Source of the DNA: Rhodanobacter thiooxydans
Lineage (GTDB): Bacteria > Pseudomonadota > Gammaproteobacteria > Xanthomonadales > Rhodanobacteraceae
Assembly (NCBI RefSeq): GCF_030291135.1
Contig: NZ_CP127409.1
Span: 1,674,001-1,738,000 of the forward strand
Direction of reading: 5' to 3'
Length of the DNA: 64,000 nucleotides
Part shown: one piece after another, positions 1-64,000 of the stretch
Layout of the letters: each line of letters starts with the position of its first letter
Numbering within the stretch: position 1 is the stretch's first letter
The notes under the pieces: generated by a model
Seen by the model: the letters and a program-made list of their open reading frames with translations, nothing else
What the model was told of the DNA's origin: nothing
The model's database searches: none
Translations under genes and position numbers: made by a program

Positions 1-1103
1 CGATGCGTGCGGCGGGCGATGCGGGTCAGCCCTTCCGGGCCGTGGTAGACCGCGTACATGCTGGCCATCACTGCCAGCAGCACCTGCGCGGTGCAGATGT
101 TGGAAGTGGCCTTCTCGCGACGGATGTGCTGCTCGCGGGTCTGCAGGGTGAGGCGGTAGGCGGCCTTGCCTTCGGCGTCGATCGACACGCCGATCAGGCG
201 GCCCGGCATCGAGCGCTTGTACGCATCGCGGCAGGCCATGAAGGCGGCATGCGGGCCGCCGTTGCCGAACGGCACGCCGAAGCGCTGCGAGTTGCCGACC
301 ACGATGTCCGCGCCCCATTCACCGGGGGCCGCGATCAGGGTCAACGCCAGCAGGTCGGTGGCCACCGCGACCAGGCCGCCACGCGCATGCACGGCGTCGG
401 CAATCGCCCGATAATCGTTGATGCTGCCGAAGGTGTCCGGGTACTGCAGCAGCACGCCGAACGCCTCGGTGCCGGCCGCATCGCTATCGGCGCCGACCAC
501 CAGCTCGATGCCCAGCGGTTCGGCGCGCGTGCGCACCACTTCCAGCGTCTGCGGGTGCACGCCGTTCGACACGAAGAACACGTTCGACTTCGACTTGCAC
601 GAGCGCTTGGCCAGGGTCATCGCCTCGGCCGCGGCAGTGGCTTCGTCCAGCAGCGAGGCGTTGGCGATCTCCATCCCGGTGAGGTCGGCGCACATCGTCT
701 GGAAGTTGATCAGCGCCTCCATGCGGCCCTGCGAAATCTCCGCCTGGTACGGCGTGTACGCGGTGTACCAGGCCGGGTTCTCCAGGATGTTGCGCAGGAT
801 GACGTTCGGCGTGAGGGTGCCGTAGTAGCCCTGGCCGATGAAGCTGCGGAACACCTCGTTCCGGTCGGCGATGGCGCGGATCTTCGCCAGCGCCTCCTCT
901 TCGGTGACCGCCTGCGGCAACGCCAGCGGGGCGGCGGACTTGATCGAGCCGGGGACGATGGCGTCGGTCATCGACTCCAGCGAATCGTGGCCGATGACGC
1001 GCAGCATCTGCGCGATCTCGGCGTCGTCCGGGCCGATGTGGCGTTCGATGAACGCGCCGTGGTGTTCGAGGTCGCGCAGGGAAGGAGTGGGGTTGTGGCT
1101 CAT
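1..1103 (-). CDS. gcvP: Glycine dehydrogenase (decarboxylating), P protein of the glycine cleavage system; partial, 3' end outside window
   Basis: The minus frame opens at an ATG at 1103 and stays open to the window edge, giving about 367 N-terminal residues. It begins [20 protein letters not shown] and contains the family stretches [34 protein letters not shown] and [15 protein letters not shown], typical of full-length (non-split) GcvP. The enzyme is a cytoplasmic PLP protein that decarboxylates glycine and passes the aminomethyl group to lipoyl-GcvH. The PLP lysine lies in the missing C-terminal half. It is preceded on the same strand by a tandem glycine riboswitch, which supports both the identity and the start. 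Confidence 0.93.
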
Positions 1104-1147
1104 GAGTGGGCATCCGAAGACTCGCGTGCCGTGCCGCACGCGGGGCG

Positions 1148-1330
1148 CCCCTCTGTCCTTTTGCCTGAGAGTTTGGAAGCGCGCTGGCTGCGCTTCGTGC
1201 CCCTTCGGCGCCGGATTCAACCGGTCTCTCCAGAGTGTTTGCGCGTGGTGGTATGGGAGCCTGAGCGATTACGGGCGTTGCGTCTTCGGCAGCGGGCGTC
1301 CCCGGTCTGGGGCCGCCTGCTTCTCCCACC
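1148..1330 (-). promoter_or_regulatory. Tandem glycine riboswitch upstream of gcvP
   Basis: Read on the minus strand, two glycine aptamers follow each other with a linker of about 11 nt. The first (about 1330-1247) has a GGGAGA-type 5' arm, a GCCGAAGACGCAA core and a GCTCAGGCTCCCA closing arm. The second (about 1235-1148) has CTCTGGAGAGACC, GGCGCCGAAGGGGCA and AACTCTCAGGCAAAAGGAC, which are the signature blocks of the class. The 3' end is 44 nt from the gcvP start. Known members turn on glycine catabolism when glycine is high; whether control here is at transcription or translation is not evident. Confidence 0.92.
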
Positions 1331-1450
1331 ATGCGTTTACCGCGGCGATTATACAGGCGGGCGGCGCGTGTTGCTGCCTGCCTGGATGCGGTTCAGGAAC
1401 GCTCCCGCGTTATGCTCGGATGCCCCATTCCCCGGCCCACCGGAGCTCCC

Positions 1451-1855
1451 ATGATCCGTATCGGCGAAATCGACCACGTGGTGTTGCGCGCCATCGACAT
1501 CGCGGCCATGCAACGCTTCTACTGCGAGGTACTCGGCTGCCGCGAGGAACGCCGGCAGGACGAGATCGGCCTGGTGCAGCTGCGCGCCGGCGCCTCGCTG
1601 ATCGACCTGGTAGCCATCGACGGCAAGCTCGGCCGCCATGGTGGCGCCGCGCCGGGCAGGGAAGGCCACAACATGGATCACCTGTGCCTGCGCGTGGAGG
1701 ACTACGACGAGGCGGCGATCCTGGCGCACCTGCAGGCGCATGGCGTGCGCATTGGCGAGCTGGGTTCGCGCTATGGTGCGAGAGGCGAAGGCCCGTCGAT
1801 CTACCTGTACGACCCGCAGGGCAACATGATCGAGCTGAAGGGGGGATTTTCCTAA
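1451..1855 (+). CDS. VOC (glyoxalase/bleomycin-resistance fold) family protein
   Basis: A 134-residue protein starting MIRIGEIDHVVLRAIDI. The ATG at 1451 is chosen because homologues start just before the first beta strand and because the upstream extension overlaps the glycine riboswitch. Both halves of the vicinal-oxygen-chelate fold can be traced: IDHVVLRAIDIAAMQRFYCEVLG and later MDHLCLRVEDYDEAAILAHL, ending with YLYDPQGNMIELKGGF. The metal-ligand pattern (His8 near the N-terminus, the second-half His, and the terminal Glu of NMIEL) is kept. The family includes lactoylglutathione lyases, dioxygenases and resistance proteins; the substrate cannot be deduced here. Confidence 0.85.
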   Translation: MIRIGEIDHVVLRAIDIAAMQRFYCEVLGCREERRQDEIGLVQLRAGASLIDLVAIDGKLGRHGGAAPGREGHNMDHLCLRVEDYDEAAILAHLQAHGVRIGELGSRYGARGEGPSIYLYDPQGNMIELKGGFS

Positions 1856-2002
1856 AACGTTAGGAGGCTCGCTTGCAACGGCGGACAGGGCTGCAGCAGA
1901 ACGGCGCGCTGGCGCGACGGCAGTCGCGGAGGCGTGACCGGTGGTTCCCATGGCAACGCACCTGGCGCGTAGCATGGGTGCTTTGGACACGAGTGCCGGC
2001 GC

Positions 2003-3043
2003 ATGAACATCGAGACAGATCGCACCCTCCGCCCGGGCTTGACGTCCCTGATGGCCTTTGCGGTCTTGTTCGTGGCCACCCCCGCATGCAGTAGCGCGGC
2101 TGGTCCGGGCGGCCCAGGCAGCCGGTTGCCGCTGACCACGCTCGCGGAGGTGCCGTTGCCCGGCAGAGCCACGCGCTGGGACTACGCCAGCCTCGACCAA
2201 CGAAGCCATCTTCTTTTCCTGGCGCACCTGGGCGACAGCGCCGTCGTCGTGTTCGACACCGCCCAGCGCAAGGTGGTGGCGACCATTCCCGACGTCAGCT
2301 CCGTCCACGGCGTGCTGTACGTGCCAGAGCTGGATCGGGTGTATGCGTCGGCGACCGGCGCCGATGAAGTGGTCGCGATCGACGCGAAAACCTTCAAGAT
2401 CATCGCACGCGCCCCCGCGGGGGATTATCCGGACGGCATGGCCTATGCCCCGGACGTGCACAAGCTGTATGTCTCCGATGAACACGGTGGCACCGACACC
2501 GTGATCGACGTGCGGTCGAACGCCCGGGTGGCCACGATCCCGCTGGGCGGCGAGGTGGGCAACACCCAGTACGATCCGGTCACCCGGCACATTTTCGCGA
2601 ACGTGCAGACCCGCAGGCAGCTGGTGGAAATCGATCCGGCTACCGACAAGGTGATCAGCCGGATCAGCCTTCCCGGTGCCGTCGGCAATCACGGCCTCTA
2701 CATCGATGGCGCCTCACGTCTGGCCTTCATCGCCTGTGAGGACAACAGCAAGTTGCTGGTGCTGGATCTGACCAGTCGAAAGGTGCGGGCCAGCTTCGAC
2801 GTTGCCGATGATCCGGATGTCCTGGCCTTCGATGCTTCGCTCGGCTGGCTCTACGTGGCCGGTGAATCCGGCGAGGTGTCGATCTTCAAGGTCACTGGGC
2901 AGGCCGTTCGACCGATCGCTACCGCGGTGCTGGGCCCGAATGCCCACGTCGTCGCCGTGGACGGCAGCACGCACCAGGCCTATTTCCCGTTGAAGCCTAT
3001 GCTGGGCAAATCCAGGCTGCGAATCACGCAACCCCGGCTCTAG
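2003..3043 (+). CDS. Secreted YncE-like beta-propeller protein
   Basis: A 346-residue protein with an N-terminal export signal (hydrophobic LMAFAVLFVATPA, then a cysteine at residue 31 in a weak lipobox-like context). The rest is repeated 40-45 residue blades of the YVTN/YncE type: LLFLAHLGDSAVVVFDTAQRK, RVYASATGADEVVAIDAKTFK, KLYVSDEHGGTDTVIDV, HIFANVQTRRQLVEIDPATDK and so on. Such propellers act in the periplasm as binding or scaffold proteins; no enzyme activity can be inferred. It is one of three propeller genes in the first 11 kb and lies convergent to the MFS gene. Confidence 0.82.
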   Translation: MNIETDRTLRPGLTSLMAFAVLFVATPACSSAAGPGGPGSRLPLTTLAEVPLPGRATRWDYASLDQRSHLLFLAHLGDSAVVVFDTAQRKVVATIPDVSSVHGVLYVPELDRVYASATGADEVVAIDAKTFKIIARAPAGDYPDGMAYAPDVHKLYVSDEHGGTDTVIDVRSNARVATIPLGGEVGNTQYDPVTRHIFANVQTRRQLVEIDPATDKVISRISLPGAVGNHGLYIDGASRLAFIACEDNSKLLVLDLTSRKVRASFDVADDPDVLAFDASLGWLYVAGESGEVSIFKVTGQAVRPIATAVLGPNAHVVAVDGSTHQAYFPLKPMLGKSRLRITQPRL

Positions 3044-3465
3044 GCTGCTTCATCGCCCCGACCGAAAGCGCGTGAAACCCACGCGCTCCGAATTCCACGA
3101 CGCGGCGCACTTCAGGCCCGCTACTCCCTGCGATGTTCCCCCGCTTTTGAGTGGTTCTACCAGCCTGGAAGTAGCCGTCAAGACTCGCAAATGATCTTTG
3201 ACAGGCCGGCACCAACAAGGGTGGCGGAGGGCGATTAGCCTGTGTTATCGGGGTAGGGCAGTCGCGCTTTCGATCGAACCTGTTCAGGAACAGCTGCTAC
3301 CTATGCAGGGCCGCCGAGCCATCGGCACGAAGAAAGGCACCAGTCGGGGATTTCTCATTTCCATGTGTTGGGTTGAGGGAAGGTTTTCGGGTTTCCCATC
3401 TTCCATTAGGCTCGCCGTACGTAGGCGTGCATCTCCGACGTCTTCCCCAGGAAAGTCTTAAAACT
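3044..3465. other. Intergenic region with a solo repeat copy; no gene seen
   Basis: About 420 bp without a supportable coding frame. A short hairpin at 3067-3087 (arms agcgcgtg/cacgcgct) follows the propeller gene but lacks a T-run. A 26-nt sequence at 3236-3261 recurs with one mismatch at 14690-14715, and its 16-nt core gttatcggggtagggc recurs at 13509-13524 beside an IS30 transposase remnant. This suggests the tip of a vanished insertion sequence. Confidence 0.5.
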
Positions 3466-4875
3466 TCAGTGGCTGATTTCTTCCAGTGCCACACCCTTGG
3501 TCTGCGGGCCAAAAATGCCGATCATTGCAATGCCGACCACCATGGCGATTGCGATGAACATCGCCACTGCCAGCACGCCACCTGCATGGAGCAGATACCC
3601 GACGGCCAAGCCGGCAAATGCGGCCGCAATGCGGCTCCACGAATAGACGAAGCCCACCGCTCTGGAGCGTATGCGAGTCGGATAAAGCTCTGCCTGGTAG
3701 TTGTGGTACGCATACGACATCACGTTGGCCGCCAGCGTGAACACCACACCGAGCGCGATCAGCGCGACCGGGTTGTCCGCCATGGCGAAGGCCAGCATGC
3801 TCAGGCCCATCAACATCAGGCCCAGCATGATCTGCAGCTTGCGCTCGATGCGGTCGGCAAAGAGCACGCCGAGTAGCGGCCCCAGGGGATTGGCGATGGC
3901 GATGATGAAGGAGTATTCGAGGCTGTGCGTGATGGTGATGCCGCGCGCTATCAGCAGGGTCGGTACCCATGCCGCGAAGCCATAGAAGCCGATGACTTGG
4001 GCCATGTTGAATACCGACAGCATCAGAGTGCGCTTGCGGTATTGCGGCGAGAAGATCTCGCCGAAGTGCCCGCGGCCGGTCTCCTCAGCATGCGCCAGCG
4101 CAGGCGGCGGCAGCGGCTTGCCCGTCTCCGCGACCACCCGCTGCTCGATCGCCGCCATGATGGCTTCCGCCTCGTCGGTGCGACCCTGCAGGGCCAGCCA
4201 GCGCGGGCTCTCCGGAATCCCCTGCACCAGCAGCCATACCAGCACGGCGCCCATCGAGCCGATCAGCACCACCCAGCGCCAGCCGTCGATGCCCAGCGGG
4301 CTGAGGGGCACCAGCAGCCAGGCCAGCAGCGCCACCAGCGGCACCACGGCGAACGTGATGAACTGGTTGACGGAGAACGCGCGGCCACGCTCCGCACCGG
4401 GGATCAGTTCGGAGATATAGGTGTCGATGGTGACCAGCTGTACCGCGAAACCCACGCCGGCGATGAAGCGCCAGACGTTCAGCATTTCGCCGCTGTGCTG
4501 AAACGCCATGATCGCGGTGCAGGCCACGTACCACACCAGCGACCAGGTGAACACCGGCCGCCGGCCGTAGCGGTCCGCCATATGGCCGAACAGCACCACG
4601 CCCACCCACAGGCCCGCGAAGGTGCTGAAGACGAAGGTTCCGAAACCGGCGATCTTGATCGAGTCCAGGCTTGCGAAAAAGCCCAACGATTGCGATGTGA
4701 AGAGACCCGATTTCATCATGCCCGGAGCAACGTAGGCGGTGAAGAACAGGTCGTAGAACTCGAACACGCCGCCCAGCGAGATCCACAGAACGATCTTCCA
4801 TATCGTGCGCGATGGCGGCAGCCGGTCGAGGCGGGCGGCGATCCTGGCGGAGGCAATTTCAGACACGTTGTTCAC
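3466..4875 (-). CDS. MFS transporter, metabolite:H+ symporter type
   Basis: A 469-residue membrane protein with about 12 predicted hydrophobic segments. It begins with a cytosolic stretch and then WISLGGVFEFYDLFFTAYVAPG, the TM1 pattern of the MHS/AAHS branch of sugar-porter-like MFS permeases. The loop 2-3 signature appears as LFGHMADRYGRRPVF and the second-half equivalent as GVLFADRIERKLQIM. Members carry organic acids, aromatic acids, sugars or osmolytes with protons across the inner membrane; the substrate is unknown. It lies 139 nt downstream of the TBDR stop on the same strand, so outer- and inner-membrane transport of one compound is plausible. Confidence 0.85.
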   Translation of the reverse strand: MNNVSEIASARIAARLDRLPPSRTIWKIVLWISLGGVFEFYDLFFTAYVAPGMMKSGLFTSQSLGFFASLDSIKIAGFGTFVFSTFAGLWVGVVLFGHMADRYGRRPVFTWSLVWYVACTAIMAFQHSGEMLNVWRFIAGVGFAVQLVTIDTYISELIPGAERGRAFSVNQFITFAVVPLVALLAWLLVPLSPLGIDGWRWVVLIGSMGAVLVWLLVQGIPESPRWLALQGRTDEAEAIMAAIEQRVVAETGKPLPPPALAHAEETGRGHFGEIFSPQYRKRTLMLSVFNMAQVIGFYGFAAWVPTLLIARGITITHSLEYSFIIAIANPLGPLLGVLFADRIERKLQIMLGLMLMGLSMLAFAMADNPVALIALGVVFTLAANVMSYAYHNYQAELYPTRIRSRAVGFVYSWSRIAAAFAGLAVGYLLHAGGVLAVAMFIAIAMVVGIAMIGIFGPQTKGVALEEISH

Positions 4876-5014
4876 CTGTCAGCGGTGGGATTGATCCCGG
4901 TCGGGCAGTGCACGGCACCGGCGAGATCGCGGGGGAGTTCGACATCAGGATTCGACCGGAGCGAGAGGCGGAATGGAACCCGGGCGGACGCAGCGTCCGG
5001 GTCGCCTGCCATCC

Positions 5015-8002
5015 TCAGAAGGTCACCTTCACGTCTCCATAGATCAGCCGGCCGATGGGCGAGTACGTGCCGATATCGCTGGTGGTGAACTGGTTGGTGA
5101 AGGCGCGCGGGAAGATCGGTGGCATTTTGTTGTCGAGGTTGTTCACGCCAAGCGACAGCGTGATGCTCTTGTCGCTCGCCAAGCCCTCGGGCGTCCAAGT
5201 GTACGAACCGTGCAGATCCCACACGGTATAGCTCGGCACCCGGATACCCGGGAGGGTGCCGGCGGCGCCCGCGTCATTGACGTAGGAGATGTAGGTATTC
5301 GCCAGCATGAGGTCCAGGTTTCCGTAGGACCAGTCGAGCGTCGAGTAGAAGCTTGCCTTCGGCAGCGTCCCGGCGAACACGCCGATGTTGCTGGCGTTGC
5401 TGGCGTACTGCTGGTATGAGCTGCCTGCGAAGCGCTGGAACTTGTACGAGTTGAACAGCATCCCCTTGCTGGAGAACTCCCAGGTTCCGTAATGCGCCGT
5501 GGGAAGATCGTAATCCAGTCCCAGCATCCAGGAGTGCTCGATCAACACGCTCTGGTTGCGGAATTTGTCGATGACGTAGAGCTGTGAATACTTGCTCGGA
5601 TCGGGCAGGCCGGTGGCCGGATTGGTGAGGAACGCCTTCAGCGAGCCCGGGGTCCCGAAGGGATCGGTACCGCCGAGGTTGGTGAAGTTGCCCGTGCTGA
5701 CGCTGTCGAAGTAGCGCGACGCCGAACCCAACGCGTTGACCGATTGCATGATGGTGGTGAAGTCCGCGCCACCCGGGAAACCGCGCACGGTGATCGAAGA
5801 ATAGTCCGCGGTGAGCGTCAGGCCCTTGATGAAGTTCGGATGGAATTCGAAACCGATGGAGCGCGACATCGAGGTGGATGGCTTGAGCGACGGGTTGACG
5901 CCGTCTTCGCCGTTGAAGGTGTTTCCGACGGCGTATTGCGACCCGAACACGATGCCGATGAGGCGGTCGGTCACCGGGCGGGTGTCGAATGGCCCGTAGG
6001 CCTGATAAAGCGGTGGCGCGGCGAAGGACTTCGTAAAGGTGCCATGAAGCACGAGCTGGTTGTCGAAGGGCTCCCAGCGGAAGCCGAGCTTCGGCGAGTT
6101 CTTGCTGCCGGCGTCACTGTAGTGCTCGAAGCGACTGGCGGCGGTGAGGTCGAATTGGTGCAGGCCGGGGATGCCCATGCTGCTCGAGGTGATCGGGATC
6201 AACGTCTCGGCGTACACCGCGCTCACGTTGCGGCCGTGACTGAAGGGATCGGTGAACAGGCCGCCGCTCCAGTTCTGGTCGTTGCCGGCGGTGGAGCCGC
6301 TGACAGGATCGGTGACGCGACCATTCGGGTCGGCATGGCCGGAAACCTCTTCACGCCGCCAGCTGACACCGACGGCGAGGTTTACCTGCCCCGCAGGCAG
6401 CTCGAACAGTTTGCCGACGGCGTGCGCATCCCAGGAGTAGAGCTTGCTGTCGCCGTGCAGCATCTCCGTGCCGAGCACGTTGGCCAGCGCGGCCGCCGGG
6501 TTGCCGGTCACCGCGAACGGATTGAGCGCCGGCTGCAGCACGAGCGGGTTGTCGATCGAATAGCCGCCGTAGACCATGCCGTAGGCGCCGTCTGCCACCG
6601 CGTTGCCGTTGGAGTCGTATCCGCCGGCGACGGCCCGCGCCAGATTGGGCGTAAAAATCAGGTTGGTGTCGCGCTCCGTCAGCTTGCTCTCGCTGTAATC
6701 GACGCTGGTATGCCAGGTCCAGGAGTAGGGCAGGTTGCCCTTGAGTCCGAAGGAGAAGCGATAGGCATCGGTGGTGTCGAACACCTGCTTGGGTCGCGAC
6801 ATGTCGGCGAAGGTCACGCCCGTCGCGGCGGTGGTCAGCGGGTTGTAGGGCGTGCCGGCCGGAACGGTCAGCGTGACATGGGAGAAGGGTTGGCCCGCAG
6901 CCGCCCAGGCGGTTGATTGGACCTTGTTCTGCGAGATCAACAGGTCGCCGGAGGCCTCGATCTGGTCCTCGGTGAAAGGCTGCGAGGTCATGTTCACGAC
7001 GAGGTTCTTGTGCTCCTGCCGCTGCAGGAGCATGGCGTATTTGGAATAGTCGAATCCCTTGGATAGCTGTGCCGCGCTGGTGGTTGTGTAGACGCTCGGC
7101 GACAGGGCCGCGTAGCTGCCGGCGGTCGCGGCGGCGCCGGTCGGCACGGGCGGCGTGAGCAGCCCGGGCGCCAGCACGTAGTTGCCGCCAGCGACGACGC
7201 CCGGCAGGCCCGTGCCTGGAACGACGCCGTACATCGGGCTGGTGAACGAGCGTGCACTCTGGAAAAGTGGGCTGGTCCTCGCATCGCTGACGGTGGCCGT
7301 GATGTTCACCGGACCGATGTCGCCGCCGAACGTCACGTAGGCCGAGCGATCCTTGTAGCCACCGTCCGCCGCGCCGTAATGCGCGCCGACCGTCACGCCG
7401 TGGTAGTCGCGCTTGAGGATGAAGTTCACCACGCCGCCGACGGCGTCGGCACCGTAGAGCGAGGAAGCGCCGTCGGTGAGCACGTCGACCCGCTCCAGCG
7501 CGGCGGCCGGGATCTGGCTGATGTCGACGAAGTTCTTGCTGCCGCTCAGGCCGGCGACCCCATCCAGCGCCATACGCCGGCCGTTGACCAGCACCAGCGT
7601 CGGCAGGTTGCGCAGTTCGACCTGCGAGCCGCCGGCGGTGAACTGGTTGCGGTTCTGCGCGTTGCTCGCGCCCGCGTTGCTGCGGCCGGCGAAGGCGGGA
7701 ATGGCCTTGCGCAAGGCGTCGAGCATGTTGGTCGAGACACCGGTCTGGCGAAGATCGCCGGCATCGAGCGTCGTAACTGGAACGGCCGCGGCGTTCGGAT
7801 CGATCGGCAGCAAGGTGCCGGTCACTGTGACCTGGTTCAGATTGGCGACCTTGGGCGATTTGGTGGCCGTGGTGGTCGCCTGCTTTTGCTTGGTAAGCGT
7901 GCCCGCGTCTGCGCTTTGGGGCGTCGCGGCCATGGCGTGGCCGGTCAGGCCGAGGCCGATGATCAGCGCGCCGAACAGCGCCTTGCGTGGATAGTCGTGC
8001 AT
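5015..8002 (-). CDS. TonB-dependent outer-membrane receptor
   Basis: Start taken at the ATG at 8002 (MHDYPRKALFGALIIG) because GGGGGAGA sits about 8 nt upstream and a clean signal peptide follows, ending near AMAATPQ; the open frame extends further upstream without a signal sequence. The mature protein (995 residues in all) has a TonB-box-like LNQVTVTGTLLP, a plug domain (LDALRKAIPAFAGRSN, LVLVNGRRM, ERVDVLTDGASSLYGADAVGGVVNFIL) and a 22-strand-type barrel ending in a C-terminal phenylalanine (KVTF). It would import a bulky ligand using TonB energy. The plug resembles the large sugar/peptide-type Xanthomonadales TBDRs, but the ligand is not assignable. Confidence 0.92.
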   Translation of the reverse strand: MHDYPRKALFGALIIGLGLTGHAMAATPQSADAGTLTKQKQATTTATKSPKVANLNQVTVTGTLLPIDPNAAAVPVTTLDAGDLRQTGVSTNMLDALRKAIPAFAGRSNAGASNAQNRNQFTAGGSQVELRNLPTLVLVNGRRMALDGVAGLSGSKNFVDISQIPAAALERVDVLTDGASSLYGADAVGGVVNFILKRDYHGVTVGAHYGAADGGYKDRSAYVTFGGDIGPVNITATVSDARTSPLFQSARSFTSPMYGVVPGTGLPGVVAGGNYVLAPGLLTPPVPTGAAATAGSYAALSPSVYTTTSAAQLSKGFDYSKYAMLLQRQEHKNLVVNMTSQPFTEDQIEASGDLLISQNKVQSTAWAAAGQPFSHVTLTVPAGTPYNPLTTAATGVTFADMSRPKQVFDTTDAYRFSFGLKGNLPYSWTWHTSVDYSESKLTERDTNLIFTPNLARAVAGGYDSNGNAVADGAYGMVYGGYSIDNPLVLQPALNPFAVTGNPAAALANVLGTEMLHGDSKLYSWDAHAVGKLFELPAGQVNLAVGVSWRREEVSGHADPNGRVTDPVSGSTAGNDQNWSGGLFTDPFSHGRNVSAVYAETLIPITSSSMGIPGLHQFDLTAASRFEHYSDAGSKNSPKLGFRWEPFDNQLVLHGTFTKSFAAPPLYQAYGPFDTRPVTDRLIGIVFGSQYAVGNTFNGEDGVNPSLKPSTSMSRSIGFEFHPNFIKGLTLTADYSSITVRGFPGGADFTTIMQSVNALGSASRYFDSVSTGNFTNLGGTDPFGTPGSLKAFLTNPATGLPDPSKYSQLYVIDKFRNQSVLIEHSWMLGLDYDLPTAHYGTWEFSSKGMLFNSYKFQRFAGSSYQQYASNASNIGVFAGTLPKASFYSTLDWSYGNLDLMLANTYISYVNDAGAAGTLPGIRVPSYTVWDLHGSYTWTPEGLASDKSITLSLGVNNLDNKMPPIFPRAFTNQFTTSDIGTYSPIGRLIYGDVKVTF

Positions 8003-8126
8003 GTGATGTCTCCCCCAACAGTGATGTCGTGTCCAGTCCCCGGCAATTCGCGCAGCGAGCCCCATTCCTCATTCATTGATCTCCATCCCCCGGGCGCTAC
8101 GCGGCAACTGCCATTCGATGTCTGTT

Positions 8127-9212
8127 TCAGTTCTCTCGGTAGGTCAGTACGGTGAAGCTATTGTCGAAATAGAAGTTCGGATAGAACGGCGCCACCGCGG
8201 TATCTACCTTCCTTGCCGGATCGACGCCCCCCTCGGCGGCGACCAGGTAGACGCGGCCGCGCTGCGGATCGAGCGCCAGCGTGCGCGCCATCGGACGGGT
8301 GGTTACGGCCTGCTCCAGGCGGTAGCGGTCGGGGCTCTGCTGGTCGATCACCATCAGGTCGGCGTCCAGCCCGTTGGCGGCGTATATGCGGTGCGTGGCC
8401 GGATCGAACGCCACGCCGTCGTTGCCGCGGCCGATCGGCAGGCTGGCCACCACGGCGCCGCTTTCCGCGTTCAGCACGGCCAGCAGCGGCTGGTCGCTGC
8501 GGCAGCCGACAAAGATGCGCCGGCTCGCCGGGTCGTAGTCCAGTCCGGTGGGCTGGTGGCACGGCGCGGTCGGCCAGGTGGCGGTGACCGCGTGCGTGCG
8601 GGCGTCGATGCGCACCACCGCATCGCGATCGCGCTCGGCCACGAACAGGTTGCCGTGGCCGTCTGGCGCCGATGCCTCAATGTGATGGCTGGACATCGGC
8701 AGCGTCGCCACCGGCTTGCCGCTGCGGGCGTCCATGAAGGCGACTTTCCCGCTGTCGCCCATGGTGAATATCAACTGCCCGGTCACCGGCTCGAAACTGC
8801 CGGCATCGGCGTCGTTGCCGAAGTGGATGCGCCGCATCGTCTTCAGCGACTTGAGCTCGAACTCGGTGGTCGAGCCGTCACCGTTGACGGTGTAGCCCAG
8901 CCCCAGCGACGGCACCAGGATCGCCTTGTTTGCACCGGCGGAGTCGGCGATGGCGGCCACCACCTTGTGCGTCGCCACGTCGAACACGGTGACGCCGTCG
9001 TGGCGGCGGCCGATGAACAGGTACGAGCGCGCGGCGTCATAGCTGAGGTAGTCCCACGCCGGGGCCTTGCCCGGCAAGGTCACGGCCGATTGCAGCCGAT
9101 AGAAGCTGGCGGCGTGGCCGGATACCGGCAGCACCGCCAGGCACAGCAGCGCGGTCGCCATAGCCTGGAGTCCACGCTGTCGTGGGCGGCTGAACTGGGT
9201 GGACGAAGGCAT
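8127..9212 (-). CDS. Secreted YncE-like beta-propeller protein
   Basis: A 361-residue protein with a signal peptide (GLQAMATALLCLAVLPVSGHAAS) and YVTN-type blades such as SYLFIGRRHDGVTVFDVATHK, GNLFVAERDRDAVVRIDARTH, RIFVGCRSDQPLLAVLNAESG and RIYAANGLDADLMVIDQQ. It starts 10 nt after the stop of the upstream propeller-fusion gene and is followed by the TBDR gene 124 nt downstream, so the three are probably co-transcribed. It is likely periplasmic. A ligand-binding or accessory role to the receptor is inferred only from context. Confidence 0.83.
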   Translation of the reverse strand: MPSSTQFSRPRQRGLQAMATALLCLAVLPVSGHAASFYRLQSAVTLPGKAPAWDYLSYDAARSYLFIGRRHDGVTVFDVATHKVVAAIADSAGANKAILVPSLGLGYTVNGDGSTTEFELKSLKTMRRIHFGNDADAGSFEPVTGQLIFTMGDSGKVAFMDARSGKPVATLPMSSHHIEASAPDGHGNLFVAERDRDAVVRIDARTHAVTATWPTAPCHQPTGLDYDPASRRIFVGCRSDQPLLAVLNAESGAVVASLPIGRGNDGVAFDPATHRIYAANGLDADLMVIDQQSPDRYRLEQAVTTRPMARTLALDPQRGRVYLVAAEGGVDPARKVDTAVAPFYPNFYFDNSFTVLTYREN

Positions 9213-9222
9213 CGGCCGGCCC

Positions 9223-11058
9223 CTACTTGCCCAGCGCGAACCAGAGCACTTCGCCGCCCTTGCCGTGCTCGCCGGGCGAGGCGGCCAGGTAGAGGCGGTT
9301 CAGCTCCGGCACCACGATGCCGGACTTCGCACCGACGGCGCTGGGAATGCGCGGCCGCGTGGCATAAAGGTCCGGCGTCACCTGCTGGTACACGCCAAGG
9401 TCGCCGTCGCCGCCGGGCAGATACACGCGCCTCCTGACGCTGTCCCAGAACAGTCCGTCCGAGGTTGCCGGGGCATCGAGCGTCGCTACGGTGGCGCCCG
9501 TATCGGTGTTCAGCACGAACAGCTTGCTGGGGCTGCGGGTGCCCACGAACAGGCGGTGGTCGGCCTCGTCCAGCGCCATGCTCAGGTTGGTCTTCGCGCC
9601 GCTCAGCGGCCAGCGTGCGATCACCTTGAAGGTCTTCTTGTCCACCACGTCCACTTCGTCGTGGTCGGCGACATTCACGAACAGGCGGTTGCCGTGCTGC
9701 TCGGCCTTCACCGCCTCGGTGTGATCGGAGTCGAAGCGCAGCTTGTTGTACACATGCCCGGTGAGCGGATCGACCTCGTTGAGGAAGCAGTCCTTCATGC
9801 CCACGTCCTTGCCGCCAGTGACGATGTACAGATGGCCGGTGGAAGGATCGAGCTCGGCCGAATCCGCACCCGGCTCCAGGGCGATGTGGCTGACCACCTT
9901 GTAGGTGGTGGCGTCGAACACCTTGGTCATGCCCTTGCCGCTGTCGGTGACGATCAGGCGGTTGGCCTTGGGCAGGTAGATGATCGCGTGCGGCGTCTCG
10001 ACGCCGGTGAGGGTGCGCTCATGCCGGCCGGTGCGCAGGTTGAGCAGCTCCAGCGTGCCGTGGTCCTCCGCCGCCAGCCACAGGCGGTTGCCCTTCAGGT
10101 CATAGCCGAAGTGGTCGAAGTCGCCCGAGTAGCCGGGCTTCCAGCCGGTGCTGCGCCCGATCAGCGTGGCAGTGGGGTGGAGGTCGGCCACCTTGGCCGC
10201 CGGCACCGGCTGCATCAGCCCGGCAAGCGAGGGAATCTTCTTGCGCAGTTCGTCGCGGATCGCGAACCCTTCGCGCTTCAGCGCATCCTTGTCGTCGCCC
10301 GGCTTGTACGGGAACACGATGCCTATCGCACCGATGGTCTTGCCGCTGGCGTCGAGCAGGCGCGCCTCCACCTCGAAGCGGTGGCCGTTGACCTCCAGGT
10401 TGGGGATGCCGGTGTTGATGGCGCGCATGTCGTCGTCGTCGGCCTGCTTGCCGATGCGGCCGATGCTCGAACCCACCACCATGTTGACGCTCTTGCCCGG
10501 CGGCACGATGTGCAGCATCAGGATCAGCAGCTTCGGATGCGCGGCCATGGTCTGGTCGACCAGTTGTTGCGCATAGGTGTGGGTAGGCACGCTGGAGTCG
10601 AACGCGTAGGGCTGAGTCAGGTTGGCGACGTTGGAGATGCGGCGTCGCAGCTGATCGCGCACCACCTCGGCCTTCTTCGCCAGCGCGGCCTTGTCGTCGC
10701 CGGCGGCGTAGGGATAGACGATGCTCAGCGCGCCCACCGTGTCATCGGTGACGTCCTTCAGCGGCACCTCGACCTCGAAGTGGTCGCCCTCCTTGTTCAC
10801 CTCCAGCACCGGCTTGCCGGTGTTGACCACGCCCATGTCGTCGGAATCGGCCGGCTTGCCGATGCGGCCGATGTTGGAGGCGATGATGACGTTGACGGTC
10901 TGCTTGGGCGGCGTCACGTGCATCGCCATGATGGCGATGTCCGGGTGCGCGGCGAGCGTTTCGTCCACCAGGTGCTGGGCGTAATTCGGTGCGGTCGTCT
11001 GCGCCAGCAGCGGCGGCGCCAGCAGGGTAGTGGCCAGGAGCATTGCGTAACGAACCAT
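9223..11058 (-). CDS. Secreted protein with a tandemly duplicated N-terminal domain fused to a YncE-like beta-propeller
   Basis: A 611-residue protein from the ATG at 11058 (MVRYAMLLATTLLAPPLLAQ, a signal peptide). Residues about 24-150 and about 155-285 are two copies of one domain: YAQHLVDETLAAHPDIAIMAMHVTPP against YAQQLVDQTMAAHPKLLILMLHIVPP, and IGRIGKPADSDDMGVVNTG against IGRIGKQADDDDMRAINTG. The rest is a propeller with blades such as NRLIVTDSGKGMTKVFDATTYK and GHLYIVTGGKDVGMKDCF. The duplicated domain is not one I can name. The gene heads the run of propeller, TBDR and MFS genes and diverges from the two-component system. Confidence 0.8.
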   Translation of the reverse strand: MVRYAMLLATTLLAPPLLAQTTAPNYAQHLVDETLAAHPDIAIMAMHVTPPKQTVNVIIASNIGRIGKPADSDDMGVVNTGKPVLEVNKEGDHFEVEVPLKDVTDDTVGALSIVYPYAAGDDKAALAKKAEVVRDQLRRRISNVANLTQPYAFDSSVPTHTYAQQLVDQTMAAHPKLLILMLHIVPPGKSVNMVVGSSIGRIGKQADDDDMRAINTGIPNLEVNGHRFEVEARLLDASGKTIGAIGIVFPYKPGDDKDALKREGFAIRDELRKKIPSLAGLMQPVPAAKVADLHPTATLIGRSTGWKPGYSGDFDHFGYDLKGNRLWLAAEDHGTLELLNLRTGRHERTLTGVETPHAIIYLPKANRLIVTDSGKGMTKVFDATTYKVVSHIALEPGADSAELDPSTGHLYIVTGGKDVGMKDCFLNEVDPLTGHVYNKLRFDSDHTEAVKAEQHGNRLFVNVADHDEVDVVDKKTFKVIARWPLSGAKTNLSMALDEADHRLFVGTRSPSKLFVLNTDTGATVATLDAPATSDGLFWDSVRRRVYLPGGDGDLGVYQQVTPDLYATRPRIPSAVGAKSGIVVPELNRLYLAASPGEHGKGGEVLWFALGK

Positions 11059-11430
11059 GGATTCCGTCCTCGACGATGGATGCGAAATGAAGCGGGTGTC
11101 GACGTGCCGTACGGGATGGCGCTGGCGGGGTGGATAGCAACGGACGCAGCACCACCGATTGCCCCTTTTTCCCCTTCCGCACGACCCGGAGCTGCGTGGC
11201 ATGGACACTAGGGCAGCCACCTGACGGATACCTGTAACGATTCTTAAAATTCTTTCAGATCAGCATAGAGGCAGCGCCTGTCGCGCCGCGGCGCGACATA
11301 GGCATGGATTCCCCTCGCGCTCTGGAGCATGGAGCGACGCTCCGGCGCGCATATGCTTTGTGCGTCGCGTCACCAGTTGCGTTCAAGGCTGGCATACACT
11401 CATCGCGCGATGTCGGCAGACAGGTGCGCC

Positions 11431-12090
11431 ATGAAAATTCTCATCGTCGAAGACCAGCAGCGCCTTGGCCAGTTTCTCAAGCAGGGGCTCAGCGAATGCG
11501 CCTACACGGTGTGCTGGGTCGGCACCTGCAGGGAGGCCCGTGATGCGCTGGCCGATACCAACTACGACGTGATCATCCTCGACCTGAGCCTGCCTGACGG
11601 CGATGGCCTGCATCTGCTCGCCGAGTGGCGCCGTTCGGGCTTCAACGAAGCGGTGCTGATCCTCAGCGCGCGCGACACGGTGGAGGACCGTATCAAGGGT
11701 CTGGACATCGGCGCCGACGATTACTTGCCCAAGCCTTTCAGCTTCGATGAGCTGCTGGCCCACGTGCGTTCCCTGTTGCGCCGCCAGTCGACGGTCAAGC
11801 AAACGGTCATCACCCACCGTTGCGTGCGAATCGACCTGCTCGGCCACACCGTCAAGCTGAAAGAGCAGCCGGTGGATCTGACCAGTCGCGAATTCGCTCT
11901 GCTGGAGATCTTCATGCAGAACGCGGGACGCACGCTTACGCGTTCGTACATTTCCGAGCGTATCTGGCCCGGGTTGGCCGACACCAACTTGCTGGATGTC
12001 TACATGAGCCGGCTGCGCAACAAGCTGGAAGCCGGCCTGGGCGAGCCGCTGTTCAAGACACTGCGAGGCGTCGGCTATCAGCTGGTATGA
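11431..12090 (+). CDS. OmpR/PhoB-family response regulator
   Basis: A 219-residue protein. The ATG at 11431 gives the standard start MKILIVEDQQRLGQFLKQGL; the longer open frame upstream has no domain. The receiver domain carries the acidic pocket (E7, D8), phospho-acceptor Asp51 in IILDLSLPDGDG and Lys101 in YLPKPFSFDEL. The C-terminal winged helix has LTSREFALLEIFMQNAGRTLTRSYI and DVYMSRLRNKLE and ends GVGYQLV. Closest in feel to the CopR/IrlR/QseB group. The stop overlaps the start of the sensor kinase gene (ATGA). Target genes are not known; the divergent propeller/TBDR operon is the obvious candidate. Confidence 0.93.
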   Translation: MKILIVEDQQRLGQFLKQGLSECAYTVCWVGTCREARDALADTNYDVIILDLSLPDGDGLHLLAEWRRSGFNEAVLILSARDTVEDRIKGLDIGADDYLPKPFSFDELLAHVRSLLRRQSTVKQTVITHRCVRIDLLGHTVKLKEQPVDLTSREFALLEIFMQNAGRTLTRSYISERIWPGLADTNLLDVYMSRLRNKLEAGLGEPLFKTLRGVGYQLV

Positions 12091-13466
12091 AATCGATCGG
12101 GGCGCGCATCACGTTCTGGTTCGTGCTGAGCGTCACGCTCACGCTGGCCTGCCTGTTCACTGCCGGCTATCACCTGCTTCAGGGCTACATGATTCATGAC
12201 CTGGATCTGCTGAACGCCACTGAATTCCGGCAGATAAAGGCACGTCTGGGGCCGGACTACGCGACGTTGAACCCGGCGACTATCGACGAGCGGATCCGCC
12301 AGACCACGGAATACGCATCGGTGCTCTTCTACATCAGCATTGATGCGCCAGGGCATGGCAACCTTTTCCGTTCCAAGAACCTGGCCGGCAACCCGTTGCC
12401 TGACGTGAAGGACAAACGGGTCTTCAATGGCAAGATGCCCGGTGTCGGCGAATTGCGCATCGCAGAGTTCTTGCTGCCGCCGTTCGACGTCAGCATCGGT
12501 ACACCGGTGGGCCAGATGCAGCGCGCCATGGTGGCCTATACCGAAGTCAGCCTGGCGCTGCTATTAGGCATGATCCTGGCCAGCATGGTGATCGGACTGG
12601 GACTTTCCCGCATGATGCTGCGTCCGGTTCGACTGATCGGCGAGACAGCCAACCGCATACGCTCCGACAACCTTACCGAACGCATCAGCGTCACCGGTAT
12701 CGACGATGAGATTTCCGATCTAGCCCGGCTGTTGAACCAGATGTTCGACCGGCTCGAGTCCTCCTTCAATCAAGTTCGCCAGTTCAGCGCCGAGGTGTCC
12801 CACGAGCTCAAGACGCCCCTGTCACTGGTGCGACTGCATGCCGAAAAACTGCTGGTCGACGGCAACCTGAGTTCGGCGCAGGAGGATGCCGTGCAGGTGC
12901 AGCTGGAAGAGCTGGCGCGCATCAACCAGATGGTGGATGAGTTGCTGTTTCTCTCGCGCGCCGAGGCTCAGGGTATCCACATGAATCTTGTCGTGCAGAA
13001 TCCGCACCGCTTTCTGCAGAGCTTCGAACAGGATGTCTGCGCCTTGGCTGAGCACCAGGGACGACGCCTGCGCTGCACGTGTCGCGGCGAAGGTTGGGTC
13101 GCGTTCGAGGAACGCTGGCTGCGGCAGGTCGTCCTCAACATTCTTACCAACGCCCTGCGGGCCTCGCCGCCAGGCGGCTTGATCACACTGCGGTCGGAAT
13201 TTGTACCTCGTTACTGGCGCGTCAGCATTGAGGATGAGGGGCCGGGCCTGACCCGTGATCAGTGCGAGCGTGCCTTCGAACGCTTCGTGCGCTTCCACCA
13301 GAGCAGCGAGGAAGATCGTGGTAGCGGCTTGGGCCTGGCCATCTGTCGCAGCATCATCCAGCTGCACAACGGGCGCATCTATGCGGAGCCGCGCGCAGAG
13401 GGTGGGGGCTTGCGTGTGGTGTTCGAACTGCCTGCGAGCGACGAGCGTGTACAGAATGTTGCGTAA
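12087..13466 (+). CDS. Membrane sensor histidine kinase
   Basis: A 459-residue kinase whose ATG overlaps the regulator stop codon. TM1 is at about residues 8-30. A periplasmic sensor region of about 120 residues follows, then TM2 (LALLLGMILASMVIGLGLS, about 152-174), HAMP (MMLRPVRLIGETANRI), and a HisKA domain with phospho-accepting His239 in FSAEVSHELKTPLS. The HATPase domain has the N box (QVVLNILTNAL), the G1 box (EDEGPGL) and the G2 box (GSGLGLAIC). It should autophosphorylate and signal to the adjacent regulator. The periplasmic domain shows no recognised ligand motif. Confidence 0.93.
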   Translation: MKSIGARITFWFVLSVTLTLACLFTAGYHLLQGYMIHDLDLLNATEFRQIKARLGPDYATLNPATIDERIRQTTEYASVLFYISIDAPGHGNLFRSKNLAGNPLPDVKDKRVFNGKMPGVGELRIAEFLLPPFDVSIGTPVGQMQRAMVAYTEVSLALLLGMILASMVIGLGLSRMMLRPVRLIGETANRIRSDNLTERISVTGIDDEISDLARLLNQMFDRLESSFNQVRQFSAEVSHELKTPLSLVRLHAEKLLVDGNLSSAQEDAVQVQLEELARINQMVDELLFLSRAEAQGIHMNLVVQNPHRFLQSFEQDVCALAEHQGRRLRCTCRGEGWVAFEERWLRQVVLNILTNALRASPPGGLITLRSEFVPRYWRVSIEDEGPGLTRDQCERAFERFVRFHQSSEEDRGSGLGLAICRSIIQLHNGRIYAEPRAEGGGLRVVFELPASDERVQNVA

Positions 13467-13508
13467 CCCGAATTCTTTTATGGGCGGAAGAGTGGGTGAT
13501 TAGGGGAA

Positions 13509-13524
13509 GTTATCGGGGTAGGGC
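13509..13524 (+). repeat. Repeat core beside the IS30 remnant (candidate IS end)
   Basis: The 16-nt sequence gttatcggggtagggc lies 25 nt beyond the transposase stop codon, where an IS terminus is expected. The same sequence occurs in the same orientation inside longer repeats at 3236-3261 and 14690-14715. It reads outward from the 3' end of the transposase remnant. Confidence 0.45.
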
Positions 13525-13548
13525 CAGCGTCTGCTTTCGACTACGGAT

Positions 13549-14148
13549 TCAGCCGGCCGATGCAACGAGTCGATGAAATCGCTCCGCCGGTGTTTCGTAG
13601 TCTAGGGTTTTCCTTGGCCACTCGTTCAAACGCCTTGCTGCGGCGTTGAGCTGAGCCTGCTTGTGTCCCGACAGGTCCGCCCCTTGGGGAAATACTGCCT
13701 CAAGAGACCGTTGGTGTTCTCGTTCGATCCGCGCTGCCAAGGGCTTTGCGGGTCACAGAAGTAAACCTGGATGTCCGTGGCCAATGTGAAACGGCGATGG
13801 TCGGCCAATTCCTTGCCTCGATCCCAGGTGAGCGACCGATAGAGTTCCCGCGGTAGATGGTGGGTATGCTTGATCAGCACCGACGACAGTCTCGGTGTCC
13901 TTGCCCGACACCTTCACTAGCATCACGTAGCGCGTCTGGCGTTCCACCAGTGCGGCGATCTGGGTATTCCTGCCGCCGAACAGTAGGTCACCCTCCCAAT
14001 GGCCTGGCACAGCCCGGTCATCCGCTTCGGCCGGCCTTTCACTGATCGATACCATGTGACTGATTTGACCATGGTTATCCGTTTTTTGCGTGCGGTGCCG
14101 TGATCGACGCATGGCCCGCGTGCGTCGCAGGTGGCGCGAAGCAAAAAC
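13549..14148 (-). pseudogene. IS30-family transposase remnant with two frameshifts and a lost N-terminus
   Basis: Recognisable from about 14148 (HLRRTRAMRRSRHRTQKT) through SERPAEADDRAVPGHWEGDLLFG and ETVVGA. The frame breaks near 13880 and continues as LIKHTHHLPRELYRSLTWDRGKELADH and GSNENTNGLLRQYFPKG. It breaks again near 13680 and ends ADLSGHKQAQLNAAARRLNEW to the stop at 13549. The three DDE catalytic residues (D of EGDLLFG, D of TWDRGKE, E of SNENTNG) are all present but in different frames. The N-terminal DNA-binding part is missing or unrecognisable in 14149-14378. The element is dead. Confidence 0.85.
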
Positions 14149-14378
14149 GGCGTTACATCGACCGACTGAATCCGACACCATAGCTTCGACAGGTCGGCGC
14201 GACGTTCGATAAGCGAAGACGCACCCTCGCGCCGATACCCCCGCGCGTTATGCGGCGAGCAATCGGGCTTGATCGAGAAGGCCCAGCGGTTGGTAGCGGT
14301 CAACGGGAATGCCAACCTGGCCGGGTTGGCTAGTTGAGTCGTCACACCGCGCTTCCGACTGACAGTGACTTCGCGTGA
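14149..14378. other. Undetermined decayed segment between IS30 remnant and SDR stump
   Basis: About 230 bp with no convincing product in any frame. A minus-strand frame here (SPHNARGYRREGASSLIERR) could be the eroded transposase N-terminus, but the match is too weak to call. Confidence 0.35.
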
Positions 14379-14697
14379 CTACGCTGGAAGTCCGTTGCAC
14401 TTGCGGAGGATGCTGTCGACCAAACGTTCCGGCATGAAACGGCGAAGGGACCGGACTTGGCGCGATTGCTTGGCTGCGGAATAGCGCAGCTTCGGTTGCC
14501 GGACGGTCGCAGCCTTGACCACCGTGTCGGCGACGACCCGCGGCGGATCGCCTGCTTCGACCCCCTTGCGCATTAGGCTTTCGCTGCGCAACCGTTCGTT
14601 GGCATACGCCGGAAGAGGTTGGTCCGCGCGCGTCAGGTTTTCTTCGAACGATGTGCGCGTAAGCCCGGGCTCAACAAGTGCAACACGGATAGCCTGT
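14379..14697 (-). pseudogene. Short-chain dehydrogenase/reductase, C-terminal fragment
   Basis: Minus-strand reading gives IRVALVEPGLTRTSFEENL, then ADQPLPAYANERLRSESLM, DPPRVVADTVVKAATVRQPK, LRYSAAKQSRQVRSLRRFMP and ERLVDSILRKCNGLPA with a stop at 14379. This is the last 105 residues or so of a classical SDR oxidoreductase, starting just after the active-site helix (VEPG motif). The Rossmann half with TGxxxGxG and YxxxK is absent. Truncation coincides with the repeat at 14690-14715, so an insertion plus deletion probably removed the 5' part. Confidence 0.75.
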
Positions 14698-14715
14698 GTT
14701 ATTGGGGTAGGGCAG
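14690..14715 (+). repeat. Repeat copy at the SDR truncation point (candidate IS end)
   Basis: Twenty-five of 26 positions match 3236-3261, in the same orientation. The SDR coding similarity ends exactly here, as expected for an insertion-sequence terminus left after deletion. Confidence 0.45.
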
Positions 14716-14772
14716 AGTTACCCAAGTTGGCGAAACGTGCTCTCGTTTGACATCCCGATATGGTGTGCCGGC

Positions 14773-17037
14773 TCAGCGGTTATCCGTCACACAGGGTTGA
14801 GGTGCACCCGGGGGCGATGCGTCGGCGCCCCAGGAGACTGCAGTGAGCGTCACCTTGCCTTCGCCCTGGAACGAGGTCGCCGAGTGGCCCAGTTGCAGCT
14901 GGTAGTCGCCGGCGGGCTGCTGCCAGTGCTGGCTCTTGCCGTCGAACTTCGCCAGCAGGCGTGGGTCGGCGATGGCTGTGAGATGCGCGGACTGGCCGGG
15001 CTTCAGGCTGACGCGGCACCAGGCGGCCAGTCGCCGTGCATTGTTCAAACCGGGCAGGGTCACGTAGAGCTGCGGCACGTCCACGCCGGTTCGTGCGCCG
15101 CGATTGGTGACGGTGAACGAGGCGGTGAGCTTGCCGTTTTCCACATGCGGATTGAAGCCGCTGTAGTCGAAGTGCGTGTAAGTGAGGCCGTAGCCGAACG
15201 GGAACAGCGGTTCGAGCTGCTGGCGCTGGTACCAGCGGTAGCCCACGTCGGCGCCTTCGATGTTGTAGTCCACGTCCTGCGCCGGCTGGCCCTGCGGCGT
15301 GAGGCCGATCGACGCCAGGCCGGCGCCTGGGATGGCCGGGCGCGGCAGTTGCGATTCGTCGCGCGGCCAGGTCAGCGGCAGGCGGCCGGAGGGATCGACC
15401 TCGCCGTACAGCAGCCGCGCGATCGCCTCGCCGCCGGCCGCACCGGGGTACCACGCTTCCAGCACGGCGCCGGCCTTGTCCAGCCACGGCATCGCGACCG
15501 GGCCGTTGTTTTCCAGCACCACGATGGTGTGCGGGTTGGCCTTCGCCACCGTTGCCACCAGCGCATCCTGGTTGCCCGACAGGGCGAGGTGTGGCGTGTC
15601 GAAGCTTTCCGCCACCCACTGCTCGACGAACACCACGGCCACTTTCGATTGTGCCGCCAGCTTCGCGGCGGCGGCGATGTCTTCGCCGCTGGCGTAGCTC
15701 ACCGTGCCGTGCGCGCGGTGCCTGATCGCGACCAGCGGTGCGGACGGCTGGTAGATGCGCGGGCCCGGCCATTCGGATGGTGGCAGGCCCGGCACCGCAT
15801 TGCCTTGCGGCGACTGCACTGCGGAGGAACCGCCGCCGGTCAGCACGCCCTTGTCGGCATGACCGCCGATCACGGCCACGGACTGCACGGTGGACAGCGG
15901 CAGCAACGCGTCCTGGTTGCGCAGCAGCACCGCGCCGGCTTCCTCGGCGCGCTGCGCCACCTTGCGGTCGGCGGCGAAGTCGATGGGCGATTGCTTGGCG
16001 GGATGATCGATCACGCCGGCTGCGAACAGGCTGCGCAGGATGCGCCGGGCCATGTCGTCGATGCGCGACTGCGGCACCTGGCCGGAAGCCACCGCGGCAC
16101 GCAGCGGCTGGTCGAAGTACACCTCCTTGTCGAAGGTCTCGCCGGCCGATTCCTGGTCCAGTCCGGCCAGCGCGGATTTCGCGGCGCTGTGGACCGCGCC
16201 CCAGTCCGACATCACGAAGCCGGGGTAGTGCCAATCGCGCTTCAGCACCTGGTTGAGCAGCCAGTCGTCCTCGCAGGCATATACCGCGTTGATGCGGTTG
16301 TAGGAGCACATCACCGAGCCCGGGTGGCCGGTGGCGATGGCGATCTCGAAGGCGAGCAGGTCGGACTCGCGCGCGGCGGCCTTGTCGATGTTCGCGCTCA
16401 GCGTGGTGCGGTCGGTTTCCAGGTCGTTGAGCGCGTAGTGCTTGATGGTGGAGACGAGGTGCTGGCTCTGGATGCCGGCGATGGCGTTGCCGGCGATCAC
16501 GCCGGCCAGCAGCGGGTCCTCGCCCGCGTATTCGAAATTGCGGCCGTTGCGCGGGTCACGCACCAGGTCCACGCCGCCGGCCAGCATCACGTTGAAGCCG
16601 CGGCGGTGCGCCTCGCCGCCTATCATCGCGCCGCCTTCACGGGCGATCGCCGGATCGAAGCTGGCCGCGGTGGCCAGGCCCGAGGGCAGGGCGGTGGCGC
16701 CAAGCTTGTGCGGCTTGGCTACGCCGAGGCCGGCGTCGCTTTCCTGGATGGCCGGCAGGCCCAGCCGCGCGATCGCAGGACCGTAGCCGGCCGAACCCAG
16801 TGCGCCCGGCGCCATGACGTGGCCGTTCTCGGTGTCGCCGAAGTCGACGCGGATCAGGCGGAATTTCTCGTCCTGCGTCATCGCCTTCAGCACGAGGTCG
16901 GCGCGCTGGTCGGGCGTCAGTTTGGCGTTCATCCACGGGCGCGCGTCGCCGCTTGCGTTCGCGGCGGCGCATGTCCCGCCGAAGGCCAGCAGGGCGATGC
17001 CGATCAAGGAAGCAATGCGGGTCTTGTGAAGTGCCAT
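14773..17037 (-). CDS. Glycoside hydrolase family 3 beta-glycosidase, exported
   Basis: A 754-residue protein from the ATG at 17037 (MALHKTRIASLIGIALLAFGGTCAAANA, a signal peptide). Domains in order: the GH3 (beta/alpha)8 N-domain (GLPAIQESDAGLGVAKP, FNVMLAGGVDLVRDPRNGRNFEYAGEDPLLAG), the catalytic nucleophile Asp278 in GFVMSDWGAVH, the C-terminal sandwich domain (VAVIGGHADKGVLTGGGSSAV) and a fibronectin-III-like tail (GYRWYQ, FPFGYGLTYTHF). It cleaves terminal beta-linked sugars in the periplasm. It is the last gene of a minus-strand run with a predicted alpha/alpha-barrel glycosidase and a TBDR. Sugar specificity cannot be read from the sequence. Confidence 0.93.
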   Translation of the reverse strand: MALHKTRIASLIGIALLAFGGTCAAANASGDARPWMNAKLTPDQRADLVLKAMTQDEKFRLIRVDFGDTENGHVMAPGALGSAGYGPAIARLGLPAIQESDAGLGVAKPHKLGATALPSGLATAASFDPAIAREGGAMIGGEAHRRGFNVMLAGGVDLVRDPRNGRNFEYAGEDPLLAGVIAGNAIAGIQSQHLVSTIKHYALNDLETDRTTLSANIDKAAARESDLLAFEIAIATGHPGSVMCSYNRINAVYACEDDWLLNQVLKRDWHYPGFVMSDWGAVHSAAKSALAGLDQESAGETFDKEVYFDQPLRAAVASGQVPQSRIDDMARRILRSLFAAGVIDHPAKQSPIDFAADRKVAQRAEEAGAVLLRNQDALLPLSTVQSVAVIGGHADKGVLTGGGSSAVQSPQGNAVPGLPPSEWPGPRIYQPSAPLVAIRHRAHGTVSYASGEDIAAAAKLAAQSKVAVVFVEQWVAESFDTPHLALSGNQDALVATVAKANPHTIVVLENNGPVAMPWLDKAGAVLEAWYPGAAGGEAIARLLYGEVDPSGRLPLTWPRDESQLPRPAIPGAGLASIGLTPQGQPAQDVDYNIEGADVGYRWYQRQQLEPLFPFGYGLTYTHFDYSGFNPHVENGKLTASFTVTNRGARTGVDVPQLYVTLPGLNNARRLAAWCRVSLKPGQSAHLTAIADPRLLAKFDGKSQHWQQPAGDYQLQLGHSATSFQGEGKVTLTAVSWGADASPPGAPQPCVTDNR

Positions 17038-17077
17038 GACGTCCCCTTCGTTTTTCCGGAACAGATTGGATGCATGC

Positions 17078-18370
17078 TCATCGCGGGTGCCGGGTGGCAA
17101 ACGCGTGACTCGGCAGGTACGGGTTGCGATTCGATGCGGCGATCACGGCCCATGCCGTCGCGGCAAGGCATGGCCGGTGGTAGTACCAGGCATACAGCGC
17201 CACGATGCGTGGCTCGGGCGTGGCGTAGAGGAAGCCGCCCGGCGAGGCTTGCTGCGCAATCGCGTTGAACAGCGTGTCCGCCTTGGCCTCGTCGCCGACC
17301 CATCGCCAGGCGAGCGCGGCCTGCGCGGTGCCTTCCGTCCACATGCCGTCGCGGGCATCGGTGAAGGCGTAACCGCCGTTGACTGCATGCCTGCGTTCGA
17401 TCCAGCCCAGCGCGCGCCGCCATGCTTTCGGCGCATTCGGCAGGAGTTGCGCCCAGAGCTGCACATCGAGGGCGGACGGCGAGCGCAGCGGCGTCACGCC
17501 GTCGCCTTCGGTGCCCGTCCAGAAATGCCCGCTCGCGGCATCCCATTGCTGCGCGACGAAATCACGGGCGCGCTTCGCCTGCGCGTTCCAGTCGTCGCCG
17601 GGTGCGGAGATCCGGGCCAGCCACGCGAACATCGCGGCCAGGTCGATGTTGTGCTCGGTCGATTTCCACGATGCCTTGCGTGGCACCTGCAGGTAGGACT
17701 CTATGCCGCCGTGGAAGCCGGCCGCGCCGTGCGCGTCCGACGCGTGGGCGACGACCCAGTTGGCGAGATGCACGGCGGCATCGCGCCAGCGCGTCTCGCC
17801 GGTGGCGTCGTGCAGCGCCAGCAACGCCAGCGCGGTCCACGCGACGTTCCCGCAGGAGCTGCCGTCCTGGTATGCGCCGGAGTACTGGTGCGCGGCATCG
17901 ACCCATTGCTTGCGCCGCGCATCCTGCCAGCCGTTCGGCAAGGGCTTGTCGCCTGCGACGGCACCCGCGCGATACGCATCGCGCAGGCGCGTGTCATGCA
18001 TGGCCGCGAGGCGCAGCGCTTCGCCGATGCGTTCCGCCTGTGGCCGCCTGCCGCAGGCGAGCAGGGCGATGACGGCGAGCGCGTTGTCGTAAGTAAACGC
18101 CGCCGAATGCAGTGGCAGCAGGGCGGGCGCGTCTTGCCCGCGCCTGCTGTCGTAGCTGCGTAGTAGTACCGGAGTGTTGCCCGGCAGCGCATCGACACGC
18201 ACGGCGATGGCGTCGCAGCCTGCACGCTCGAGCGCTGCAATCCCGGATGTCGCGGGCATCGTGGTTGCCACGTGCGCAGGCGTTGCCGTGGACGCGGTGA
18301 GCAGCAGGCAGGCGAACAAGGCCGCCACTCCCGCTTTCGCGGGAATGGCGGCAACTGGGGAACTCGCCAT
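17078..18370 (-). CDS. Predicted exported (alpha/alpha)6-barrel glycosidase-like protein
   Basis: A 430-residue protein; the ATG at 18370 (MASSPVAAIPAKAGVAALFACLLL) gives a usable signal peptide, and other ATGs at 18391 and further upstream are possible. The body is helical repeats with conserved aromatic and acidic blocks: FTYDNALAVIALLACG, LRDAYRAG, GNVAWTALALLALHDATGE, FHGGIESYLQVPRKASWKSTEHNIDLAAMFAWLA and GYAFTDARDGMWTEGTAQAALA. This pattern is common in alpha/alpha-toroid carbohydrate enzymes, but I cannot assign a GH family. It sits 40 nt upstream of the GH3 gene and 71 nt downstream of the TBDR, in one probable operon. Confidence 0.7.
   Translation of the reverse strand: MASSPVAAIPAKAGVAALFACLLLTASTATPAHVATTMPATSGIAALERAGCDAIAVRVDALPGNTPVLLRSYDSRRGQDAPALLPLHSAAFTYDNALAVIALLACGRRPQAERIGEALRLAAMHDTRLRDAYRAGAVAGDKPLPNGWQDARRKQWVDAAHQYSGAYQDGSSCGNVAWTALALLALHDATGETRWRDAAVHLANWVVAHASDAHGAAGFHGGIESYLQVPRKASWKSTEHNIDLAAMFAWLARISAPGDDWNAQAKRARDFVAQQWDAASGHFWTGTEGDGVTPLRSPSALDVQLWAQLLPNAPKAWRRALGWIERRHAVNGGYAFTDARDGMWTEGTAQAALAWRWVGDEAKADTLFNAIAQQASPGGFLYATPEPRIVALYAWYYHRPCLAATAWAVIAASNRNPYLPSHAFATRHPR
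18327..18354. repeat. REP-like palindrome inside the signal-peptide coding region
   Basis: Arms cgccactcccgc and gcgggaatggcg around a tttc loop pair with one mismatch. The form resembles the extragenic palindromes with an attcccgcgaaagcgggaat core scattered in related genomes. Here it encodes part of the signal peptide (IPAKAG) of the alpha/alpha-barrel protein. Confidence 0.5.
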
Positions 18371-18441
18371 GTTGTGTCGCCATCCCGCCATGGCACGTGG
18401 TCCGGCATGCGCCATGGCGGGAGCCTGTTGCACGGGCCCGG

Positions 18442-21400
18442 TCAGAAGTCCGCGCGCAGGCTGAGGTTGTAACGGGTGTCGTCGCGGAAGAAGCCCTTGG
18501 GCACGGTGGTGCCGTTGGTGTCGATGATCTCGCGGCTCTTGAACGTCGAGTTCAACAGGTTGGATACCTGCAGTGCCACCTTGACGTGCGGGTTGATCGC
18601 ATAGATCAGCGATCCGTCCAGCTTGCCTTGGGACTCGGCCATGACCGGCAGGAACGGATAATCCGCCTCCTGGCCCGTGATCAGGAACTGCGAGCGCCAG
18701 TTCCACGCCAGTCGTGCCGACAGCGGGCCTTTTTCGTAATACGCGGTGAAGTTGAAGGTATCGCGGGACAATTCGCCGGGCGGCAGCTTGAGCTGGTTGA
18801 CGCACTGCGTGGCCGGCAGATACGTGGCGGGGCAGTAGTTGACCACGCCGAAGGCCAATCCATGCGGCTTGATGTAGGTGTAGTTGGTCTGCACGCCGAA
18901 GCCGGACAGCCAACCAGGCAGGAAATCGAACTTCTGCTGGTAGGCCAGTTCCGCCCCGCCCACGCTGCCCTTCTGGTCGAGGTTGGCCAGGCCCGCTGTG
19001 TACTGCTCCGGATAGGTCACGCCGTTGTTCGTCACCGTGGTGTCCACCACGTTGGTGATGTACTGGATGGTGTGGTTCAACTGCTTCCAGAACAGCATGC
19101 CGGTCAGCGAACCGGCGTTGCCGAAATACCACTCCTGGGTCAGGTCGAAATTGTGCGCCGTGATGGGCTTGAGGTACGGGTTCGTGCCGTTGTAGCCGTT
19201 GCCCACCGTCGGCTCGGTGCTGCCATTGGTGCCGTAAGGCAGCAGTCCGCTGATCGACTGGCCGGCCTCCAGCTGGTTGAGCGCCGGCCGGAAGATCGAC
19301 TCGGAGAATGCGAAGCGAGTGATGAGGTCGTCCGTCCAGCCGATCGACAGATTGAAGCTGGGCAGCCAGTTGCCGTAGCCGTTGCTGGCCTTTATCGGGC
19401 TGTATCCGCCGTTGGCGAAGGTCACGTATTGCTGCTGCTGCGCCGAGGTGAGCGCGCAGAACGTGCCCGGCGAGGCTGGTTGGGTGCCGTTCTTCGTTAC
19501 GCCCTGGCAATACTGCGCGACGGTGGCGTTGCCGAGAGCCTGCTTCATGTCCGGCAGCAGCATGTAGCCCGCGGCATCGTCCTGGGTATGCACGTAGCGC
19601 ACGCCGATGTTGCCGCTGATTTGCAGGCCGCTCAGGAAATCCAGGTTGCCGTTGCTGAAGTTCAGGCGGAGATAGGTGGCGTTGGTCTTCTCCCCGTTGG
19701 AGGAGATTTCCTGCGGCAGGTAATGCGTGCCGGGCACGAAGGTATAGCCGTACTGGTCGCGTTCGTAGTTGGTGTAATAGGGACTCCACCAGCTCCAGCC
19801 CGGATTGATGGCCAGCGACTGCTGGTTGATCTGCTTCATCGCGGCGACGGATTGCCAGAATTGCGACTGCGGATTCAGGTTGAAGAAGGGTGCGACCACG
19901 CCGAAATCGCCGTTGCCGAAGGCCGGCAGGTTGACGTGGTACGGGGAAACGTAGGCGGGTGTGTTTGCGGCCGTGACCGCCAGACCATTCCCGCCAGCGT
20001 AGGGCGTGCTGATGTCCCAGAAGTAGCTGTATGGCGAGGAATACAGCGTTTCTTTCTGGTCGCTGTGCCGGAAGCCGAACTGGATGTTGTCCAGCGGGCC
20101 CTTGTCCATGTCGAAGCTGCCGTCCAGGCGGAAGGCGCGCTGGTTGCCCCAGGACTTCTCCTGGTGATCCTGTGCCGCTGACCAATAGGTATTGTTGGGG
20201 TTGGCGAAATACTGGGCCGTCGTTTCGTTGGGATCGGGCGACAACAGTCTGATCGTGGGTACGTTGTCGCCGTGCGTGGCGACGTACCAGTTCGCCTGGG
20301 TCATCTGGCGGATGTAGTAGTAGGAATCCGAGTAATCGGAATGGGTGTCCTGCGCGTCCAGGCTGAGGTGCAGCCGATCATTGACGTTCCACTTCAGGTT
20401 GAAGGCGTAGTCGTTGGTCACATAACGCCGCTTGAAAGCGGCGGTATCGAGCTGCGTCGGCACGCCGCCATAGGTGAACGGCAGGAAGGTCGATGCGGCC
20501 GGGTCGCCCGAGATGGTGCCGGACTGGAATACCCCGTTGGCGTCGTACACCGGCGTGGTGCCCGCCAGCGGCACTGCACAACCGGCCAGCGTCTGGCCGT
20601 TGCAACCATCCGTCGATGCCTGCAGGGTGTGCTCGAAGGTGGTTTCGGAATCCGATGCCCGATTCCATATCAGCGCGGCCTGCCAGGTCTTGTCCGGGCT
20701 TTCCCATTGCAGGGCCAGTGCATGGCCAAAGCGCGTGCTGGTCTCGTCCTGGTGGCGAAGATCGCCGCCGACCGGCACGTAGCGATATTCGTCCGGTGCA
20801 AGGCCGGGAAAGGCGTCGGTTCTGCCGCCCGGCAGGTTGCAGCCATTGCAGCGCCGCTGGTAATCGACCACGGAAATCGCATTGTCGGTCTGGTCGATGC
20901 GGTCGTAGGCCACGTTGGCGAGGAAACCGAAGCGGCCGATCCCGGTATTCCAGTTGTGGCTGAACAGGCCGGCGATCTGCGGCGTGCCCTTCTTGGCCAG
21001 GTCACCCCAGTAGTCGCCGAAGGTGACGGAGGCCTGGGTATCCTTGTTGCTGTCGAAGGGCATGCGCGTGTTCAGGTTGATCGAGCCGGCGATGCCGCCT
21101 TCGATCATGTCTGCCGTCTGGTTCTTGCTCACCACCACCGAGCCGATCAGTTCAGGCGACACCGTCGAGAAGTTGAGTCCCTGGCCGCCGCCGGCGGAGA
21201 ACACCTCGCGGCCGTTGAACAGCGTGCTGGTGTAGGGCAGGCCCTGCAGGCTGATGTCTGAACCCTGGATCGAGAAATGGTCCGGGTCGGCAGCGACGCC
21301 GAAGGCGCTGACGGCCACGCCAGGCACGCGTTGCAGGGCCTCGGTCACCGACAGGTCGGGCAGCGAGCCGGCGTCCTGCGCCGAGATCGCGTCGACCACG

Positions 21401-21702
21401 GTGTCGGCGTAGCGCTTGATGTTCTGCGCACGGTTCAGGCTGGACGAGTAGCCGTTGACGGTCATGCCGGTGAGCTGCTTCGCCTCCTTCTCGTTCGCCG
21501 TCGTGGCAGCGTTCTTCTTTTTTGCGACGACCTTCGAATCCTTCTTCGCTGCGGGTGCAGCCTGCGCGGTCTGGTCCGCATCCTGCGGTGCAGGTTGCGC
21601 ATGCGACGGGCTGGCCACGAACAGCGTCATCGCGATCGCGATGGGCAGCAGGCGCAGTTGACTGGCGCCGCCTGCAAGCGGATGCACGGATTGCTTCTTC
21701 AC
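18442..21702 (-). CDS. Large TonB-dependent receptor, carbohydrate-type
   Basis: A 1086-residue protein. The start is the GTG at 21702 (read as MKKQSVHPLAGGASQLRLLP), with GGGGAGA 8-10 nt upstream and a signal peptide to SPSHAQ. It has a TonB-box-like LTGMTVNGYSSSL, a plug (DAISAQDAGSLPDLSVTEALQRVPGV, ISLQGLPYTSTLFNGREVFS, VVSKNQTADMIEGGIAGSINL) and a long barrel ending SLRADF. This plug style is the Xanthomonadales TBDR class linked to polysaccharide use. It is followed by two glycosidase-type genes and faces a LacI regulator, so it likely imports the oligosaccharide they process. Confidence 0.93.
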   Translation of the reverse strand: MKKQSVHPLAGGASQLRLLPIAIAMTLFVASPSHAQPAPQDADQTAQAAPAAKKDSKVVAKKKNAATTANEKEAKQLTGMTVNGYSSSLNRAQNIKRYADTVVDAISAQDAGSLPDLSVTEALQRVPGVAVSAFGVAADPDHFSIQGSDISLQGLPYTSTLFNGREVFSAGGGQGLNFSTVSPELIGSVVVSKNQTADMIEGGIAGSINLNTRMPFDSNKDTQASVTFGDYWGDLAKKGTPQIAGLFSHNWNTGIGRFGFLANVAYDRIDQTDNAISVVDYQRRCNGCNLPGGRTDAFPGLAPDEYRYVPVGGDLRHQDETSTRFGHALALQWESPDKTWQAALIWNRASDSETTFEHTLQASTDGCNGQTLAGCAVPLAGTTPVYDANGVFQSGTISGDPAASTFLPFTYGGVPTQLDTAAFKRRYVTNDYAFNLKWNVNDRLHLSLDAQDTHSDYSDSYYYIRQMTQANWYVATHGDNVPTIRLLSPDPNETTAQYFANPNNTYWSAAQDHQEKSWGNQRAFRLDGSFDMDKGPLDNIQFGFRHSDQKETLYSSPYSYFWDISTPYAGGNGLAVTAANTPAYVSPYHVNLPAFGNGDFGVVAPFFNLNPQSQFWQSVAAMKQINQQSLAINPGWSWWSPYYTNYERDQYGYTFVPGTHYLPQEISSNGEKTNATYLRLNFSNGNLDFLSGLQISGNIGVRYVHTQDDAAGYMLLPDMKQALGNATVAQYCQGVTKNGTQPASPGTFCALTSAQQQQYVTFANGGYSPIKASNGYGNWLPSFNLSIGWTDDLITRFAFSESIFRPALNQLEAGQSISGLLPYGTNGSTEPTVGNGYNGTNPYLKPITAHNFDLTQEWYFGNAGSLTGMLFWKQLNHTIQYITNVVDTTVTNNGVTYPEQYTAGLANLDQKGSVGGAELAYQQKFDFLPGWLSGFGVQTNYTYIKPHGLAFGVVNYCPATYLPATQCVNQLKLPPGELSRDTFNFTAYYEKGPLSARLAWNWRSQFLITGQEADYPFLPVMAESQGKLDGSLIYAINPHVKVALQVSNLLNSTFKSREIIDTNGTTVPKGFFRDDTRYNLSLRADF

Positions 21703-22120
21703 TTCGTTATCTCCCCGGTTTTCAGTGAACGCTCGGCCAACGCAGTTCCGCCCCTCGACCTCGGTTTGTTCCGCCAGCCGTCCAGACCCCAGACCATCGC
21801 CCGCCGTCGGCGGCCAGGTGCAACCCCGTATGCCTTCGCAGCCGGCGGGTGGAAGTTGCAGTCGCATGGACGGCTGGCGGCGGAGCCGCCGCAGGGCGCT
21901 TCGCGAACCACAGTCGACGGACTTCCCCCTCCCTCCCTGCGTTGCGCCCCCGCACGACGAACTCCTGCACCCGTCGCAAGCTAATCAAATGTACCAGCGC
22001 TGTCAATAGAAAATACCAGCGCTGGTACTTTAGTGCGAAATTGCTGAAATCCGAATGGTTGTACGCGTTCCACTTGGGGTAGCATGGAACGCTGCAAACC
22101 ATACGGAGCGGGATCTGCAG
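21703..22120. promoter_or_regulatory. Divergent TBDR/lacI intergenic region with paired LacI-type operators
   Basis: A perfect 14-bp palindrome, taccagcgctggta, lies at 22014-22027. A near copy, taccagcgctgtca, lies at 21992-22005, exactly 22 bp (two helical turns) away. A central CG inside an even palindrome is typical of LacI/GalR operators. The pair lies between the two divergent starts, so the adjacent regulator probably represses the TBDR operon and perhaps itself. A second inverted repeat (gcgttcca at 22065-22072, tggaacgc at 22085-22092) lies in the lacI leader. Confidence 0.7.
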
Positions 22121-23134
22121 ATGCCTGCGAGAATCGAAGACGTCGCTGCGCATGCCGGCGTATCCACCAAGACGGTATCCCGCGTGCTGAACGGCAATCC
22201 GAGCGTGCGTGCCAGGTTGCGCACGCGGATCGAGGCCTCGATCCGTGCACTCAACTACGTGCCGAATGCGTCGGCGCGCAGCCTGGCGGGGAACCGCTCG
22301 TACCTGGTCGCCTTGCTGTACGACAACCCGATGGCCGGTTCCAGTTACACCATGGAGCTGATCGTGGGCGTGCTGCAAGCGTGCAAGGGAACGCCGTACA
22401 ACGCGGTGCTGCATCCGTTCGACGCAGCGGACGACCTGGCCGCGCGGATCGACGGCTTCGTGGCCACGCACCGGCCGGACGCGCTGGTGCTGGTGCCGCC
22501 GCACGCGAACAACGCCAAGTTGCTGCAACGCCTCGACGAGCTGGACATTCCCTACGCGACGATCTCCTCCAGGCTGCACCAATCGCGCATCGACGTCGGT
22601 TTCGACGAGCGCAGGGCGGCGGCCGAGATCGTCGAGCACCTGATTTCGCTCGGGCACCAGCGCATCGGCCACGTCGCCGGGCTGCAGGGGCACGGCGCCC
22701 GCAGCTGGCGGCTCGCCGGCTATCGCGACGCGCTGCGCCGGGCCGACATCGCTTTCGACGAGTCGCTGGTGGTGGACGGGGATTTCGCCTTCGCGTCGGG
22801 GGCGGCGGGCGCCCGGACGCTGCTCGACCAGCGGCGCCCGCCCACGGCGATCTTCGCGGCGAACGACGACATGGCCTGCGGCGTGATGCGCGAGGCCTAC
22901 GAACGCGGACTGTCGATTCCCGGCGACCTGTCGGTATGCGGCTTCGACGGCACACCGGTATCGCAGCTGATCTCGCCCGGCCTGACCACGGTGCACCAGC
23001 CATGCCGCGAGCTCGGCTGCCTTGCCGTGCAAAGCGTGCTGCAGTCGATCCGCGATGCCTCCGCCCCCCAGCAGGCGCGGGTGCCCTACGAGGTGCACTT
23101 GCGCGCATCCACGGCCGCGCCCCGAAAACCGTAA
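22121..23134 (+). CDS. LacI/GalR-family transcriptional regulator
   Basis: A 337-residue protein. The HTH at residues 3-25 (RIEDVAAHAGVSTKTVSRVLNG) and hinge helix (SIRALNYVPNASARSLAG) are textbook LacI. The periplasmic-binding-like effector domain follows (LVALLYDNPMAGSSYTMELI, ISLGHQRIGHVAGLQGHGARSWRLAGYRDAL, PTAIFAANDDMACGVM, SVCGFDGTPVSQLISPGLTTVHQP). It presumably senses a sugar released by the neighbouring glycosidases and binds the paired palindromes upstream. Confidence 0.94.
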   Translation: MPARIEDVAAHAGVSTKTVSRVLNGNPSVRARLRTRIEASIRALNYVPNASARSLAGNRSYLVALLYDNPMAGSSYTMELIVGVLQACKGTPYNAVLHPFDAADDLAARIDGFVATHRPDALVLVPPHANNAKLLQRLDELDIPYATISSRLHQSRIDVGFDERRAAAEIVEHLISLGHQRIGHVAGLQGHGARSWRLAGYRDALRRADIAFDESLVVDGDFAFASGAAGARTLLDQRRPPTAIFAANDDMACGVMREAYERGLSIPGDLSVCGFDGTPVSQLISPGLTTVHQPCRELGCLAVQSVLQSIRDASAPQQARVPYEVHLRASTAAPRKP

Positions 23135-23192
23135 TATTCGTCCAGCACCGGCGCAGGGGGCCTGGCGCGCGGATCGACGAAGCGGAGGGGCG

Positions 23193-24491
23193 GTGATCGA
23201 CGACGAGGCCGGAGTGGCGATGCGCGGGCTACCCATGCCCGTCGGTGCATGCGCGGATGCAGCGCTACCGGTGCACCGCGTCGGCTGGCCGTTCATCGCG
23301 ATCTACGGCATGGCCTACATGGGCCTGTGGATGGCGTTGCTGCCGCCCATCCTGGTGGGCCTGGCAATGCGTGTGAGCGAGATTGCCCCGGCGCACGCGA
23401 CGGGCAGCCTGTCGCTGGTGGTGGGCGTGGGGGCGCTGATTGCGCTGTTCGGCAACCCGTTCTTCGGCAGTCTCTCGGATCGCACGACCTCGCGCTTCGG
23501 CATGCGACGGCCCTGGCTGATTGCTGGCGCCGCGGGGGGAGTGGTCGGATTGACGGTCGTCGCGATGGCCGTGACGGTTCCGCAACTGCTGCTGGGCTGG
23601 TGCATCACGCAGCTTGCCTACAATGCGCAACTGGCCGCGCTGACTGCAATCCTCGCCGATCAGATTCCAGCGTCACAGCGCGGCATGGTATCCGGCATCG
23701 TGGGTGTCAGCCTGCCGCTGGGTATGGTGGGAGGCACCTATCTGGTGGAGCTCCTTGCGTATTCCACGCTGGCTATCTTTCTGGTACCCGCGGTGATTGC
23801 CTTGGCCGGCGCATTCCTCCTGGCCTGGGTATTGCCCGACCATCGTCTGGCTGCAATGCAGCGGCCGCGTTACGGGTGGCGCGAATTCCTGGGCAGCTTC
23901 TGGATCAACCCGCTGCGCTTTCCGGATTTCGCCTGGGCGTGGGGCAGCCGTTTCCTGCTCTATGCCGGTGTCGCGCTGCTGATGACCTACCAGGAGTTCT
24001 ATCTGATCCATCAGTTGGGCTGCGCCCCGACTGCTGTGCCGCGGTGGATCTTTCTGTCGACCCTGGTGCAATCCGGTGCGGTAGCAATCTCCAGTGTCGT
24101 GGGCGGCGGGCTGTCGGATGCCCGCGGGCGGCGCAAGGCTTTCGTCTGCGGTACGGCACTGATCTATGCGCTGGCCTTGTTGATGATCGCCTTTGCCACT
24201 TCGTACACCTATTTCCTCGTAGCCATGGCGATCACCGGCATCGCGCAGGGGGGATACCTGGCCGCGGATCTGGCGCTGGTGACCGATGTGTTGCCAGAAC
24301 GGGAAACACATGCAGCCAGGAACCTTGGCATCTTCAACATCGCCAACGTCATGCCGCAGTCGCTGATGCCGGCAATTGCACCGGGCATCCTTTTGGCGAG
24401 CGGCGGGAGTTATACGGTTCTGTTCGCCATGGCAGCGGCCCTCGTTGTGCTTGGAGCCTGGGCCATCCTGCCGGTGCGTGGCGCGCGCTGA
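23193..24491 (+). CDS. MFS transporter, probable sugar permease
   Basis: Start taken at the GTG at 23193 because GGAGGGG ends about 3 nt upstream; an open frame extends back into the lacI gene without features. The protein has 432 residues with about 12 hydrophobic segments: WPFIAIYGMAYMGLWMALLPPILVG first, the loop motif NPFFGSLSDRTTSRFGMRRPWL after TM2, and GGGLSDARGRRKAF in the second half. The SDRT..RFGMRRPW loop resembles disaccharide/glucoside MFS carriers. It lies 58 nt after lacI, consistent with inner-membrane uptake of the product of the TBDR/GH operon. Confidence 0.85.
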   Translation: MIDDEAGVAMRGLPMPVGACADAALPVHRVGWPFIAIYGMAYMGLWMALLPPILVGLAMRVSEIAPAHATGSLSLVVGVGALIALFGNPFFGSLSDRTTSRFGMRRPWLIAGAAGGVVGLTVVAMAVTVPQLLLGWCITQLAYNAQLAALTAILADQIPASQRGMVSGIVGVSLPLGMVGGTYLVELLAYSTLAIFLVPAVIALAGAFLLAWVLPDHRLAAMQRPRYGWREFLGSFWINPLRFPDFAWAWGSRFLLYAGVALLMTYQEFYLIHQLGCAPTAVPRWIFLSTLVQSGAVAISSVVGGGLSDARGRRKAFVCGTALIYALALLMIAFATSYTYFLVAMAITGIAQGGYLAADLALVTDVLPERETHAARNLGIFNIANVMPQSLMPAIAPGILLASGGSYTVLFAMAAALVVLGAWAILPVRGAR

Positions 24492-24553
24492 AGATGGCCA
24501 ACTTGTGTACCAAGCGTGTACCAGGCGCTCGAACGACCCCCTGAAAAGACGAA

Positions 24554-24573
24554 AGCCCGCATTTCTGCGGGCT
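24554..24573. terminator. Bidirectional terminator between the MFS gene and tRNA-Leu
   Basis: Stem agcccgc/gcgggct with loop atttct. It is followed by tcgttt on the plus side and by tcgtctttt on the minus side, so it can end both the converging MFS and tRNA-Leu transcripts. Confidence 0.7.
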
Positions 24574-24584
24574 TCGTTTACAAT

Positions 24585-24671
24585 TGGTGCCCAGGAGAGG
24601 ACTCGAACCTCCACGGAGTTGCCCCCGCTAGCACCTGAAGCTAGTGCGTCTACCAATTCCGCCACCTGGGC
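24585..24671 (-). tRNA. tRNA-Leu (anticodon CAG)
   Basis: Minus-strand cloverleaf of 87 nt. Acceptor GCCCAGG pairs with CCTGGGC, then A and an encoded CCA. The D arm contains AATTGGTAGACGC, the anticodon loop is TTCAGGT on a CTAGC/GCTAG stem, there is a long class-II variable arm, and the T loop has GTTCGAGTC. All features fit leucine. Confidence 0.96.
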
Positions 24672-24708
24672 AGGTGTCACGTCGCTCGGTGAGCTGCGTG
24701 AGCCGCGT

Positions 24709-24737
24709 AATTTAGGCATCTGCCGGCGGCTTGTCAA
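24709..24737 (-). promoter_or_regulatory. Promoter of tRNA-Leu(CAG)
   Basis: On the minus strand TTGACA and TAAATT are separated by exactly 17 nt, a near-consensus sigma-70 promoter, with the tRNA 5' end about 37 nt downstream of the -10 box. Confidence 0.75.
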
Positions 24738-24802
24738 CACTTTTCACATCCATTCGCTGCGACGTGGCATTCTCCGCGGCGCAAACATCACAAGGACCTT
24801 GA

Positions 24803-27499
24803 GTGACCAGAAAAACTCCCCCCCATTCCGGCAATCCCCAGGACTCGCGTTCCGCAAAGAAGCCCGCCCAACGGGCGCCGCGAGCCGCCACTGCACCCGA
24901 CAAGCGCAACAAGGCTGCCGCAGGCGCCGTGCGCGATCCCCATGCCGATCGCGAGGCGCAGCGTTATGCGCGCCCGATCCCCAGCCGCGAGGCGATCCTC
25001 GCCCTGCTCGAACAGCGCGGCGAATTGCTGACCGAGGCACGCATCGCCGAGGCGCTGGATATCCACGACGAAACCGACCTCGAGGCGCTGCGCAAACGGC
25101 TCGCCGCGATGGTGCGCGACGGCCAGCTGCTGCTGGGCCGGCGCGGAGGCTACGCGCCGACGCAGAAGCTCGACCTGATCGCCGGCGTGGTGCTGGCCAA
25201 TGCCGAAGGCTACGGCTTCCTGCGACCGGACGAGGGCGGCGACGACCTGTACCTGTCGCCACAGCAGATGCGCGCGGTGATGCACGGCGACCGCGTGCTG
25301 GCCAGCGTGGTCGGCATCGACCGCCGCGGCCGCCGCCAGGGCGCGATTGCCGAAGTGCTGCAGCGTCGTTCGCCGCGACTGGTCGGCCGGGTGGTGATCA
25401 ACGATGGCGTGACCCTGGTGACGCCGGACGACCGCCGCCTGAACCAGGACGTGATGATCAAGCCCGGCCGCGAGCTGGGCGCGCGTTCCGGCCAGATCGT
25501 GGTGGCCGAGATCACCGACCCGCCAAGCTTGCAGCGTGGCCCGATCGGCGAGATCCGCGCGGTGCTGGGCGAACGCCTGCAGCCGTCGCTGGTGGTGGAG
25601 ATGGCGATCGCCAGCCACGACCTGCCGCACGAGTGGCCGCCGGAGGTGCTGCGCGACGCGGCGCAGGTGGAGTCGGTGGTGACCGCCGCCGAGCGCGAGG
25701 GCCGCACCGATATCCGCCAGCTGCCGCTGGTGACCATCGACGGCGCCGACGCGCGCGACTTCGACGATGCGGTGTATGCCGAACCCAAGCGTGGCGGCGG
25801 CTGGCGCCTGATCGTGGCGATCGCCGACGTCTCGCACTACGTGCAGGTCGGCAACGCGCTGGATCGCGAGGCCTACGAGCGCAGCACCTCGACCTACTTC
25901 CCCGGTTTCGTGGTGCCGATGCTGCCGGAGACCTTGTCCAACGGCATCTGCTCGCTGAACCCGAAGGTCGAGCGGCTGTGCATGGTTTGCGACATGCTGG
26001 TCGATGCCGAAGGCAACGTCACCAAGTCGAAGTTCTACGACGCGGTGATGCTGTCGCATGCGCGGCTCACCTACGACAAGGTGTGGCAGGCGGTGGGCCT
26101 GCGCGAGAAGGATGCACGGCACGAAGTGGCTGACGTGCTGCCGCAGCTGGAGAACCTGCACGCGCTGTACCAGGCGATGGCGGCGCAGCGCAAGCGCCGC
26201 GGCGCGATCGACTTCGAGACGCCGGAGGTGAAGTTCCGCCTCGACCAGACCGGCGGGGTCGAATCGATGGGCGCCACCGAGCGCAACGATGCGCACAAGC
26301 TGATCGAGGAATGCATGATCGCCGCCAACGTACAGGCGGCGCTGTTCCTGGAGAAGAAGAAGATTCCCGCGTTGTTTCGCGCACACGAGCCGCCGCCGGC
26401 GGAGAAGTACGAGGACCTGCAGCAGTTCCTGCGCGAGTTCAAGCTGCGCATGCCGCCGGTGGATGAGGTGACGCCAGGGGATTTCTCCGAGATCCTGCGC
26501 ATGGTCAAGGACCGCCCCGAGCGCGAACTGATCCAGAACGTGTTGCTGCGCTCGCAGAGCATGGCGGCGTACCAGCCGGACAACCGCGGCCATTTCGGCC
26601 TCGCCCTGCAGGCTTACGCACACTTCACCTCGCCGATCCGTCGCTATCCCGACCTGCTGGTGCACCGCGCGATCCGCTTTGCGTTGACTGGCCGCAAGCC
26701 GACCGACTACGCCTATACGCCCGCCGAGATGGCGGCGATGGCGATCCACTGCTCGCAGCGCGAGCGCCGTGCCGAGGAAGCCGAGCGCGACGTGGACGAG
26801 CGCTTCAAGTGTGCATGGATGGAAAAGCACATCGGCAGCGAATTCGACGGTGTGGTCACCGGCGTCACCTCGTTCGGCCTGTTCGTGGAACTGGACGAGT
26901 CGAAGGTGTCCGGCCTGGTGCACATCAGCCAGTTGATGAACGACTATTACCACTTCGACGCCACCCGGAAATTGCTAAAGGGCGAGCGCACCGGCGCGCA
27001 GTTCCGCCTCGGCGACCATGTGCGCATCCAGGTGCTGCGTGCGAGCCTGGAGGATCGCAAGATCGACTTCCGTCTGGTTTCCCCGCGCACGCCGGCCCCG
27101 GCGCCGACGGGCAGCGGCAAGGCGTATGACTATGCCGCCGCGGGCGAGCGTTATTCGTTGCCGAAGAAGGCTGCCGCCACGAGCAAGGCACCGGGCATGT
27201 TTGGCCGCGCAGCCAAGGCGATTGGCCGCGCATTCGGCCGCAAGGAGGCCGAGGTCGCCGCGCCGCCGGCGCCGGCACCGCGCAAGGCGGTGGTGAGCGA
27301 TAATCTGCCGCCGCGTGCAGCGGCGGCGACGCGTCAGCATGCTGGTGGCGGGCAGCAGCAGGGCCGCAGGGCCGAGCCGTCGTCCGACCGTCGTCCACGC
27401 AAGGGCGGTTCCGCCAAACGCGGGCCGGCTCCCGCCGCCGCTCCGTCGGCGCCGAAGAAGCACGGCGGACGCAAACCGAAACCGAAAGGCAAGTCATGA
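24803..27499 (+). CDS. rnr: Ribonuclease R
   Basis: An 898-residue 3'-5' exoribonuclease read from a GTG at 24803 with aagga 6 nt upstream. Order: a basic N-terminal tail, winged-helix HTH (AILALLEQRGELLTEARIAEAL), cold-shock OB domains (EGYGFLRPDEGGDDLYLSPQQM), the RNB catalytic domain with metal-binding aspartates in TIDGADARDFDDAVYAEP, and an S1 domain (IGSEFDGVVTGVTSFGLFVELDE). A basic low-complexity C-terminal tail of about 130 residues is rich in Ala, Lys, Arg and Pro. It degrades structured RNA and helps rRNA quality control. Its stop overlaps the rlmB start (ATGA), an arrangement common in proteobacteria. Confidence 0.95.
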   Translation: MTRKTPPHSGNPQDSRSAKKPAQRAPRAATAPDKRNKAAAGAVRDPHADREAQRYARPIPSREAILALLEQRGELLTEARIAEALDIHDETDLEALRKRLAAMVRDGQLLLGRRGGYAPTQKLDLIAGVVLANAEGYGFLRPDEGGDDLYLSPQQMRAVMHGDRVLASVVGIDRRGRRQGAIAEVLQRRSPRLVGRVVINDGVTLVTPDDRRLNQDVMIKPGRELGARSGQIVVAEITDPPSLQRGPIGEIRAVLGERLQPSLVVEMAIASHDLPHEWPPEVLRDAAQVESVVTAAEREGRTDIRQLPLVTIDGADARDFDDAVYAEPKRGGGWRLIVAIADVSHYVQVGNALDREAYERSTSTYFPGFVVPMLPETLSNGICSLNPKVERLCMVCDMLVDAEGNVTKSKFYDAVMLSHARLTYDKVWQAVGLREKDARHEVADVLPQLENLHALYQAMAAQRKRRGAIDFETPEVKFRLDQTGGVESMGATERNDAHKLIEECMIAANVQAALFLEKKKIPALFRAHEPPPAEKYEDLQQFLREFKLRMPPVDEVTPGDFSEILRMVKDRPERELIQNVLLRSQSMAAYQPDNRGHFGLALQAYAHFTSPIRRYPDLLVHRAIRFALTGRKPTDYAYTPAEMAAMAIHCSQRERRAEEAERDVDERFKCAWMEKHIGSEFDGVVTGVTSFGLFVELDESKVSGLVHISQLMNDYYHFDATRKLLKGERTGAQFRLGDHVRIQVLRASLEDRKIDFRLVSPRTPAPAPTGSGKAYDYAAAGERYSLPKKAAATSKAPGMFGRAAKAIGRAFGRKEAEVAAPPAPAPRKAVVSDNLPPRAAAATRQHAGGGQQQGRRAEPSSDRRPRKGGSAKRGPAPAAAPSAPKKHGGRKPKPKGKS

Positions 27500-28242
27500 G
27501 TGAGAGCTGGATCGTCGGGATCAACCCGGTCGAAGGTGCGTTGAGCAACGATGCCGAGCGCGTGCGCGAAGTGCTGGTCGAGCACGGCCAGCGCAATGCC
27601 CGCGTGCTGGAGCTGGCCGAGCGCGCGAAGAAGTTGAAGATCCCGGTGCAGCACCGCCCGCGCGACGAGCTGGACAAGCTCGCCGGCGAAGCGCGTCACC
27701 AGGGCGTGGTGGCGCGTTATGAGGCGGCCCCGGCGGCGCACGAAAGCGACCTGGCCGGCCTGCTGGAGCGCGATGGCGGCGACGCGCTGGTGCTGGTGCT
27801 CGACGGCGTCACCGACCCGCACAACCTCGGTGCCTGCCTGCGCAGCGCGGCGGCGGCGAAAGTCACCGCGGTGATCGTGCCGAAGGACCGCGCGGTGGGG
27901 CTCACGCCGGTGGTGCGCCGTGCCTCGGCCGGTGGCGCCGACCGGGTGTCGCTGATCGCGGTGACCAACCTGGCACGCACGCTGCGCGAGCTGAAGGACG
28001 CCGGCGTGTGGATCACCGGCCTGGCCGGCGACACCGACACCACCGTCTACGACGTCGACTTCAAGGGGCCGGTGGCGCTGGTGCTGGGCGGTGAGGGCGA
28101 AGGCATTCGCCGGCTCACCCGCGAGCTGTGCGATTTCGTGGCGAAGATCCCGATGCCGGGCACGATGGAGAGCCTCAACGTCTCCGTCGCCACCGGCGTG
28201 GTGCTGTTCGAGGCGTTGCGTCAGCGCGGAGCAAAACGATGA
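27496..28242 (+). CDS. rlmB: 23S rRNA (guanosine-2'-O-)-methyltransferase RlmB
   Basis: A 248-residue SpoU/TrmH-type SPOUT methyltransferase. The N-terminal L30e-like substrate-binding domain (WIVGINPVEGALSNDAERVREVLVE) is followed by the knotted domain with motif 1 (VLDGVTDPHNLGACLRSA), motif 2 (LVLGGEGEGIRRL) and motif 3 (IPMPGTMESLNVSVATGVVLFE). It methylates G2251 (E. coli numbering) in 23S rRNA. It is translationally coupled to rnr by a 4-nt overlap and followed by a small membrane-protein gene with a 4-nt overlap. Confidence 0.95.
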   Translation: MSESWIVGINPVEGALSNDAERVREVLVEHGQRNARVLELAERAKKLKIPVQHRPRDELDKLAGEARHQGVVARYEAAPAAHESDLAGLLERDGGDALVLVLDGVTDPHNLGACLRSAAAAKVTAVIVPKDRAVGLTPVVRRASAGGADRVSLIAVTNLARTLRELKDAGVWITGLAGDTDTTVYDVDFKGPVALVLGGEGEGIRRLTRELCDFVAKIPMPGTMESLNVSVATGVVLFEALRQRGAKR

Positions 28243-28508
28243 ATTTCTTCTGGTACGACTGGGCCGGTTACCTCGGCGTGGCGCTGGTGCTGCTGGCGTT
28301 TTTCCTGCTTCAGGAGCGCAAGCTGCAGGGCAGCGGTCTCGTCTATCAGTTGATGAACGTGCTGGGTGCGATCGGTGTGATGCTGTCGCTGGGCTTCGGC
28401 AGCTTCAACCTGTCGGCGTTCATCATGCAGGTGGCCTGGCTGCTGATCGGCAGCTACGGCATCGTGCGCGGCATCAAGCGCCGACGCGAGGCTCGCGAGC
28501 TGCCATAG
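28239..28508 (+). CDS. Small inner-membrane protein, CBU_0592-like
   Basis: An 89-residue protein beginning [25 protein letters not shown] with three hydrophobic segments (about 9-25, 36-55, 58-77) and a basic C-terminus ([12 protein letters not shown]). The spacing and the WxGxxLVLxAFxLLQ pattern match a conserved family of unknown-function membrane proteins. The start overlaps the rlmB stop (ATGA), so it is probably co-translated. Confidence 0.75.
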
Positions 28509-28517
28509 CGGCGGCGT

Positions 28518-28564
28518 GCGCAGGGACGACCCTGCGCGCTTTTCCATCGCGGGGACGGCCCTGC
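28518..28564 (+). promoter_or_regulatory. Guanidine-II (mini-ykkC) riboswitch
   Basis: Two adjacent hairpins each close on an ACGR tetraloop. The first is gcgcaggg-ACGA-ccctgcgc (28518-28537). The second is gcgggg-ACGG-ccctgc (28549-28564), with one G-U pair. Tandem GGGACGRCCC-type hairpins define this class. It lies 20 nt upstream of the SugE-type exporter start, right over the leader, and known members switch on guanidinium export when guanidine binds. Confidence 0.9.
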
Positions 28565-28584
28565 CACACACAGAGGAACACCCC

Positions 28585-28902
28585 ATGGCGTGGATCTATC
28601 TGTTGCTGGCCGGCCTGTTCGAAGTGGTCTGGGCGATCGGCCTGAAATACACCGATGGTTTTACCCGGCCCTGGCCCACGGTCGGCACGCTGGCGGCGAT
28701 GGCGGTCAGCATCGTGCTGCTGGCGATGGCGGTGAAAACGCTGCCGATCGGCACCGCGTATGCGATCTGGACCGGTATCGGTGCGGTCGGCGCGGTCGCG
28801 TTGGGCATCGTGCTGTTCGGCGATCCGGCCACGCTGCCGCGGCTGCTGTGCGTCGCGCTGATCCTGGTCGGCATCGTCGGCCTCAAGCTCACCGCTGGCT
28901 AG
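28585..28902 (+). CDS. gdx: Small multidrug-resistance family guanidinium exporter (SugE/Gdx)
   Basis: A 105-residue, four-helix SMR protein starting [20 protein letters not shown], with the essential membrane Glu13 and the SugE-subgroup signatures [13 protein letters not shown] and [17 protein letters not shown]. It works as an antiparallel dimer exchanging guanidinium for protons. The guanidine-II riboswitch in its leader strongly favours guanidinium as the natural substrate over quaternary ammonium compounds. The start has gagga upstream. Confidence 0.92.
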
Positions 28903-28912
28903 CCGAAGAACA

Positions 28913-28986
28913 GCAGGGCGGGCACCGCCCGCCGCTCTCGCGTAAATCATTCCACTGCAAAAGCCGGCGGGCGGTGCCCGCCCTGC
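28913..28986. repeat. Perfect 22-bp inverted repeat (REPIN/SMAG-like) between gdx and phoU
   Basis: The arm at 28913-28934 is the exact reverse complement of 28965-28986, with a 30-nt AT-richer loop. Each arm itself contains a smaller palindrome (gggcgggcaccgcccgcc). This doubled structure is typical of paired REP sequences. It lies between converging genes and may also stop transcription. Confidence 0.75.
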
Positions 28987-29006
28987 GGAGCAGCGTACGC
29001 TTGGGG

Positions 29007-29729
29007 TCACTCGCCGAGCTTGGTGGTTTCCGGGCTCGAGGTGAGGTCGCGCTTGCTGCGTTGCTTGTCCAGCGGCTCGCCGGTGACCTGGAACCACACG
29101 TTTTCGGCGATGTTGGTCGCATGGTCGCCAATGCGCTCGATGTTCTTGGCCATGAACAGCAGGTGGGTGCACGGCGTGATGTTGCGCGGGTCTTCCATCA
29201 TGTAGGTGAGCAGCTGGCGGAAGTAGCCGGTATAGGCCTCGTCCAGCACCACGTCGTCCTTCCACACCTGGTAGGCACGCTCGGCGTCGCGGTCGCGGTA
29301 GGCCGCCAGTACTTCGCGCACTTCGCCGGCGGCAAGCGTGGCCAGCTGGTGCAGACCGCCGACCGGCGCTACCGGCGCCACCATCGACAGCGGGATCGAG
29401 CGCTTCGCCACGTTGGCGGCGTAGTCGCCGATGCGTTCGATGTCCGAGGCGATGCGCAGCGCGGCATACACGTTGCGCAGGTCGCTGGCCATCGGCGCGC
29501 GCAGCGCCAGCAGGCGCACCACGTCGTGGCCGATTTCCTGTTCCAGCTGGTCGATCGCGTCGTCGTTGCCGACCACGCGTTGGGCGGCGCGCTCGTCGCG
29601 GCGTTCGAGCACGTCGATGGCGGCTTCCAGCTGGGTCACCGCCAGCTCGCCCATGCGCACGATTTCGCCGGTGAGCCGGGCCAGTTCGCTGTCGTAACTC
29701 TTGATGATGTGGTCGGTGCCGGTGTTCAT
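29007..29729 (-). CDS. phoU: Phosphate-signalling protein PhoU
   Basis: A 240-residue all-helical protein made of two PhoU domains. Each has the metal-site type E/D-x-x-x-D sequence: VVGNDDAIDQLEQEIG and IASDIERIGDYAANVAKR in the first, FMAKNIERIGDHATNIAENVWF in the second. It links the PstSCAB transporter to the PhoR/PhoB system and represses the Pho regulon in high phosphate. It is the last gene of the pst operon, 17 nt after pstB. Confidence 0.96.
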   Translation of the reverse strand: MNTGTDHIIKSYDSELARLTGEIVRMGELAVTQLEAAIDVLERRDERAAQRVVGNDDAIDQLEQEIGHDVVRLLALRAPMASDLRNVYAALRIASDIERIGDYAANVAKRSIPLSMVAPVAPVGGLHQLATLAAGEVREVLAAYRDRDAERAYQVWKDDVVLDEAYTGYFRQLLTYMMEDPRNITPCTHLLFMAKNIERIGDHATNIAENVWFQVTGEPLDKQRSKRDLTSSPETTKLGE

Positions 29730-29746
29730 GGTGGGGTCCTGTGTGA

Positions 29747-30556
29747 TCAGCCGAAGCGCCCGGTGATGTAATCCTCAGTCTGCTTCTTGCCCGGCTTGGT
29801 GAAGATCTTTTCGGTCTGGTCGAACTCGATCAACTCGCCCAGGTACATGAAGGCGGTGAGGTCGGAGACACGCGCCGCCTGCTGCATGTTGTGGGTGACG
29901 ATGACGATGGTGAACTGGCTTTTCAACTCCTCGACCAACTGCTCGATGCGGCCGGTGGCGATCGGGTCGAGCGCCGAGGTCGGTTCGTCCAGCAGCAGCA
30001 CCTCGGGTTTCAGCGCGATCGCGCGGGCGATGCACAGGCGCTGCTGCTGGCCTCCGGAAAGGCCAAGCGCGTTCTGCTTGAGTTTGTCCTTCACCTCGTC
30101 CCACAGCGCGGCACTGCGCAGGGCCTGCTCCACGCGGCCTTCCATGTCCGCCTTCGACAGCTTCTCGTGGTGGCGGATGCCGTAGGCGACGTTCTCGAAG
30201 ATCGTCATCGGGAACGGTACCGGCTTCTGGAACACCATGCCGACCTTGCTGCGCAGGCGGTTCAACGAGTAGCCGGGGTCCAGGATGTTGTCGCCGTCCA
30301 GCTCGATCGAGCCCTTCGCCTCGAGCTTCGGGTAGATCGCGTAGATGCGGTTGAAGATGCGCAGCAGGGTCGACTTGCCGCAGCCGGACGGGCCGATGAT
30401 CGCGGTGACCTGCTTCTCCGGGATATCCATGCTGATGCCTTTCAGCGCCTGGAAACCGTTGTAGTAGAAGTGCAGGTCGCGCACGACGAGCTTGGGCGCG
30501 GCAGCCGCCGCTGCCGCCACCGGTGCCGGGTTCGTGGCGAGGGCGGAATCAGTCAT
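29747..30556 (-). CDS. pstB: Phosphate ABC transporter ATP-binding protein
   Basis: A 269-residue ATPase. Walker A is GPSGCGKST with Lys61, the Q-loop region has [21 protein letters not shown], the signature is [16 protein letters not shown], Walker B is [13 protein letters not shown], and the switch His is in [13 protein letters not shown]. The N-terminus carries an unusual polyalanine stretch (residues 14-20). It energises high-affinity phosphate uptake on the cytoplasmic face. It overlaps pstA by 8 nt. Confidence 0.97.
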
Positions 30557-31415
30557 GGGACACCTTGGTGCGGGAAAGGATCAGGCGCGAGGCCAGGCTC
30601 AGCAGCAGCACGAACATGGTGACCACGAATGCGCCGGCCCAGGCCAGGGCATGCATCGCGTCGCCCGGATCGTTGGCGTACTGGTAGATGATCTGCGGCA
30701 GGCTGGACATCTTGTCCATCGGGTTGACTGCCATGTAGTTGTTGCCGAACGCCGTGAACAGCAGCGGCGCGGTCTCGCCGCTGATGCGCGCCAGCGCCAG
30801 CAGCACGCCGGTGATGATGCCCGAGCGCGCCGCGCGGATCAGGATCTGCAGGGTCAGCTTCCACTGCGGCACGCCCAGCGACAGCGCCGCCTCGCGCAGG
30901 GTGGACGGCACCAGCCTCAGCATCTCGTCGGTGGTGCGCACGATCACCGGCAGCGCGATCAGCGCCAGTGCCACGCCGCCGGCGAAACCGGAGAAGGTGG
31001 TCGAACCGTGGGTGAGGGCGGTGCTCGGCAGCACGATGATGGTGTAGACGAACAGGCCCATCACGATCGACGGCGCCGACAGCAGGATGTCGTTGAGGAA
31101 GCGGATCGACTCGCCCAGCCGGGTACGGTTCGCGTATTCGGCCAGCCAGGTGCCGGCCAGCACGCCGATCGGCGTGGCGATGCCGATGCCGATGAAGTTG
31201 ATGATCAGGCTGCCGACCATGGAGTTCAGCAGGCCGCCATCCTCGCCGTAAGCGGTGACCTTGGTGAACAGCTTCAGGTTCAGCGCACCGATGCCTTGGC
31301 GCAGGGTTTCCCACAGGATCCAGGCCAGGAACGCCAGGCCGACCAGGGTGGCCAGCGTGCTCAGCACCATCGCCAGCGCGTTGGTGAGGCGGCGGCGCAG
31401 ATAGGGCGAATTCAT
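30549..31415 (-). CDS. pstA: Phosphate ABC transporter permease PstA
   Basis: A 288-residue permease from the ATG at 31415 ([20 protein letters not shown]) with about six membrane segments. The inner-membrane coupling motif is visible as [30 protein letters not shown], followed by [20 protein letters not shown]. The start overlaps the pstC stop (TGATG), so the two permease subunits are translationally coupled. Confidence 0.95.
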
Positions 31416-32434
31416 CAGCGGCCCTCCTTGCTGGCCAGCCGGCGCAGCATCAACCGCGCGATCAGCAACACGATGAAGGTGACCACGAACAGCAGGAAGG
31501 CCAGTGCCATCAGCGCGGATTTCTGCAGACCCACCGCCTCGCTGAACTGGTTGGCGATGGTGGAGGCGATCGAGGCGCCCGGGTCGAGCAACGAGGCCGA
31601 CAGGTGCATCGCGTTGCCGAGCACGAAGGTCACCGCCATGGTCTCGCCCAGCGCGCGGCCGAGCCCCAGGAAGATGCCGCCGATCACCGCCGAGCGGGTA
31701 TACGGCAGCACGATGTCCCACGACACCTCCCAGGTACTGGAGCCCAGCGCATAGGCCGACTCCTTCAGCCGGGTCGGCACGGTCTGGAACACCTCGCGCA
31801 TCACCGAGGAGATGAACGGGATGACCATGATCGCCAGCACGATGCCGGCCACCAGGATGCTGGCGCCGAACGGATAATCGCTGCCGAACAGCTTGCCGAC
31901 GAATGGCACGTGTTCGGCCACCCACGACAGCTTGCCGTCGTCGGGCTTGTTGCCGAGGTTGCTGGTCAGCCACGGCTTGATGTGGTCGGCAAAGAACGGG
32001 GCGAAGATGAACAAGCCCCACATGCCGTAGATGATCGAAGGGATGCCGGCCAGCAGTTCGATCGCCGAGGCGACTGGCGTGCGCAACCAGGCCGGCGCGA
32101 CTTCGGAAAGGTAGACCGCGATGCCGAAGCTGATCGGCACCGCGATCAGCAGGGCGATGAACGAGGTAACGACCGTGCCGTAGACCGGCACCATGGCGCC
32201 ATAGACGTCGTTGCCCGGATCCCACTCCGAGCTGACCAGGAAGTGCCAGCCGAATGCACCGAAGGCGTCGCGGCCGCCCCACAACGTGGCGCCGGCGGCA
32301 CCGAGCAGGGACGCCAGCACGATCAGCGCACAGCCCTTCAACAGCCAGCGGAACAGCCGCTCGTGGCGGGCATCGCGGCGGCTGCGCTGTTCCAGGATGT
32401 CGGTGGCCTGGATGGCCGTGTCGGTCGCTGGCAT
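31415..32434 (-). CDS. pstC: Phosphate ABC transporter permease PstC
   Basis: A 339-residue permease. A longer cytoplasmic N-terminus is followed by TM1 (GCALIVLASLLGAAGATLW) and further helices. The coupling region is VFQTVPTRLKESAYALGSSTWEVSWDIVLP, then GIFLGLGRALGETMAVTFVLGNA. It pairs with PstA to form the phosphate channel. An intergenic hairpin lies between it and pstS. Confidence 0.95.
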   Translation of the reverse strand: MPATDTAIQATDILEQRSRRDARHERLFRWLLKGCALIVLASLLGAAGATLWGGRDAFGAFGWHFLVSSEWDPGNDVYGAMVPVYGTVVTSFIALLIAVPISFGIAVYLSEVAPAWLRTPVASAIELLAGIPSIIYGMWGLFIFAPFFADHIKPWLTSNLGNKPDDGKLSWVAEHVPFVGKLFGSDYPFGASILVAGIVLAIMVIPFISSVMREVFQTVPTRLKESAYALGSSTWEVSWDIVLPYTRSAVIGGIFLGLGRALGETMAVTFVLGNAMHLSASLLDPGASIASTIANQFSEAVGLQKSALMALAFLLFVVTFIVLLIARLMLRRLASKEGR

Positions 32435-32464
32435 GGTGGTCCAGTGGTGCGGGATGGAAACTCG

Positions 32465-32497
32465 AAATCCCCCGCCGACAGGATCGACGGGGGATTT
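32465..32497 (-). terminator. Hairpin between pstS and pstC (attenuator or mRNA-processing stem)
   Basis: A perfect 10-bp stem (aaatcccccg/cgggggattt) with a 13-nt loop follows the pstS stop. The run of U after it is weak. Such hairpins often let the abundant binding protein be made in excess over the membrane subunits. Confidence 0.6.
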
Positions 32498-32515
32498 CCT
32501 TTTACAGCATCAAGC

Positions 32516-33550
32516 TCAGTGCTTGAACTCGGACGCCCAGTACGCCTCGATCTGGCTGACCAGCGAGGCCGGCAACGGCACGTAATCCAGTTCGCTGGCG
32601 GCCTGCTGGCCGTGTTCCAGGGCGGACTTGAAGAAGTCGAAGGCGACCTTGCTGTTGCCGGCGTTCTTCGGCGACTTGTACATGATCATCCAGGTGGTGG
32701 CGGTGATCGGCCACGCCTGCTTGCCCGGTGCATTGGTCATGATCAGGTTGAAGTCCTTGGCGCTGGCCCAGTCGGCGGTGGCGGCGGCGGCGGCGAAGGC
32801 CTCGGCGCTAGGCTTCATGAAGTTGCCGCTGGCGTTCTTCAGGTCGACCCAGGCGAGCTTGTTTTTCACCGCATAGGCGTATTCGACGTAACCGATCGAG
32901 CCCTTGATCTGGCGCACATACTGCGACACGCCTTCATTGCCCTTGCCACCCACGCCGGTCGGCCATTCCACGGCGGTGCCGAACTTGACCTGGCTGGCCC
33001 ACTCCGGGCTGACCTTGGACAGGTAGTTGGTGAAGTTGAACGAGGTGCCCGAGCCGTCCGAGCGATGCACCACGGTGATCTTGCCGGCCGGCAGGGCCAG
33101 GCCGGCGTTCAGCGCGGCGATCTTCGGGTCGTTCCAGTTCTTGATCTTACCCAGGAAGATGTCGGCCAGGGTGGCGCCGTCCAGCTTGATCTGGTCGGCC
33201 TGCACGCCGGTGATGTTGACCACCGGCACGATGCCGCCGACCACGATCGGGAACTGACCCAGGCCGAACTTCTGCAGGTCCTCGGCCTTCATCGGCGCGT
33301 CGGAGGCGCCGAAGTCGATGGTGCCTTCCTTGATCTGCGCGATGCCGGCACCGGAGCCGACCGACTGGTAGTTGAGGTGGTTGCCGGTCTTTTCGGCGTA
33401 CGCGGCCGACCACTTGGACATGACCGGGTAGACGAAGCTGGAGCCGGCGCCGGTGATGTCGGTGGCCTGCGCGGCCACGCCGAAGGTCGAGGCCACGGCA
33501 AGCGCGGCGACGGCGGCGAAGCGAAGCGGGGATTTGCTGATGGTCAACAC
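32516..33550 (-). CDS. pstS: Periplasmic phosphate-binding protein PstS
   Basis: A 344-residue protein from a GTG at 33550 (read as MLTISKSPLRFAAVAALAVASTFGVAAQA, a signal peptide), with aaaggag 6 nt upstream. The mature part has the phosphate-site motifs ITGAGSSFVYPVMSKW, SVGSGAGIAQIKEGTIDFGASDAPM, HRSDGSGTSFNFTNYL and GNEGVSQYVRQIKGSIGYVEYAYA. An upstream ATG at 33643 would start within the candidate Pho box and lacks a signal sequence. It delivers phosphate to PstCA. Confidence 0.96.
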   Translation of the reverse strand: MLTISKSPLRFAAVAALAVASTFGVAAQATDITGAGSSFVYPVMSKWSAAYAEKTGNHLNYQSVGSGAGIAQIKEGTIDFGASDAPMKAEDLQKFGLGQFPIVVGGIVPVVNITGVQADQIKLDGATLADIFLGKIKNWNDPKIAALNAGLALPAGKITVVHRSDGSGTSFNFTNYLSKVSPEWASQVKFGTAVEWPTGVGGKGNEGVSQYVRQIKGSIGYVEYAYAVKNKLAWVDLKNASGNFMKPSAEAFAAAAATADWASAKDFNLIMTNAPGKQAWPITATTWMIMYKSPKNAGNSKVAFDFFKSALEHGQQAASELDYVPLPASLVSQIEAYWASEFKH

Positions 33551-33625
33551 GGTAGCTCCTTTGAGGGAAGTCGGATGCGACCTCTCCATTTCAGGCTTTT
33601 CGTGTTGCCATTGAATGAAATGAAT

Positions 33626-33643
33626 GTTGCAGTCGTATGACAA
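33626..33643 (-). promoter_or_regulatory. Candidate Pho box upstream of pstS
   Basis: On the minus strand TTGTCAT and CTGCAAC are separated by 4 nt, the 11-bp period of PhoB half-sites (consensus CTGTCAT). The match is partial (6/7 and about 5/7). The position, about 75 nt ahead of the pstS start, is right. Confidence 0.55.
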
Positions 33644-33696
33644 TCTGTCACATGACGTTTCGTGGCGGACGGTTCCGGCCCGCCCGTGGCGCAGGA

Positions 33697-34356
33697 TCAG
33701 GCCGCGCTCAGGCCGCTGTGGGCCTGCTCCAGCAGCTCCAGCTGGCGCCAGCGGTTGACCACGCTGCAGAACAGCTCGGCGGTACGTTCGGCGTCATAAA
33801 CCGCCGAGTGCGCCTCGCGGCTGTCGAACGCGTGGCCGGCTGCCAGCACCGCCTTGCTCAGCACGGTCTGGCCGTAGGCGAGGCCACCGAGGCTGACCGT
33901 ATCGAAGCAGCTGAATGGATGGAAGGGATTGCGCTTGTGGCCGCAACGGCGCACTGCCTGGTTAAGAAAGCCGAGGTCGAACGCGGCATTGTGGCCGACC
34001 AGGATCGCCCGCTGGCAGCCGGCCTCGCGCACCGCCTCGCGCACCGCATGAAAGATATGGTCCAGCGCCTGACGCTCGGCCAGTGCGCCGCGCAGCGGGT
34101 TGGTCGGGTCGATGCCGGTGATTTCCAGCGAACGCGGGTCCAGGTTCGCCCCGGGGAACGGTTCCACGTGCGTGGATACGGCAGGCTGCAACTGCAGGTA
34201 GCCGGCTTCGTCCATCACCAGCGGCACCGCGGCGATTTCCAGCAGGGCGTCATGTTCGGCGTCGAAACCGCCGGTTTCCACGTCGACCACCACCGGCAGG
34301 AAGCCGCGGAATCGCTCGGCCATGCGTGGCGCGGCGCTATTGCTGAGAATATCCAT
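33697..34356 (-). CDS. rnt: Ribonuclease T
   Basis: A 219-residue DEDDh exonuclease: Exo I with Asp25 and Glu27 in VVVDVETGG, Exo II in [16 protein letters not shown], and Exo III in [14 protein letters not shown]. The basic segment [18 protein letters not shown] is typical of RNase T. It trims tRNA 3' ends and other small RNAs. The start may instead be the ATG at 34323, since neither has a strong ribosome-binding site. Confidence 0.92.
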
Positions 34357-34419
34357 CAGCGAAGCATATCAGTCGCCGCGCGTGGCATCGGGTGGCGCTT
34401 GGGGGGGCTTGCCGCGCGA

Positions 34420-34448
34420 ATGTCTTGAATGTGTCATGAAAGCGGCAT
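34420..34448 (+). promoter_or_regulatory. Candidate Pho box array upstream of the phosphate-selective porin
   Basis: Three 7-bp units at an 11-bp period: atgtctt, gtgtcat and gcggcat, separated by 4-nt AT-rich spacers (gaat, gaaa). The middle unit is closest to the PhoB consensus. They lie about 105 nt upstream of the porin start. Confidence 0.5.
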
Positions 34449-34551
34449 CCAACCGTAAAAATCCATGGGCAGACTTGTTAATGAATCGCTAGCCGGCCAT
34501 CAAATCGAGGGGGCGATTGAGATGTTTTCCACCAACTTTCGGAGTAAAGAC

Positions 34552-35808
34552 ATGCGTTCCAAACTGATTGTGGTAGCAATTGCTGCCGGCCTGGGCGTCA
34601 GCAGCTTCGCGGCTGCCGCGGCGAAGCTGCCGCAGAAGACGGCTGTGGTCAGCAACAGCGAAGTCGAGCTCCTGAAGGCACAGCTCGCCACGCTGCAGGC
34701 CAAGGTGGATGAACTGGAACAGCGCACCGACGCCCAGTCCGACATCAACGTCAGCACCGGCCAGGCAGTGGAGAAGGCCACCAACGTGACCGCAACCAGC
34801 GACAAGAAGCTGGCCGCGCTGGAGAAGGCGATCAACAACACCACGCTGTCCGGCAAGATGTTCTTCGACTTCACCAACATCAACGACAAGAACAGCGACA
34901 AGGGCAAGAGCGACAAGTCCGGCTTCGGCCTGGACGTGAAGCGCTTCTACCTCGGTATCGACCACAAGTTCAACGACATCTGGTCGGCCAACCTGACCAC
35001 CGATTTCAACTATGTCAGCAACGATGGCCAGACCAACCTGTTCGTCAAGAAAGCCTATGTGCAGGGCAAGTTCGACGACGCTGCGGTGTTCCGTGTCGGT
35101 TCGGCCGACATGCCGTGGATCCCGTTTGCCGAGAAGTACTACGGCTTCCGCTACGTCGAGAACACCCTGACCGACCGCCTGAAGTACGGCAACTCGGCCG
35201 ACTGGGGCCTGCACCTGGGCGGCGACATCGGTGCCAGCAAGTCGCTCAACTACGCGGTGTCGGTCGTCAACGGCAACGGCTACAAGAACCCGGGCCGCAG
35301 CAAGGGCGTGGATGTCGAGGGCCGCGTCGGCTTCGTGCCGTTCGAGAACATGATCGTGGCGGTGGGCGGCTACAGCGGCCATCGCGGTCAGGAGACCGAG
35401 AACATCAACGCACCGAATACCGCCCAGCGTGGCGATTTCATGGTGGCCTATGCCAGCAAGGACTTCCGCCTCGGCGCCGAGTACTTCACCGCGAAGAACT
35501 GGAACAACGTGCTCACCACAGCGACGGACAAGGCCGATGGTTACTCGCTGTGGGGCAGCGTGGCCGTGGCCGATGGCGTGAACCTGTTTGCCCGTTACGA
35601 CAACGCCAAGCTCAGCAAGACGCTGGACAGCGCCAACAAGGATGTCTACTACAACGCTGGCGTCGAATTCCAGGTGACCAAGGGCTTCAAGCTGGCCGGT
35701 GTGTGGAAGCACGAGAAGGCCGACAAGTCGGTCACCACCCCGGTGCCGCCGCACGTGCAGAACACCAAGACCAACGAGATCGGTGTGTTCGGCGAAGTGT
35801 CATTCTGA
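34552..35808 (+). CDS. Phosphate/polyphosphate-selective porin (OprO/OprP family)
   Basis: A 418-residue outer-membrane protein. The ATG at 34552 has ggagtaaag just upstream and gives a signal peptide (MRSKLIVVAIAAGLGVSSFAAAAA). Residues about 40-85 are a heptad coiled coil (SEVELLKAQLATLQAKVDELEQR), then a 16-strand-type barrel: FGLDVKRFYLGIDHKFNDIW, VFRVGSADMPWIPFAEKYYGFRY and a terminal GVFGEVSF. It is divergent from rnt and close to the pst operon, with a Pho-box-like array in front. Family members form trimeric anion pores induced by phosphate starvation. Confidence 0.88.
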   Translation: MRSKLIVVAIAAGLGVSSFAAAAAKLPQKTAVVSNSEVELLKAQLATLQAKVDELEQRTDAQSDINVSTGQAVEKATNVTATSDKKLAALEKAINNTTLSGKMFFDFTNINDKNSDKGKSDKSGFGLDVKRFYLGIDHKFNDIWSANLTTDFNYVSNDGQTNLFVKKAYVQGKFDDAAVFRVGSADMPWIPFAEKYYGFRYVENTLTDRLKYGNSADWGLHLGGDIGASKSLNYAVSVVNGNGYKNPGRSKGVDVEGRVGFVPFENMIVAVGGYSGHRGQETENINAPNTAQRGDFMVAYASKDFRLGAEYFTAKNWNNVLTTATDKADGYSLWGSVAVADGVNLFARYDNAKLSKTLDSANKDVYYNAGVEFQVTKGFKLAGVWKHEKADKSVTTPVPPHVQNTKTNEIGVFGEVSF

Positions 35809-35888
35809 TGCAACGTGCAGGCGGCATGCTGCCTGCACGGGATGAATGACCGACGGTCTATCGCAAGGGAGTTCCACCCATGGACGGA

Positions 35889-35920
35889 AAACGGCGGGCA
35901 TTGCCCGCCGTTTGCTTTTC
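35889..35920 (+). terminator. Rho-independent terminator of the porin gene
   Basis: An 11-bp stem aaacggcgggc/gcccgccgttt with a 3-nt loop, followed by gctttt. It lies about 80 nt after the porin stop. Confidence 0.8.
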
Positions 35921-35940
35921 TGCAGCCGGATAATCCGCCG

Positions 35941-36564
35941 TCAGTGGTGGTCCAGCGTGGCCCCGGTCAACATGCCGCGCGCCAGCATGCTGCACTGGCG
36001 CCGGTACAGCAGCAATTGCCACTGACGGCCACCGATCTGTCGCCACAGCACCGCCGAGCGCACTGCGGCGAGCAGGTTGGTGCGCACCTTCTCCACCACG
36101 GCGGTCTGCTGCAATTGTTGTGGATTGCCGCTGACCATCACGCGCGGCTTGAGGATCGACAAGGTGGAGGCGTAGACCTCGGCCAGCCGGCTGTTGACCT
36201 GGCTGGAATCCTGGCCGAAGTGCTCGACCTGCCGCTGCGCGGCGATGATCCCCTGCTGCAGCTTGTCGAGCAGGTCCGCGCGCGCCGACAGGCTGCGTTC
36301 CAGCCGCATCACGGTCACCGTCATGCGCGTTACCGCCATGTCCGGGGTGCTTTCATCCAGCTGTCCGATCAGCGTGCGCAGGCCCAGCCGCACGTTCGAG
36401 ACATTGCCGTACACGCCGACCACCGAAGGCGCATCGATGCGGAACACGCTGGCCACGCTGGCTTCCATCGCGGCCTCGTCGCAGCGCCCCTCGTTGGCCA
36501 GCTGCTGGGCGAGTGCGCAGGCCTGGAACAGCCCGGCGAGGGCGAGCACGCGTTCTTCGGTCAT
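35941..36564 (-). CDS. hflD: HflD homologue (DUF489 family)
   Basis: A 207-residue mostly helical protein from the ATG at 36564 (MTEERVLALAGLFQACALAQQ). Family blocks include GVYGNVSNVRLGLRTLIGQL, MTVTVMRLERSLSARADLLDKLQQGI, VNSRLAEVYASTLSILKPRVMVSGN and VRSAVLWRQIGGRQWQLLLYRR. It is a peripheral inner-membrane protein, and in E. coli it influences lambda lysogenisation through CII. It follows mnmA by 10 nt, the usual gammaproteobacterial order. Confidence 0.93.
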   Translation of the reverse strand: MTEERVLALAGLFQACALAQQLANEGRCDEAAMEASVASVFRIDAPSVVGVYGNVSNVRLGLRTLIGQLDESTPDMAVTRMTVTVMRLERSLSARADLLDKLQQGIIAAQRQVEHFGQDSSQVNSRLAEVYASTLSILKPRVMVSGNPQQLQQTAVVEKVRTNLLAAVRSAVLWRQIGGRQWQLLLYRRQCSMLARGMLTGATLDHH

Positions 36565-36574
36565 GGAAAAAGTT

Positions 36575-37723
36575 TCAAACACGGGATGCCGATTCTCTTG
36601 CGGGGAATGTGGAGGATGGAGTGAATGCCGGCAGCAGGCCGCCGTAAGGTGCATCGGTGGCGGCGATCACTGCGCCGCCGAGACAGACTTCGCCATCGTA
36701 GAGGACCACCGACTGTCCGGGGGTGACGGCGCGCTGGGGCTCGTCGAAGCGTACCTCAAGGCCGCTGTCGGTCACGCTGACCGTGCAGGCCTGGTCGGCC
36801 TGGCGGTAACGGGTGCGCGCGGTGCAGCGGAACTGCGCGGCGGGCGCGGCACCGTCGACCCAGGTGGGCGTCTCCGATTGCAGCCGCTGCGAGTACAGCC
36901 AGTGGTTCTCACCGCCCTGGGCGACATACAGCACGTTCGCCGCCACGTCCTTGCCGACCACGTACCATGCCTCGCCGCTGGCGCCGTGGCGGCCGCCGAT
37001 GCCCAGCCCGTTGCGCTGGCCCAGGGTGTAGTACATCACGCCCTGGTGTTCGCCAACCCGTTCGCCGTCGGGAGTGCGCATCTCGCCGGGGCGCGCCGGG
37101 ATGTACTGCGACAGGAAACCGCGAAAATCGCGTTCGCCGATGAAGCAGATGCCGGTGGAGTCCTTCTTCGCATGGGTTGGCAGCGCCGCCGCGCGGGCCA
37201 TCTCGCGTACGCGCGACTTCTCGATCCCGCCCAGCGGGAACAGCGTGGCGGCCAGCTGCTGCTGGCCCAGCGCGTGCAGGAAGTAGGTCTGGTCCTTGGC
37301 CGCGTCCGCCGCGCGCAACAGCCGGTAGCGGCCGTCCCGGCAGTCGACGCGCGCGTAGTGGCCGGTGGCGATCTTGCCGGCGCCGAGCGCACGGGCTTCG
37401 TCCAGGAAGGTCTTGAACTTGATCTCGCGATTGCACAGCACGTCGGGGTTCGGCGTACGTCCGGCGCGGTATTCGGCGAGGAAATGCTCGAACACGCCGT
37501 CCCAGTACTCGGCCGCGAAGTTGCGCGCGTGGAACGGGATGCCGAGCCGGCCGCATACGGCCACCGCGTCCTTGCGGTCGGCGTCGGTGGTGCAGGGGCC
37601 GCTGCGGTCGTCCTCCTCCCAGTTCTGCATGAACAGGCCTTCGACCTCGTAGCCGGCCTGTTGCAGCAGCAGCGCCGCCACCGAGGAGTCGACGCCGCCG
37701 GAGATGCCCAGCATCACCTTCAC
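36575..37723 (-). CDS. mnmA: tRNA 2-thiouridylase MnmA
   Basis: A 382-residue enzyme read from a GTG at 37723 ([20 protein letters not shown]). The PP-loop SGGVDSS binds ATP. The catalytic cysteine pair is in [12 protein letters not shown] and [21 protein letters not shown] and [12 protein letters not shown] also fit the family, as do the beta-barrel C-terminal domain blocks. It puts sulfur on U34 of tRNA-Lys, -Glu and -Gln. The start overlaps the stop of the upstream Nudix gene (GTGA). Confidence 0.95.
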
Positions 37724-38205
37724 GGCGCGCCACCTTCGGGGAAGTGGCTCAGCACATCCAGCGGCAGCCGCTGGCCAGACAGCCACAGGTCGATGCTGTG
37801 CAGGATCATCGGACTGCGCAGGCGCTCGCCCAGCGCGGCGATCTCGGCCCGGGTCAGCCACGTGGCGCGGCAGATGTCGGCGTCCAGCGGACGCTGCGGG
37901 TCATGGCTCACTGCGCGGGCGGCGAAGCTGAAGCGGATCACGGCGTCGCCGTGCTCGGTGCTGCGCCACTGGTGCACGCCGATCAGGTGCTGCAGCTCGA
38001 CCGTCCAGCCGGTTTCCTCCAGCGTCTCGCGCAAGGCCGCCGCGACGAGGTTCTCACCGTCTTCCAGGTGGCCGGCCGGCTGATTCCAGGCAAGCTGGCC
38101 GTGAACCTCTTCCTCGACCATCAGGTAGCGCTCGCCGTCGGCCACCACGCAGGCGACGGTGACGTGCGGGCGCCAGATCTCGGCAGGGGTGATGGAATCA
38201 GCCAT
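37720..38205 (-). CDS. nudJ: Nudix hydrolase, NudJ-like
   Basis: A 161-residue protein from the ATG at 38205. The complete Nudix box lies at residues 45-67 ([25 protein letters not shown]5EX7REUXEEXGU). Position next to mnmA-hflD and the [12 protein letters not shown] start match the phosphatase NudJ group, which acts on nucleoside di/triphosphates and HMP-pyrophosphate. Substrate choice is inferred from synteny. Confidence 0.88.
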
Positions 38206-38322
38206 GGTGGGCGGGGACTGGAAAAGCGGCCATTGTGCCATCACCTCCGTTGTCGCACCGCCGCAGGGGTGGAATCGGCACTGCGGCGTATACTTCGAAC
38301 CAGAGATCACACCCAAGCAACC

Positions 38323-38649
38323 ATGGCCCACGAACCCGAACATGAGCACGACAGCGGCCGCGGCCTGGCGCTGGAAACCGCGAAGCCCGAAGTGGCGCGG
38401 CCCCCGTTGTTCCAGGTGCTGCTGCTGAACGACGACTTCACCCCGATGGACTTCGTGGTCGAGGTACTGCGCACTTTCTTCAACCTGGACCAGGAGCAGG
38501 CGGTACAGGTGATGCTGCACGTCCACACGCGCGGGCGGGGCGTGTGCGGTGTATTTACCCGCGAAGTGGCCGAAACCAAGGTAACCCACGTCAACGAATA
38601 TTCACGTTCCCATCAGCACCCGTTGCTGTGCACTATGGAAAAGCTTTGA
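38323..38649 (+). CDS. clpS: ATP-dependent Clp protease adaptor ClpS
   Basis: A 108-residue protein. A flexible acidic N-terminus is followed by the core [23 protein letters not shown], with the N-end-rule pocket residues (NDD, M) and [25 protein letters not shown]. It hands N-degron substrates to ClpA, whose gene follows 66 nt downstream on the same strand. Confidence 0.96.
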
Positions 38650-38715
38650 GCGACCCCATTTTGTGCTCATTGCGGCGTTGAAGGCCGCTCACCACGCAAA
38701 GCGGAGACGATCCGA

Positions 38716-40986
<2,271 letters not shown>

Positions 40987-41004
40987 GCCAAACGCCGGGC
41001 AAAG

Positions 41005-41031
41005 CAAAGGCGGCGCATTGCGCCGCCTTTG
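41005..41031. terminator. Terminator between converging clpA and infA
   Basis: A 12-bp stem caaaggcggcgc/gcgccgcctttg with a 3-nt loop. The T-run after the stem is weak in either direction, but it sits between convergent genes. Confidence 0.7.
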
Positions 41032-41081
41032 TCATGTCTGGCACCGTCGCCGCGTGGGCGTGGAAGCCGCCGCCGCCGCGC

Positions 41082-41300
41082 TTACTTCATACGGTACGTG
41101 ATGCGTCCCTTGCTCAGGTCGTACGGGGTCATTTCGATCTTGACCTTGTCGCCGGTAAGGATGCGGATGTAGTGCTTGCGCATGCGGCCGGAAATGTGGG
41201 CGATGATCACGTGCCCGTTCTCCAATTGCACACGAAACATGGTGTTCGGCAGGGTCTCCTGGACCGTGCCTTCCATTTCGATGACGTCGTCTTTGGCCAT
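41082..41300 (-). CDS. infA: Translation initiation factor IF-1
   Basis: A 72-residue S1/OB-fold protein, [20 protein letters not shown] to [15 protein letters not shown], the standard length and sequence. It binds the 30S A site during initiation. Location next to clpA is the common gammaproteobacterial arrangement. Confidence 0.98.
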
Positions 41301-41407
41301 GTGTTCCGGGGTTCACGCACAGCCGTCATGGCTGCGTAAGCCATCGATTATGCCACGGATGCGTGCATGGTTAAAGAATCATCAACGCCAGCCCGGGCCG
41401 GCGGGAA

Positions 41408-41683
41408 TCAGGCGAAATGCTCGTCCAGTTTGCGCCGGATCTCCTGTTCGATCATGCCCTTCAGCGGCGCCAGCAGCAGACCCAGCTCGGCCTTGACCTG
41501 GATCGCGTCGCCACCCACGGCGATCGAGCCGCTGACGCCGGACCGGGAAAACAGCAGGGTGTCGTCCTGCCAGCGTCCATCCATGCCGAATTTCTCGTGC
41601 ATGCGGGCGGCCACCTGGTCGACCACGGCGCGGGCCTCGGCGATCGACAATTGATGCGGGCGACGGATATCGATTCTGGGCAT
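41408..41683 (-). CDS. Polyhydroxyalkanoic acid system family protein (PHA_gran_rgn)
   Basis: A 91-residue protein starting MPRIDIRRPHQLSIAEARAV, then ARMHEKFGMDGRWQDDTLLF, GVSGSIAVGGDAIQVKAELG and a C-terminal LKGMIEQEIRRKLDEHF. This is the small START-like domain annotated near PHA granule genes but widespread in genomes without PHA synthesis. Its function is unproven. No PHA genes occur in this window. Confidence 0.8.
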   Translation of the reverse strand: MPRIDIRRPHQLSIAEARAVVDQVAARMHEKFGMDGRWQDDTLLFSRSGVSGSIAVGGDAIQVKAELGLLLAPLKGMIEQEIRRKLDEHFA

Positions 41684-41764
41684 GACGGGTTCCAGGCCAA
41701 AGGCAGCATCTTAATGCCTTGCGGCCGCATGCTAGAGTTTCGTGGTCCATCAACCGGTTGATCC

Positions 41765-42532
41765 ATGCGTATCGAATTCCCCCATGCGGCCCGTGAGGAT
41801 TTCCATTGGACGCAGGCGCAGTTGCGCATCGGCAGCGCGTCCGACAATGACCTCGTGCTGGCCGCCGACCAGGCAGGGGCGCAGCACCTGCGCATTCAGC
41901 AGGATCGCCGTGGCTGGGTGCTGCAGGTGCTGCCGTCGGCCGAGCGCATCCACGTCAACGCGCGGCCGGTGCGCGAACGTGCCTTGCTGCGTGCCGGCGA
42001 CGTGGTCAGCGTGGGCGACTGCCGCTTGTTGCTGCGTGCCGACGAGGACCTGGCCCGGCGCCCGCCGCTGAACGTACCCGAGCAGGGTCGCTGCACGGTA
42101 GCCTTGCGTGCCGTGGCCGGCCCGCTGTCCGGACGGGTACTGCCGTTGCAGGACAGCCTGACGTTCGGCCCGCACGGCGACTGCCCGCTGGAACTGCCGC
42201 AGGGCGACATCGTGGCGCTGCGGATCTTCTGGGAGGGTGGCCAGCTGTGGCTGGAAACCACCCAGTCGTGCGAACGCCACCCGCTGCGGGTCAACGGCGT
42301 GGCGGTGCAGAAGCTGGCATTGCAGCCTGGCGACCAGATCGGCGTGGCGATGCACCGCTACGTGGTCGACGGCCCGGGGATGGAGCCGGAGCCGGAAATC
42401 GTGATGGCCGAGCCGCTGCCGCAACAGCTGCCGGAAGACACTGCCGGCCCGAGCGGCGAGGTGTGGTGGCTGATCGTCACCGCGGCCGTGCTGGCACTGG
42501 GCATCGCACTGGTGCTGCTGATCCGGTTCTGA
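41765..42532 (+). CDS. Membrane-anchored protein with two FHA-like domains
   Basis: A 255-residue protein. Two forkhead-associated-like beta sandwiches are visible: residues about 15-95 (LRIGSASDNDLVLAADQAGAQHLRIQQDRRGWVLQV, INARPV-type hairpin) and about 110-205 (LTFGPHGDCPLELPQGDIVALRIFWEGGQLWLE, LRVNGVAVQKLALQPGDQIGV). After an acidic-Pro linker comes one C-terminal TM helix (WWLIVTAAVLALGIALVLLIRF), so the sandwiches face the cytoplasm with a tail anchor. FHA domains bind phosphothreonine, but no kinase gene is nearby and the canonical serine/histidine pair is not clear. Confidence 0.72.
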   Translation: MRIEFPHAAREDFHWTQAQLRIGSASDNDLVLAADQAGAQHLRIQQDRRGWVLQVLPSAERIHVNARPVRERALLRAGDVVSVGDCRLLLRADEDLARRPPLNVPEQGRCTVALRAVAGPLSGRVLPLQDSLTFGPHGDCPLELPQGDIVALRIFWEGGQLWLETTQSCERHPLRVNGVAVQKLALQPGDQIGVAMHRYVVDGPGMEPEPEIVMAEPLPQQLPEDTAGPSGEVWWLIVTAAVLALGIALVLLIRF

Positions 42533-42599
42533 GGGTTGACCGCGCCATGCTGCGCCGCGCCATAATGCGCGGGACACCCCCGACAGGACGCAGGCGCAC

Positions 42600-43688
42600 G
42601 TGAGCAGAGTCTGGAATTTCAGCGCCGGCCCGGCGGCGCTGCCGCTGGCGGTACTCGAACGCGCCCAGCGCGAGATGCTGGACTGGAACGGCAGCGGCGC
42701 TTCGGTGATGGAGCAGTCCCACCGCGGCAAGCGCTTCATCGCGATGGCCGCCCAGGCCGAGGCCGACCTGCGCGAGTTGATGCAGATCCCGGCCGACTAC
42801 GCCGTGCTGTTCCTGCAGGGCGGCGCCACCCAGCACTTCGCGCAAATCCCGATGAACCTGGCTGGCGAGGGCGACAGCGCCGACTACGTCGTCAGTGGCC
42901 ACTGGAGTGCGAAGGCAGTCAGCGAGGCCAAACCCTACGTGCGGGTGAACGTGGCGGCCAGCGGCGAAGCAGACGATTACCTGAAGCTGCCGCCGCGCGA
43001 CAGCTGGCAGCTCGACCCGAACGCCGCCTACGTGCATTACACGCCGAACGAGACCATCCATGGCGTCGAGTTCCACGCCATTCCCGACGTCGGCGGCACG
43101 GTGCCGCTGGTGGCGGACCTGTCCTCGAACATCCTGTCCGAACCGCTGGAGGTGAGCCGCTTCGGGCTGATCTATGCCGGCGCGCAGAAGAACATCGGCC
43201 CGTCCGGCCTGGTGCTGATGATCATCCGCCGTGACCTGCTGCAGCGGGTCGGTCGACCGATGGCACGGATCTTCCGCTACGCCGAGCACGCCGCCGCCGA
43301 TTCGATGCTCAACACGCCGAACACCTGGGGCTGGTACGTGGCCGGGCTGACCTTCCAGTGGCTCAAGGAACAGGGCGGGCTGGGCGTGATGGCCGCGTGC
43401 AACCGGGCCAAGGCCGAACTGCTGTACCGGGCCATCGACGGCTCCGGCGGCTACTACCGCAACCCGATCGAGCCGTCCGCGCGCTCGCGCATGAACGTGC
43501 GTTTCACCCTGCACGACGCTGCGCTGGATGCAGCCTTCCTGCAGGAATCCGAGGCGGCCGGCCTGCTTGCGCTGAAGGGCCACAAGGCGCTCGGCGGCAT
43601 GCGCGCCTCGCTGTACAACGCGGTGCCGCTGGAGGCGGTCGAGGTGCTCAACGCATTCATGCGGGATTTCATGCAGCGTCATGGTTGA
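42600..43688 (+). CDS. serC: Phosphoserine aminotransferase
   Basis: A 362-residue class-V aminotransferase read from a GTG at 42600 (MSRVWNFSAGPAALPLAVLE). The PLP lysine is Lys197 in IYAGAQKNIGPSGL; other family blocks are FLQGGATQHFAQIPMNL, VHYTPNETIHGVEF, VADLSSNILS and NTPNTWGWYV. It makes phosphoserine for serine (and PLP) synthesis. It is the first gene of the serC-pheA-aroA-kdsB run. Confidence 0.96.
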   Translation: MSRVWNFSAGPAALPLAVLERAQREMLDWNGSGASVMEQSHRGKRFIAMAAQAEADLRELMQIPADYAVLFLQGGATQHFAQIPMNLAGEGDSADYVVSGHWSAKAVSEAKPYVRVNVAASGEADDYLKLPPRDSWQLDPNAAYVHYTPNETIHGVEFHAIPDVGGTVPLVADLSSNILSEPLEVSRFGLIYAGAQKNIGPSGLVLMIIRRDLLQRVGRPMARIFRYAEHAAADSMLNTPNTWGWYVAGLTFQWLKEQGGLGVMAACNRAKAELLYRAIDGSGGYYRNPIEPSARSRMNVRFTLHDAALDAAFLQESEAAGLLALKGHKALGGMRASLYNAVPLEAVEVLNAFMRDFMQRHG

Positions 43689-43763
43689 GCGCACCAAAGC
43701 GGAATTTTCAGGCAAGATGCCGCTTCATCATTTGGACTTCCATCCATCCAGGCGGCTGAACGC

Positions 43764-44852
43764 ATGACCGACCCCAAGACCCCGTTGAGCGAGATGCGCG
43801 AACGCATCGACAGCATCGACCGGAAGATCCAGCAGCTAATTTCCGAGCGCGCCAACCATGCGCGAACGGTGGCGAAGGTGAAAGGGGAGGGGCTCTCCGC
43901 GATCGACTATTACCGCCCCGAGCGCGAGGCTCACGTGCTGCGCATGGTGGTGGACCGCAACCAGGGGCCATTGTCCGATGTCGAGATGGTGCGCCTGTTT
44001 CGCGAGATCATGTCGTCCTGCCTCGCCCAGGAGGATCCGTTGAAGATCGGCTTCCTGGGGCCGGAAGGCACCTTCAGCGAACAGGCCGTGCGCAAGCATT
44101 TCGGTCATGCCGCCTACGGGCTGCCGCTGGGCAGCATCGAGGAGGTGTTCCAGGAGGTCGCCGCCGGGCATGCCGATTTCGGCGTGGTTCCGGTGGAGAA
44201 TTCCGGCCAGGGCATGATCCAGGTCACCCTGGACATGTTCCTCACCTCCGAGGCCACCATCTGCGGCGAAGTCGAGTTGCGCGTGCACCAGTGCCTGCAT
44301 TCGCGCAGCGGCAGGCTGGAAGACGTGCGCCGCATCTACGCTCACGCGCAGTCGCTGCAGCAGTGCAAGACCTGGCTGCGCATCAACCTTCCCGAAGTCG
44401 AATGCATCGCGGTGTCGAGCAATGCCGAGGCCGCACGGCTGGCGCTGCATACCGACGATGTCGCGGCGATCGCAGGCGAGAGCGCAGGCAAGGTCTACCG
44501 GCTGAAGACCGTGGCCCAGGGCATCGAGGACCGCGCCGACAACACCACGCGCTTCCTAGTGATCGGCCGCACGCTGTTCCCGCCCTCGGGCAACGACCGC
44601 ACCTCGTTGCTGGTCACGGTGAACGACAAGCCCGGCGCGCTGTACGACGTGCTCAGTCCGTTCGCCAGGCACGGCATCAGCCTGAATCGCATCGAGTCGC
44701 GGCCGGCGCATACCGGCAAGTGGCAGTACGCGTTCTTCATCGACGTTTCCGGCCACATCGACGACCCCGCGCTGCAGGCGGCGGTGCAGGACATCGGCGC
44801 ATCGGCGGCGACCGTCCGTGTGCTCGGTTCCTACCCGGTGGCCCTGCCTTGA
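43764..44852 (+). CDS. pheA: Bifunctional chorismate mutase/prephenate dehydratase
   Basis: A 362-residue P-protein. The chorismate mutase domain is residues 1-90 (LSEMRERIDSIDRKIQQLISERA). The dehydratase domain follows (KIGFLGPEGTFSEQAVRKHFG, VPVENSGQGMIQVTLDMF) with the catalytic TRF in ADNTTRFLVIGR. The ACT regulatory domain has KPGALYDVLSPFARHGISLNRIESRP for phenylalanine feedback. Its stop overlaps the aroA start by 4 nt (TTGA). Confidence 0.96.
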   Translation: MTDPKTPLSEMRERIDSIDRKIQQLISERANHARTVAKVKGEGLSAIDYYRPEREAHVLRMVVDRNQGPLSDVEMVRLFREIMSSCLAQEDPLKIGFLGPEGTFSEQAVRKHFGHAAYGLPLGSIEEVFQEVAAGHADFGVVPVENSGQGMIQVTLDMFLTSEATICGEVELRVHQCLHSRSGRLEDVRRIYAHAQSLQQCKTWLRINLPEVECIAVSSNAEAARLALHTDDVAAIAGESAGKVYRLKTVAQGIEDRADNTTRFLVIGRTLFPPSGNDRTSLLVTVNDKPGALYDVLSPFARHGISLNRIESRPAHTGKWQYAFFIDVSGHIDDPALQAAVQDIGASAATVRVLGSYPVALP

Positions 44853-46159
44853 GCGGTCGCCTGGACTGGAGCAGCCGGTCGAACGGCCCGCTGCATGGCA
44901 ACGTGCGCGTGCCCGGTGACAAGTCGGTGTCGCACCGCGCGCTGATGCTGGCGGCGATCGCCGACGGCGACTCGCGCATCCGCGGCTTCCTCGAAGGCGA
45001 GGACACCCGCGCCACCGCCGCCGTGCTGGCGCAGCTCGGCGTGCGCATCGACACGCCGTCGCCCGGCGAACGCGTGGTGCACGGCACGGGTCTGCACGGC
45101 CTGCGCGGCACGACGCAAGCGCTGGATTGCGGCAACGCCGGTACCGGCATGCGCCTGCTGACCGGCTTGCTGGCCGGGCAGGCGTTCGACAGCACCCTGG
45201 TCGGCGACGCCTCGCTGTCGAAGCGGCCGATGCGCCGGGTGACCGGGCCGCTGGCGCTGATGGGTGCGCATATCGACACACATGATGGCCTGCCGCCGTT
45301 GCACGTGCACGGCGGCCAGCCGTTGCAGGGTATTCGCTACCAACTGCCGGTGGCCAGCGCGCAGGTGAAGTCCGCGCTGCTGCTGGCTGGCCTGTATGCG
45401 GCGGGCGACACCGAGATCATCGAGCCGCATCCGACCCGCGACTACACCGAGCGCATGCTGGCCGCGTTCGGCTGGCCGATCGCGTTCGCGCCGGGCCGGG
45501 CGAAACTGTCGGGCCATCACGCGCTGCGTGCCACCGACGTCGAGGTGCCGGCCGACTTTTCCTCGGCGGCGTTCTTCTTGGTCGCCGCCAGCATCGTGCC
45601 GGGTTCGCAACTGCACCTGCCGGCGGTGGGCCTCAATCCGCGCCGCACCGGCCTGTTGCAGGCGTTGCGTCTGATGGGTGCGGACATCACGATCGAACAG
45701 GAGCGCGAGGCCGGCGGCGAGCCGGTCGGCGACCTGGTGGTGCGCCACGCGCCGTTGCATGGCGTCGAGCTGCCCGAGGCGCTGGTGCCGGACATGATCG
45801 ACGAATTTCCCGCGCTGTTCATCGCCGCCGCGGTGGCCAGCGGCACCACGGTCATCCGCGGCGCGGCCGAGTTGCGGGTGAAGGAATCCGATCGCATCGC
45901 CAGCATGGCCACTGGCCTGCGCGTACTCGGCGCGGCGATCGAGGAAACGCCGGACGGTGCGATCATCCACGGTGGCCGGCTGGGTGGCGGCACGGTGGAG
46001 AGCCATCTGGACCATCGCATCGCGATGAGTTTCGCGGTGGCTGGCCTGGTCGCTGCCGGACCGGTGCGCATCGATGACTGCAGCCATGTCGCCACGTCCT
46101 TCCCCGGCTTTCTGGAGCTGGCCAACGGCTGCGGTTTCGCCTTGCAGGCCGTGGCCTGA
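44849..46159 (+). CDS. aroA: 3-phosphoshikimate 1-carboxyvinyltransferase (EPSP synthase)
   Basis: A 436-residue enzyme. The start is a TTG at 44849 overlapping the pheA stop, reading [17 protein letters not shown]; no ATG or GTG lies between the stop and the first family motif. It carries [58 protein letters not shown] and the signature [15 protein letters not shown]. The GNAGTGMR form, with Ala in GNAGT, is the class-I-like type. It makes EPSP on the way to chorismate. Confidence 0.94.
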
Positions 46160-46185
46160 CATCCCACTCACTGACCGGGACTACC

Positions 46186-46965
46186 ATGTCCGACATCGTG
46201 CCTCCATTCATCGTCGCCATTCCCGCCCGCTACGGCTCGACCCGGCTTCCGGCCAAGCCGCTGCGCGAGATCGACGGCGTGCCAATGGTGGTGCGGGTGG
46301 CACAACGTGCACTGCAGGCCGGCGCCAGCCAGGTGGTGGTGGCGGTCGACGATGAACGCATTGCCGCCGCGCTGGCCGGCCAGCGCGGCGTGGACATCTG
46401 CATGACCCGCAGCGACCACGCCTCGGGCAGCGACCGCCTGGCCGAGTGCGCACGGCACTATCGCTGGGCCGACGACAGCATCGTGGTGAACCTGCAGGGC
46501 GACGAACCGTTCGCGCCGGCCGCCGGCATCCGTGCGGTGGCGCAGGCGCTGGCCGGCGACGACGCGCCGATGGCGACCCTGGCCACGCCGATCATCGACG
46601 CCGAGGAACTGTTCGACCCGAACGTGGTGAAGCTGGTGCGCGCTGCCAATGGCCGCGCGCTGTACTTCAGCCGCGCGCCGCTGCCGTGGGCGCGCGATGC
46701 GTTCGCCATCGACCGCCACGCGCTGCCGTCCGGCTCGCCGTTCCTGCGGCATATCGGCATCTACGCCTACCGCGCCGGTTTCCTCGACCGCTACAGCCGC
46801 CTGCCGCGCACGCCGCTGGAGCAGACCGAATCGCTGGAACAACTGCGCGTGCTGGAGCACGGCCATGCGATCGCGGTGCGGCTGACCCCGGAGCCGTTCC
46901 CGCCTGGCATCGACACCGAAGCGGACCTGCTGCGCGCGGAACAGTGGTTGCGCACGCAGCACTGA
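46186..46965 (+). CDS. kdsB: 3-deoxy-manno-octulosonate cytidylyltransferase
   Basis: A 259-residue nucleotidyltransferase: [19 protein letters not shown] for CTP binding, [35 protein letters not shown] with the metal aspartate, and YFSRAPLPW and [12 protein letters not shown]. It activates Kdo for lipopolysaccharide, so the host is Gram-negative. It follows aroA by 26 nt. Confidence 0.96.
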
Positions 46966-47004
46966 GCCACCATTTGTATGGGTCATCGCCGCTAGAATGA
47001 CCCC

Positions 47005-48846
47005 ATGCAGTCCACGCAACCGCTCCCCTTTGACGGCAAGGCCTTCGTCCGCACGCTTACCACCTCGCCCGGCGTCTACCGCCATTTCGACGCGGCCGGC
47101 GAGCTGCTCTACGTGGGCAAGGCGGGCAACCTCAAAAAGCGCGTCGGCAGCTATTTCCTGAAACCGCGGATGGAGCCGCGCATCGCCGCGATGGTGGCGC
47201 AGATCGCCCGCGTCGAGATCACCGTGACGCGCACCGAGGGCGAGGCGCTGCTGCTGGAATCGCAGCTGATCAAGTCGCTGAAGCCGCGCTACAACATCCT
47301 GCTGCGCGACGACAAGAGCTACCCGTACATCTATCTTTCCACCGGCGAAGACTACCCGCGGCTGGCCTTCCACCGCGGTGCGAAGAACCTGCCCGGGCGC
47401 TACTTCGGGCCGTACCCGAGCGTCTACGCGGTGCGCGAGAGCCTCAACCTGATGCAGAAGCTGTTCAAGGTGCGCCAGTGCGAGGACAGCTACTTCCGCA
47501 ACCGCACGCGGCCGTGCCTGCTGTACCAGATCGGCCGCTGCAGCGCGCCGTGCGTGGGGCTGATCAGCGTGGAGGACTACCGCAACGACGTGCGCCATGC
47601 CGAGATGTTCCTGGAAGGGCGCAGCAACGCGGTGATCGACGAGCTGGCCGAGGCGATGGAACAGGCCAGCAAGTCACTGCAATTCGAGCGCGCGGCGAAG
47701 CTGCGCGACCAGGTGGCCGCGCTGCGCCAGCTGCAGGCGCAGCACCACGTGCAGGGGGCCAGTGCCGACATGGACGTGCTCGCCTGCCGCATCGAGGCGG
47801 GCATGGCCTGCGTCAGCGTGCTGTTCTTCCGCGACGGCATCAGCCTGGGCACGCGCGACTTCTTCCCGCGCCTGCCGCTGGATGCCGAGCCGGCCGATGT
47901 GCTGGCGCAGTTCATCGCGCAGTACTACCTGGATCGGCCGGTGCCGCGCGAGCTGATCCTGGGCGAGACGTTGGCCGACCAGCAGATCCTGGCCGAACTG
48001 CTGGCCCAGCAGGCCGGCCACGCGGTGGAGCTGAAATCCAGTGTGCGCGGCGAGCGTGCGCAGTTCCTGCAGATGGCCGAACGCAATGCGCAGGCCTCGC
48101 TGACCGCGCGACTGGCCAGCCGGCAGACCCTGGGCACGCGTTTCGACGACCTGCAGAAGGTGCTGGGGCTGGACGAGTCGCCCCGTCGCATCGAGTGCTT
48201 CGACATCAGCCACACCATGGGCGAACTGACCGTGGCCTCGTGCGTGGTGTTCGGCCCGGAAGGGCCGGAGAAATCGCACTACCGCCGCTTCAACATCACC
48301 GGCATCACCCCCGGCGACGACTACGCGGCGATGCATCAGGCGCTGACCCGGCGCTTCCGCAAGGTCGCCGAAGGCGAGGGCGCACGCCCGGACGTGCTGC
48401 TGATCGATGGCGGCGGCGGGCAGGTGGCGCAGGCGCTGGAGGTGCTGCGGGAACTTGGCGTCGACGGCATCGAGGTGGTGGGCGTGGCGAAAGGCCCGGG
48501 CCGGCGCGCCGGCGAGGAAACCCTGGTGCTGGCGCGGATCGAGGCAGGACATCCCGGGCGCGAGTTGCACCCGGGCTCATCGTCGCCGGCCTTGCACCTG
48601 GTCGCGGCGGTGCGTGACGAGGCGCACCGCTTCGCCATCAGCGGCCATCGCAAGCGGCGCGAGAAGGCGCGCGAACGCAGTGTGCTGGAGGATGTGCCGG
48701 GCATCGGCGCACGTCGGCGTTCCGCCCTGCTGAAGGCGTTCGGCGGCATGCAGGGCCTGGAACGCGCCGGTGTCGAGGAACTGATGCAGGTGAAAGGCAT
48801 CGATCGCGGCCTGGCCGAGCGCATCTACGCCAGCCTGCATGGCTGA
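47005..48846 (+). CDS. uvrC: UvrABC system protein C
   Basis: A 613-residue nuclease. The GIY-YIG N-domain (PGVYRHFDAAGELLYVGKAGNLKKRV, residues about 18-43) makes the 3' cut. The UVR motif (IDELAEAMEQASKSLQFERAAKLRDQ) binds UvrB. The RNase-H-like domain (IECFDISHTMGELTVASCVVF, DVLLIDGGGGQV) makes the 5' cut. Two C-terminal helix-hairpin-helix motifs follow (LEDVPGIGARRRSALLKAFGG, VKGIDRGLAERIYASL). It works in nucleotide excision repair. pgsA follows, a classic gammaproteobacterial pair. Confidence 0.97.
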   Translation: MQSTQPLPFDGKAFVRTLTTSPGVYRHFDAAGELLYVGKAGNLKKRVGSYFLKPRMEPRIAAMVAQIARVEITVTRTEGEALLLESQLIKSLKPRYNILLRDDKSYPYIYLSTGEDYPRLAFHRGAKNLPGRYFGPYPSVYAVRESLNLMQKLFKVRQCEDSYFRNRTRPCLLYQIGRCSAPCVGLISVEDYRNDVRHAEMFLEGRSNAVIDELAEAMEQASKSLQFERAAKLRDQVAALRQLQAQHHVQGASADMDVLACRIEAGMACVSVLFFRDGISLGTRDFFPRLPLDAEPADVLAQFIAQYYLDRPVPRELILGETLADQQILAELLAQQAGHAVELKSSVRGERAQFLQMAERNAQASLTARLASRQTLGTRFDDLQKVLGLDESPRRIECFDISHTMGELTVASCVVFGPEGPEKSHYRRFNITGITPGDDYAAMHQALTRRFRKVAEGEGARPDVLLIDGGGGQVAQALEVLRELGVDGIEVVGVAKGPGRRAGEETLVLARIEAGHPGRELHPGSSSPALHLVAAVRDEAHRFAISGHRKRREKARERSVLEDVPGIGARRRSALLKAFGGMQGLERAGVEELMQVKGIDRGLAERIYASLHG

Positions 48847-48918
48847 ACATCGGCGCACGCCTTCACTCGGCAGTAGCGCGCGGGCATGCGAAACTGCAAC
48901 AAATCATCGGGGCGAATC

Positions 48919-49518
48919 ATGCACATCAACCTGCCGACCTGGCTGACCCTCTTTCGCGTTGCGCTGTTGCCGGTCATGGTGGTGGTTTTCTACCTGCCGT
49001 TCCCGGGGCACAACATCACCGCGGCGATCGTGTTCGTGCTGGCGGCGGTCACCGACTGGCTCGACGGTTATCTGGCGCGGCGGATGAATCTCACCTCGGC
49101 CTTCGGCGCGTTCCTCGACCCGGTCGCCGACAAGCTGATGGTGGCGGTGACGCTGTTCCTGCTGGTCGAGTCGCATCGCGGCGGCTGGCCGGGCATCCTG
49201 ATGGCGGTGACCGCGGCGGTGATCGTGGGGCGCGAGATCAGCGTGTCGGCGTTGCGTGAGTGGATGGCCGAGATCGGCATGCGCGCCACCGTCAAGGTGG
49301 CCTTCATCGGCAAGCTGAAGACGGTGATGCAGATGGTCGCGCTGGTGGTGCTGATCGTGCAGCACGAGAAGGCCGCCGAGGCGCTGCGGCTGTACCACAT
49401 CGGCGAGGCGTTGCTGGTGATCGCCGGCGTACTCACGATCTGGTCGGGCCTGCATTACCTGCGCGCGGCGTGGCCGATCCTGAGCGCCGACGTGGTGTCG
49501 GGCAAAAGCCATAGCTGA
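48919..49518 (+). CDS. pgsA: CDP-diacylglycerol--glycerol-3-phosphate 3-phosphatidyltransferase
   Basis: A 199-residue membrane enzyme starting MHINLPTWLTLFRVALLPVM at 48919. The CDP-alcohol phosphotransferase signature is complete (DWLDGYLARRMNLTSAFGAFLDPVADKL). About five TM helices are visible. It makes phosphatidylglycerophosphate, the first step to PG and cardiolipin. Three tRNA genes follow, the same uvrC-pgsA-tRNA order as in many relatives. Confidence 0.95.
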   Translation: MHINLPTWLTLFRVALLPVMVVVFYLPFPGHNITAAIVFVLAAVTDWLDGYLARRMNLTSAFGAFLDPVADKLMVAVTLFLLVESHRGGWPGILMAVTAAVIVGREISVSALREWMAEIGMRATVKVAFIGKLKTVMQMVALVVLIVQHEKAAEALRLYHIGEALLVIAGVLTIWSGLHYLRAAWPILSADVVSGKSHS

Positions 49519-49547
49519 GCGCGGGGCCACGACGAGGCGACGCAGGC

Positions 49548-49575
49548 TTGACGATCCGCATTCACGTATTAGAAT
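49548..49575 (+). promoter_or_regulatory. Promoter of the first tRNA-Gly
   Basis: TTGACG and TAGAAT are separated by 16 nt, with a GC-rich discriminator, and the tRNA 5' end is 13 nt after the -10 box. Confidence 0.75.
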
Positions 49576-49588
49576 GCGCGGCTCCAAT

Positions 49589-49664
<76 letters not shown>

Positions 49665-49751
49665 GTTTGCACACGAAGCCCCGGCCCGCCCGGGGCTTCG
49701 TCGTATCGGCGCTTCTCCCGCATTCCGTACCGAAAACCGCTGTCGAGGCTA

Positions 49752-49779
49752 TTCACAAGCAACTCCGTTCTGCTATGAT
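49752..49779 (+). promoter_or_regulatory. Promoter of the second tRNA-Gly
   Basis: TTCACA and TATGAT are separated by 16 nt, followed by a GC-rich discriminator and the tRNA 14 nt after the -10 box. The second copy therefore seems able to be transcribed on its own. Confidence 0.65.
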
Positions 49780-49792
49780 TCGCGGCTCCGAT

Positions 49793-49868
<76 letters not shown>

Positions 49869-49952
49869 GTTTTCAAGCAGAACCTCGGCTCACCGGGGTT
49901 TTGTTTTTTAGAGGCAACTTGCGATCATCATGGTCGCGATGCACCAAGCAAT

Positions 49953-50026
49953 GGCCAGGTGGCAGAGTGGTCATGCAGCGGACTGCAAATCCGCGTACGC
50001 CGGTTCGATTCCGACCTTGGCCTCCA
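49953..50026 (+). tRNA. tRNA-Cys (anticodon GCA)
   Basis: A 74-nt cloverleaf: acceptor GGCCAGG/CCTTGGCC-type with TCCA encoded, anticodon stem GCGGA/TCCGC with loop CTGCAAA, T loop GTTCGATTC. Confidence 0.95.
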
Positions 50027-50057
50027 TTGCGCAACCGGTTGTCATGCAGCCGCTGGA

Positions 50058-50081
50058 AACCCGCCCTCGGCGGGTTTTTTT
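50058..50081 (+). terminator. Rho-independent terminator after tRNA-Cys
   Basis: Stem aacccgcc/ggcgggtt with a 3-nt loop, followed by a run of T residues. It lies about 30 nt past the tRNA. Confidence 0.88.
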
Positions 50082-50339
50082 GTGCCGCAAGACAGGCGCC
50101 ACGAACGGTGGGTTTTCGTTTGCCCGTGCTTCGTGGACAAACGCTGCTCGCGGCAACTTGCCGTGGTGGCGCAGCCATTTTGCACTTGCGGCAGGCAGCC
50201 GGACCGTCGATCGCGTCGCTGCAGCGCTTTTTTTGCGGTTTTTGGCGTTCGACCCGTTGGCGTCATCGCCGAATTCCCCTACATTCAGCGTGCCGCGAGG
50301 CATACGAACCAATCACCATATATCCACGAGGGGAAACCC
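50082..50339. other. Intergenic leader of the HU-like gene
   Basis: About 260 bp without a coding frame that looks real; overlapping open frames are shadows. It must hold the promoter of the HU-like gene, but no near-consensus pair stands out. Confidence 0.4.
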
Positions 50340-50720
50340 ATGGCAAAGACGCAGAAAGCAGCTGCAAAGAGCAAGCCGGCATCCAAGGCCGCACCCGCCG
50401 CACCCAAGCCGATCAAGGAAGTCCTGAACAAGTCCAGCCTGGTGGCGCACATCGCCGATGCCAGCGGTGTGGTGGCCAAGGACGTGCGTGCCGTGCTGGC
50501 AGCGCTGGAAGGCGCGGTGGCCGGTTCGGTGCACAAGAAGGGCGCCGGCTCGTTCCAGCTGCCTGGCCTGCTGAAGATCACCGCGGTGAGCGTGCCGGCC
50601 AAGCCGAAGCGCAAGGGTATCAACCCGTTCACCAAGGAAGAGCAGTGGTTCGCGGCCAAGCCGGCGTCGGTCAAGGTCAAGATCCGCCCGCTGAAGAAGC
50701 TGAAGGACGCGGCGGCCTGA
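50340..50720 (+). CDS. HU/IHF-like DNA-binding protein with a basic N-terminal tail
   Basis: A 126-residue protein. Residues 1-25 are a Lys/Ala/Pro-rich tail (MAKTQKAAAKSKPASKAAPA). Residues about 26-118 carry the HU fold (LNKSSLVAHIADASGVVAKDVRAVLAALEGAVAGSVHKKGAGSFQLPGLLKI), with the DNA-binding arm region KRKGINPFTKEEQWFAAKPASVKVKIRPLKKL. The GINPFTKE.. arm is the variant found in Xanthomonadales HU-like proteins. It is probably an abundant nucleoid protein. The start has gagggg 8 nt upstream. Confidence 0.88.
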   Translation: MAKTQKAAAKSKPASKAAPAAPKPIKEVLNKSSLVAHIADASGVVAKDVRAVLAALEGAVAGSVHKKGAGSFQLPGLLKITAVSVPAKPKRKGINPFTKEEQWFAAKPASVKVKIRPLKKLKDAAA

Positions 50721-50750
50721 TATCGTCGGTTCACCGACACCCGCAATCGA

Positions 50751-50784
50751 AAGTGCGGTGGCTTGTCCGCCGCACTTTTTTTGT
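50751..50784 (+). terminator. Rho-independent terminator of the HU-like gene
   Basis: An 11-bp stem (aagtgcggtgg/ccgccgcactt, one G-U pair) with loop cttgt and a following T-run. Confidence 0.9.
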
Positions 50785-50810
50785 GGGCGACGCAATTTGA
50801 TGGATGAGGT

Positions 50811-50868
50811 GGCGTGCCCGGACCCGGGATCGAACCGGGATACCCGTGATGGTGAGGGATTTTAAGTC
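50811..50868 (-). repeat. attL: displaced 3' half of tRNA-Leu(TAA) with 15-bp core
   Basis: On the minus strand this begins with the anticodon stem-loop sequence gacttaaaatccctc (core 50854-50868), continues through a variable arm and an intact T arm (CCGGG, TTCGATC, CCCGGG) and ends TCCGGGC like a tRNA acceptor. There is no 5' half. The 15-bp core is repeated exactly at 60207-60221 inside the functional tRNA-Leu gene. It marks the left end of the integrated element. Confidence 0.85.
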
Positions 50869-51079
50869 GCAGGGGGTGGTTGTTGCCGACAGTTGAAGGC
50901 GTTTAGCTTCAATGGGTTATCTGTTGACTACCGTTGCTGATTGCTGGCGATTCTCAGCTTCCGTGTCCCGCCAGTGTCCCACGGGTTCCCGTTGAGGGTG
51001 GCGCGTCGATCGCTGCAACCTAGCGCGGCGACTTCGGCCGGAGTAGCCTCGAACGCTGGGGAAATTCAGGGGAACACGG

Positions 51080-51424
51080 ATGAAGATTCTTGCAGGCTTC
51101 GCGGTTATCGGTGCGCTCGCTGGGTGCAGCACGTACCAGGCGCACAGTAACCTCGCCACACCTTACGCAGCTACGAACGCCAGCCGCGTTCAGATCCTCT
51201 ATTCCCCGCCGCAGCGGGCCTATGAGTCGATCGGCATCGTCTCCGCCAAGCGGTACAAGCCCGGCTGGACTGATCCGACAGTGAGCGATGCCATTCCGCA
51301 ACTGCAGGCTGCAGGTGCGGAGATTGGCGCGGATGCCGTGATTGTCCGCAACGATCAACGGCTGAATGATCGGCACGTTGTCGTTGAAGGCGAAGCGATC
51401 AGGTTCACGTCCAAGGCGCAGTAG
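51080..51424 (+). CDS. Small lipoprotein, element cargo
   Basis: A 114-residue protein with a lipoprotein signal (MKILAGFAVIGALAGCSTYQ, lipobox LAGC, Cys16). The rest includes SRVQILYSPPQRAYESIGIVSAKRY and LQAAGAEIGADAVIVRND, reminiscent of small heavy-metal-binding/YbjQ-like beta-alpha proteins, but I cannot assign a family firmly. It is the only plus-strand gene of the element, beside attL, and converges on the next lipoprotein gene. Confidence 0.72.
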   Translation: MKILAGFAVIGALAGCSTYQAHSNLATPYAATNASRVQILYSPPQRAYESIGIVSAKRYKPGWTDPTVSDAIPQLQAAGAEIGADAVIVRNDQRLNDRHVVVEGEAIRFTSKAQ

Positions 51425-51435
51425 CTCCCAAGAAA

Positions 51436-51459
51436 AACGCCACCCGCAACGGTGGCGTT
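51436..51459. terminator. Shared terminator between the two convergent lipoprotein genes
   Basis: Stem aacgccacc/ggtggcgtt with a 6-nt loop and A residues on the left side (U-run for the minus transcript). Confidence 0.75.
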
Positions 51460-51469
51460 GGTGTCAGAT

Positions 51470-51784
51470 CTAATCGCCACAGAAGGTGTTCCACTTCGGA
51501 CGGAATAGCTTGTCGTCCGGCCTATCGAGATGAATGTCATATCCGTACTTGTCGGAAACGAATCTTTCGTACCCGACGTACGCACCATAGGCGTTCTTGG
51601 CGTTGACCTCGCCGCACAGATACGTGTCCCCTTGGTACACCGATTCGCGAAGGCCGCGAAGCTGCACAGTGTCCGGGTCGCGCATCATGTTGCGGAGCTT
51701 CCCAAGTGGTTCGCTGTACTTCGATTCGATCGAGCACCCCGCGAGTATCAACACCGCGAGTGCAGCAGCAACAATCCTTTTCAT
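51470..51784 (-). CDS. Small lipoprotein, element cargo
   Basis: A 104-residue protein (MKRIVAAALAVLILAGCSIE, lipobox LAGC). It continues KLRNMMRDPDTVQLRGLRES, DTYLCGEVNAKNAYGAYVGYERFVSD and ends KWNTFCGD. The MRDPDTVQLR..CGEVNAKNxYGAYVGY pattern recurs in small phage/bacterial lipoproteins of unknown role. It is on the same strand as the satellite operon but 147 nt past its last gene. Confidence 0.75.
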   Translation of the reverse strand: MKRIVAAALAVLILAGCSIESKYSEPLGKLRNMMRDPDTVQLRGLRESVYQGDTYLCGEVNAKNAYGAYVGYERFVSDKYGYDIHLDRPDDKLFRPKWNTFCGD

Positions 51785-51931
51785 CGTATCCCCCTGTTTT
51801 GCGCCGTTGCAGCGCCAAGGGATGATAACAAGCGTCCCGGTCATCGGTTCCACCTGACGCTGGTCGGCTCGGGCCAGACTCGCGGGACGGGGATAGCTTG
51901 GCGCGGCGTGCTGGTGCGTAGGTGCGTGCCT

Positions 51932-52309
51932 TCAGTCGAAGTCGCCGCGTTCTGGCTTCGGTGGTGCGGCGCTGACGCGGCTGGCGTCTGCCGGGGATAA
52001 GCCCAGCTTCGAGAGCATCATTTCCATGCGTGCCAGGAGCGCTGGCGGCATCTTGGCGGCGCCTTCCGTCTTGAACAGCACATATAGCTCGGCGGCCACT
52101 TCCAGATATACCCGGTCGCGCTTCTGCAGAGTGCCGGCGGGCGCGGTGCTGGCGATGTAGTCCCACGCTTTCTTGAACGTCCAGTTTCCGCCACGTTTCG
52201 GCGCTGAACCCAGCGGTTCCGATAGCGGATCTGACCTGCGGCGGCTCGGATCATGCTGGAAGCTGCCGCGTAGCTCTAGGATGTTCGATGCAGTTCGCGG
52301 GCGGGCCAT
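51932..52309 (-). CDS. Phage terminase small subunit-like protein
   Basis: A 125-residue protein, MARPRTASNILELRGSFQHDPSRRRSDP..., matching the start of P27/TerS-type small terminases (LELRG.F..NP.R motif), followed by a helical region (WDYIASTAPAGTLQKRDRVYLEVAAELYVLF). TerS would recognise a pac/cos site on element DNA. No large terminase gene accompanies it, so packaging would need a helper's TerL. It is the last gene of the capsid segment. Confidence 0.68.
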   Translation of the reverse strand: MARPRTASNILELRGSFQHDPSRRRSDPLSEPLGSAPKRGGNWTFKKAWDYIASTAPAGTLQKRDRVYLEVAAELYVLFKTEGAAKMPPALLARMEMMLSKLGLSPADASRVSAAPPKPERGDFD

Positions 52310-52312
52310 CGG

Positions 52313-52483
52313 TCAATTCCTGTTTTGCGGACGCGTGAATCTGGCTGCCGACGCGGTCCCCGGTGCGATGATCGGGAGGTTTGACTCCGCCCTCCGGGGG
52401 CCTGTAGCTGCAGCGCGTGCATCGGGTCGCGTTGGGTAGGTTGCCCCCGCACCGTTCGCGGCGGCCGGGGGCTTGGGTTGCAT
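52313..52483 (-). CDS. Possible 56-residue ORF coupled to the small-terminase gene
   Basis: An ATG frame (MQPKPPAAANGAGATYPTRP ...) ends 3 nt before the small-terminase ATG, so its stop lies in that gene's ribosome-binding site (aggaatt), as in translational coupling. The product is Ala/Pro/Arg-rich with no recognised domain. It may be chance; the capsid-to-terminase gap (52310-52607) is otherwise empty. Confidence 0.25.
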   Translation of the reverse strand: MQPKPPAAANGAGATYPTRPDARAAATGPRRAESNLPIIAPGTASAARFTRPQNRN

Positions 52484-52607
52484 GTCTCGGGAGAACTAGG
52501 CCCTACCATGCTGCTGGTGTTGTTTGTCATCGCACCACCGCCAGCTGTGCGCGTCGGGCCGGCCAATGAGGATCTGCGCACCGGACACCGCTTACTGCGC
52601 TTGTCTG

Positions 52608-53759
52608 TTACGTGGTCGGCACCAGCGCCACCTTGAGCACCGCACCGGGACTGAAGACGGCCAGACCGGCGCGCAACTCGGCGAGCGTGGTGACCATGTT
52701 CGTGGTGAAGTTCGTACCGTCCTCACGGCTGCTCATCACGCTTACTTCTTGACGATCCAGCAGCGCCAGCTGCGAGCCGTCGAGTACCAGCGCAGTGCCA
52801 GCAGCAAGCGACGGGCTGGTGACTACGGGGACGGACCAGAGCGACGGGGGCGCCGGGTTGCGTGCGCTGCCCAGGACGTACTGACCGTTCGTGGTGGAAC
52901 GTTCGCGCTGAATCGAACCCCAGTCGCTCGGCGACAGCACAATCACGGATGCCTGCCAGCCATTGCTGTCCAGTTCGTCCAGTGCTTCGCCGATCATGTC
53001 CGCGGGTGCGGTGGCGCTGGTGGTGGCCGCGGTCGCGTAGGCAAGCAAGCCCTTGATGCGATCGGTCGCATTGCCGGCGCCATTGATCAGCAGGTTTTCC
53101 AGCTTCGCCATGCAGCCATAGCCCAGCAGGTTATCCAGCTGATAGGCGAGCTGCGGCGCGTCTTCAGTCACCTGCAAACTGGAGCGTACGAACGCGGCGA
53201 CAGTCGCAATCTGGCTGGTGACGATCGTCGTGGCAACGGTCTGCTCGGCTTTCGTGTCGCCTTCCTTCGATTGCACCGCGGCCGCATTGGTGAAGCCGGT
53301 CAGCTGCATGTACTCGAACGCGGCTGCACTCACCGGCAGCACGCGCAACGCGTCGATCAGCGACAAGCGCCGCTGCGGCTGATTCCAGAGATTGCTGACG
53401 TCGCGGTTCGGCTGGACGTTGTAATCCTGATTGCCCGACGACTGACCGACGCCGGCGTTGTTGATGGCTTTGGTCAGCGTCTTGATGCCGCCGGTCTTGA
53501 GCGTCACGCGGCCAGTGCCGGGCGCACCGTCGCGCATGGCCTGCATCTGCGCCGACTTGATGAACTCACCGGACACGGACGGTGCCGCGTCGATGTTGCC
53601 GGTGTACGCGCCGCGGCCCTTCAAGGCTGCGACTTCCTGCTCGATACCGGCCAGGCGCTCCGCGGCTTCGCTCTGCTGCGCGCTCAGGGCGTGCTGCGCT
53701 TTGGTGAATTTCTCGCTGTGCTCATTGATCGCGGCGAGGATGACGTCTTGGTTTTCCAT
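52608..53759 (-). CDS. HK97-family phage major capsid protein
   Basis: A 383-residue protein. Residues 1-70 are a coiled-coil delta/scaffold-like domain (EHSEKFTKAQHALSAQQSEAAERLAGIEQEVAALK), which prohead protease would remove. The rest shows the HK97 fold pattern: QRRLSLIDALRVLPVSAAAFEYMQL, VAAFVRSSLQVTEDAPQLAYQLDNLLGYGCMAKLENLLINGAG, ASVIVLSPSDWGSIQRERSTTNGQYVLG and LWSVPVVTSPSLAAGTALVLDGSQ. It starts 14 nt after the protease gene, the usual order. It gives the element its own shell protein. Confidence 0.93.
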   Translation of the reverse strand: MENQDVILAAINEHSEKFTKAQHALSAQQSEAAERLAGIEQEVAALKGRGAYTGNIDAAPSVSGEFIKSAQMQAMRDGAPGTGRVTLKTGGIKTLTKAINNAGVGQSSGNQDYNVQPNRDVSNLWNQPQRRLSLIDALRVLPVSAAAFEYMQLTGFTNAAAVQSKEGDTKAEQTVATTIVTSQIATVAAFVRSSLQVTEDAPQLAYQLDNLLGYGCMAKLENLLINGAGNATDRIKGLLAYATAATTSATAPADMIGEALDELDSNGWQASVIVLSPSDWGSIQRERSTTNGQYVLGSARNPAPPSLWSVPVVTSPSLAAGTALVLDGSQLALLDRQEVSVMSSREDGTNFTTNMVTTLAELRAGLAVFSPGAVLKVALVPTT

Positions 53760-53773
53760 CGGGGTATTCCTTT

Positions 53774-54445
53774 TCAGAGTCGGGATGCGCTGCGCAGCAG
53801 AATTGCCACGGCGCGTTTTGTGACGTCGGCCGAAACACCCTCGCGGCGTTCAATCTCTATCGCGCCATCGCGGCGCAATAGTGGCCATGCTGCAGCGGTG
53901 GCCTGTTTGGCTTGCCGCTGTGTCAGGTCGAGCGCGCGACGGATCGCACGTTCAAAATCGGTGGGGCTCTGCATATCGGCGAACGCCTTGATGCCGCTTA
54001 GGCGCGCGTCGGGATTCGCAGGGACGGCCACCAGCGAAACTTCGATCAGGTCCAGCGCGTCGATCACTTGCACGCCGCCCACGTTGCGTATGTCCGCGGC
54101 GTTGGCTGTGAATTGCACAGACATCGAGAGACCTCCGATGCGTGCGAGTGCATACGCGCGCTGGCCGGCCTCGGTATCGACGGCAATCCTTCCGGTAACG
54201 CTCAAGCCCACCGCGTCGACCTCGGCCGCCGTGATGGCGCCAAGGGGCTGCAACGGATCATGGTCGGCCAGCAGTGGCACGTTCATGCCGCGCGCGGCCC
54301 AGGTGGCCAACGTGTCGTCGAAAGCGTGCGGGGAGATTACGTCGCCTTGTCGATCGGGCTGCGGCCCGAATGTTGCCGCGTAGCCGGTGAAAGTGCCGGC
54401 AGCAGCAGAGGCGTCGAGTAACTTGGCGTGAAGTAGTTTCAGCAT
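53774..54445 (-). CDS. HK97-family prohead protease (S78)
   Basis: A 223-residue protease with GTFTGYAATFGPQPDRQGDVISPHAF near the N-terminus. The likely catalytic set is His62 (LADHD), Ser107 (GGLSMS) and Glu135 (IEVSLVAVPANPDA), the standard herpes-assemblin-like arrangement. It would cleave the N-terminal domain of the capsid protein encoded directly downstream. Confidence 0.92.
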   Translation of the reverse strand: MLKLLHAKLLDASAAAGTFTGYAATFGPQPDRQGDVISPHAFDDTLATWAARGMNVPLLADHDPLQPLGAITAAEVDAVGLSVTGRIAVDTEAGQRAYALARIGGLSMSVQFTANAADIRNVGGVQVIDALDLIEVSLVAVPANPDARLSGIKAFADMQSPTDFERAIRRALDLTQRQAKQATAAAWPLLRRDGAIEIERREGVSADVTKRAVAILLRSASRL

Positions 54446-54554
54446 GGGGGCCGTCTCGGTCCTGTCGTTAGGGACAGCGTGCCGAGTCGTCTCCGGGCTG
54501 CCTATGTCGCTGCGTGCGCTTCGATGCGTTTGCGTGCGGTTCCGTGCAACGACT

Positions 54555-54842
54555 TCACACGTCGGCGCGCTGGCGCTCGATGAACTCGGCCAGGTCGGCC
54601 AGTCGATAGGTCACGCGGCCGGCGACTTTGTAGAACGCCAGCGGGCAGGAACCGGCGCGCAAGTTGCGCAACGTGCCGGCCGCCAGCCCCACCAATTCAG
54701 CGGCGGCGGGTTCACTCACTCGGCCATCGCCAGTGATGGGGATGGTCGATGCGCGCGCTGTAGCTTCCAGAGTTGCAAGGCAATCGGCGATGCGCTCCGC
54801 TAAATCAGGGACGGCAATGCGCTGGTTATTTGCGGCTCTCAT
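54555..54842 (-). CDS. Small helix-turn-helix DNA-binding protein
   Basis: A 95-residue protein. Residues about 45-90 form a MerR/AlpA-like winged HTH (VSEPAAAELVGLAAGTLRNLRAGSCPLAFYKVAGRVTYRLADLAEFIERQR). The GRVTYRLADLAEFI wing is typical of phage excisionase/AlpA-type regulators. Its ATG overlaps the primase stop (ATGA), and the gene lies just ahead of the capsid segment, so it could control capsid expression or bind the nearby octamer repeats. Confidence 0.75.
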   Translation of the reverse strand: MRAANNQRIAVPDLAERIADCLATLEATARASTIPITGDGRVSEPAAAELVGLAAGTLRNLRAGSCPLAFYKVAGRVTYRLADLAEFIERQRADV

Positions 54843-56857
54843 TCCCCTTGTACCCCTGCACCCGGAACTGGCGCACTGGCGCGCGTTGCCGGCGCTAATT
54901 CGCTGGTTTGCGCTAGTTCTACAACTGGCGCTAACTGGCGCACTGGCGCAACGCTAAATTTCTCCCGTCGATGGCGTGAGTCGTTTAGATATTCCTCGAC
55001 CACAATCCGACCGCTGCGCTGCAGGTCGGTAATTGCCGCCCAGAAGTCCTCGCGCCCACGCGCGCCGCGCAGTGATGCCGGCAGGTCGGGCAGGTTTTCC
55101 AGTACCCGTTGCGTCGTCGCCGGGCCGCTTCGCGCCGCGGGGACGTTCACGCCATCGGCCACTGCGGCCACGATCGCCGCCAGCACCGCGTCGGCATCCG
55201 ATCCGGCCGCGCCGTCGATGTACTCCGCGCGATCGGGGATCAGCACGCCGGAAGGTGTCCACGCGAGCCGGATCGGCGCGGCCTTTGCACCTAGATTGAG
55301 CTTTTCCTGCACCAGCTCTTTGCCGATGCGCGTGTCGACCAGCGCCAGCCGTGAGCGCGCCGAGTTGTGCCAAGCGCTCGAACCGCTGTAACTATTGCCC
55401 TGTGAGCCGAACCGCGCCGCGGCCTTGTCGATGTGAGCCAGCAGCATCACGCCGGCATCGTTTGCGCGCCCCAGTCCGGCCAGCTCACGAATGAAGGTCC
55501 GCACTTGCCGCCGATCATTCTCGGGGCCGTCGTAGGCATCCGATGCATTGTCCAGGATGATGAGGCCGGCACCGCCCACCGCGGCGCGCAGTTCGCCAAG
55601 CGTCGCCGTCGGCACCAGCGAGCGCACGCCGAACGCGGCATGTTCCGTCATCAGCGCGGACAGCCCAGCGCTACCGTCCAGAATCGTCAGCCCGGCCAGC
55701 ACCGCCGCGGCGTCCAACTGGTAGCCCTCGATAATTTTGCGCAGTCGATACCGCACGATCTCCGCGGCATCCTCCAGCGACACGAACAGCACCGGGCGAT
55801 GCTGCACCGTGAGCCCGGCCCAAGGTTGACCGGCCGCAACGTGCGCACCGATGGCCAGCGCAAGGATGCTTTTACCGCTGCCGCCGTGCGAACCGAACAG
55901 GGTCAGATGGCCGGCAGGGATCAGCGGGTTAACGATGAATTGCGGCGGCGCTACGGTCGCGCCCATGACGTCGGCAATCTGCACCGCTTGCAACGTCGGC
56001 CCGGTGGGTGCATTGATTGGCAGCGGCTGGTGGCCGAACAGCTCAGACGCGCGGCGCATGGCTGCCGGATTTTGCCAGCCGTTGCGGGCTGCAGCTGCAA
56101 AAATTGCGGCCGGGCCGGTGGAGTCGTGGCCGATCGTCTCGAACGTATCCGGGTCGGTGTCGGCGTTGTGCTTGTCGCTTGTCGCACTCCATGAGACCCA
56201 CAATTCCCGCCCAGCTTCGCCAAGCGATCGCAGCGCAGCCCCAGCGGCAATCCATTGGTCCCGGCTGTCCGCGTCCAGCACCGTGAGCGCGTCGGCCAGG
56301 TCGGCGAGTAGCTCGGGCGTCGGCTCGATCGTGGTCGACGTTGCGGGGCGATCAGCGACCGGCGCCAGCGCAGCAGCAATAAGCCAAGCGGGCGCCGGTG
56401 CGATCGGGGACAAATCAGCCCACTGATACGCGCAGCCGTCGACCACGGTCGGCGGTGCGACGACGTAGCCACCAGCGCCGCGGACGTCCAGCGCTTTGCC
56501 TACCTTGTCGGCGCTGTTGCGGATCGGTTCGGACGTCGAAAAATAATAGTGAAACCCACCGGATGCGGTGCGCGCGGTCAGCGTCTGCGGCAGCGGGCCA
56601 TGCTCGGCGATCAGTGCGGCGAGTGATTCCGCGCCCGGCTTGCCGTTGGTGTCGACGTCCAGGACGATCACCGGCGCACCGGTGGCAATGCCAATCCCCG
56701 CGGCCGGTGTTTCTGTCCACCACGCGGCGACCGTCGCGGCGTCATTGGTTGCGGCGTTCTGCCAGCCCGGCAACATCGGCAGCTTGCTACCGGGTCGCAA
56801 GGGATGGACGCGCCACCCAGCCGCGGCCAGCTGCGCGGCGTATTCAAGATTGTTCAT
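54839..56857 (-). CDS. Bifunctional primase-polymerase/RepA-like helicase
   Basis: A 672-residue replication protein. The N-terminal Prim-Pol domain is residues about 5-165 (WRVHPLRPGSKLPML, catalytic Asp67/Asp69 in VIVLDVDT, FHYYFSTS, DVRGAGGYVVAPPT). A PriCT-type helical linker follows (ADALTVLDADSRDQWIAAGAALRSLG). Then comes a RecA/RepA-type ATPase with Walker A FGSHGGSGKS (Lys329) and Walker B LIILDNASDAYD. Such proteins initiate satellite and plasmid replication. The 3' end of the gene carries five ACTGGCGC repeats, so an origin may lie inside it. Confidence 0.9.
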   Translation of the reverse strand: MNNLEYAAQLAAAGWRVHPLRPGSKLPMLPGWQNAATNDAATVAAWWTETPAAGIGIATGAPVIVLDVDTNGKPGAESLAALIAEHGPLPQTLTARTASGGFHYYFSTSEPIRNSADKVGKALDVRGAGGYVVAPPTVVDGCAYQWADLSPIAPAPAWLIAAALAPVADRPATSTTIEPTPELLADLADALTVLDADSRDQWIAAGAALRSLGEAGRELWVSWSATSDKHNADTDPDTFETIGHDSTGPAAIFAAAARNGWQNPAAMRRASELFGHQPLPINAPTGPTLQAVQIADVMGATVAPPQFIVNPLIPAGHLTLFGSHGGSGKSILALAIGAHVAAGQPWAGLTVQHRPVLFVSLEDAAEIVRYRLRKIIEGYQLDAAAVLAGLTILDGSAGLSALMTEHAAFGVRSLVPTATLGELRAAVGGAGLIILDNASDAYDGPENDRRQVRTFIRELAGLGRANDAGVMLLAHIDKAAARFGSQGNSYSGSSAWHNSARSRLALVDTRIGKELVQEKLNLGAKAAPIRLAWTPSGVLIPDRAEYIDGAAGSDADAVLAAIVAAVADGVNVPAARSGPATTQRVLENLPDLPASLRGARGREDFWAAITDLQRSGRIVVEEYLNDSRHRREKFSVAPVRQLAPVVELAQTSELAPATRASAPVPGAGVQGE
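54867..54949. repeat. Cluster of five ACTGGCGC octamers (candidate iterons/origin)
   Basis: Perfect copies start at 54867, 54875, 54924, 54934 and 54942, all in the same orientation. Two pairs are head-to-tail with no spacer. The cluster lies in the last 35 codons of the primase gene, in a locally less GC-rich stretch, next to the small HTH gene. Iterated octamers beside a Rep-type gene are typical of initiator binding sites. Confidence 0.55.
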
Positions 56858-57272
56858 CGGGGGTTTCCTCGGTGTCGTGCTGGCGCTCGATCACTTCAAG
56901 CGCGGCAATGGATCGGCAGAGAGCGGTGGACAGACGACGCGCGCCGGACAACGTGGCCAGGTCAGGGACGCATGAGCGCCAGCCCGACGTGATCGCGGCC
57001 ATAGCCCTGCCGTGCCCGGTCACTTCCGCAGCGATGGTTGCCGCGGTCACTGGCGCGGCCTCGACTTCCTCGGGGAGGGTCAAGACCTCCAGCGCGCGCA
57101 GCAGTCCGTCGACTCGCTCGATCAGCCGATAGGTTTCGTCCAGTGACGGGCGTCTCGTTGTTAACGTCGAAGTGGCCTTCGTCAATCCGGCGATTGCGTA
57201 CACGGCACGCTTTGCCGCGTGGAATGCTGGCGATTGCCGGGGCCACGTTTCGGGATCGGGCCGGCGGCTCAC
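56844..57272 (-). CDS. Hypothetical protein, satellite operon
   Basis: A 142-residue helical protein beginning MSRRPDPETWPRQSPAFHAAKRAVYAI, with a central helix pair (LIERVDGLLRALEVLTLPEEVEAAPVTAATIAAEVTG) and an acidic C-terminus. No recognised domain. It overlaps the primase start by 14 nt and the preceding gene by 4 nt, so it is translated as part of the replication operon. Confidence 0.7.
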   Translation of the reverse strand: MSRRPDPETWPRQSPAFHAAKRAVYAIAGLTKATSTLTTRRPSLDETYRLIERVDGLLRALEVLTLPEEVEAAPVTAATIAAEVTGHGRAMAAITSGWRSCVPDLATLSGARRLSTALCRSIAALEVIERQHDTEETPDEQS

Positions 57273-57907
57273 GGCTTCACCGTCCGGGCGATAGATGCGC
57301 GCGCCGCTGCTACCTTTTCCGGCGAGTCCAGCGGCGCGATACAGCGCATCGGATACAGGCGAACCAGCGACGCCACCGCGCGCGCAAACTCACGCATGGC
57401 TGCGCTCGGGTTTTTCACCCAGTCGAACGTGGATAACGTGGGCTGCATCCGCTCGGCGCGCAGGTCGGCCAGCTCGGCGCGCACCTCGGCCAGTTCCGCC
57501 AGCAGCTCGTCGGCGTCCGGTCGGCCTTCTGCGTCAGCTTCCACGTCGTCGGCAAGTTCCCCCAGCACAGAGAGCACCGTCAACCTGTTGCCCCGCATGG
57601 ATGCGTACCAGGCCATGCTGCGGGCGATCAGTTGCGCGGTGGTCTGGCCGCCATAGCCCGGCGTGAGCCACAGTCGAAGCAGGTTCAAGGATTCACGATC
57701 AGCGGCAATGCGCGTCAGGCCCATGATCAAATAGACGGCTATCCATACATCTGCAGCATCGGGCGCGTCCGGTGCATGGCAGTCGACAATAATCGTCCAG
57801 CCTTGCACCTCGGCGTAGTGGTTTCGGTAGACGCCACCGTCGGAATCCATGAGCGGCGCGCAGACGTCCAGCGCTTCCGTTATGGCTTGGAAATTGCGAG
57901 TGATCAT
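57269..57907 (-). CDS. Hypothetical protein, satellite operon
   Basis: A 212-residue protein. The N-terminal half is alpha/beta (YAEVQGWTIIVDCHAPDA, DVWIAVYLIMGLTRIAADRESLNLLRLWL). A coiled-coil region at about residues 130-155 (DELLAELAEVRAELADLRAERM) precedes a helical tail. Function unknown. It overlaps its neighbours by 4 nt on both sides. Confidence 0.7.
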   Translation of the reverse strand: MITRNFQAITEALDVCAPLMDSDGGVYRNHYAEVQGWTIIVDCHAPDAPDAADVWIAVYLIMGLTRIAADRESLNLLRLWLTPGYGGQTTAQLIARSMAWYASMRGNRLTVLSVLGELADDVEADAEGRPDADELLAELAEVRAELADLRAERMQPTLSTFDWVKNPSAAMREFARAVASLVRLYPMRCIAPLDSPEKVAAARASIARTVKP

Positions 57908-58128
57908 GGGCCGACCTCCACAATCATCGCGTTACCCACGATCGCCCACGCGCGCCGGTACATCCAGTCGCGCAGGGCAGGCGGTAGCGGCTGGCCGGAA
58001 GCGAGCCACGCGTCACAATGGCGCAATGCGCGCGCGTCGGCGCCAGGTTCGCCACGTTCGGCGGCTTCGATCAGGCCGGGAGTAACCACGGCATCGGGCG
58101 GGGCGAGGTCGAACGACTGCGCGTTCAT
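57904..58128 (-). CDS. Hypothetical protein, satellite operon
   Basis: A 74-residue protein (MNAQSFDLAPPDAVVTPGLI ... ALRHCDAWLASGQPLPPALRDWMYRRAWAIVG). No recognised domain. The start at 58128 overlaps the stop of the AlpA-like gene, and its own stop overlaps the next start, both as ATGA junctions, which supports it being real. Confidence 0.65.
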   Translation of the reverse strand: MNAQSFDLAPPDAVVTPGLIEAAERGEPGADARALRHCDAWLASGQPLPPALRDWMYRRAWAIVGNAMIVEVGP

Positions 58129-58316
58129 GCCGCGACCTGCTGCGCGTCGACCCATGCGCTGAAGGCGTCGACGTCGATATACACGCGGCGGCCGATGCGC
58201 ACCACAGCGGACTGCAGGCCGTTGGTTGCGGCGTTGAAGATCCACCAGCGCACTTGCGCCTCGGTGAAGGGTGATTCTGCGGCGAACTGGGTCACCGACT
58301 TTAGGTTGCGATTCAT
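58125..58316 (-). CDS. AlpA/excisionase-like helix-turn-helix protein
   Basis: A 63-residue protein from the ATG at 58316 (MNRNLKSVTQFAAESPFTEAQVRWWIFNAATNG). That start has gggag 6 nt upstream; the alternative ATG at 58322 has no spacing to it. The HTH is followed by the wing VVRIGRRVYIDVDAFSAWVDAQ. Proteins of this kind act as excisionase or as the transcription switch of P4- and PICI-type islands. It heads the overlapping replication operon. Confidence 0.78.
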   Translation of the reverse strand: MNRNLKSVTQFAAESPFTEAQVRWWIFNAATNGLQSAVVRIGRRVYIDVDAFSAWVDAQQVAA

Positions 58317-58409
58317 TACCATCTCCCGTTGTTGACCATTGCTGGTCGGTAGGGAGATGGTCGGCGGGGCTGTGTTGTCAGCGCGCCCGGCTATGACAAC
58401 TTTCTGAAG

Positions 58410-59003
58410 CTACTGCGCGGGCTTGCTGATCTTCTTGCGCACGGTGTCGACCTTTTCGTCGATCAGAGGCGCTATCAGTTGAGCGATGGCGCGCGCGCTT
58501 TTGCCCGCGTGCTGGGGCTGCGCCCACTTTTCCTCGGCCAGACGTTGCCACTCGTTCTGGTTGTCCACTGACACACGCTTTCGATCGTCATTGGCGCGTT
58601 TTAGGGGCTTGCGCACGCGTGCGCCGGTGTCGATGACGGCGCGCGCATCGTCAAAGTGAACCGCGTGTTTCATGTGCGCATGGAAGGTGTCTAAGTGGCG
58701 GGCAGCTTCGACCCAGTCCGGCGAGGCCTTGAGTATTTCCGCACTCAGGAAAGCCCACGTGTCGCGCAGATCGTCGCGCAGATCGCTGGCGGGCTCGCGC
58801 TCGATAATACCGGGGGCGATTTCGCGCAACTGGTAGTAGGCCCATTTAATCCGCAGCGCAGGGAAGTGTGCCGGGTCGCGCTTGGCCGCTTCGATCTGAT
58901 CGAAGATATCGCGCTTCGCATCGTTGTCCGGCTGGTCGGCAAGCCATTGGGCGAGTCTGGCGACGACGATGCCCGAGAATCTGGCTTTCAATGCGAAGGT
59001 CAT
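58410..59003 (-). CDS. Hypothetical protein coupled to the integrase
   Basis: A 197-residue protein, MTFALKARFSGIVVARLAQWLADQPDNDAKRDIFDQIEAAKRDPAHFPALRIKWAYYQL and onward, mostly helical with a basic C-terminal part (RVRKPLKRANDDRKRVSVDNQNEW). No recognised domain. Its ATG overlaps the integrase stop by 4 nt, so it is co-translated. A role in excision or partner-phage sensing is conceivable but not shown. Confidence 0.68.
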   Translation of the reverse strand: MTFALKARFSGIVVARLAQWLADQPDNDAKRDIFDQIEAAKRDPAHFPALRIKWAYYQLREIAPGIIEREPASDLRDDLRDTWAFLSAEILKASPDWVEAARHLDTFHAHMKHAVHFDDARAVIDTGARVRKPLKRANDDRKRVSVDNQNEWQRLAEEKWAQPQHAGKSARAIAQLIAPLIDEKVDTVRKKISKPAQ

Positions 59004-60076
59004 TCGTCGTCCCCCAAGAAATTGCCGGCCATGCGTTCCAGTACGCTGCGTGTGTGGTCCCCGGTCATGTGCGAGTAACGACGCGCCATAACCAGCGTTC
59101 GGTGGCCTAGCGCCTCGGCGACCTCTGCCAGGCTCGCGCCGTTCATCGTCAAATAGGAGGCGGTCGTGTGGCGCAGGTCGTGGAAGCGGAAGTCCACCAG
59201 CCCGGCAGCCGTGCGCACCTTCGCCCACGGTTTATCAAGGTTGGCCGGGGCATCATCACTGCGGCCCTTGAACACCCAGCCGGTTTGCGTCGGGTCGCTT
59301 TCCCACTGCTGGCGGATCGCGGCGACCGCAGGCCCGACCACTGGCACGCGCCGCGGCTGCCCGTTCTTCGTGTCACGGAATAGCAACGTCATGCGCTCAA
59401 GGTCGACGTCTTCCCAGCGCAGCGGAAAGATATTTCCTCGACGCGCGCCGGTGGCCAGCGCCAGCATCACGGCGCAATAGATGTTTGGGTCGTCGCTCGC
59501 GCGGCAGGCGGTCAACAGGGATTTGCGCTCCTCGTCAGACAGGAAGCGCACCACGCCCGCGCCTTCGCTGCGCTTCGTGATCGCCAACACCGGGTTAGAA
59601 GGCAACCATCCAAGCTCTTTCCACGCCCACTTACAGACGGCAGACAGGGCGGCCAGATAGCGGTTTACCGTAGCGCCCGACAGCACGCCACCACCACGCG
59701 CGGACGGCTTGGCGGACAGCTCTGCGCGGTAGCTGGCGACCGTCTGCGGCGTGAGTTTGTCCAGCGTCACAAAGCCCGCTTGATCCTTCCACCACTGCAG
59801 CATGGCGGCGACCTTCCCGCCGTCTTTGGCGTTGGGCTTCACGGGGAGATATTCCGTGGTGAATTTTTCGATCAGCTCGCCAAGCGTGCGGCGGCGGTCG
59901 GCCGTGGTCGGCACATAGGAACCGTGGCCCATATCGCTCTCGGCTTTGGCCGCCCAGGCTACCGCGTCGGTCTTGCGCTTGAACGTGCGGCTACGGGGAC
60001 GTTCACCACGCACACGCACACGAGCCTGATAGCTCGTTGTCCCATCGTGTCCCACGCGTCGAACAATAGTGGCCAT
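59000..60076 (-). CDS. int: Tyrosine recombinase/integrase of the satellite
   Basis: A 358-residue integrase. The N-terminal AP2-like arm-binding region (YQARVRVRGERPRSRTFKRKTDAVAWAAKAE) precedes a SAM-like core-binding domain (about 62-160). The catalytic domain has Arg212 (TGARRGN), Lys237, His299 and Arg302 (FHDLRHTTASYL), His325 (LGHRTLVMA) and nucleophile Tyr334 (RRYSHM). All catalytic residues are present. It lies 89 nt from the 3' end of the tRNA-Leu gene it targets. Confidence 0.95.
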   Translation of the reverse strand: MATIVRRVGHDGTTSYQARVRVRGERPRSRTFKRKTDAVAWAAKAESDMGHGSYVPTTADRRRTLGELIEKFTTEYLPVKPNAKDGGKVAAMLQWWKDQAGFVTLDKLTPQTVASYRAELSAKPSARGGGVLSGATVNRYLAALSAVCKWAWKELGWLPSNPVLAITKRSEGAGVVRFLSDEERKSLLTACRASDDPNIYCAVMLALATGARRGNIFPLRWEDVDLERMTLLFRDTKNGQPRRVPVVGPAVAAIRQQWESDPTQTGWVFKGRSDDAPANLDKPWAKVRTAAGLVDFRFHDLRHTTASYLTMNGASLAEVAEALGHRTLVMARRYSHMTGDHTRSVLERMAGNFLGDDE

Positions 60077-60164
60077 GATTGACCCTTGCTGGCTGTTGTG
60101 TCCCGTGAGTGTCCCACGGTCAGAGCAGATCAAACAAGGTAAGGCGGTAAGTTGTTGATTTTAT

Positions 60165-60251
60165 TGGTGCCCGGAGCGGGGCTCGAACCCGCATGGCCTT
60201 GCGGCCGAGGGATTTTAAGTCCCTTGCGTCTACCAGTTTCGCCATCCGGGC
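60165..60251 (-). tRNA. tRNA-Leu (anticodon TAA); hybrid gene, attR
   Basis: An 87-nt minus-strand class-II tRNA: acceptor GCCCGGA/TCCGGGC, A, encoded CCA, anticodon loop around TAA in gacttaaaatccc, variable arm CGGCCGCAAGGCC-type, T arm GCGGG/CCCGC. The sequence from the anticodon loop to the 3' end (60165 to about 60221) belongs to the integrated element. The original 3' half lies at 50811-50868. Confidence 0.94.
60207..60221. repeat. attR core (15 bp)
   Basis: The sequence gagggattttaagtc is identical to 50854-50868. It covers the anticodon loop and the 3' side of the anticodon stem of tRNA-Leu, so crossover took place within the anticodon arm. Confidence 0.85.
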
Positions 60252-60312
60252 GCGGTGTCCGCGGCAAGCTGCGGGCGGGCGCATCGTAGCATGTGCCGCC
60301 TCGGTGACCGGG

Positions 60313-61548
60313 TCAGAACAGGCTCTTGAAGATGTGGATGCCGGCGCTGTACTCGCCGATGATGGTGCCCACGCTGACCAGGAAGAAGTTGAGCAGGGTG
60401 CGCGCCACGCGGTTCTTCCACCAGCCGCTCCAGTGCACGATGTCGTCGCGCAAGGTGTCGAAGTCGACCACCCGCGGGCGGCGCGCCCAGGCTTCGGCCA
60501 TCGCGCTGATGCCGCCGGCGGGGATGCCGGGGCGGAACGGCTTGATCGGTGCGGCGATGAAGGCAGCGACGACGCTGAGCGGATGGCCGCCGGCGACCAG
60601 TGCGCCCAGTGCGGCGAAACCGCCAGTGAACAACACCCAGGCCATCAGCGCCTGCGTGCCCAGCGACGCGTTGCGATGGAACGCCCAGGCGATCGCGGCG
60701 AACACCAGCAGTACCAGCCCGGCGGCCACCCATTTCGGCCAGCGTGCCTTCGGCGGTGAGACGGCAAGCTCGGCGACCTTGGCGGCAGGATCGTCCTGCT
60801 GTTCGCGCAGCAAGGTGCACAGGCCCTTGAGGTGGCCGGCGCCGATCACCACCAGCACGCGGCGGTTTTCCACCCCGGCGGAGCGACCGGATTCCTCGCG
60901 CAGGCGCGCGGCCATGAACGCATCACGCTCGCCGATCAGGCTGTCGTAGAGCGGCTTCGAGCTGCTGGCGAATTCGCTGAACGCACTTTCCAGCAGGTCG
61001 CCCTGTTTCAGCTTCTCGATCTCGCCCTGTTCGATGTCCTCGCGGTCGAACACACTGGCCAGCAGCCCGCCGAGCAGGCCGAAGCGCTGCCAGAAACCCA
61101 CGCTACGCCAGGCGCGCTTGAGCGTGGTGCCGACTTCGCGGTCGATCAGCCACAGTGGCAGGCCACGCTGTTCGGCACCGTCCATCGCCGCCTTCATCTC
61201 GGCGCCGGGCTGGATGCCGGACTGGTCGGCCAGGCGTTTCTGGAACGTGGACAGCACCAGGCTGGCGGCGACCATGCCGGCCTTGCCCTGGCGGATCACC
61301 TTGAACAGGTCCATCTGCTTGAACGCTTCCGGGTCGCGCATGCTCTGCGCGCGGCTGTCGCACAGCTCCACCGCCACGGCGTCGAAGTGTTCGCTGGCCA
61401 GCAAGGCGTCGACCGCTTCCATGCTGCTGCGCGAGACGTGCGCAGTACCCAGCACCACGTATTCCACGCCGTCGCGCCGCACGCGCTCGATCGGCTGACC
61501 CTGCAGGGCGGCAGGCAGCGCGGTGGTTTCGGTTTCGGGAACACTCAT
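60313..61548 (-). CDS. TraB/PrgY-family protein
   Basis: A 411-residue protein from the ATG at 61548 (MSVPETETTALPAALQG). The TraB domain shows VVLGTAHVSRSSMEAVDALL, the first glycine-His motif, and VAVELCDSRAQSM. ESGRSAGVENRRVLVVIGAGHLKG is the conserved GxxH of the domain end. Four or so TM helices follow (WVAAGLVLLVFAAIAWAF, LMAWVLFTGGFAALGALVAGG, VVAAFIAAP, FFLVSVGTIIGEY). The family is metalloprotease-like, named for pheromone shutdown in enterococci; its role in proteobacteria is unknown. Confidence 0.85.
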   Translation of the reverse strand: MSVPETETTALPAALQGQPIERVRRDGVEYVVLGTAHVSRSSMEAVDALLASEHFDAVAVELCDSRAQSMRDPEAFKQMDLFKVIRQGKAGMVAASLVLSTFQKRLADQSGIQPGAEMKAAMDGAEQRGLPLWLIDREVGTTLKRAWRSVGFWQRFGLLGGLLASVFDREDIEQGEIEKLKQGDLLESAFSEFASSSKPLYDSLIGERDAFMAARLREESGRSAGVENRRVLVVIGAGHLKGLCTLLREQQDDPAAKVAELAVSPPKARWPKWVAAGLVLLVFAAIAWAFHRNASLGTQALMAWVLFTGGFAALGALVAGGHPLSVVAAFIAAPIKPFRPGIPAGGISAMAEAWARRPRVVDFDTLRDDIVHWSGWWKNRVARTLLNFFLVSVGTIIGEYSAGIHIFKSLF

Positions 61549-61626
61549 GCGATCAGCAGGCCAGTCGTCGTGGAGAGTCCAAGCATGGGGACGACGGCCA
61601 TGCAGAACAAGCAACGGAGCGGGGCT

Positions 61627-62517
61627 TCAGTCACGGAAGCGCTTGAGCAGGTCGGCGTACGCGTCGATGCGCCGGTCGCGCAGGAACGGCCAGATCCGCC
61701 GCACGTGCTCGCTGCGCGCCAGGTCGACCTCGACCAGCAGCAGTTCGTGCGCGTCGGTGCCAGCCTGGGCCAGCAACTCGCCCTGCGGGCCGGCGACAAA
61801 ACTCGACCCCCAGAACTGGATACCGGCGCCCACGCCCGAAGGATCGGCCTCGAAGCCGGTGCGGTTGCACGACAGCAGCGGCAGGCCGTTGGCCACGGCG
61901 TGGCCACGCTGCACGGTGGTCCACGCATCGCGCTGGCGGTCCTTTTCGGCCTGGCCGTCGTTCGGGTCCCAGCCGATCGCGGTGGGGTAGAGCAGCAGTT
62001 CGGCGCCGGCCAGCGCCATCAGGCGTGCTGCTTCCGGATACCACTGGTCCCAGCACACCAGCACGCCGAGGCGGCCGACCGACGTGTCGATCGGTTCGAA
62101 GCCGAGGTCACCCGGGGTGAAGTAGAACTTCTCGTAGAACGCCGGGTCGTCCGGGATGTGCATCTTGCGATAGGTGCCGGCGATCGCCGACGAGCGGTCG
62201 AACACCACCGCGGTGTTGTGGTACAGGCCGGCGGCGCGGCGCTCGAACAGCGAGGCGACGACGACCAGCTTCAACTCCTCGGCCAGCATGCCGATGCGCG
62301 CGGTGCCCGGGCCGGGAATGCTCTCGGCCTGGTCGAAGATCTCCACCGATTCGTGCTGGCAGAAGTACGGGCCGTTGTGCAGCTCCTGCAGCAGCACCAG
62401 TTCGGCGCCGGCCGCCGCCGCTTGGCGCAGGCCGGCTTCGATTGCGTCCAGGTTGGCGTCGCGGCTGCCGCGGTCGGTTTCCTGCAGCAGCGCGACCTTG
62501 AGGGTCTTGCGGGTCAT
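61627..62517 (-). CDS. aguB: N-carbamoylputrescine amidase
   Basis: A 296-residue nitrilase-fold hydrolase with the catalytic triad Glu45 (LLLQELHNGPYF), Lys118 (TYRKMHIPD) and Cys155 (VLVCWDQWYPEAARL). The FCQHE and TPGDLGFEP blocks match the AguB subgroup. It hydrolyses N-carbamoylputrescine to putrescine, CO2 and ammonia. The adjacent aguA gene completes the agmatine route. Confidence 0.94.
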   Translation of the reverse strand: MTRKTLKVALLQETDRGSRDANLDAIEAGLRQAAAAGAELVLLQELHNGPYFCQHESVEIFDQAESIPGPGTARIGMLAEELKLVVVASLFERRAAGLYHNTAVVFDRSSAIAGTYRKMHIPDDPAFYEKFYFTPGDLGFEPIDTSVGRLGVLVCWDQWYPEAARLMALAGAELLLYPTAIGWDPNDGQAEKDRQRDAWTTVQRGHAVANGLPLLSCNRTGFEADPSGVGAGIQFWGSSFVAGPQGELLAQAGTDAHELLLVEVDLARSEHVRRIWPFLRDRRIDAYADLLKRFRD

Positions 62518-62574
62518 CGGCGTGAATCCTCGGCGTGTCGCCAGGCGTAGACCGTGCAGTTTAGCCGATGCGGC

Positions 62575-63609
62575 TCAGGCCAGCCCGGCGGGCAGCTGCA
62601 TGGTGATGCAGTGCAGGCTGCCGTTCTGCCAGATCAGCGGGCGGCATGGCACCTGCACCACGACCCGGCCCGGGTGCGCGGCGCCGATGATGCGCGCGGC
62701 GTCATCGTCGGCCTCGTCGCCATAGGCGGGCACCAGCACGGCGCCGTTGACGATCAGGTAGTTCGCGTAGGACGCGGCGAGCCGGCGGCCCTCGTCGACG
62801 ATTGGCTGCGCCCACGGCAGCGGATACAACTGGTACGGACGGCCGTCGGCTGTGCGCAGCGCCGCCAGCTCGGCCGCCATGCGCTGCAGCTCGTCGTGGT
62901 GCGGGTCGCCGGGATCGTCGCAGGCCTGGAACACGATGCGCTCGCCGGGGGCGAAGCGGGCGAGGGTGTCGATGTGCGCGTCGGTGTCGTCGCCTTCGAG
63001 GTAGCCGTAGTCTAGCCACAGCACGCGGTCGGCGTGCAGGCCGTCGCGCAGGATCGCGCTCATTTCCTCGCGCGACTGCTCCGGGTGACGCTGCACCAGG
63101 CAGCGCCAGGTGGTGAGGATGGTGCCGCTGCCGTCGCTCTCGATGCCACCGCCTTCCAGCGCCCAGTCGATGCGCCTGTGCGCGGCATGGCCGAACACGC
63201 CGGCCTGCACCAGCCCGGCGACCAGCGCGTCGTCCTGCGCGGCGCCGAACTTGCCACCCCAGCCGGTGAAGCGGAAGTCGGTGAGCTGAAAGCCTTCTGC
63301 CCCACCTCGCAGCGTGATCGGGCCGGAGTCGCGCAGCCAGGTGTCGTCGTAGGGCAGCTCGACGAAGCGGATCCTGGCGAGATCCACGCGGGCGTCGCGC
63401 AATTGCGACTGCACGTGCGCGCGCAGTGCAACATCCGCGACCACGATGATCAGCGGCTGGAACCGGGTCACCGCGACGGCCAGCGCCACGTAGGTGGTTT
63501 CCACCGCGACCAGCCGTTCAGCCCAGTCGGTACCGGTGTGCGGCCACGCGATCAGCACCGCGGCCTGCGGTTCCCATTCCGCCGGCAGGCGCAGGGAGTG
63601 GTCGGTCAT
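62575..63609 (-). CDS. aguA: Agmatine deiminase
   Basis: A 344-residue Porphyromonas-type peptidylarginine-deiminase-fold enzyme from the ATG at 63609 (MTDHSLRLPAEWEPQAAVLI). Active-site blocks are DDTWLRDSGP, WALEGGGIESDGSGTILTT, YLEGDDTDAHIDTLARF and the nucleophile Cys334 in GSLHCITMQ. It converts agmatine to N-carbamoylputrescine, which AguB, encoded 57 nt downstream, hydrolyses. The pair is a putrescine biosynthesis unit. Confidence 0.95.
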   Translation of the reverse strand: MTDHSLRLPAEWEPQAAVLIAWPHTGTDWAERLVAVETTYVALAVAVTRFQPLIIVVADVALRAHVQSQLRDARVDLARIRFVELPYDDTWLRDSGPITLRGGAEGFQLTDFRFTGWGGKFGAAQDDALVAGLVQAGVFGHAAHRRIDWALEGGGIESDGSGTILTTWRCLVQRHPEQSREEMSAILRDGLHADRVLWLDYGYLEGDDTDAHIDTLARFAPGERIVFQACDDPGDPHHDELQRMAAELAALRTADGRPYQLYPLPWAQPIVDEGRRLAASYANYLIVNGAVLVPAYGDEADDDAARIIGAAHPGRVVVQVPCRPLIWQNGSLHCITMQLPAGLA

Positions 63610-63715
63610 GCTGGCGGCCTCATGCGGGGAAGGGCCGCACATTGTACGACGCGGGAACCGCACACATGAGAACGCGGCCCGTGTCACCACGGGCCGCGTC
63701 GTTCGTGTCATTGAT

Positions 63716-64000
63716 TCAGTTGACGTCCGCCGGGTTGGTATTGTTGCCGGCCGGCGTGTTGAGCACCGCGTGGATCACGTGGCTGTGTTCGAAGTACACG
63801 ATGAAGTTCGCGTATTCCCAGCGGTTGATCTGCGGGTGCTTCTTGCTGTCGCCGCCGCGCGGCGAGAGCTTGCGCTGCGGCGCGCCCCAGGTCTTCTCGA
63901 CCTGGGCCATGCTCAGCCCACGCTTGGGCAGGTTCATGTCCTTTTCCTGCTGCACGCGGTGGATCAGCAGGCTGTCGCCGTGTCCGCGCGACTGGGCCGC
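63716..64000 (-). CDS. Conserved hypothetical protein, C-terminal part (5' end outside window)
   Basis: The minus frame is open to the window edge. The visible 94 residues include GDSLLIHRVQQEKDMNLPKRG, SMAQVEKTWGAPQRKLSP and NRWEYANFIVYFEHSHVIHAVL. The MxxVEKxWGAPxxKLxPxGGxS..HPxINRWxYxxFxVYFE layout is a small conserved protein of related genera, probably exported, of unknown role. An internal start at 63955 or 63937 is unlikely because the homology-like pattern begins upstream. Confidence 0.6.
   Translation of the reverse strand, partial: AAQSRGHGDSLLIHRVQQEKDMNLPKRGLSMAQVEKTWGAPQRKLSPRGGDSKKHPQINRWEYANFIVYFEHSHVIHAVLNTPAGNNTNPADVN

Follow-up and report, generated by a model that had tools for sequence, protein, structure and literature searches.

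An integrated element of about 9.4 kb lies intact inside the tRNA-Leu(TAA) gene of the Rhodanobacter thiooxydans chromosome, at positions 50854–60221 of the window (the whole stretch of 64,000 nucleotides that was analyzed). Both of its ends are formed by the 15-bp repeat GAGGGATTTTAAGTC, at 50854–50868 and 60207–60221, the second copy being located within the tRNA gene around the anticodon. The features are as follows.

50814–50868, minus strand: displaced original 3' half of tRNA-Leu(TAA) (55-nt repeat, 78% identity); the left 15-bp att core is 50854–50868
51080–51424, plus strand: lipoprotein-like small cargo gene (95% identical to L036, dN/dS 0.05)
51470–51784, minus strand: lipoprotein, cargo (PF08139 attachment site, E 6e-5; phrog_2320, E 5e-19)
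51932–52309, minus strand: small terminase subunit (TerS), 125 aa (phrog_83, E 1e-5)
52314–52395, minus strand: cos-like packaging site, directly upstream of terS (pattern, likeness to L067, cosC model)
52608–53759, minus strand: HK97-fold major capsid protein, 383 aa (PF05065, E 9e-34; PDB 3qpr, E 2e-35, residues 94–376)
53774–54445, minus strand: prohead protease, peptidase S78 (PF04586, E 4e-21)
54555–54842, minus strand: HTH protein, AlpA/excisionase type (phrog_66, E 7e-5; PF12728, E 5.5e-5, below cut-off)
54839–56857, minus strand: Prim-Pol, PriCT_2 and AAA_25 primase/helicase, 672 aa (PF09250, E 4e-45; PF08707, E 5e-7; PF13481, E 5e-28)
56844–57272, minus strand: 142-aa ORF without a convincing family (open frame, overlapping both neighbors)
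57269–57907, minus strand: orf212, no family assigned (predicted all-helical; dN/dS 0.18–0.22)
57904–58158, minus strand: small ORF (start uncertain, possibly 58245; no PADLOC match)
58125–58322, minus strand: small HTH-like protein, weakly AlpA-like (PF12728, E 0.14; phrog_66, E 0.29), conserved in L037
58410–59003, minus strand: orf197, no family (conserved in L037, shared cluster)
59000–60076, minus strand: tyrosine integrase (PF00589, E 9e-27; phrog_1, E 4e-68; frame open to 60133)
60165–60251, minus strand: tRNA-Leu(TAA), the sole Rfam match at curated thresholds; its 3' half (60165–60221) is supplied by the element, with the att core at 60207–60221

The insertion is precise. The 15-bp repeat, which is the end of the longer 55-nt likeness, had been proposed as the boundary in a preliminary description of this DNA, and the integration site was found empty in all six related genomes examined, where the flanks meet and overlap by exactly 15 bp. 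Two of these genomes, L052 and L053, are collinear with the window over the entire 469-nt left flank. As in Gram-negative phage-inducible chromosomal islands (PICIs), a terminal integrase adjoins an att site in a host gene, and this integrase is 96% identical to that of the related element L037, which occupies the same tRNA. The tRNA half carried by the element matches other Rhodanobacter lineages more closely than the nearest relatives, which is a sign of transfer. A shell domesticated by the host, or an immobile island, would fit the empty site in the other Rhodanobacter genomes and the failure of profile searches to find a resident helper, but it is highly improbable given this sign of transfer, the conserved integrase, and the retention of a cos-like site.

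The integrase, Prim-Pol, protease, and capsid genes (by Pfam) and the TerS gene, described before as intact, were all confirmed; their frames are open and lie on the minus strand. Both reported HTH genes also exist; the AlpA label is poorly supported for 58125–58322 and suits 54555–54842, which comes after the primase, better. Gram-negative PICIs have an AlpA or MerR-type regulator following the integrase, a place for which 58125–58322 is a weak candidate. The proposed single overlapping operon is contradicted by gaps of 87, 109, and 298 nt, the last of which separates capsid and TerS genes and contains the cos-like site. Pfam matches to Prim-Pol, PriCT_2, and AAA_25 correspond to the primase of Gram-negative PICIs. 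P4-like satellites are marked by Psu, Delta, and Sid, and none of these families was detected among the 14 frames of the element, which therefore does not class as P4-like. PADLOC models gave no match to six ORFs of the window that lack a family or resemble cargo. A homologue search with orf212 returned 18 matches including itself, all organism-named ones being from Rhodanobacter; its AlphaFold model (pLDDT 72) is helical and had no PDB match at E ≤ 0.001. Genome G035 carries, in a second island, a gene 88% identical to 51080–51424.

The N-terminal extension of the capsid protein occupies the place of the HK97 delta domain, and His62 and Ser109 of the protease are invariant in all 11 aligned sequences. 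The phrog_83 match of TerS, taken alone, lies under Pfam's cut-off, but the identification is firm because the protein is 40% identical (127 aa aligned, E 1e-24) to the TerS encoded ahead of TerL in prophage L039. Its C-terminus reads DFD, as in L036, L037, and phage L065. Low dN/dS values rest on the genes with close partners, namely, capsid (0.11) and protease (0.20) compared with L024 and integrase (0.09) compared with L037; those against remoter partners were higher (capsid, 0.23; protease, 0.41; primase, 0.43), at dS values of 1.0–1.8, and are little informative.

To place the element, a capsid search was performed, which yielded 29 related elements from Rhodanobacter, Pseudomonas, Stutzerimonas, Azomonas, and viral contigs and thus, with the window element, a set of 30 stretches, ten of them reaching the end of their contig. 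L025 (identical to the L007 element), the phages L034 and L035, and L005 (E 4e-4; 34% over 64 residues within a 972-aa frame) were left out. In the capsid tree, the 30 elements form a single branch separate from 13 phages (support 100/100). Both ends were mapped for 13 elements, which measure 9.2–10.2 kb although their replication genes differ, and 19 of the 30 have a tRNA gene close to one end. The protease was found in 18 and TerS in eight of the 30 stretches, so neither gene is a general family trait. A class-wide scan at E ≤ 1e-40 detected four of 369 genomes: the host, a phage with TerL and portal (L057), a locus that is phage-like by its gene map (L058), and a short contig on which a capsid and a protease gene occur. 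A viral scan with P0075, aimed at the context of unplaced capsids that branch off basally to the elements, returned only L027 and two distant loci. A tape measure or tail-assembly gene is present in 12 of the 29 relatives. Tail shortening by these tape measures was considered and gained no support, as the five with whole frames (732–838 aa; the sixth, in L029, has 402 aa) resemble in length the tape measure of phage L035 (821 aa) and the matched stretch in D3 (831 codons).

No recognizable portal, connector, TerL, HNH, or tail gene was found among the 14 frames with Pfam and PHROG, in agreement with the reported absence of portal, TerL, and tail; only faint HNH profile matches occurred, on the integrase (phrog_4578, E 0.09; phrog_99, E 0.22). 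Classification as an HK97-type prophage was rejected, since TerL, portal, and tail module had no match. Two observations had been named that would speak against a satellite, and neither was made. Homologues that always carry portal, TerL, and tail genes were not seen, as TerL and portal profiles that match known phages matched none of the 30 related stretches, ten of which extend to the end of their contig. Nor were portal and TerL genes seen displaced elsewhere, PF04860 (portal) and PF03354 (TerL) having no match in the complete host genome. Among 20 genomes with such a capsid, PF04860 was detected in eight and PF03354 in six; all seven TerL matches and eight of 13 portal matches adjoin a different, phage capsid, and the remaining five portal matches are weak and distant from the elements. 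In the L032 record, where the element end is unmapped, a TerL and a portal gene accompanied by a separate capsid occur 7–9 kb past the capsid of the element, and we take them for a neighboring prophage.

These data bear on whether the element is merely what deletion left of an ordinary HK97-type prophage after loss of its portal, TerL, and tail genes. Its capsid, protease, and TerS do resemble proteins of HK97-type phages, and the primase gene of the relative L036 is split over two frames. Such an origin is nevertheless very hard to reconcile with 30 stretches devoid of portal and TerL matches, the recurrent tRNA gene, the narrow size range, the single capsid branch, the open frames with low dN/dS, and the clean 15-bp att, and we give it little credence.

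A cos-like site that resembles sites in phages precedes terS. The pattern is unique in the window (0.00 expected), and the site is identical to one in phage L067 at 63 of 84 positions (z 9.9), the cos window being the best of 1,350 windows across the L067 locus. The cosC model matches it with an E value of 1e-7, a score that is partly circular because the cosC phages were found by a pattern derived from elements. The pattern from four elements matched four stretches in the viral_contigs set: one source element, two phage contigs (42.5 and 43.6 kb) that encode TerL and portal, and one apparently by chance. At E ≤ 1e-4, models from phage sites matched half of the set (15 of 30), to which number clear cos-like sites are limited, and they had no match at E ≤ 0.1 in 272,114 bases of element flanks. 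The cosA 20-mer occurs in 46 viral contigs, and in every one of them a TerS match starts 55–90 nt after the cosA start; L006 matches cosA at 19 of 20 positions. In seven genomes where an element coexists with an HK97-type prophage, just one pair has a long cos stretch in common and one a 16-nt core; 44 nt of the L008 cos are identical to a prophage in its own genome. By sequence resemblance, the element thus has the TerS or helper cos trait of some Gram-negative PICIs. The cos-like site, which the preliminary description did not include, is the strongest sign of helper dependence.

Profiles PF04860, PF03354, and PF05876 had no match in three Rhodanobacter genomes including the host, in which PF03237 matched one 262-aa frame only. 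A TerL like that of L067 was found in none of 45 Rhodanobacter genomes, in a search that lacked a positive control and is therefore uninformative. Phage contigs L065 and L067 are candidates for the type of helper used by the Rhodanobacter elements. Pseudomonas turukhanskensis (G062), with element L008, its own prophage L040, and their 44-nt cos stretch, offers a testable satellite and helper pair.

Overall, the element is most likely a phage satellite with a gene order like that of Gram-negative PICIs. Because it has capsid, protease, TerS, and a cos-like site with no recognizable portal, motor, or tail gene, it likely spreads using parts of an HK97-type phage. We consider it probable that this PICI-like satellite makes small heads from its own capsid protein and relies on the helper for portal, TerL, HNH, connectors, and tail. 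Infection by the helper would lead to excision, and the excised element would be replicated by its Prim-Pol protein. The capsid protein, which brings a delta-like N-terminal segment of its own, and the protease would then build a small shell on the helper portal, while the element TerS would mark the element cos for the helper TerL and HNH. Helper connectors and tail would complete the particle, which would deliver one 9.4-kb genome. A shell of its own combined with helper portal, TerL, and tail, as previously proposed, thus stands as the best reading, in which we infer the assembly of the shell. If true, a foreign shell would be able to grow on the portal of a helper.

The capsid protein may instead redirect or block helper heads, with the helper capsid as the main building block. 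SaPIbov5 Ccm is a capsid protein homologue that alters the size and shape of helper heads (PMC8569155), and in Gram-negative PICIs, the capsid gene is described as frequent and is said to be dispensable for transfer (PMC10111431). This seems unlikely here, as 18 of 30 stretches pair the capsid with a neighboring protease gene, and the element capsids, on a branch of their own, are only 31% (window element and L067) or 29% (the L008/L040 pair) identical to those of candidate helpers, which would make mixed lattices less likely. Extending the preferred reading, in which the element builds its own shell, to the whole family is more tentative: these elements could, with somewhat less than even chances, be a separate lineage of Rhodanobacter and Pseudomonadaceae equipped only with what governs particle size and the selection of DNA: shell and protease would determine head size, TerS with one or two cos sites would determine which DNA is packaged and which helpers can serve, a tape measure or tail-assembly gene of their own would adjust the tail in some members, and all docking parts of the helper (portal, TerL, and connectors) would be borrowed.

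In the literature searched, which covers the field in part, no account of this element family was found. A 2018 study (PMC6092414) already described capsid-carrying Gram-negative PICIs, some of which have TerS or helper cos sites, so the element is not a wholly new satellite class, an alternative that had been suggested. Like EcCICFT073 and PmCI172 in that report, it has integrase, a putative regulator, and primase followed by phage late genes in about 10 kb. PmCI172 has a capsid homologue and small heads, and EcCICFT073, described there without TerS, is reportedly packaged in full-sized heads; TerS is carried by some of these PICIs, as by the window element (PMC6092414). Unlike them, the present family groups capsid, S78 protease, TerS, and cos-like site and combines one capsid branch with several replication modules. 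PICMI was rejected as a match: its available description gives fis integration, a DUF3987/DUF5906 primase, and no capsid-remodeling genes (PMC10803314), whereas the window element has a tRNA-Leu site, Prim-Pol, and capsid.

Vibrio PLEs have a tape measure protein and chimeric tails (PMC12987554), and tail genes likewise occur in the 12 relatives mentioned above. The window element, in contrast, has no recognized tail gene, and PLE11 virions are described as containing the capsid proteins of ICP1 (PMC12987554). SaPIbov5 Ccm is, as here, a satellite-encoded capsid homologue, but it redirects helper heads, and no protease is mentioned in the available part of its account (PMC8569155). MulchRoom and MiniFlayer are also satellites with their own capsid genes; they are described as having portal and TerL and no replication genes (PMC10690885), the reverse of the window element. 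Capsid-forming PICIs (cf-PICIs), as defined in the available part of PMC10690885, share with it an own capsid protein, head protease, and TerS, but the search here detected none of the portal, connectors, TerL, and HNH that define them, and it measures 9.4 kb compared with their reported average of 14 kb (PMC10803314). Its description as a reduced relative of cf-PICIs is therefore unsupported. Falling outside that definition, the element is best placed in the gap that separates cf-PICIs from PICIs with a capsid, such as PmCI172; if so, it would mark an intermediate stage, with PICIs that carry a lone capsid gene on one side and cf-PICIs that have a complete head module on the other.

The element at positions 50854–60221 is real and intact. 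It is bounded by a 15-bp repeat, one copy of which lies within tRNA-Leu(TAA), around the anticodon. In all six relatives examined (genomes L052–L056 and L059), the left and right flanks adjoin directly and share exactly 15 bp, which shows the site to be unoccupied in these genomes; in L052 and L053, the entire left flank is collinear with the window. The tRNA 3′ half carried by the element showed 91–96% identity to four of these six Rhodanobacter relatives and 78–81% identity to L052 and L053, and the displaced tRNA half (50814–50868) ends the flank matching L053 at 91% and L052 at 88%. Integration is counted among the points established at the sequence level.

The element clearly encodes an integrase, a Prim-Pol/AAA_25 protein, an S78 protease, an HK97 capsid protein, and a small terminase (TerS), and the frames of its replication and head genes are open. 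It also contains four ORFs without recognised function, two helix-turn-helix genes with weak AlpA-type matches, and two lipoprotein-like genes at the far end, one of which (51470–51784) faintly matched Cor superinfection-exclusion proteins (phrog_1119; E value, 0.008). Across all 11 aligned proteases, residues His62 and Ser109, presumably the catalytic pair, do not vary. Using our own Nei-Gojobori script, dN/dS values of 0.11 for the capsid and 0.20 for the protease (both against element L024), 0.09 for the integrase (L037), 0.18–0.22 for orf212, and 0.05 for the 51080 gene (L036) were obtained; more distant partners gave 0.23 for the capsid, 0.41 for the protease, and 0.43 for the primase at dS 1.0–1.8, where the ratio carries little information. 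Over 127 aa, TerS shares 40% identity with its counterpart in prophage L039, in which large terminase (TerL) and portal genes come after terS.

Scans with capsid alignment A1 hit genome contigs at 18 loci and viral contigs at 12. Two of the viral loci (L034 and L035) were dropped as phage contigs carrying TerL and portal, and L025 was left out as the same element as L007. The loci kept, together with those of Rhodanobacter genomes G030 and G035 and the window element, comprise 30 elements, every one found through its capsid, and several are near-copies (e.g., L014/L015, L017/L018/L029, and L032/L033). Ten stretches reach a contig end (L006, L012, L023, L024, L026–L030, and L033), and where an end repeat was not found, the end was set by eye (e.g., L007, L011, L014, L015, L021, and L032). 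A tRNA gene was located near one end in 19 of the 30, and the following lengths were determined.

Repeat-to-repeat lengths of the elements
Window element: 9.35 kb
L008: 9.27 kb
L009: 9.53 kb (17-nt repeat with one mismatch)
L010: 9.54 kb
L013: 9.52 kb
L016: 9.18 kb
L017: 9.88 kb
L018: 10.25 kb
L019: 9.22 kb (11-nt repeat)
L020: 9.22 kb (11-nt repeat)
L022: 9.61 kb
L036: 9.50 kb
L037: 9.57 kb

No convincing end repeat was found in five more tRNA-bearing elements (L011, L014, L015, L021, and L026), and the best repeat of L031 (13 nt), which would imply 13.4 kb, was not counted. Replication modules vary among the elements (Prim-Pol/AAA_25, DUF927, or DUF3987). A tape measure was present in 7 of 30, six in the BLAST cluster of L010, the member scanned (phrog_2854; E value, 6e-156), and one in L026 (TMP_3; E value, 5e-62); a tail-assembly gene was present in five (cluster of L031, phrog_32; E value, 5e-56). 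In L036, the protease–capsid–terS block (8066–10579) is flipped relative to the integrase and primase, the lipoprotein pair is in its usual place, and the primase is split over two frames. L031–L033 carry a second integrase-like gene (429 aa; L031, 5882–7171) between primase and capsid, in the place of the protease in other elements. Defence-like cargo (AriA/GajA-like ATPase; PDC-S39) occupies the same place near the end of L031 (10412–12205) and L033 (9879–11660). Additionally, a second island near tRNA-Ser (L047; G035, C2, 586001–598000) has an integrase, a primase, a different capsid protein (phrog_617; E value, 6e-32), and an 88% identical copy of the 51080 lipoprotein-like gene.

Portal, TerL, and HNH genes were not found in the window element. 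TerL and portal profiles built from six phages matched none of the 30 element stretches, including the 10 that reach a contig end. The controls, three of which (L034, L065, and L067) were outside the training phages, were positive for TerL in 6/6 and for portal in 5/6; the sixth, phage contig L065, is truncated in the stretch scanned, and its full record does hold a portal. Of the remaining ORFs, 121 were drawn up, with a minimum of 55 aa and no more than two per cluster, and after 11 were removed and one added, 111 were scanned against PHROGs; 40 families were matched, and TerL, portal, and connector were absent among the 25 listed. Twenty whole genomes underlie 21 of the elements (G000, G030, G035, and L006–L023); the capsid family was present in all 20, as chosen, the PF04860 portal in eight, and the PF03354 TerL in six. 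A different, phage capsid lay next to all seven matches for TerL and to eight of the 13 for portal, and the other five portal matches were weak (E values, 1e-10 to 2e-16) and distant from the elements. The 71-kb viral record L032 holds TerL and portal with their own HK97-type capsid gene 7–9 kb past the element's capsid, probably a neighbouring prophage. The host genome gave one capsid match and none to PF04860, PF03354, or PF05876; a lone 262-aa Terminase_6N-like frame (PF03237; C1, 1342878–1343465) is perhaps a prophage remnant.

A gene-free region of about 300 nt between capsid and terS is partly conserved in the window element, L036, L037, and L024, and prophage L039 has a similar layout ahead of its terS. 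Phage D3 has a putative HNH gene immediately ahead of the equivalent sequence, which forms the junction between end and start of its linear genome record. For HK97, TerS is reported to bind the DNA lying 15–29 bp downstream of the cos cleavage site and to touch it with its C-terminal helix, and gp74, an HNH protein, to stimulate cleavage (PMC11331095, PMC9410871). Three related cos-like forms were distinguished. The cosA 20-mer occurred in 46 viral contigs, and in all 46 a TerS match starts 55–90 nt after its first base; one is element L026, in which TerL is absent from the 4.5 kb after cosA. The cosB form is carried by D3, L035, and L057 and by elements such as L010, L011, and L013. The window element is of the cosC type, for which a gapped pattern was derived from four elements. 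In the viral collection, this pattern matched four stretches: one source element, phage contigs L065 and L067 (42.5 and 43.6 kb, both with TerL and portal), and a site inside an ORF, apparently by chance. Aligned with the cos of L067, the window cos was identical at 63 of 84 positions (z 9.9 against 500 shuffles), and with that of L065 at 58 of 87 (z 8.8). None of the 1,350 windows of L067, or of the 580 of L065, ranked above the cos window.

Models from phage cos sites matched 15 of 30 elements at E ≤ 1e-4 and seven more at 0.001–0.1, leaving eight without a match below 0.1, and 272,114 flanking bases gave none at E ≤ 0.1 (best 0.3); there is some circularity in the cosC model, since the pattern derived from the elements had itself served to identify the two phages behind it. 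The site precedes terS in all eight elements with TerS (weakly by model in L009 and L030), and nine elements have a clear site with no TerS found. Two cos-like sites occur in L008, separated by 110 nt (11864 and 11974), the second sharing 44 identical nt with prophage L040 of its own host, Pseudomonas turukhanskensis, and at most 26 nt with other phages. L013 also has two (9376 and 13931), and such paired sites perhaps serve two helpers. Seven genomes hold an HK97-type prophage as well as an element, and among them the L008 pair was the only long cos match; L006/L039 shared a 16-nt core and other pairs at most 14 nt, L019/L046 being barely informative since the sequence compared ended at that point. 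The TerS C-terminus carries DFD at or adjoining its end in the window element, L036, L037, and phage L065, all cosC, and NPFxDL instead in L009, L006, L026, and L039. These few sequences give a hint that TerS may be matched to its site or partner.

In the proposed mechanism, a helper would trigger excision and replication of the element, a small shell would form on the helper portal, the element's TerS would direct the TerL and HNH of the helper to the cos of the element, and the helper would supply the tail. HK97 has a 39.7-kb genome and a T=7 head. By arithmetic on these generally known figures, a T=3 head would take about 11 kb, in line with elements of 9.2–10.2 kb. Alternatively, the capsid protein might redirect helper heads like Ccm, the SaPIbov5 capsid homologue. 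In the 57-capsid tree, a branch with support of 100/100 divides the 30 element capsids from 13 phage capsids; the 14 others, of context not known, were left ungrouped, five of them near the base of the element side. Together with this separate branch, the protease and the divergence of the window capsid (31% identity to that of L067) lead us to infer that the element would build its own shell.

Gram-negative PICIs are described as carrying int, alpA or merR, pri-ori, and, in some, terS; in EcCICFT073, two helper cosN sites accompany a putative capsid gene, and PmCI172 has a capsid homologue and 38–39-nm heads (PMC6092414). A capsid gene is reported in 21 of 29 reference PICIs and is dispensable for transfer (PMC10111431). 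Chimeric tails are reported for the Vibrio satellites PLEs, and putative tape-measure genes for capsid-forming PICIs (PMC12987554), defined in PMC10690885. We place the window element as PICI-like, with a putative shell, a protease, TerS, and a cos-like site and without a portal or motor. From comparison with PICIs, capsid-forming PICIs, and PLEs (PMC6092414, PMC10111431, PMC10690885, PMC12987554), it appears to be a variant of the known PICI kind.
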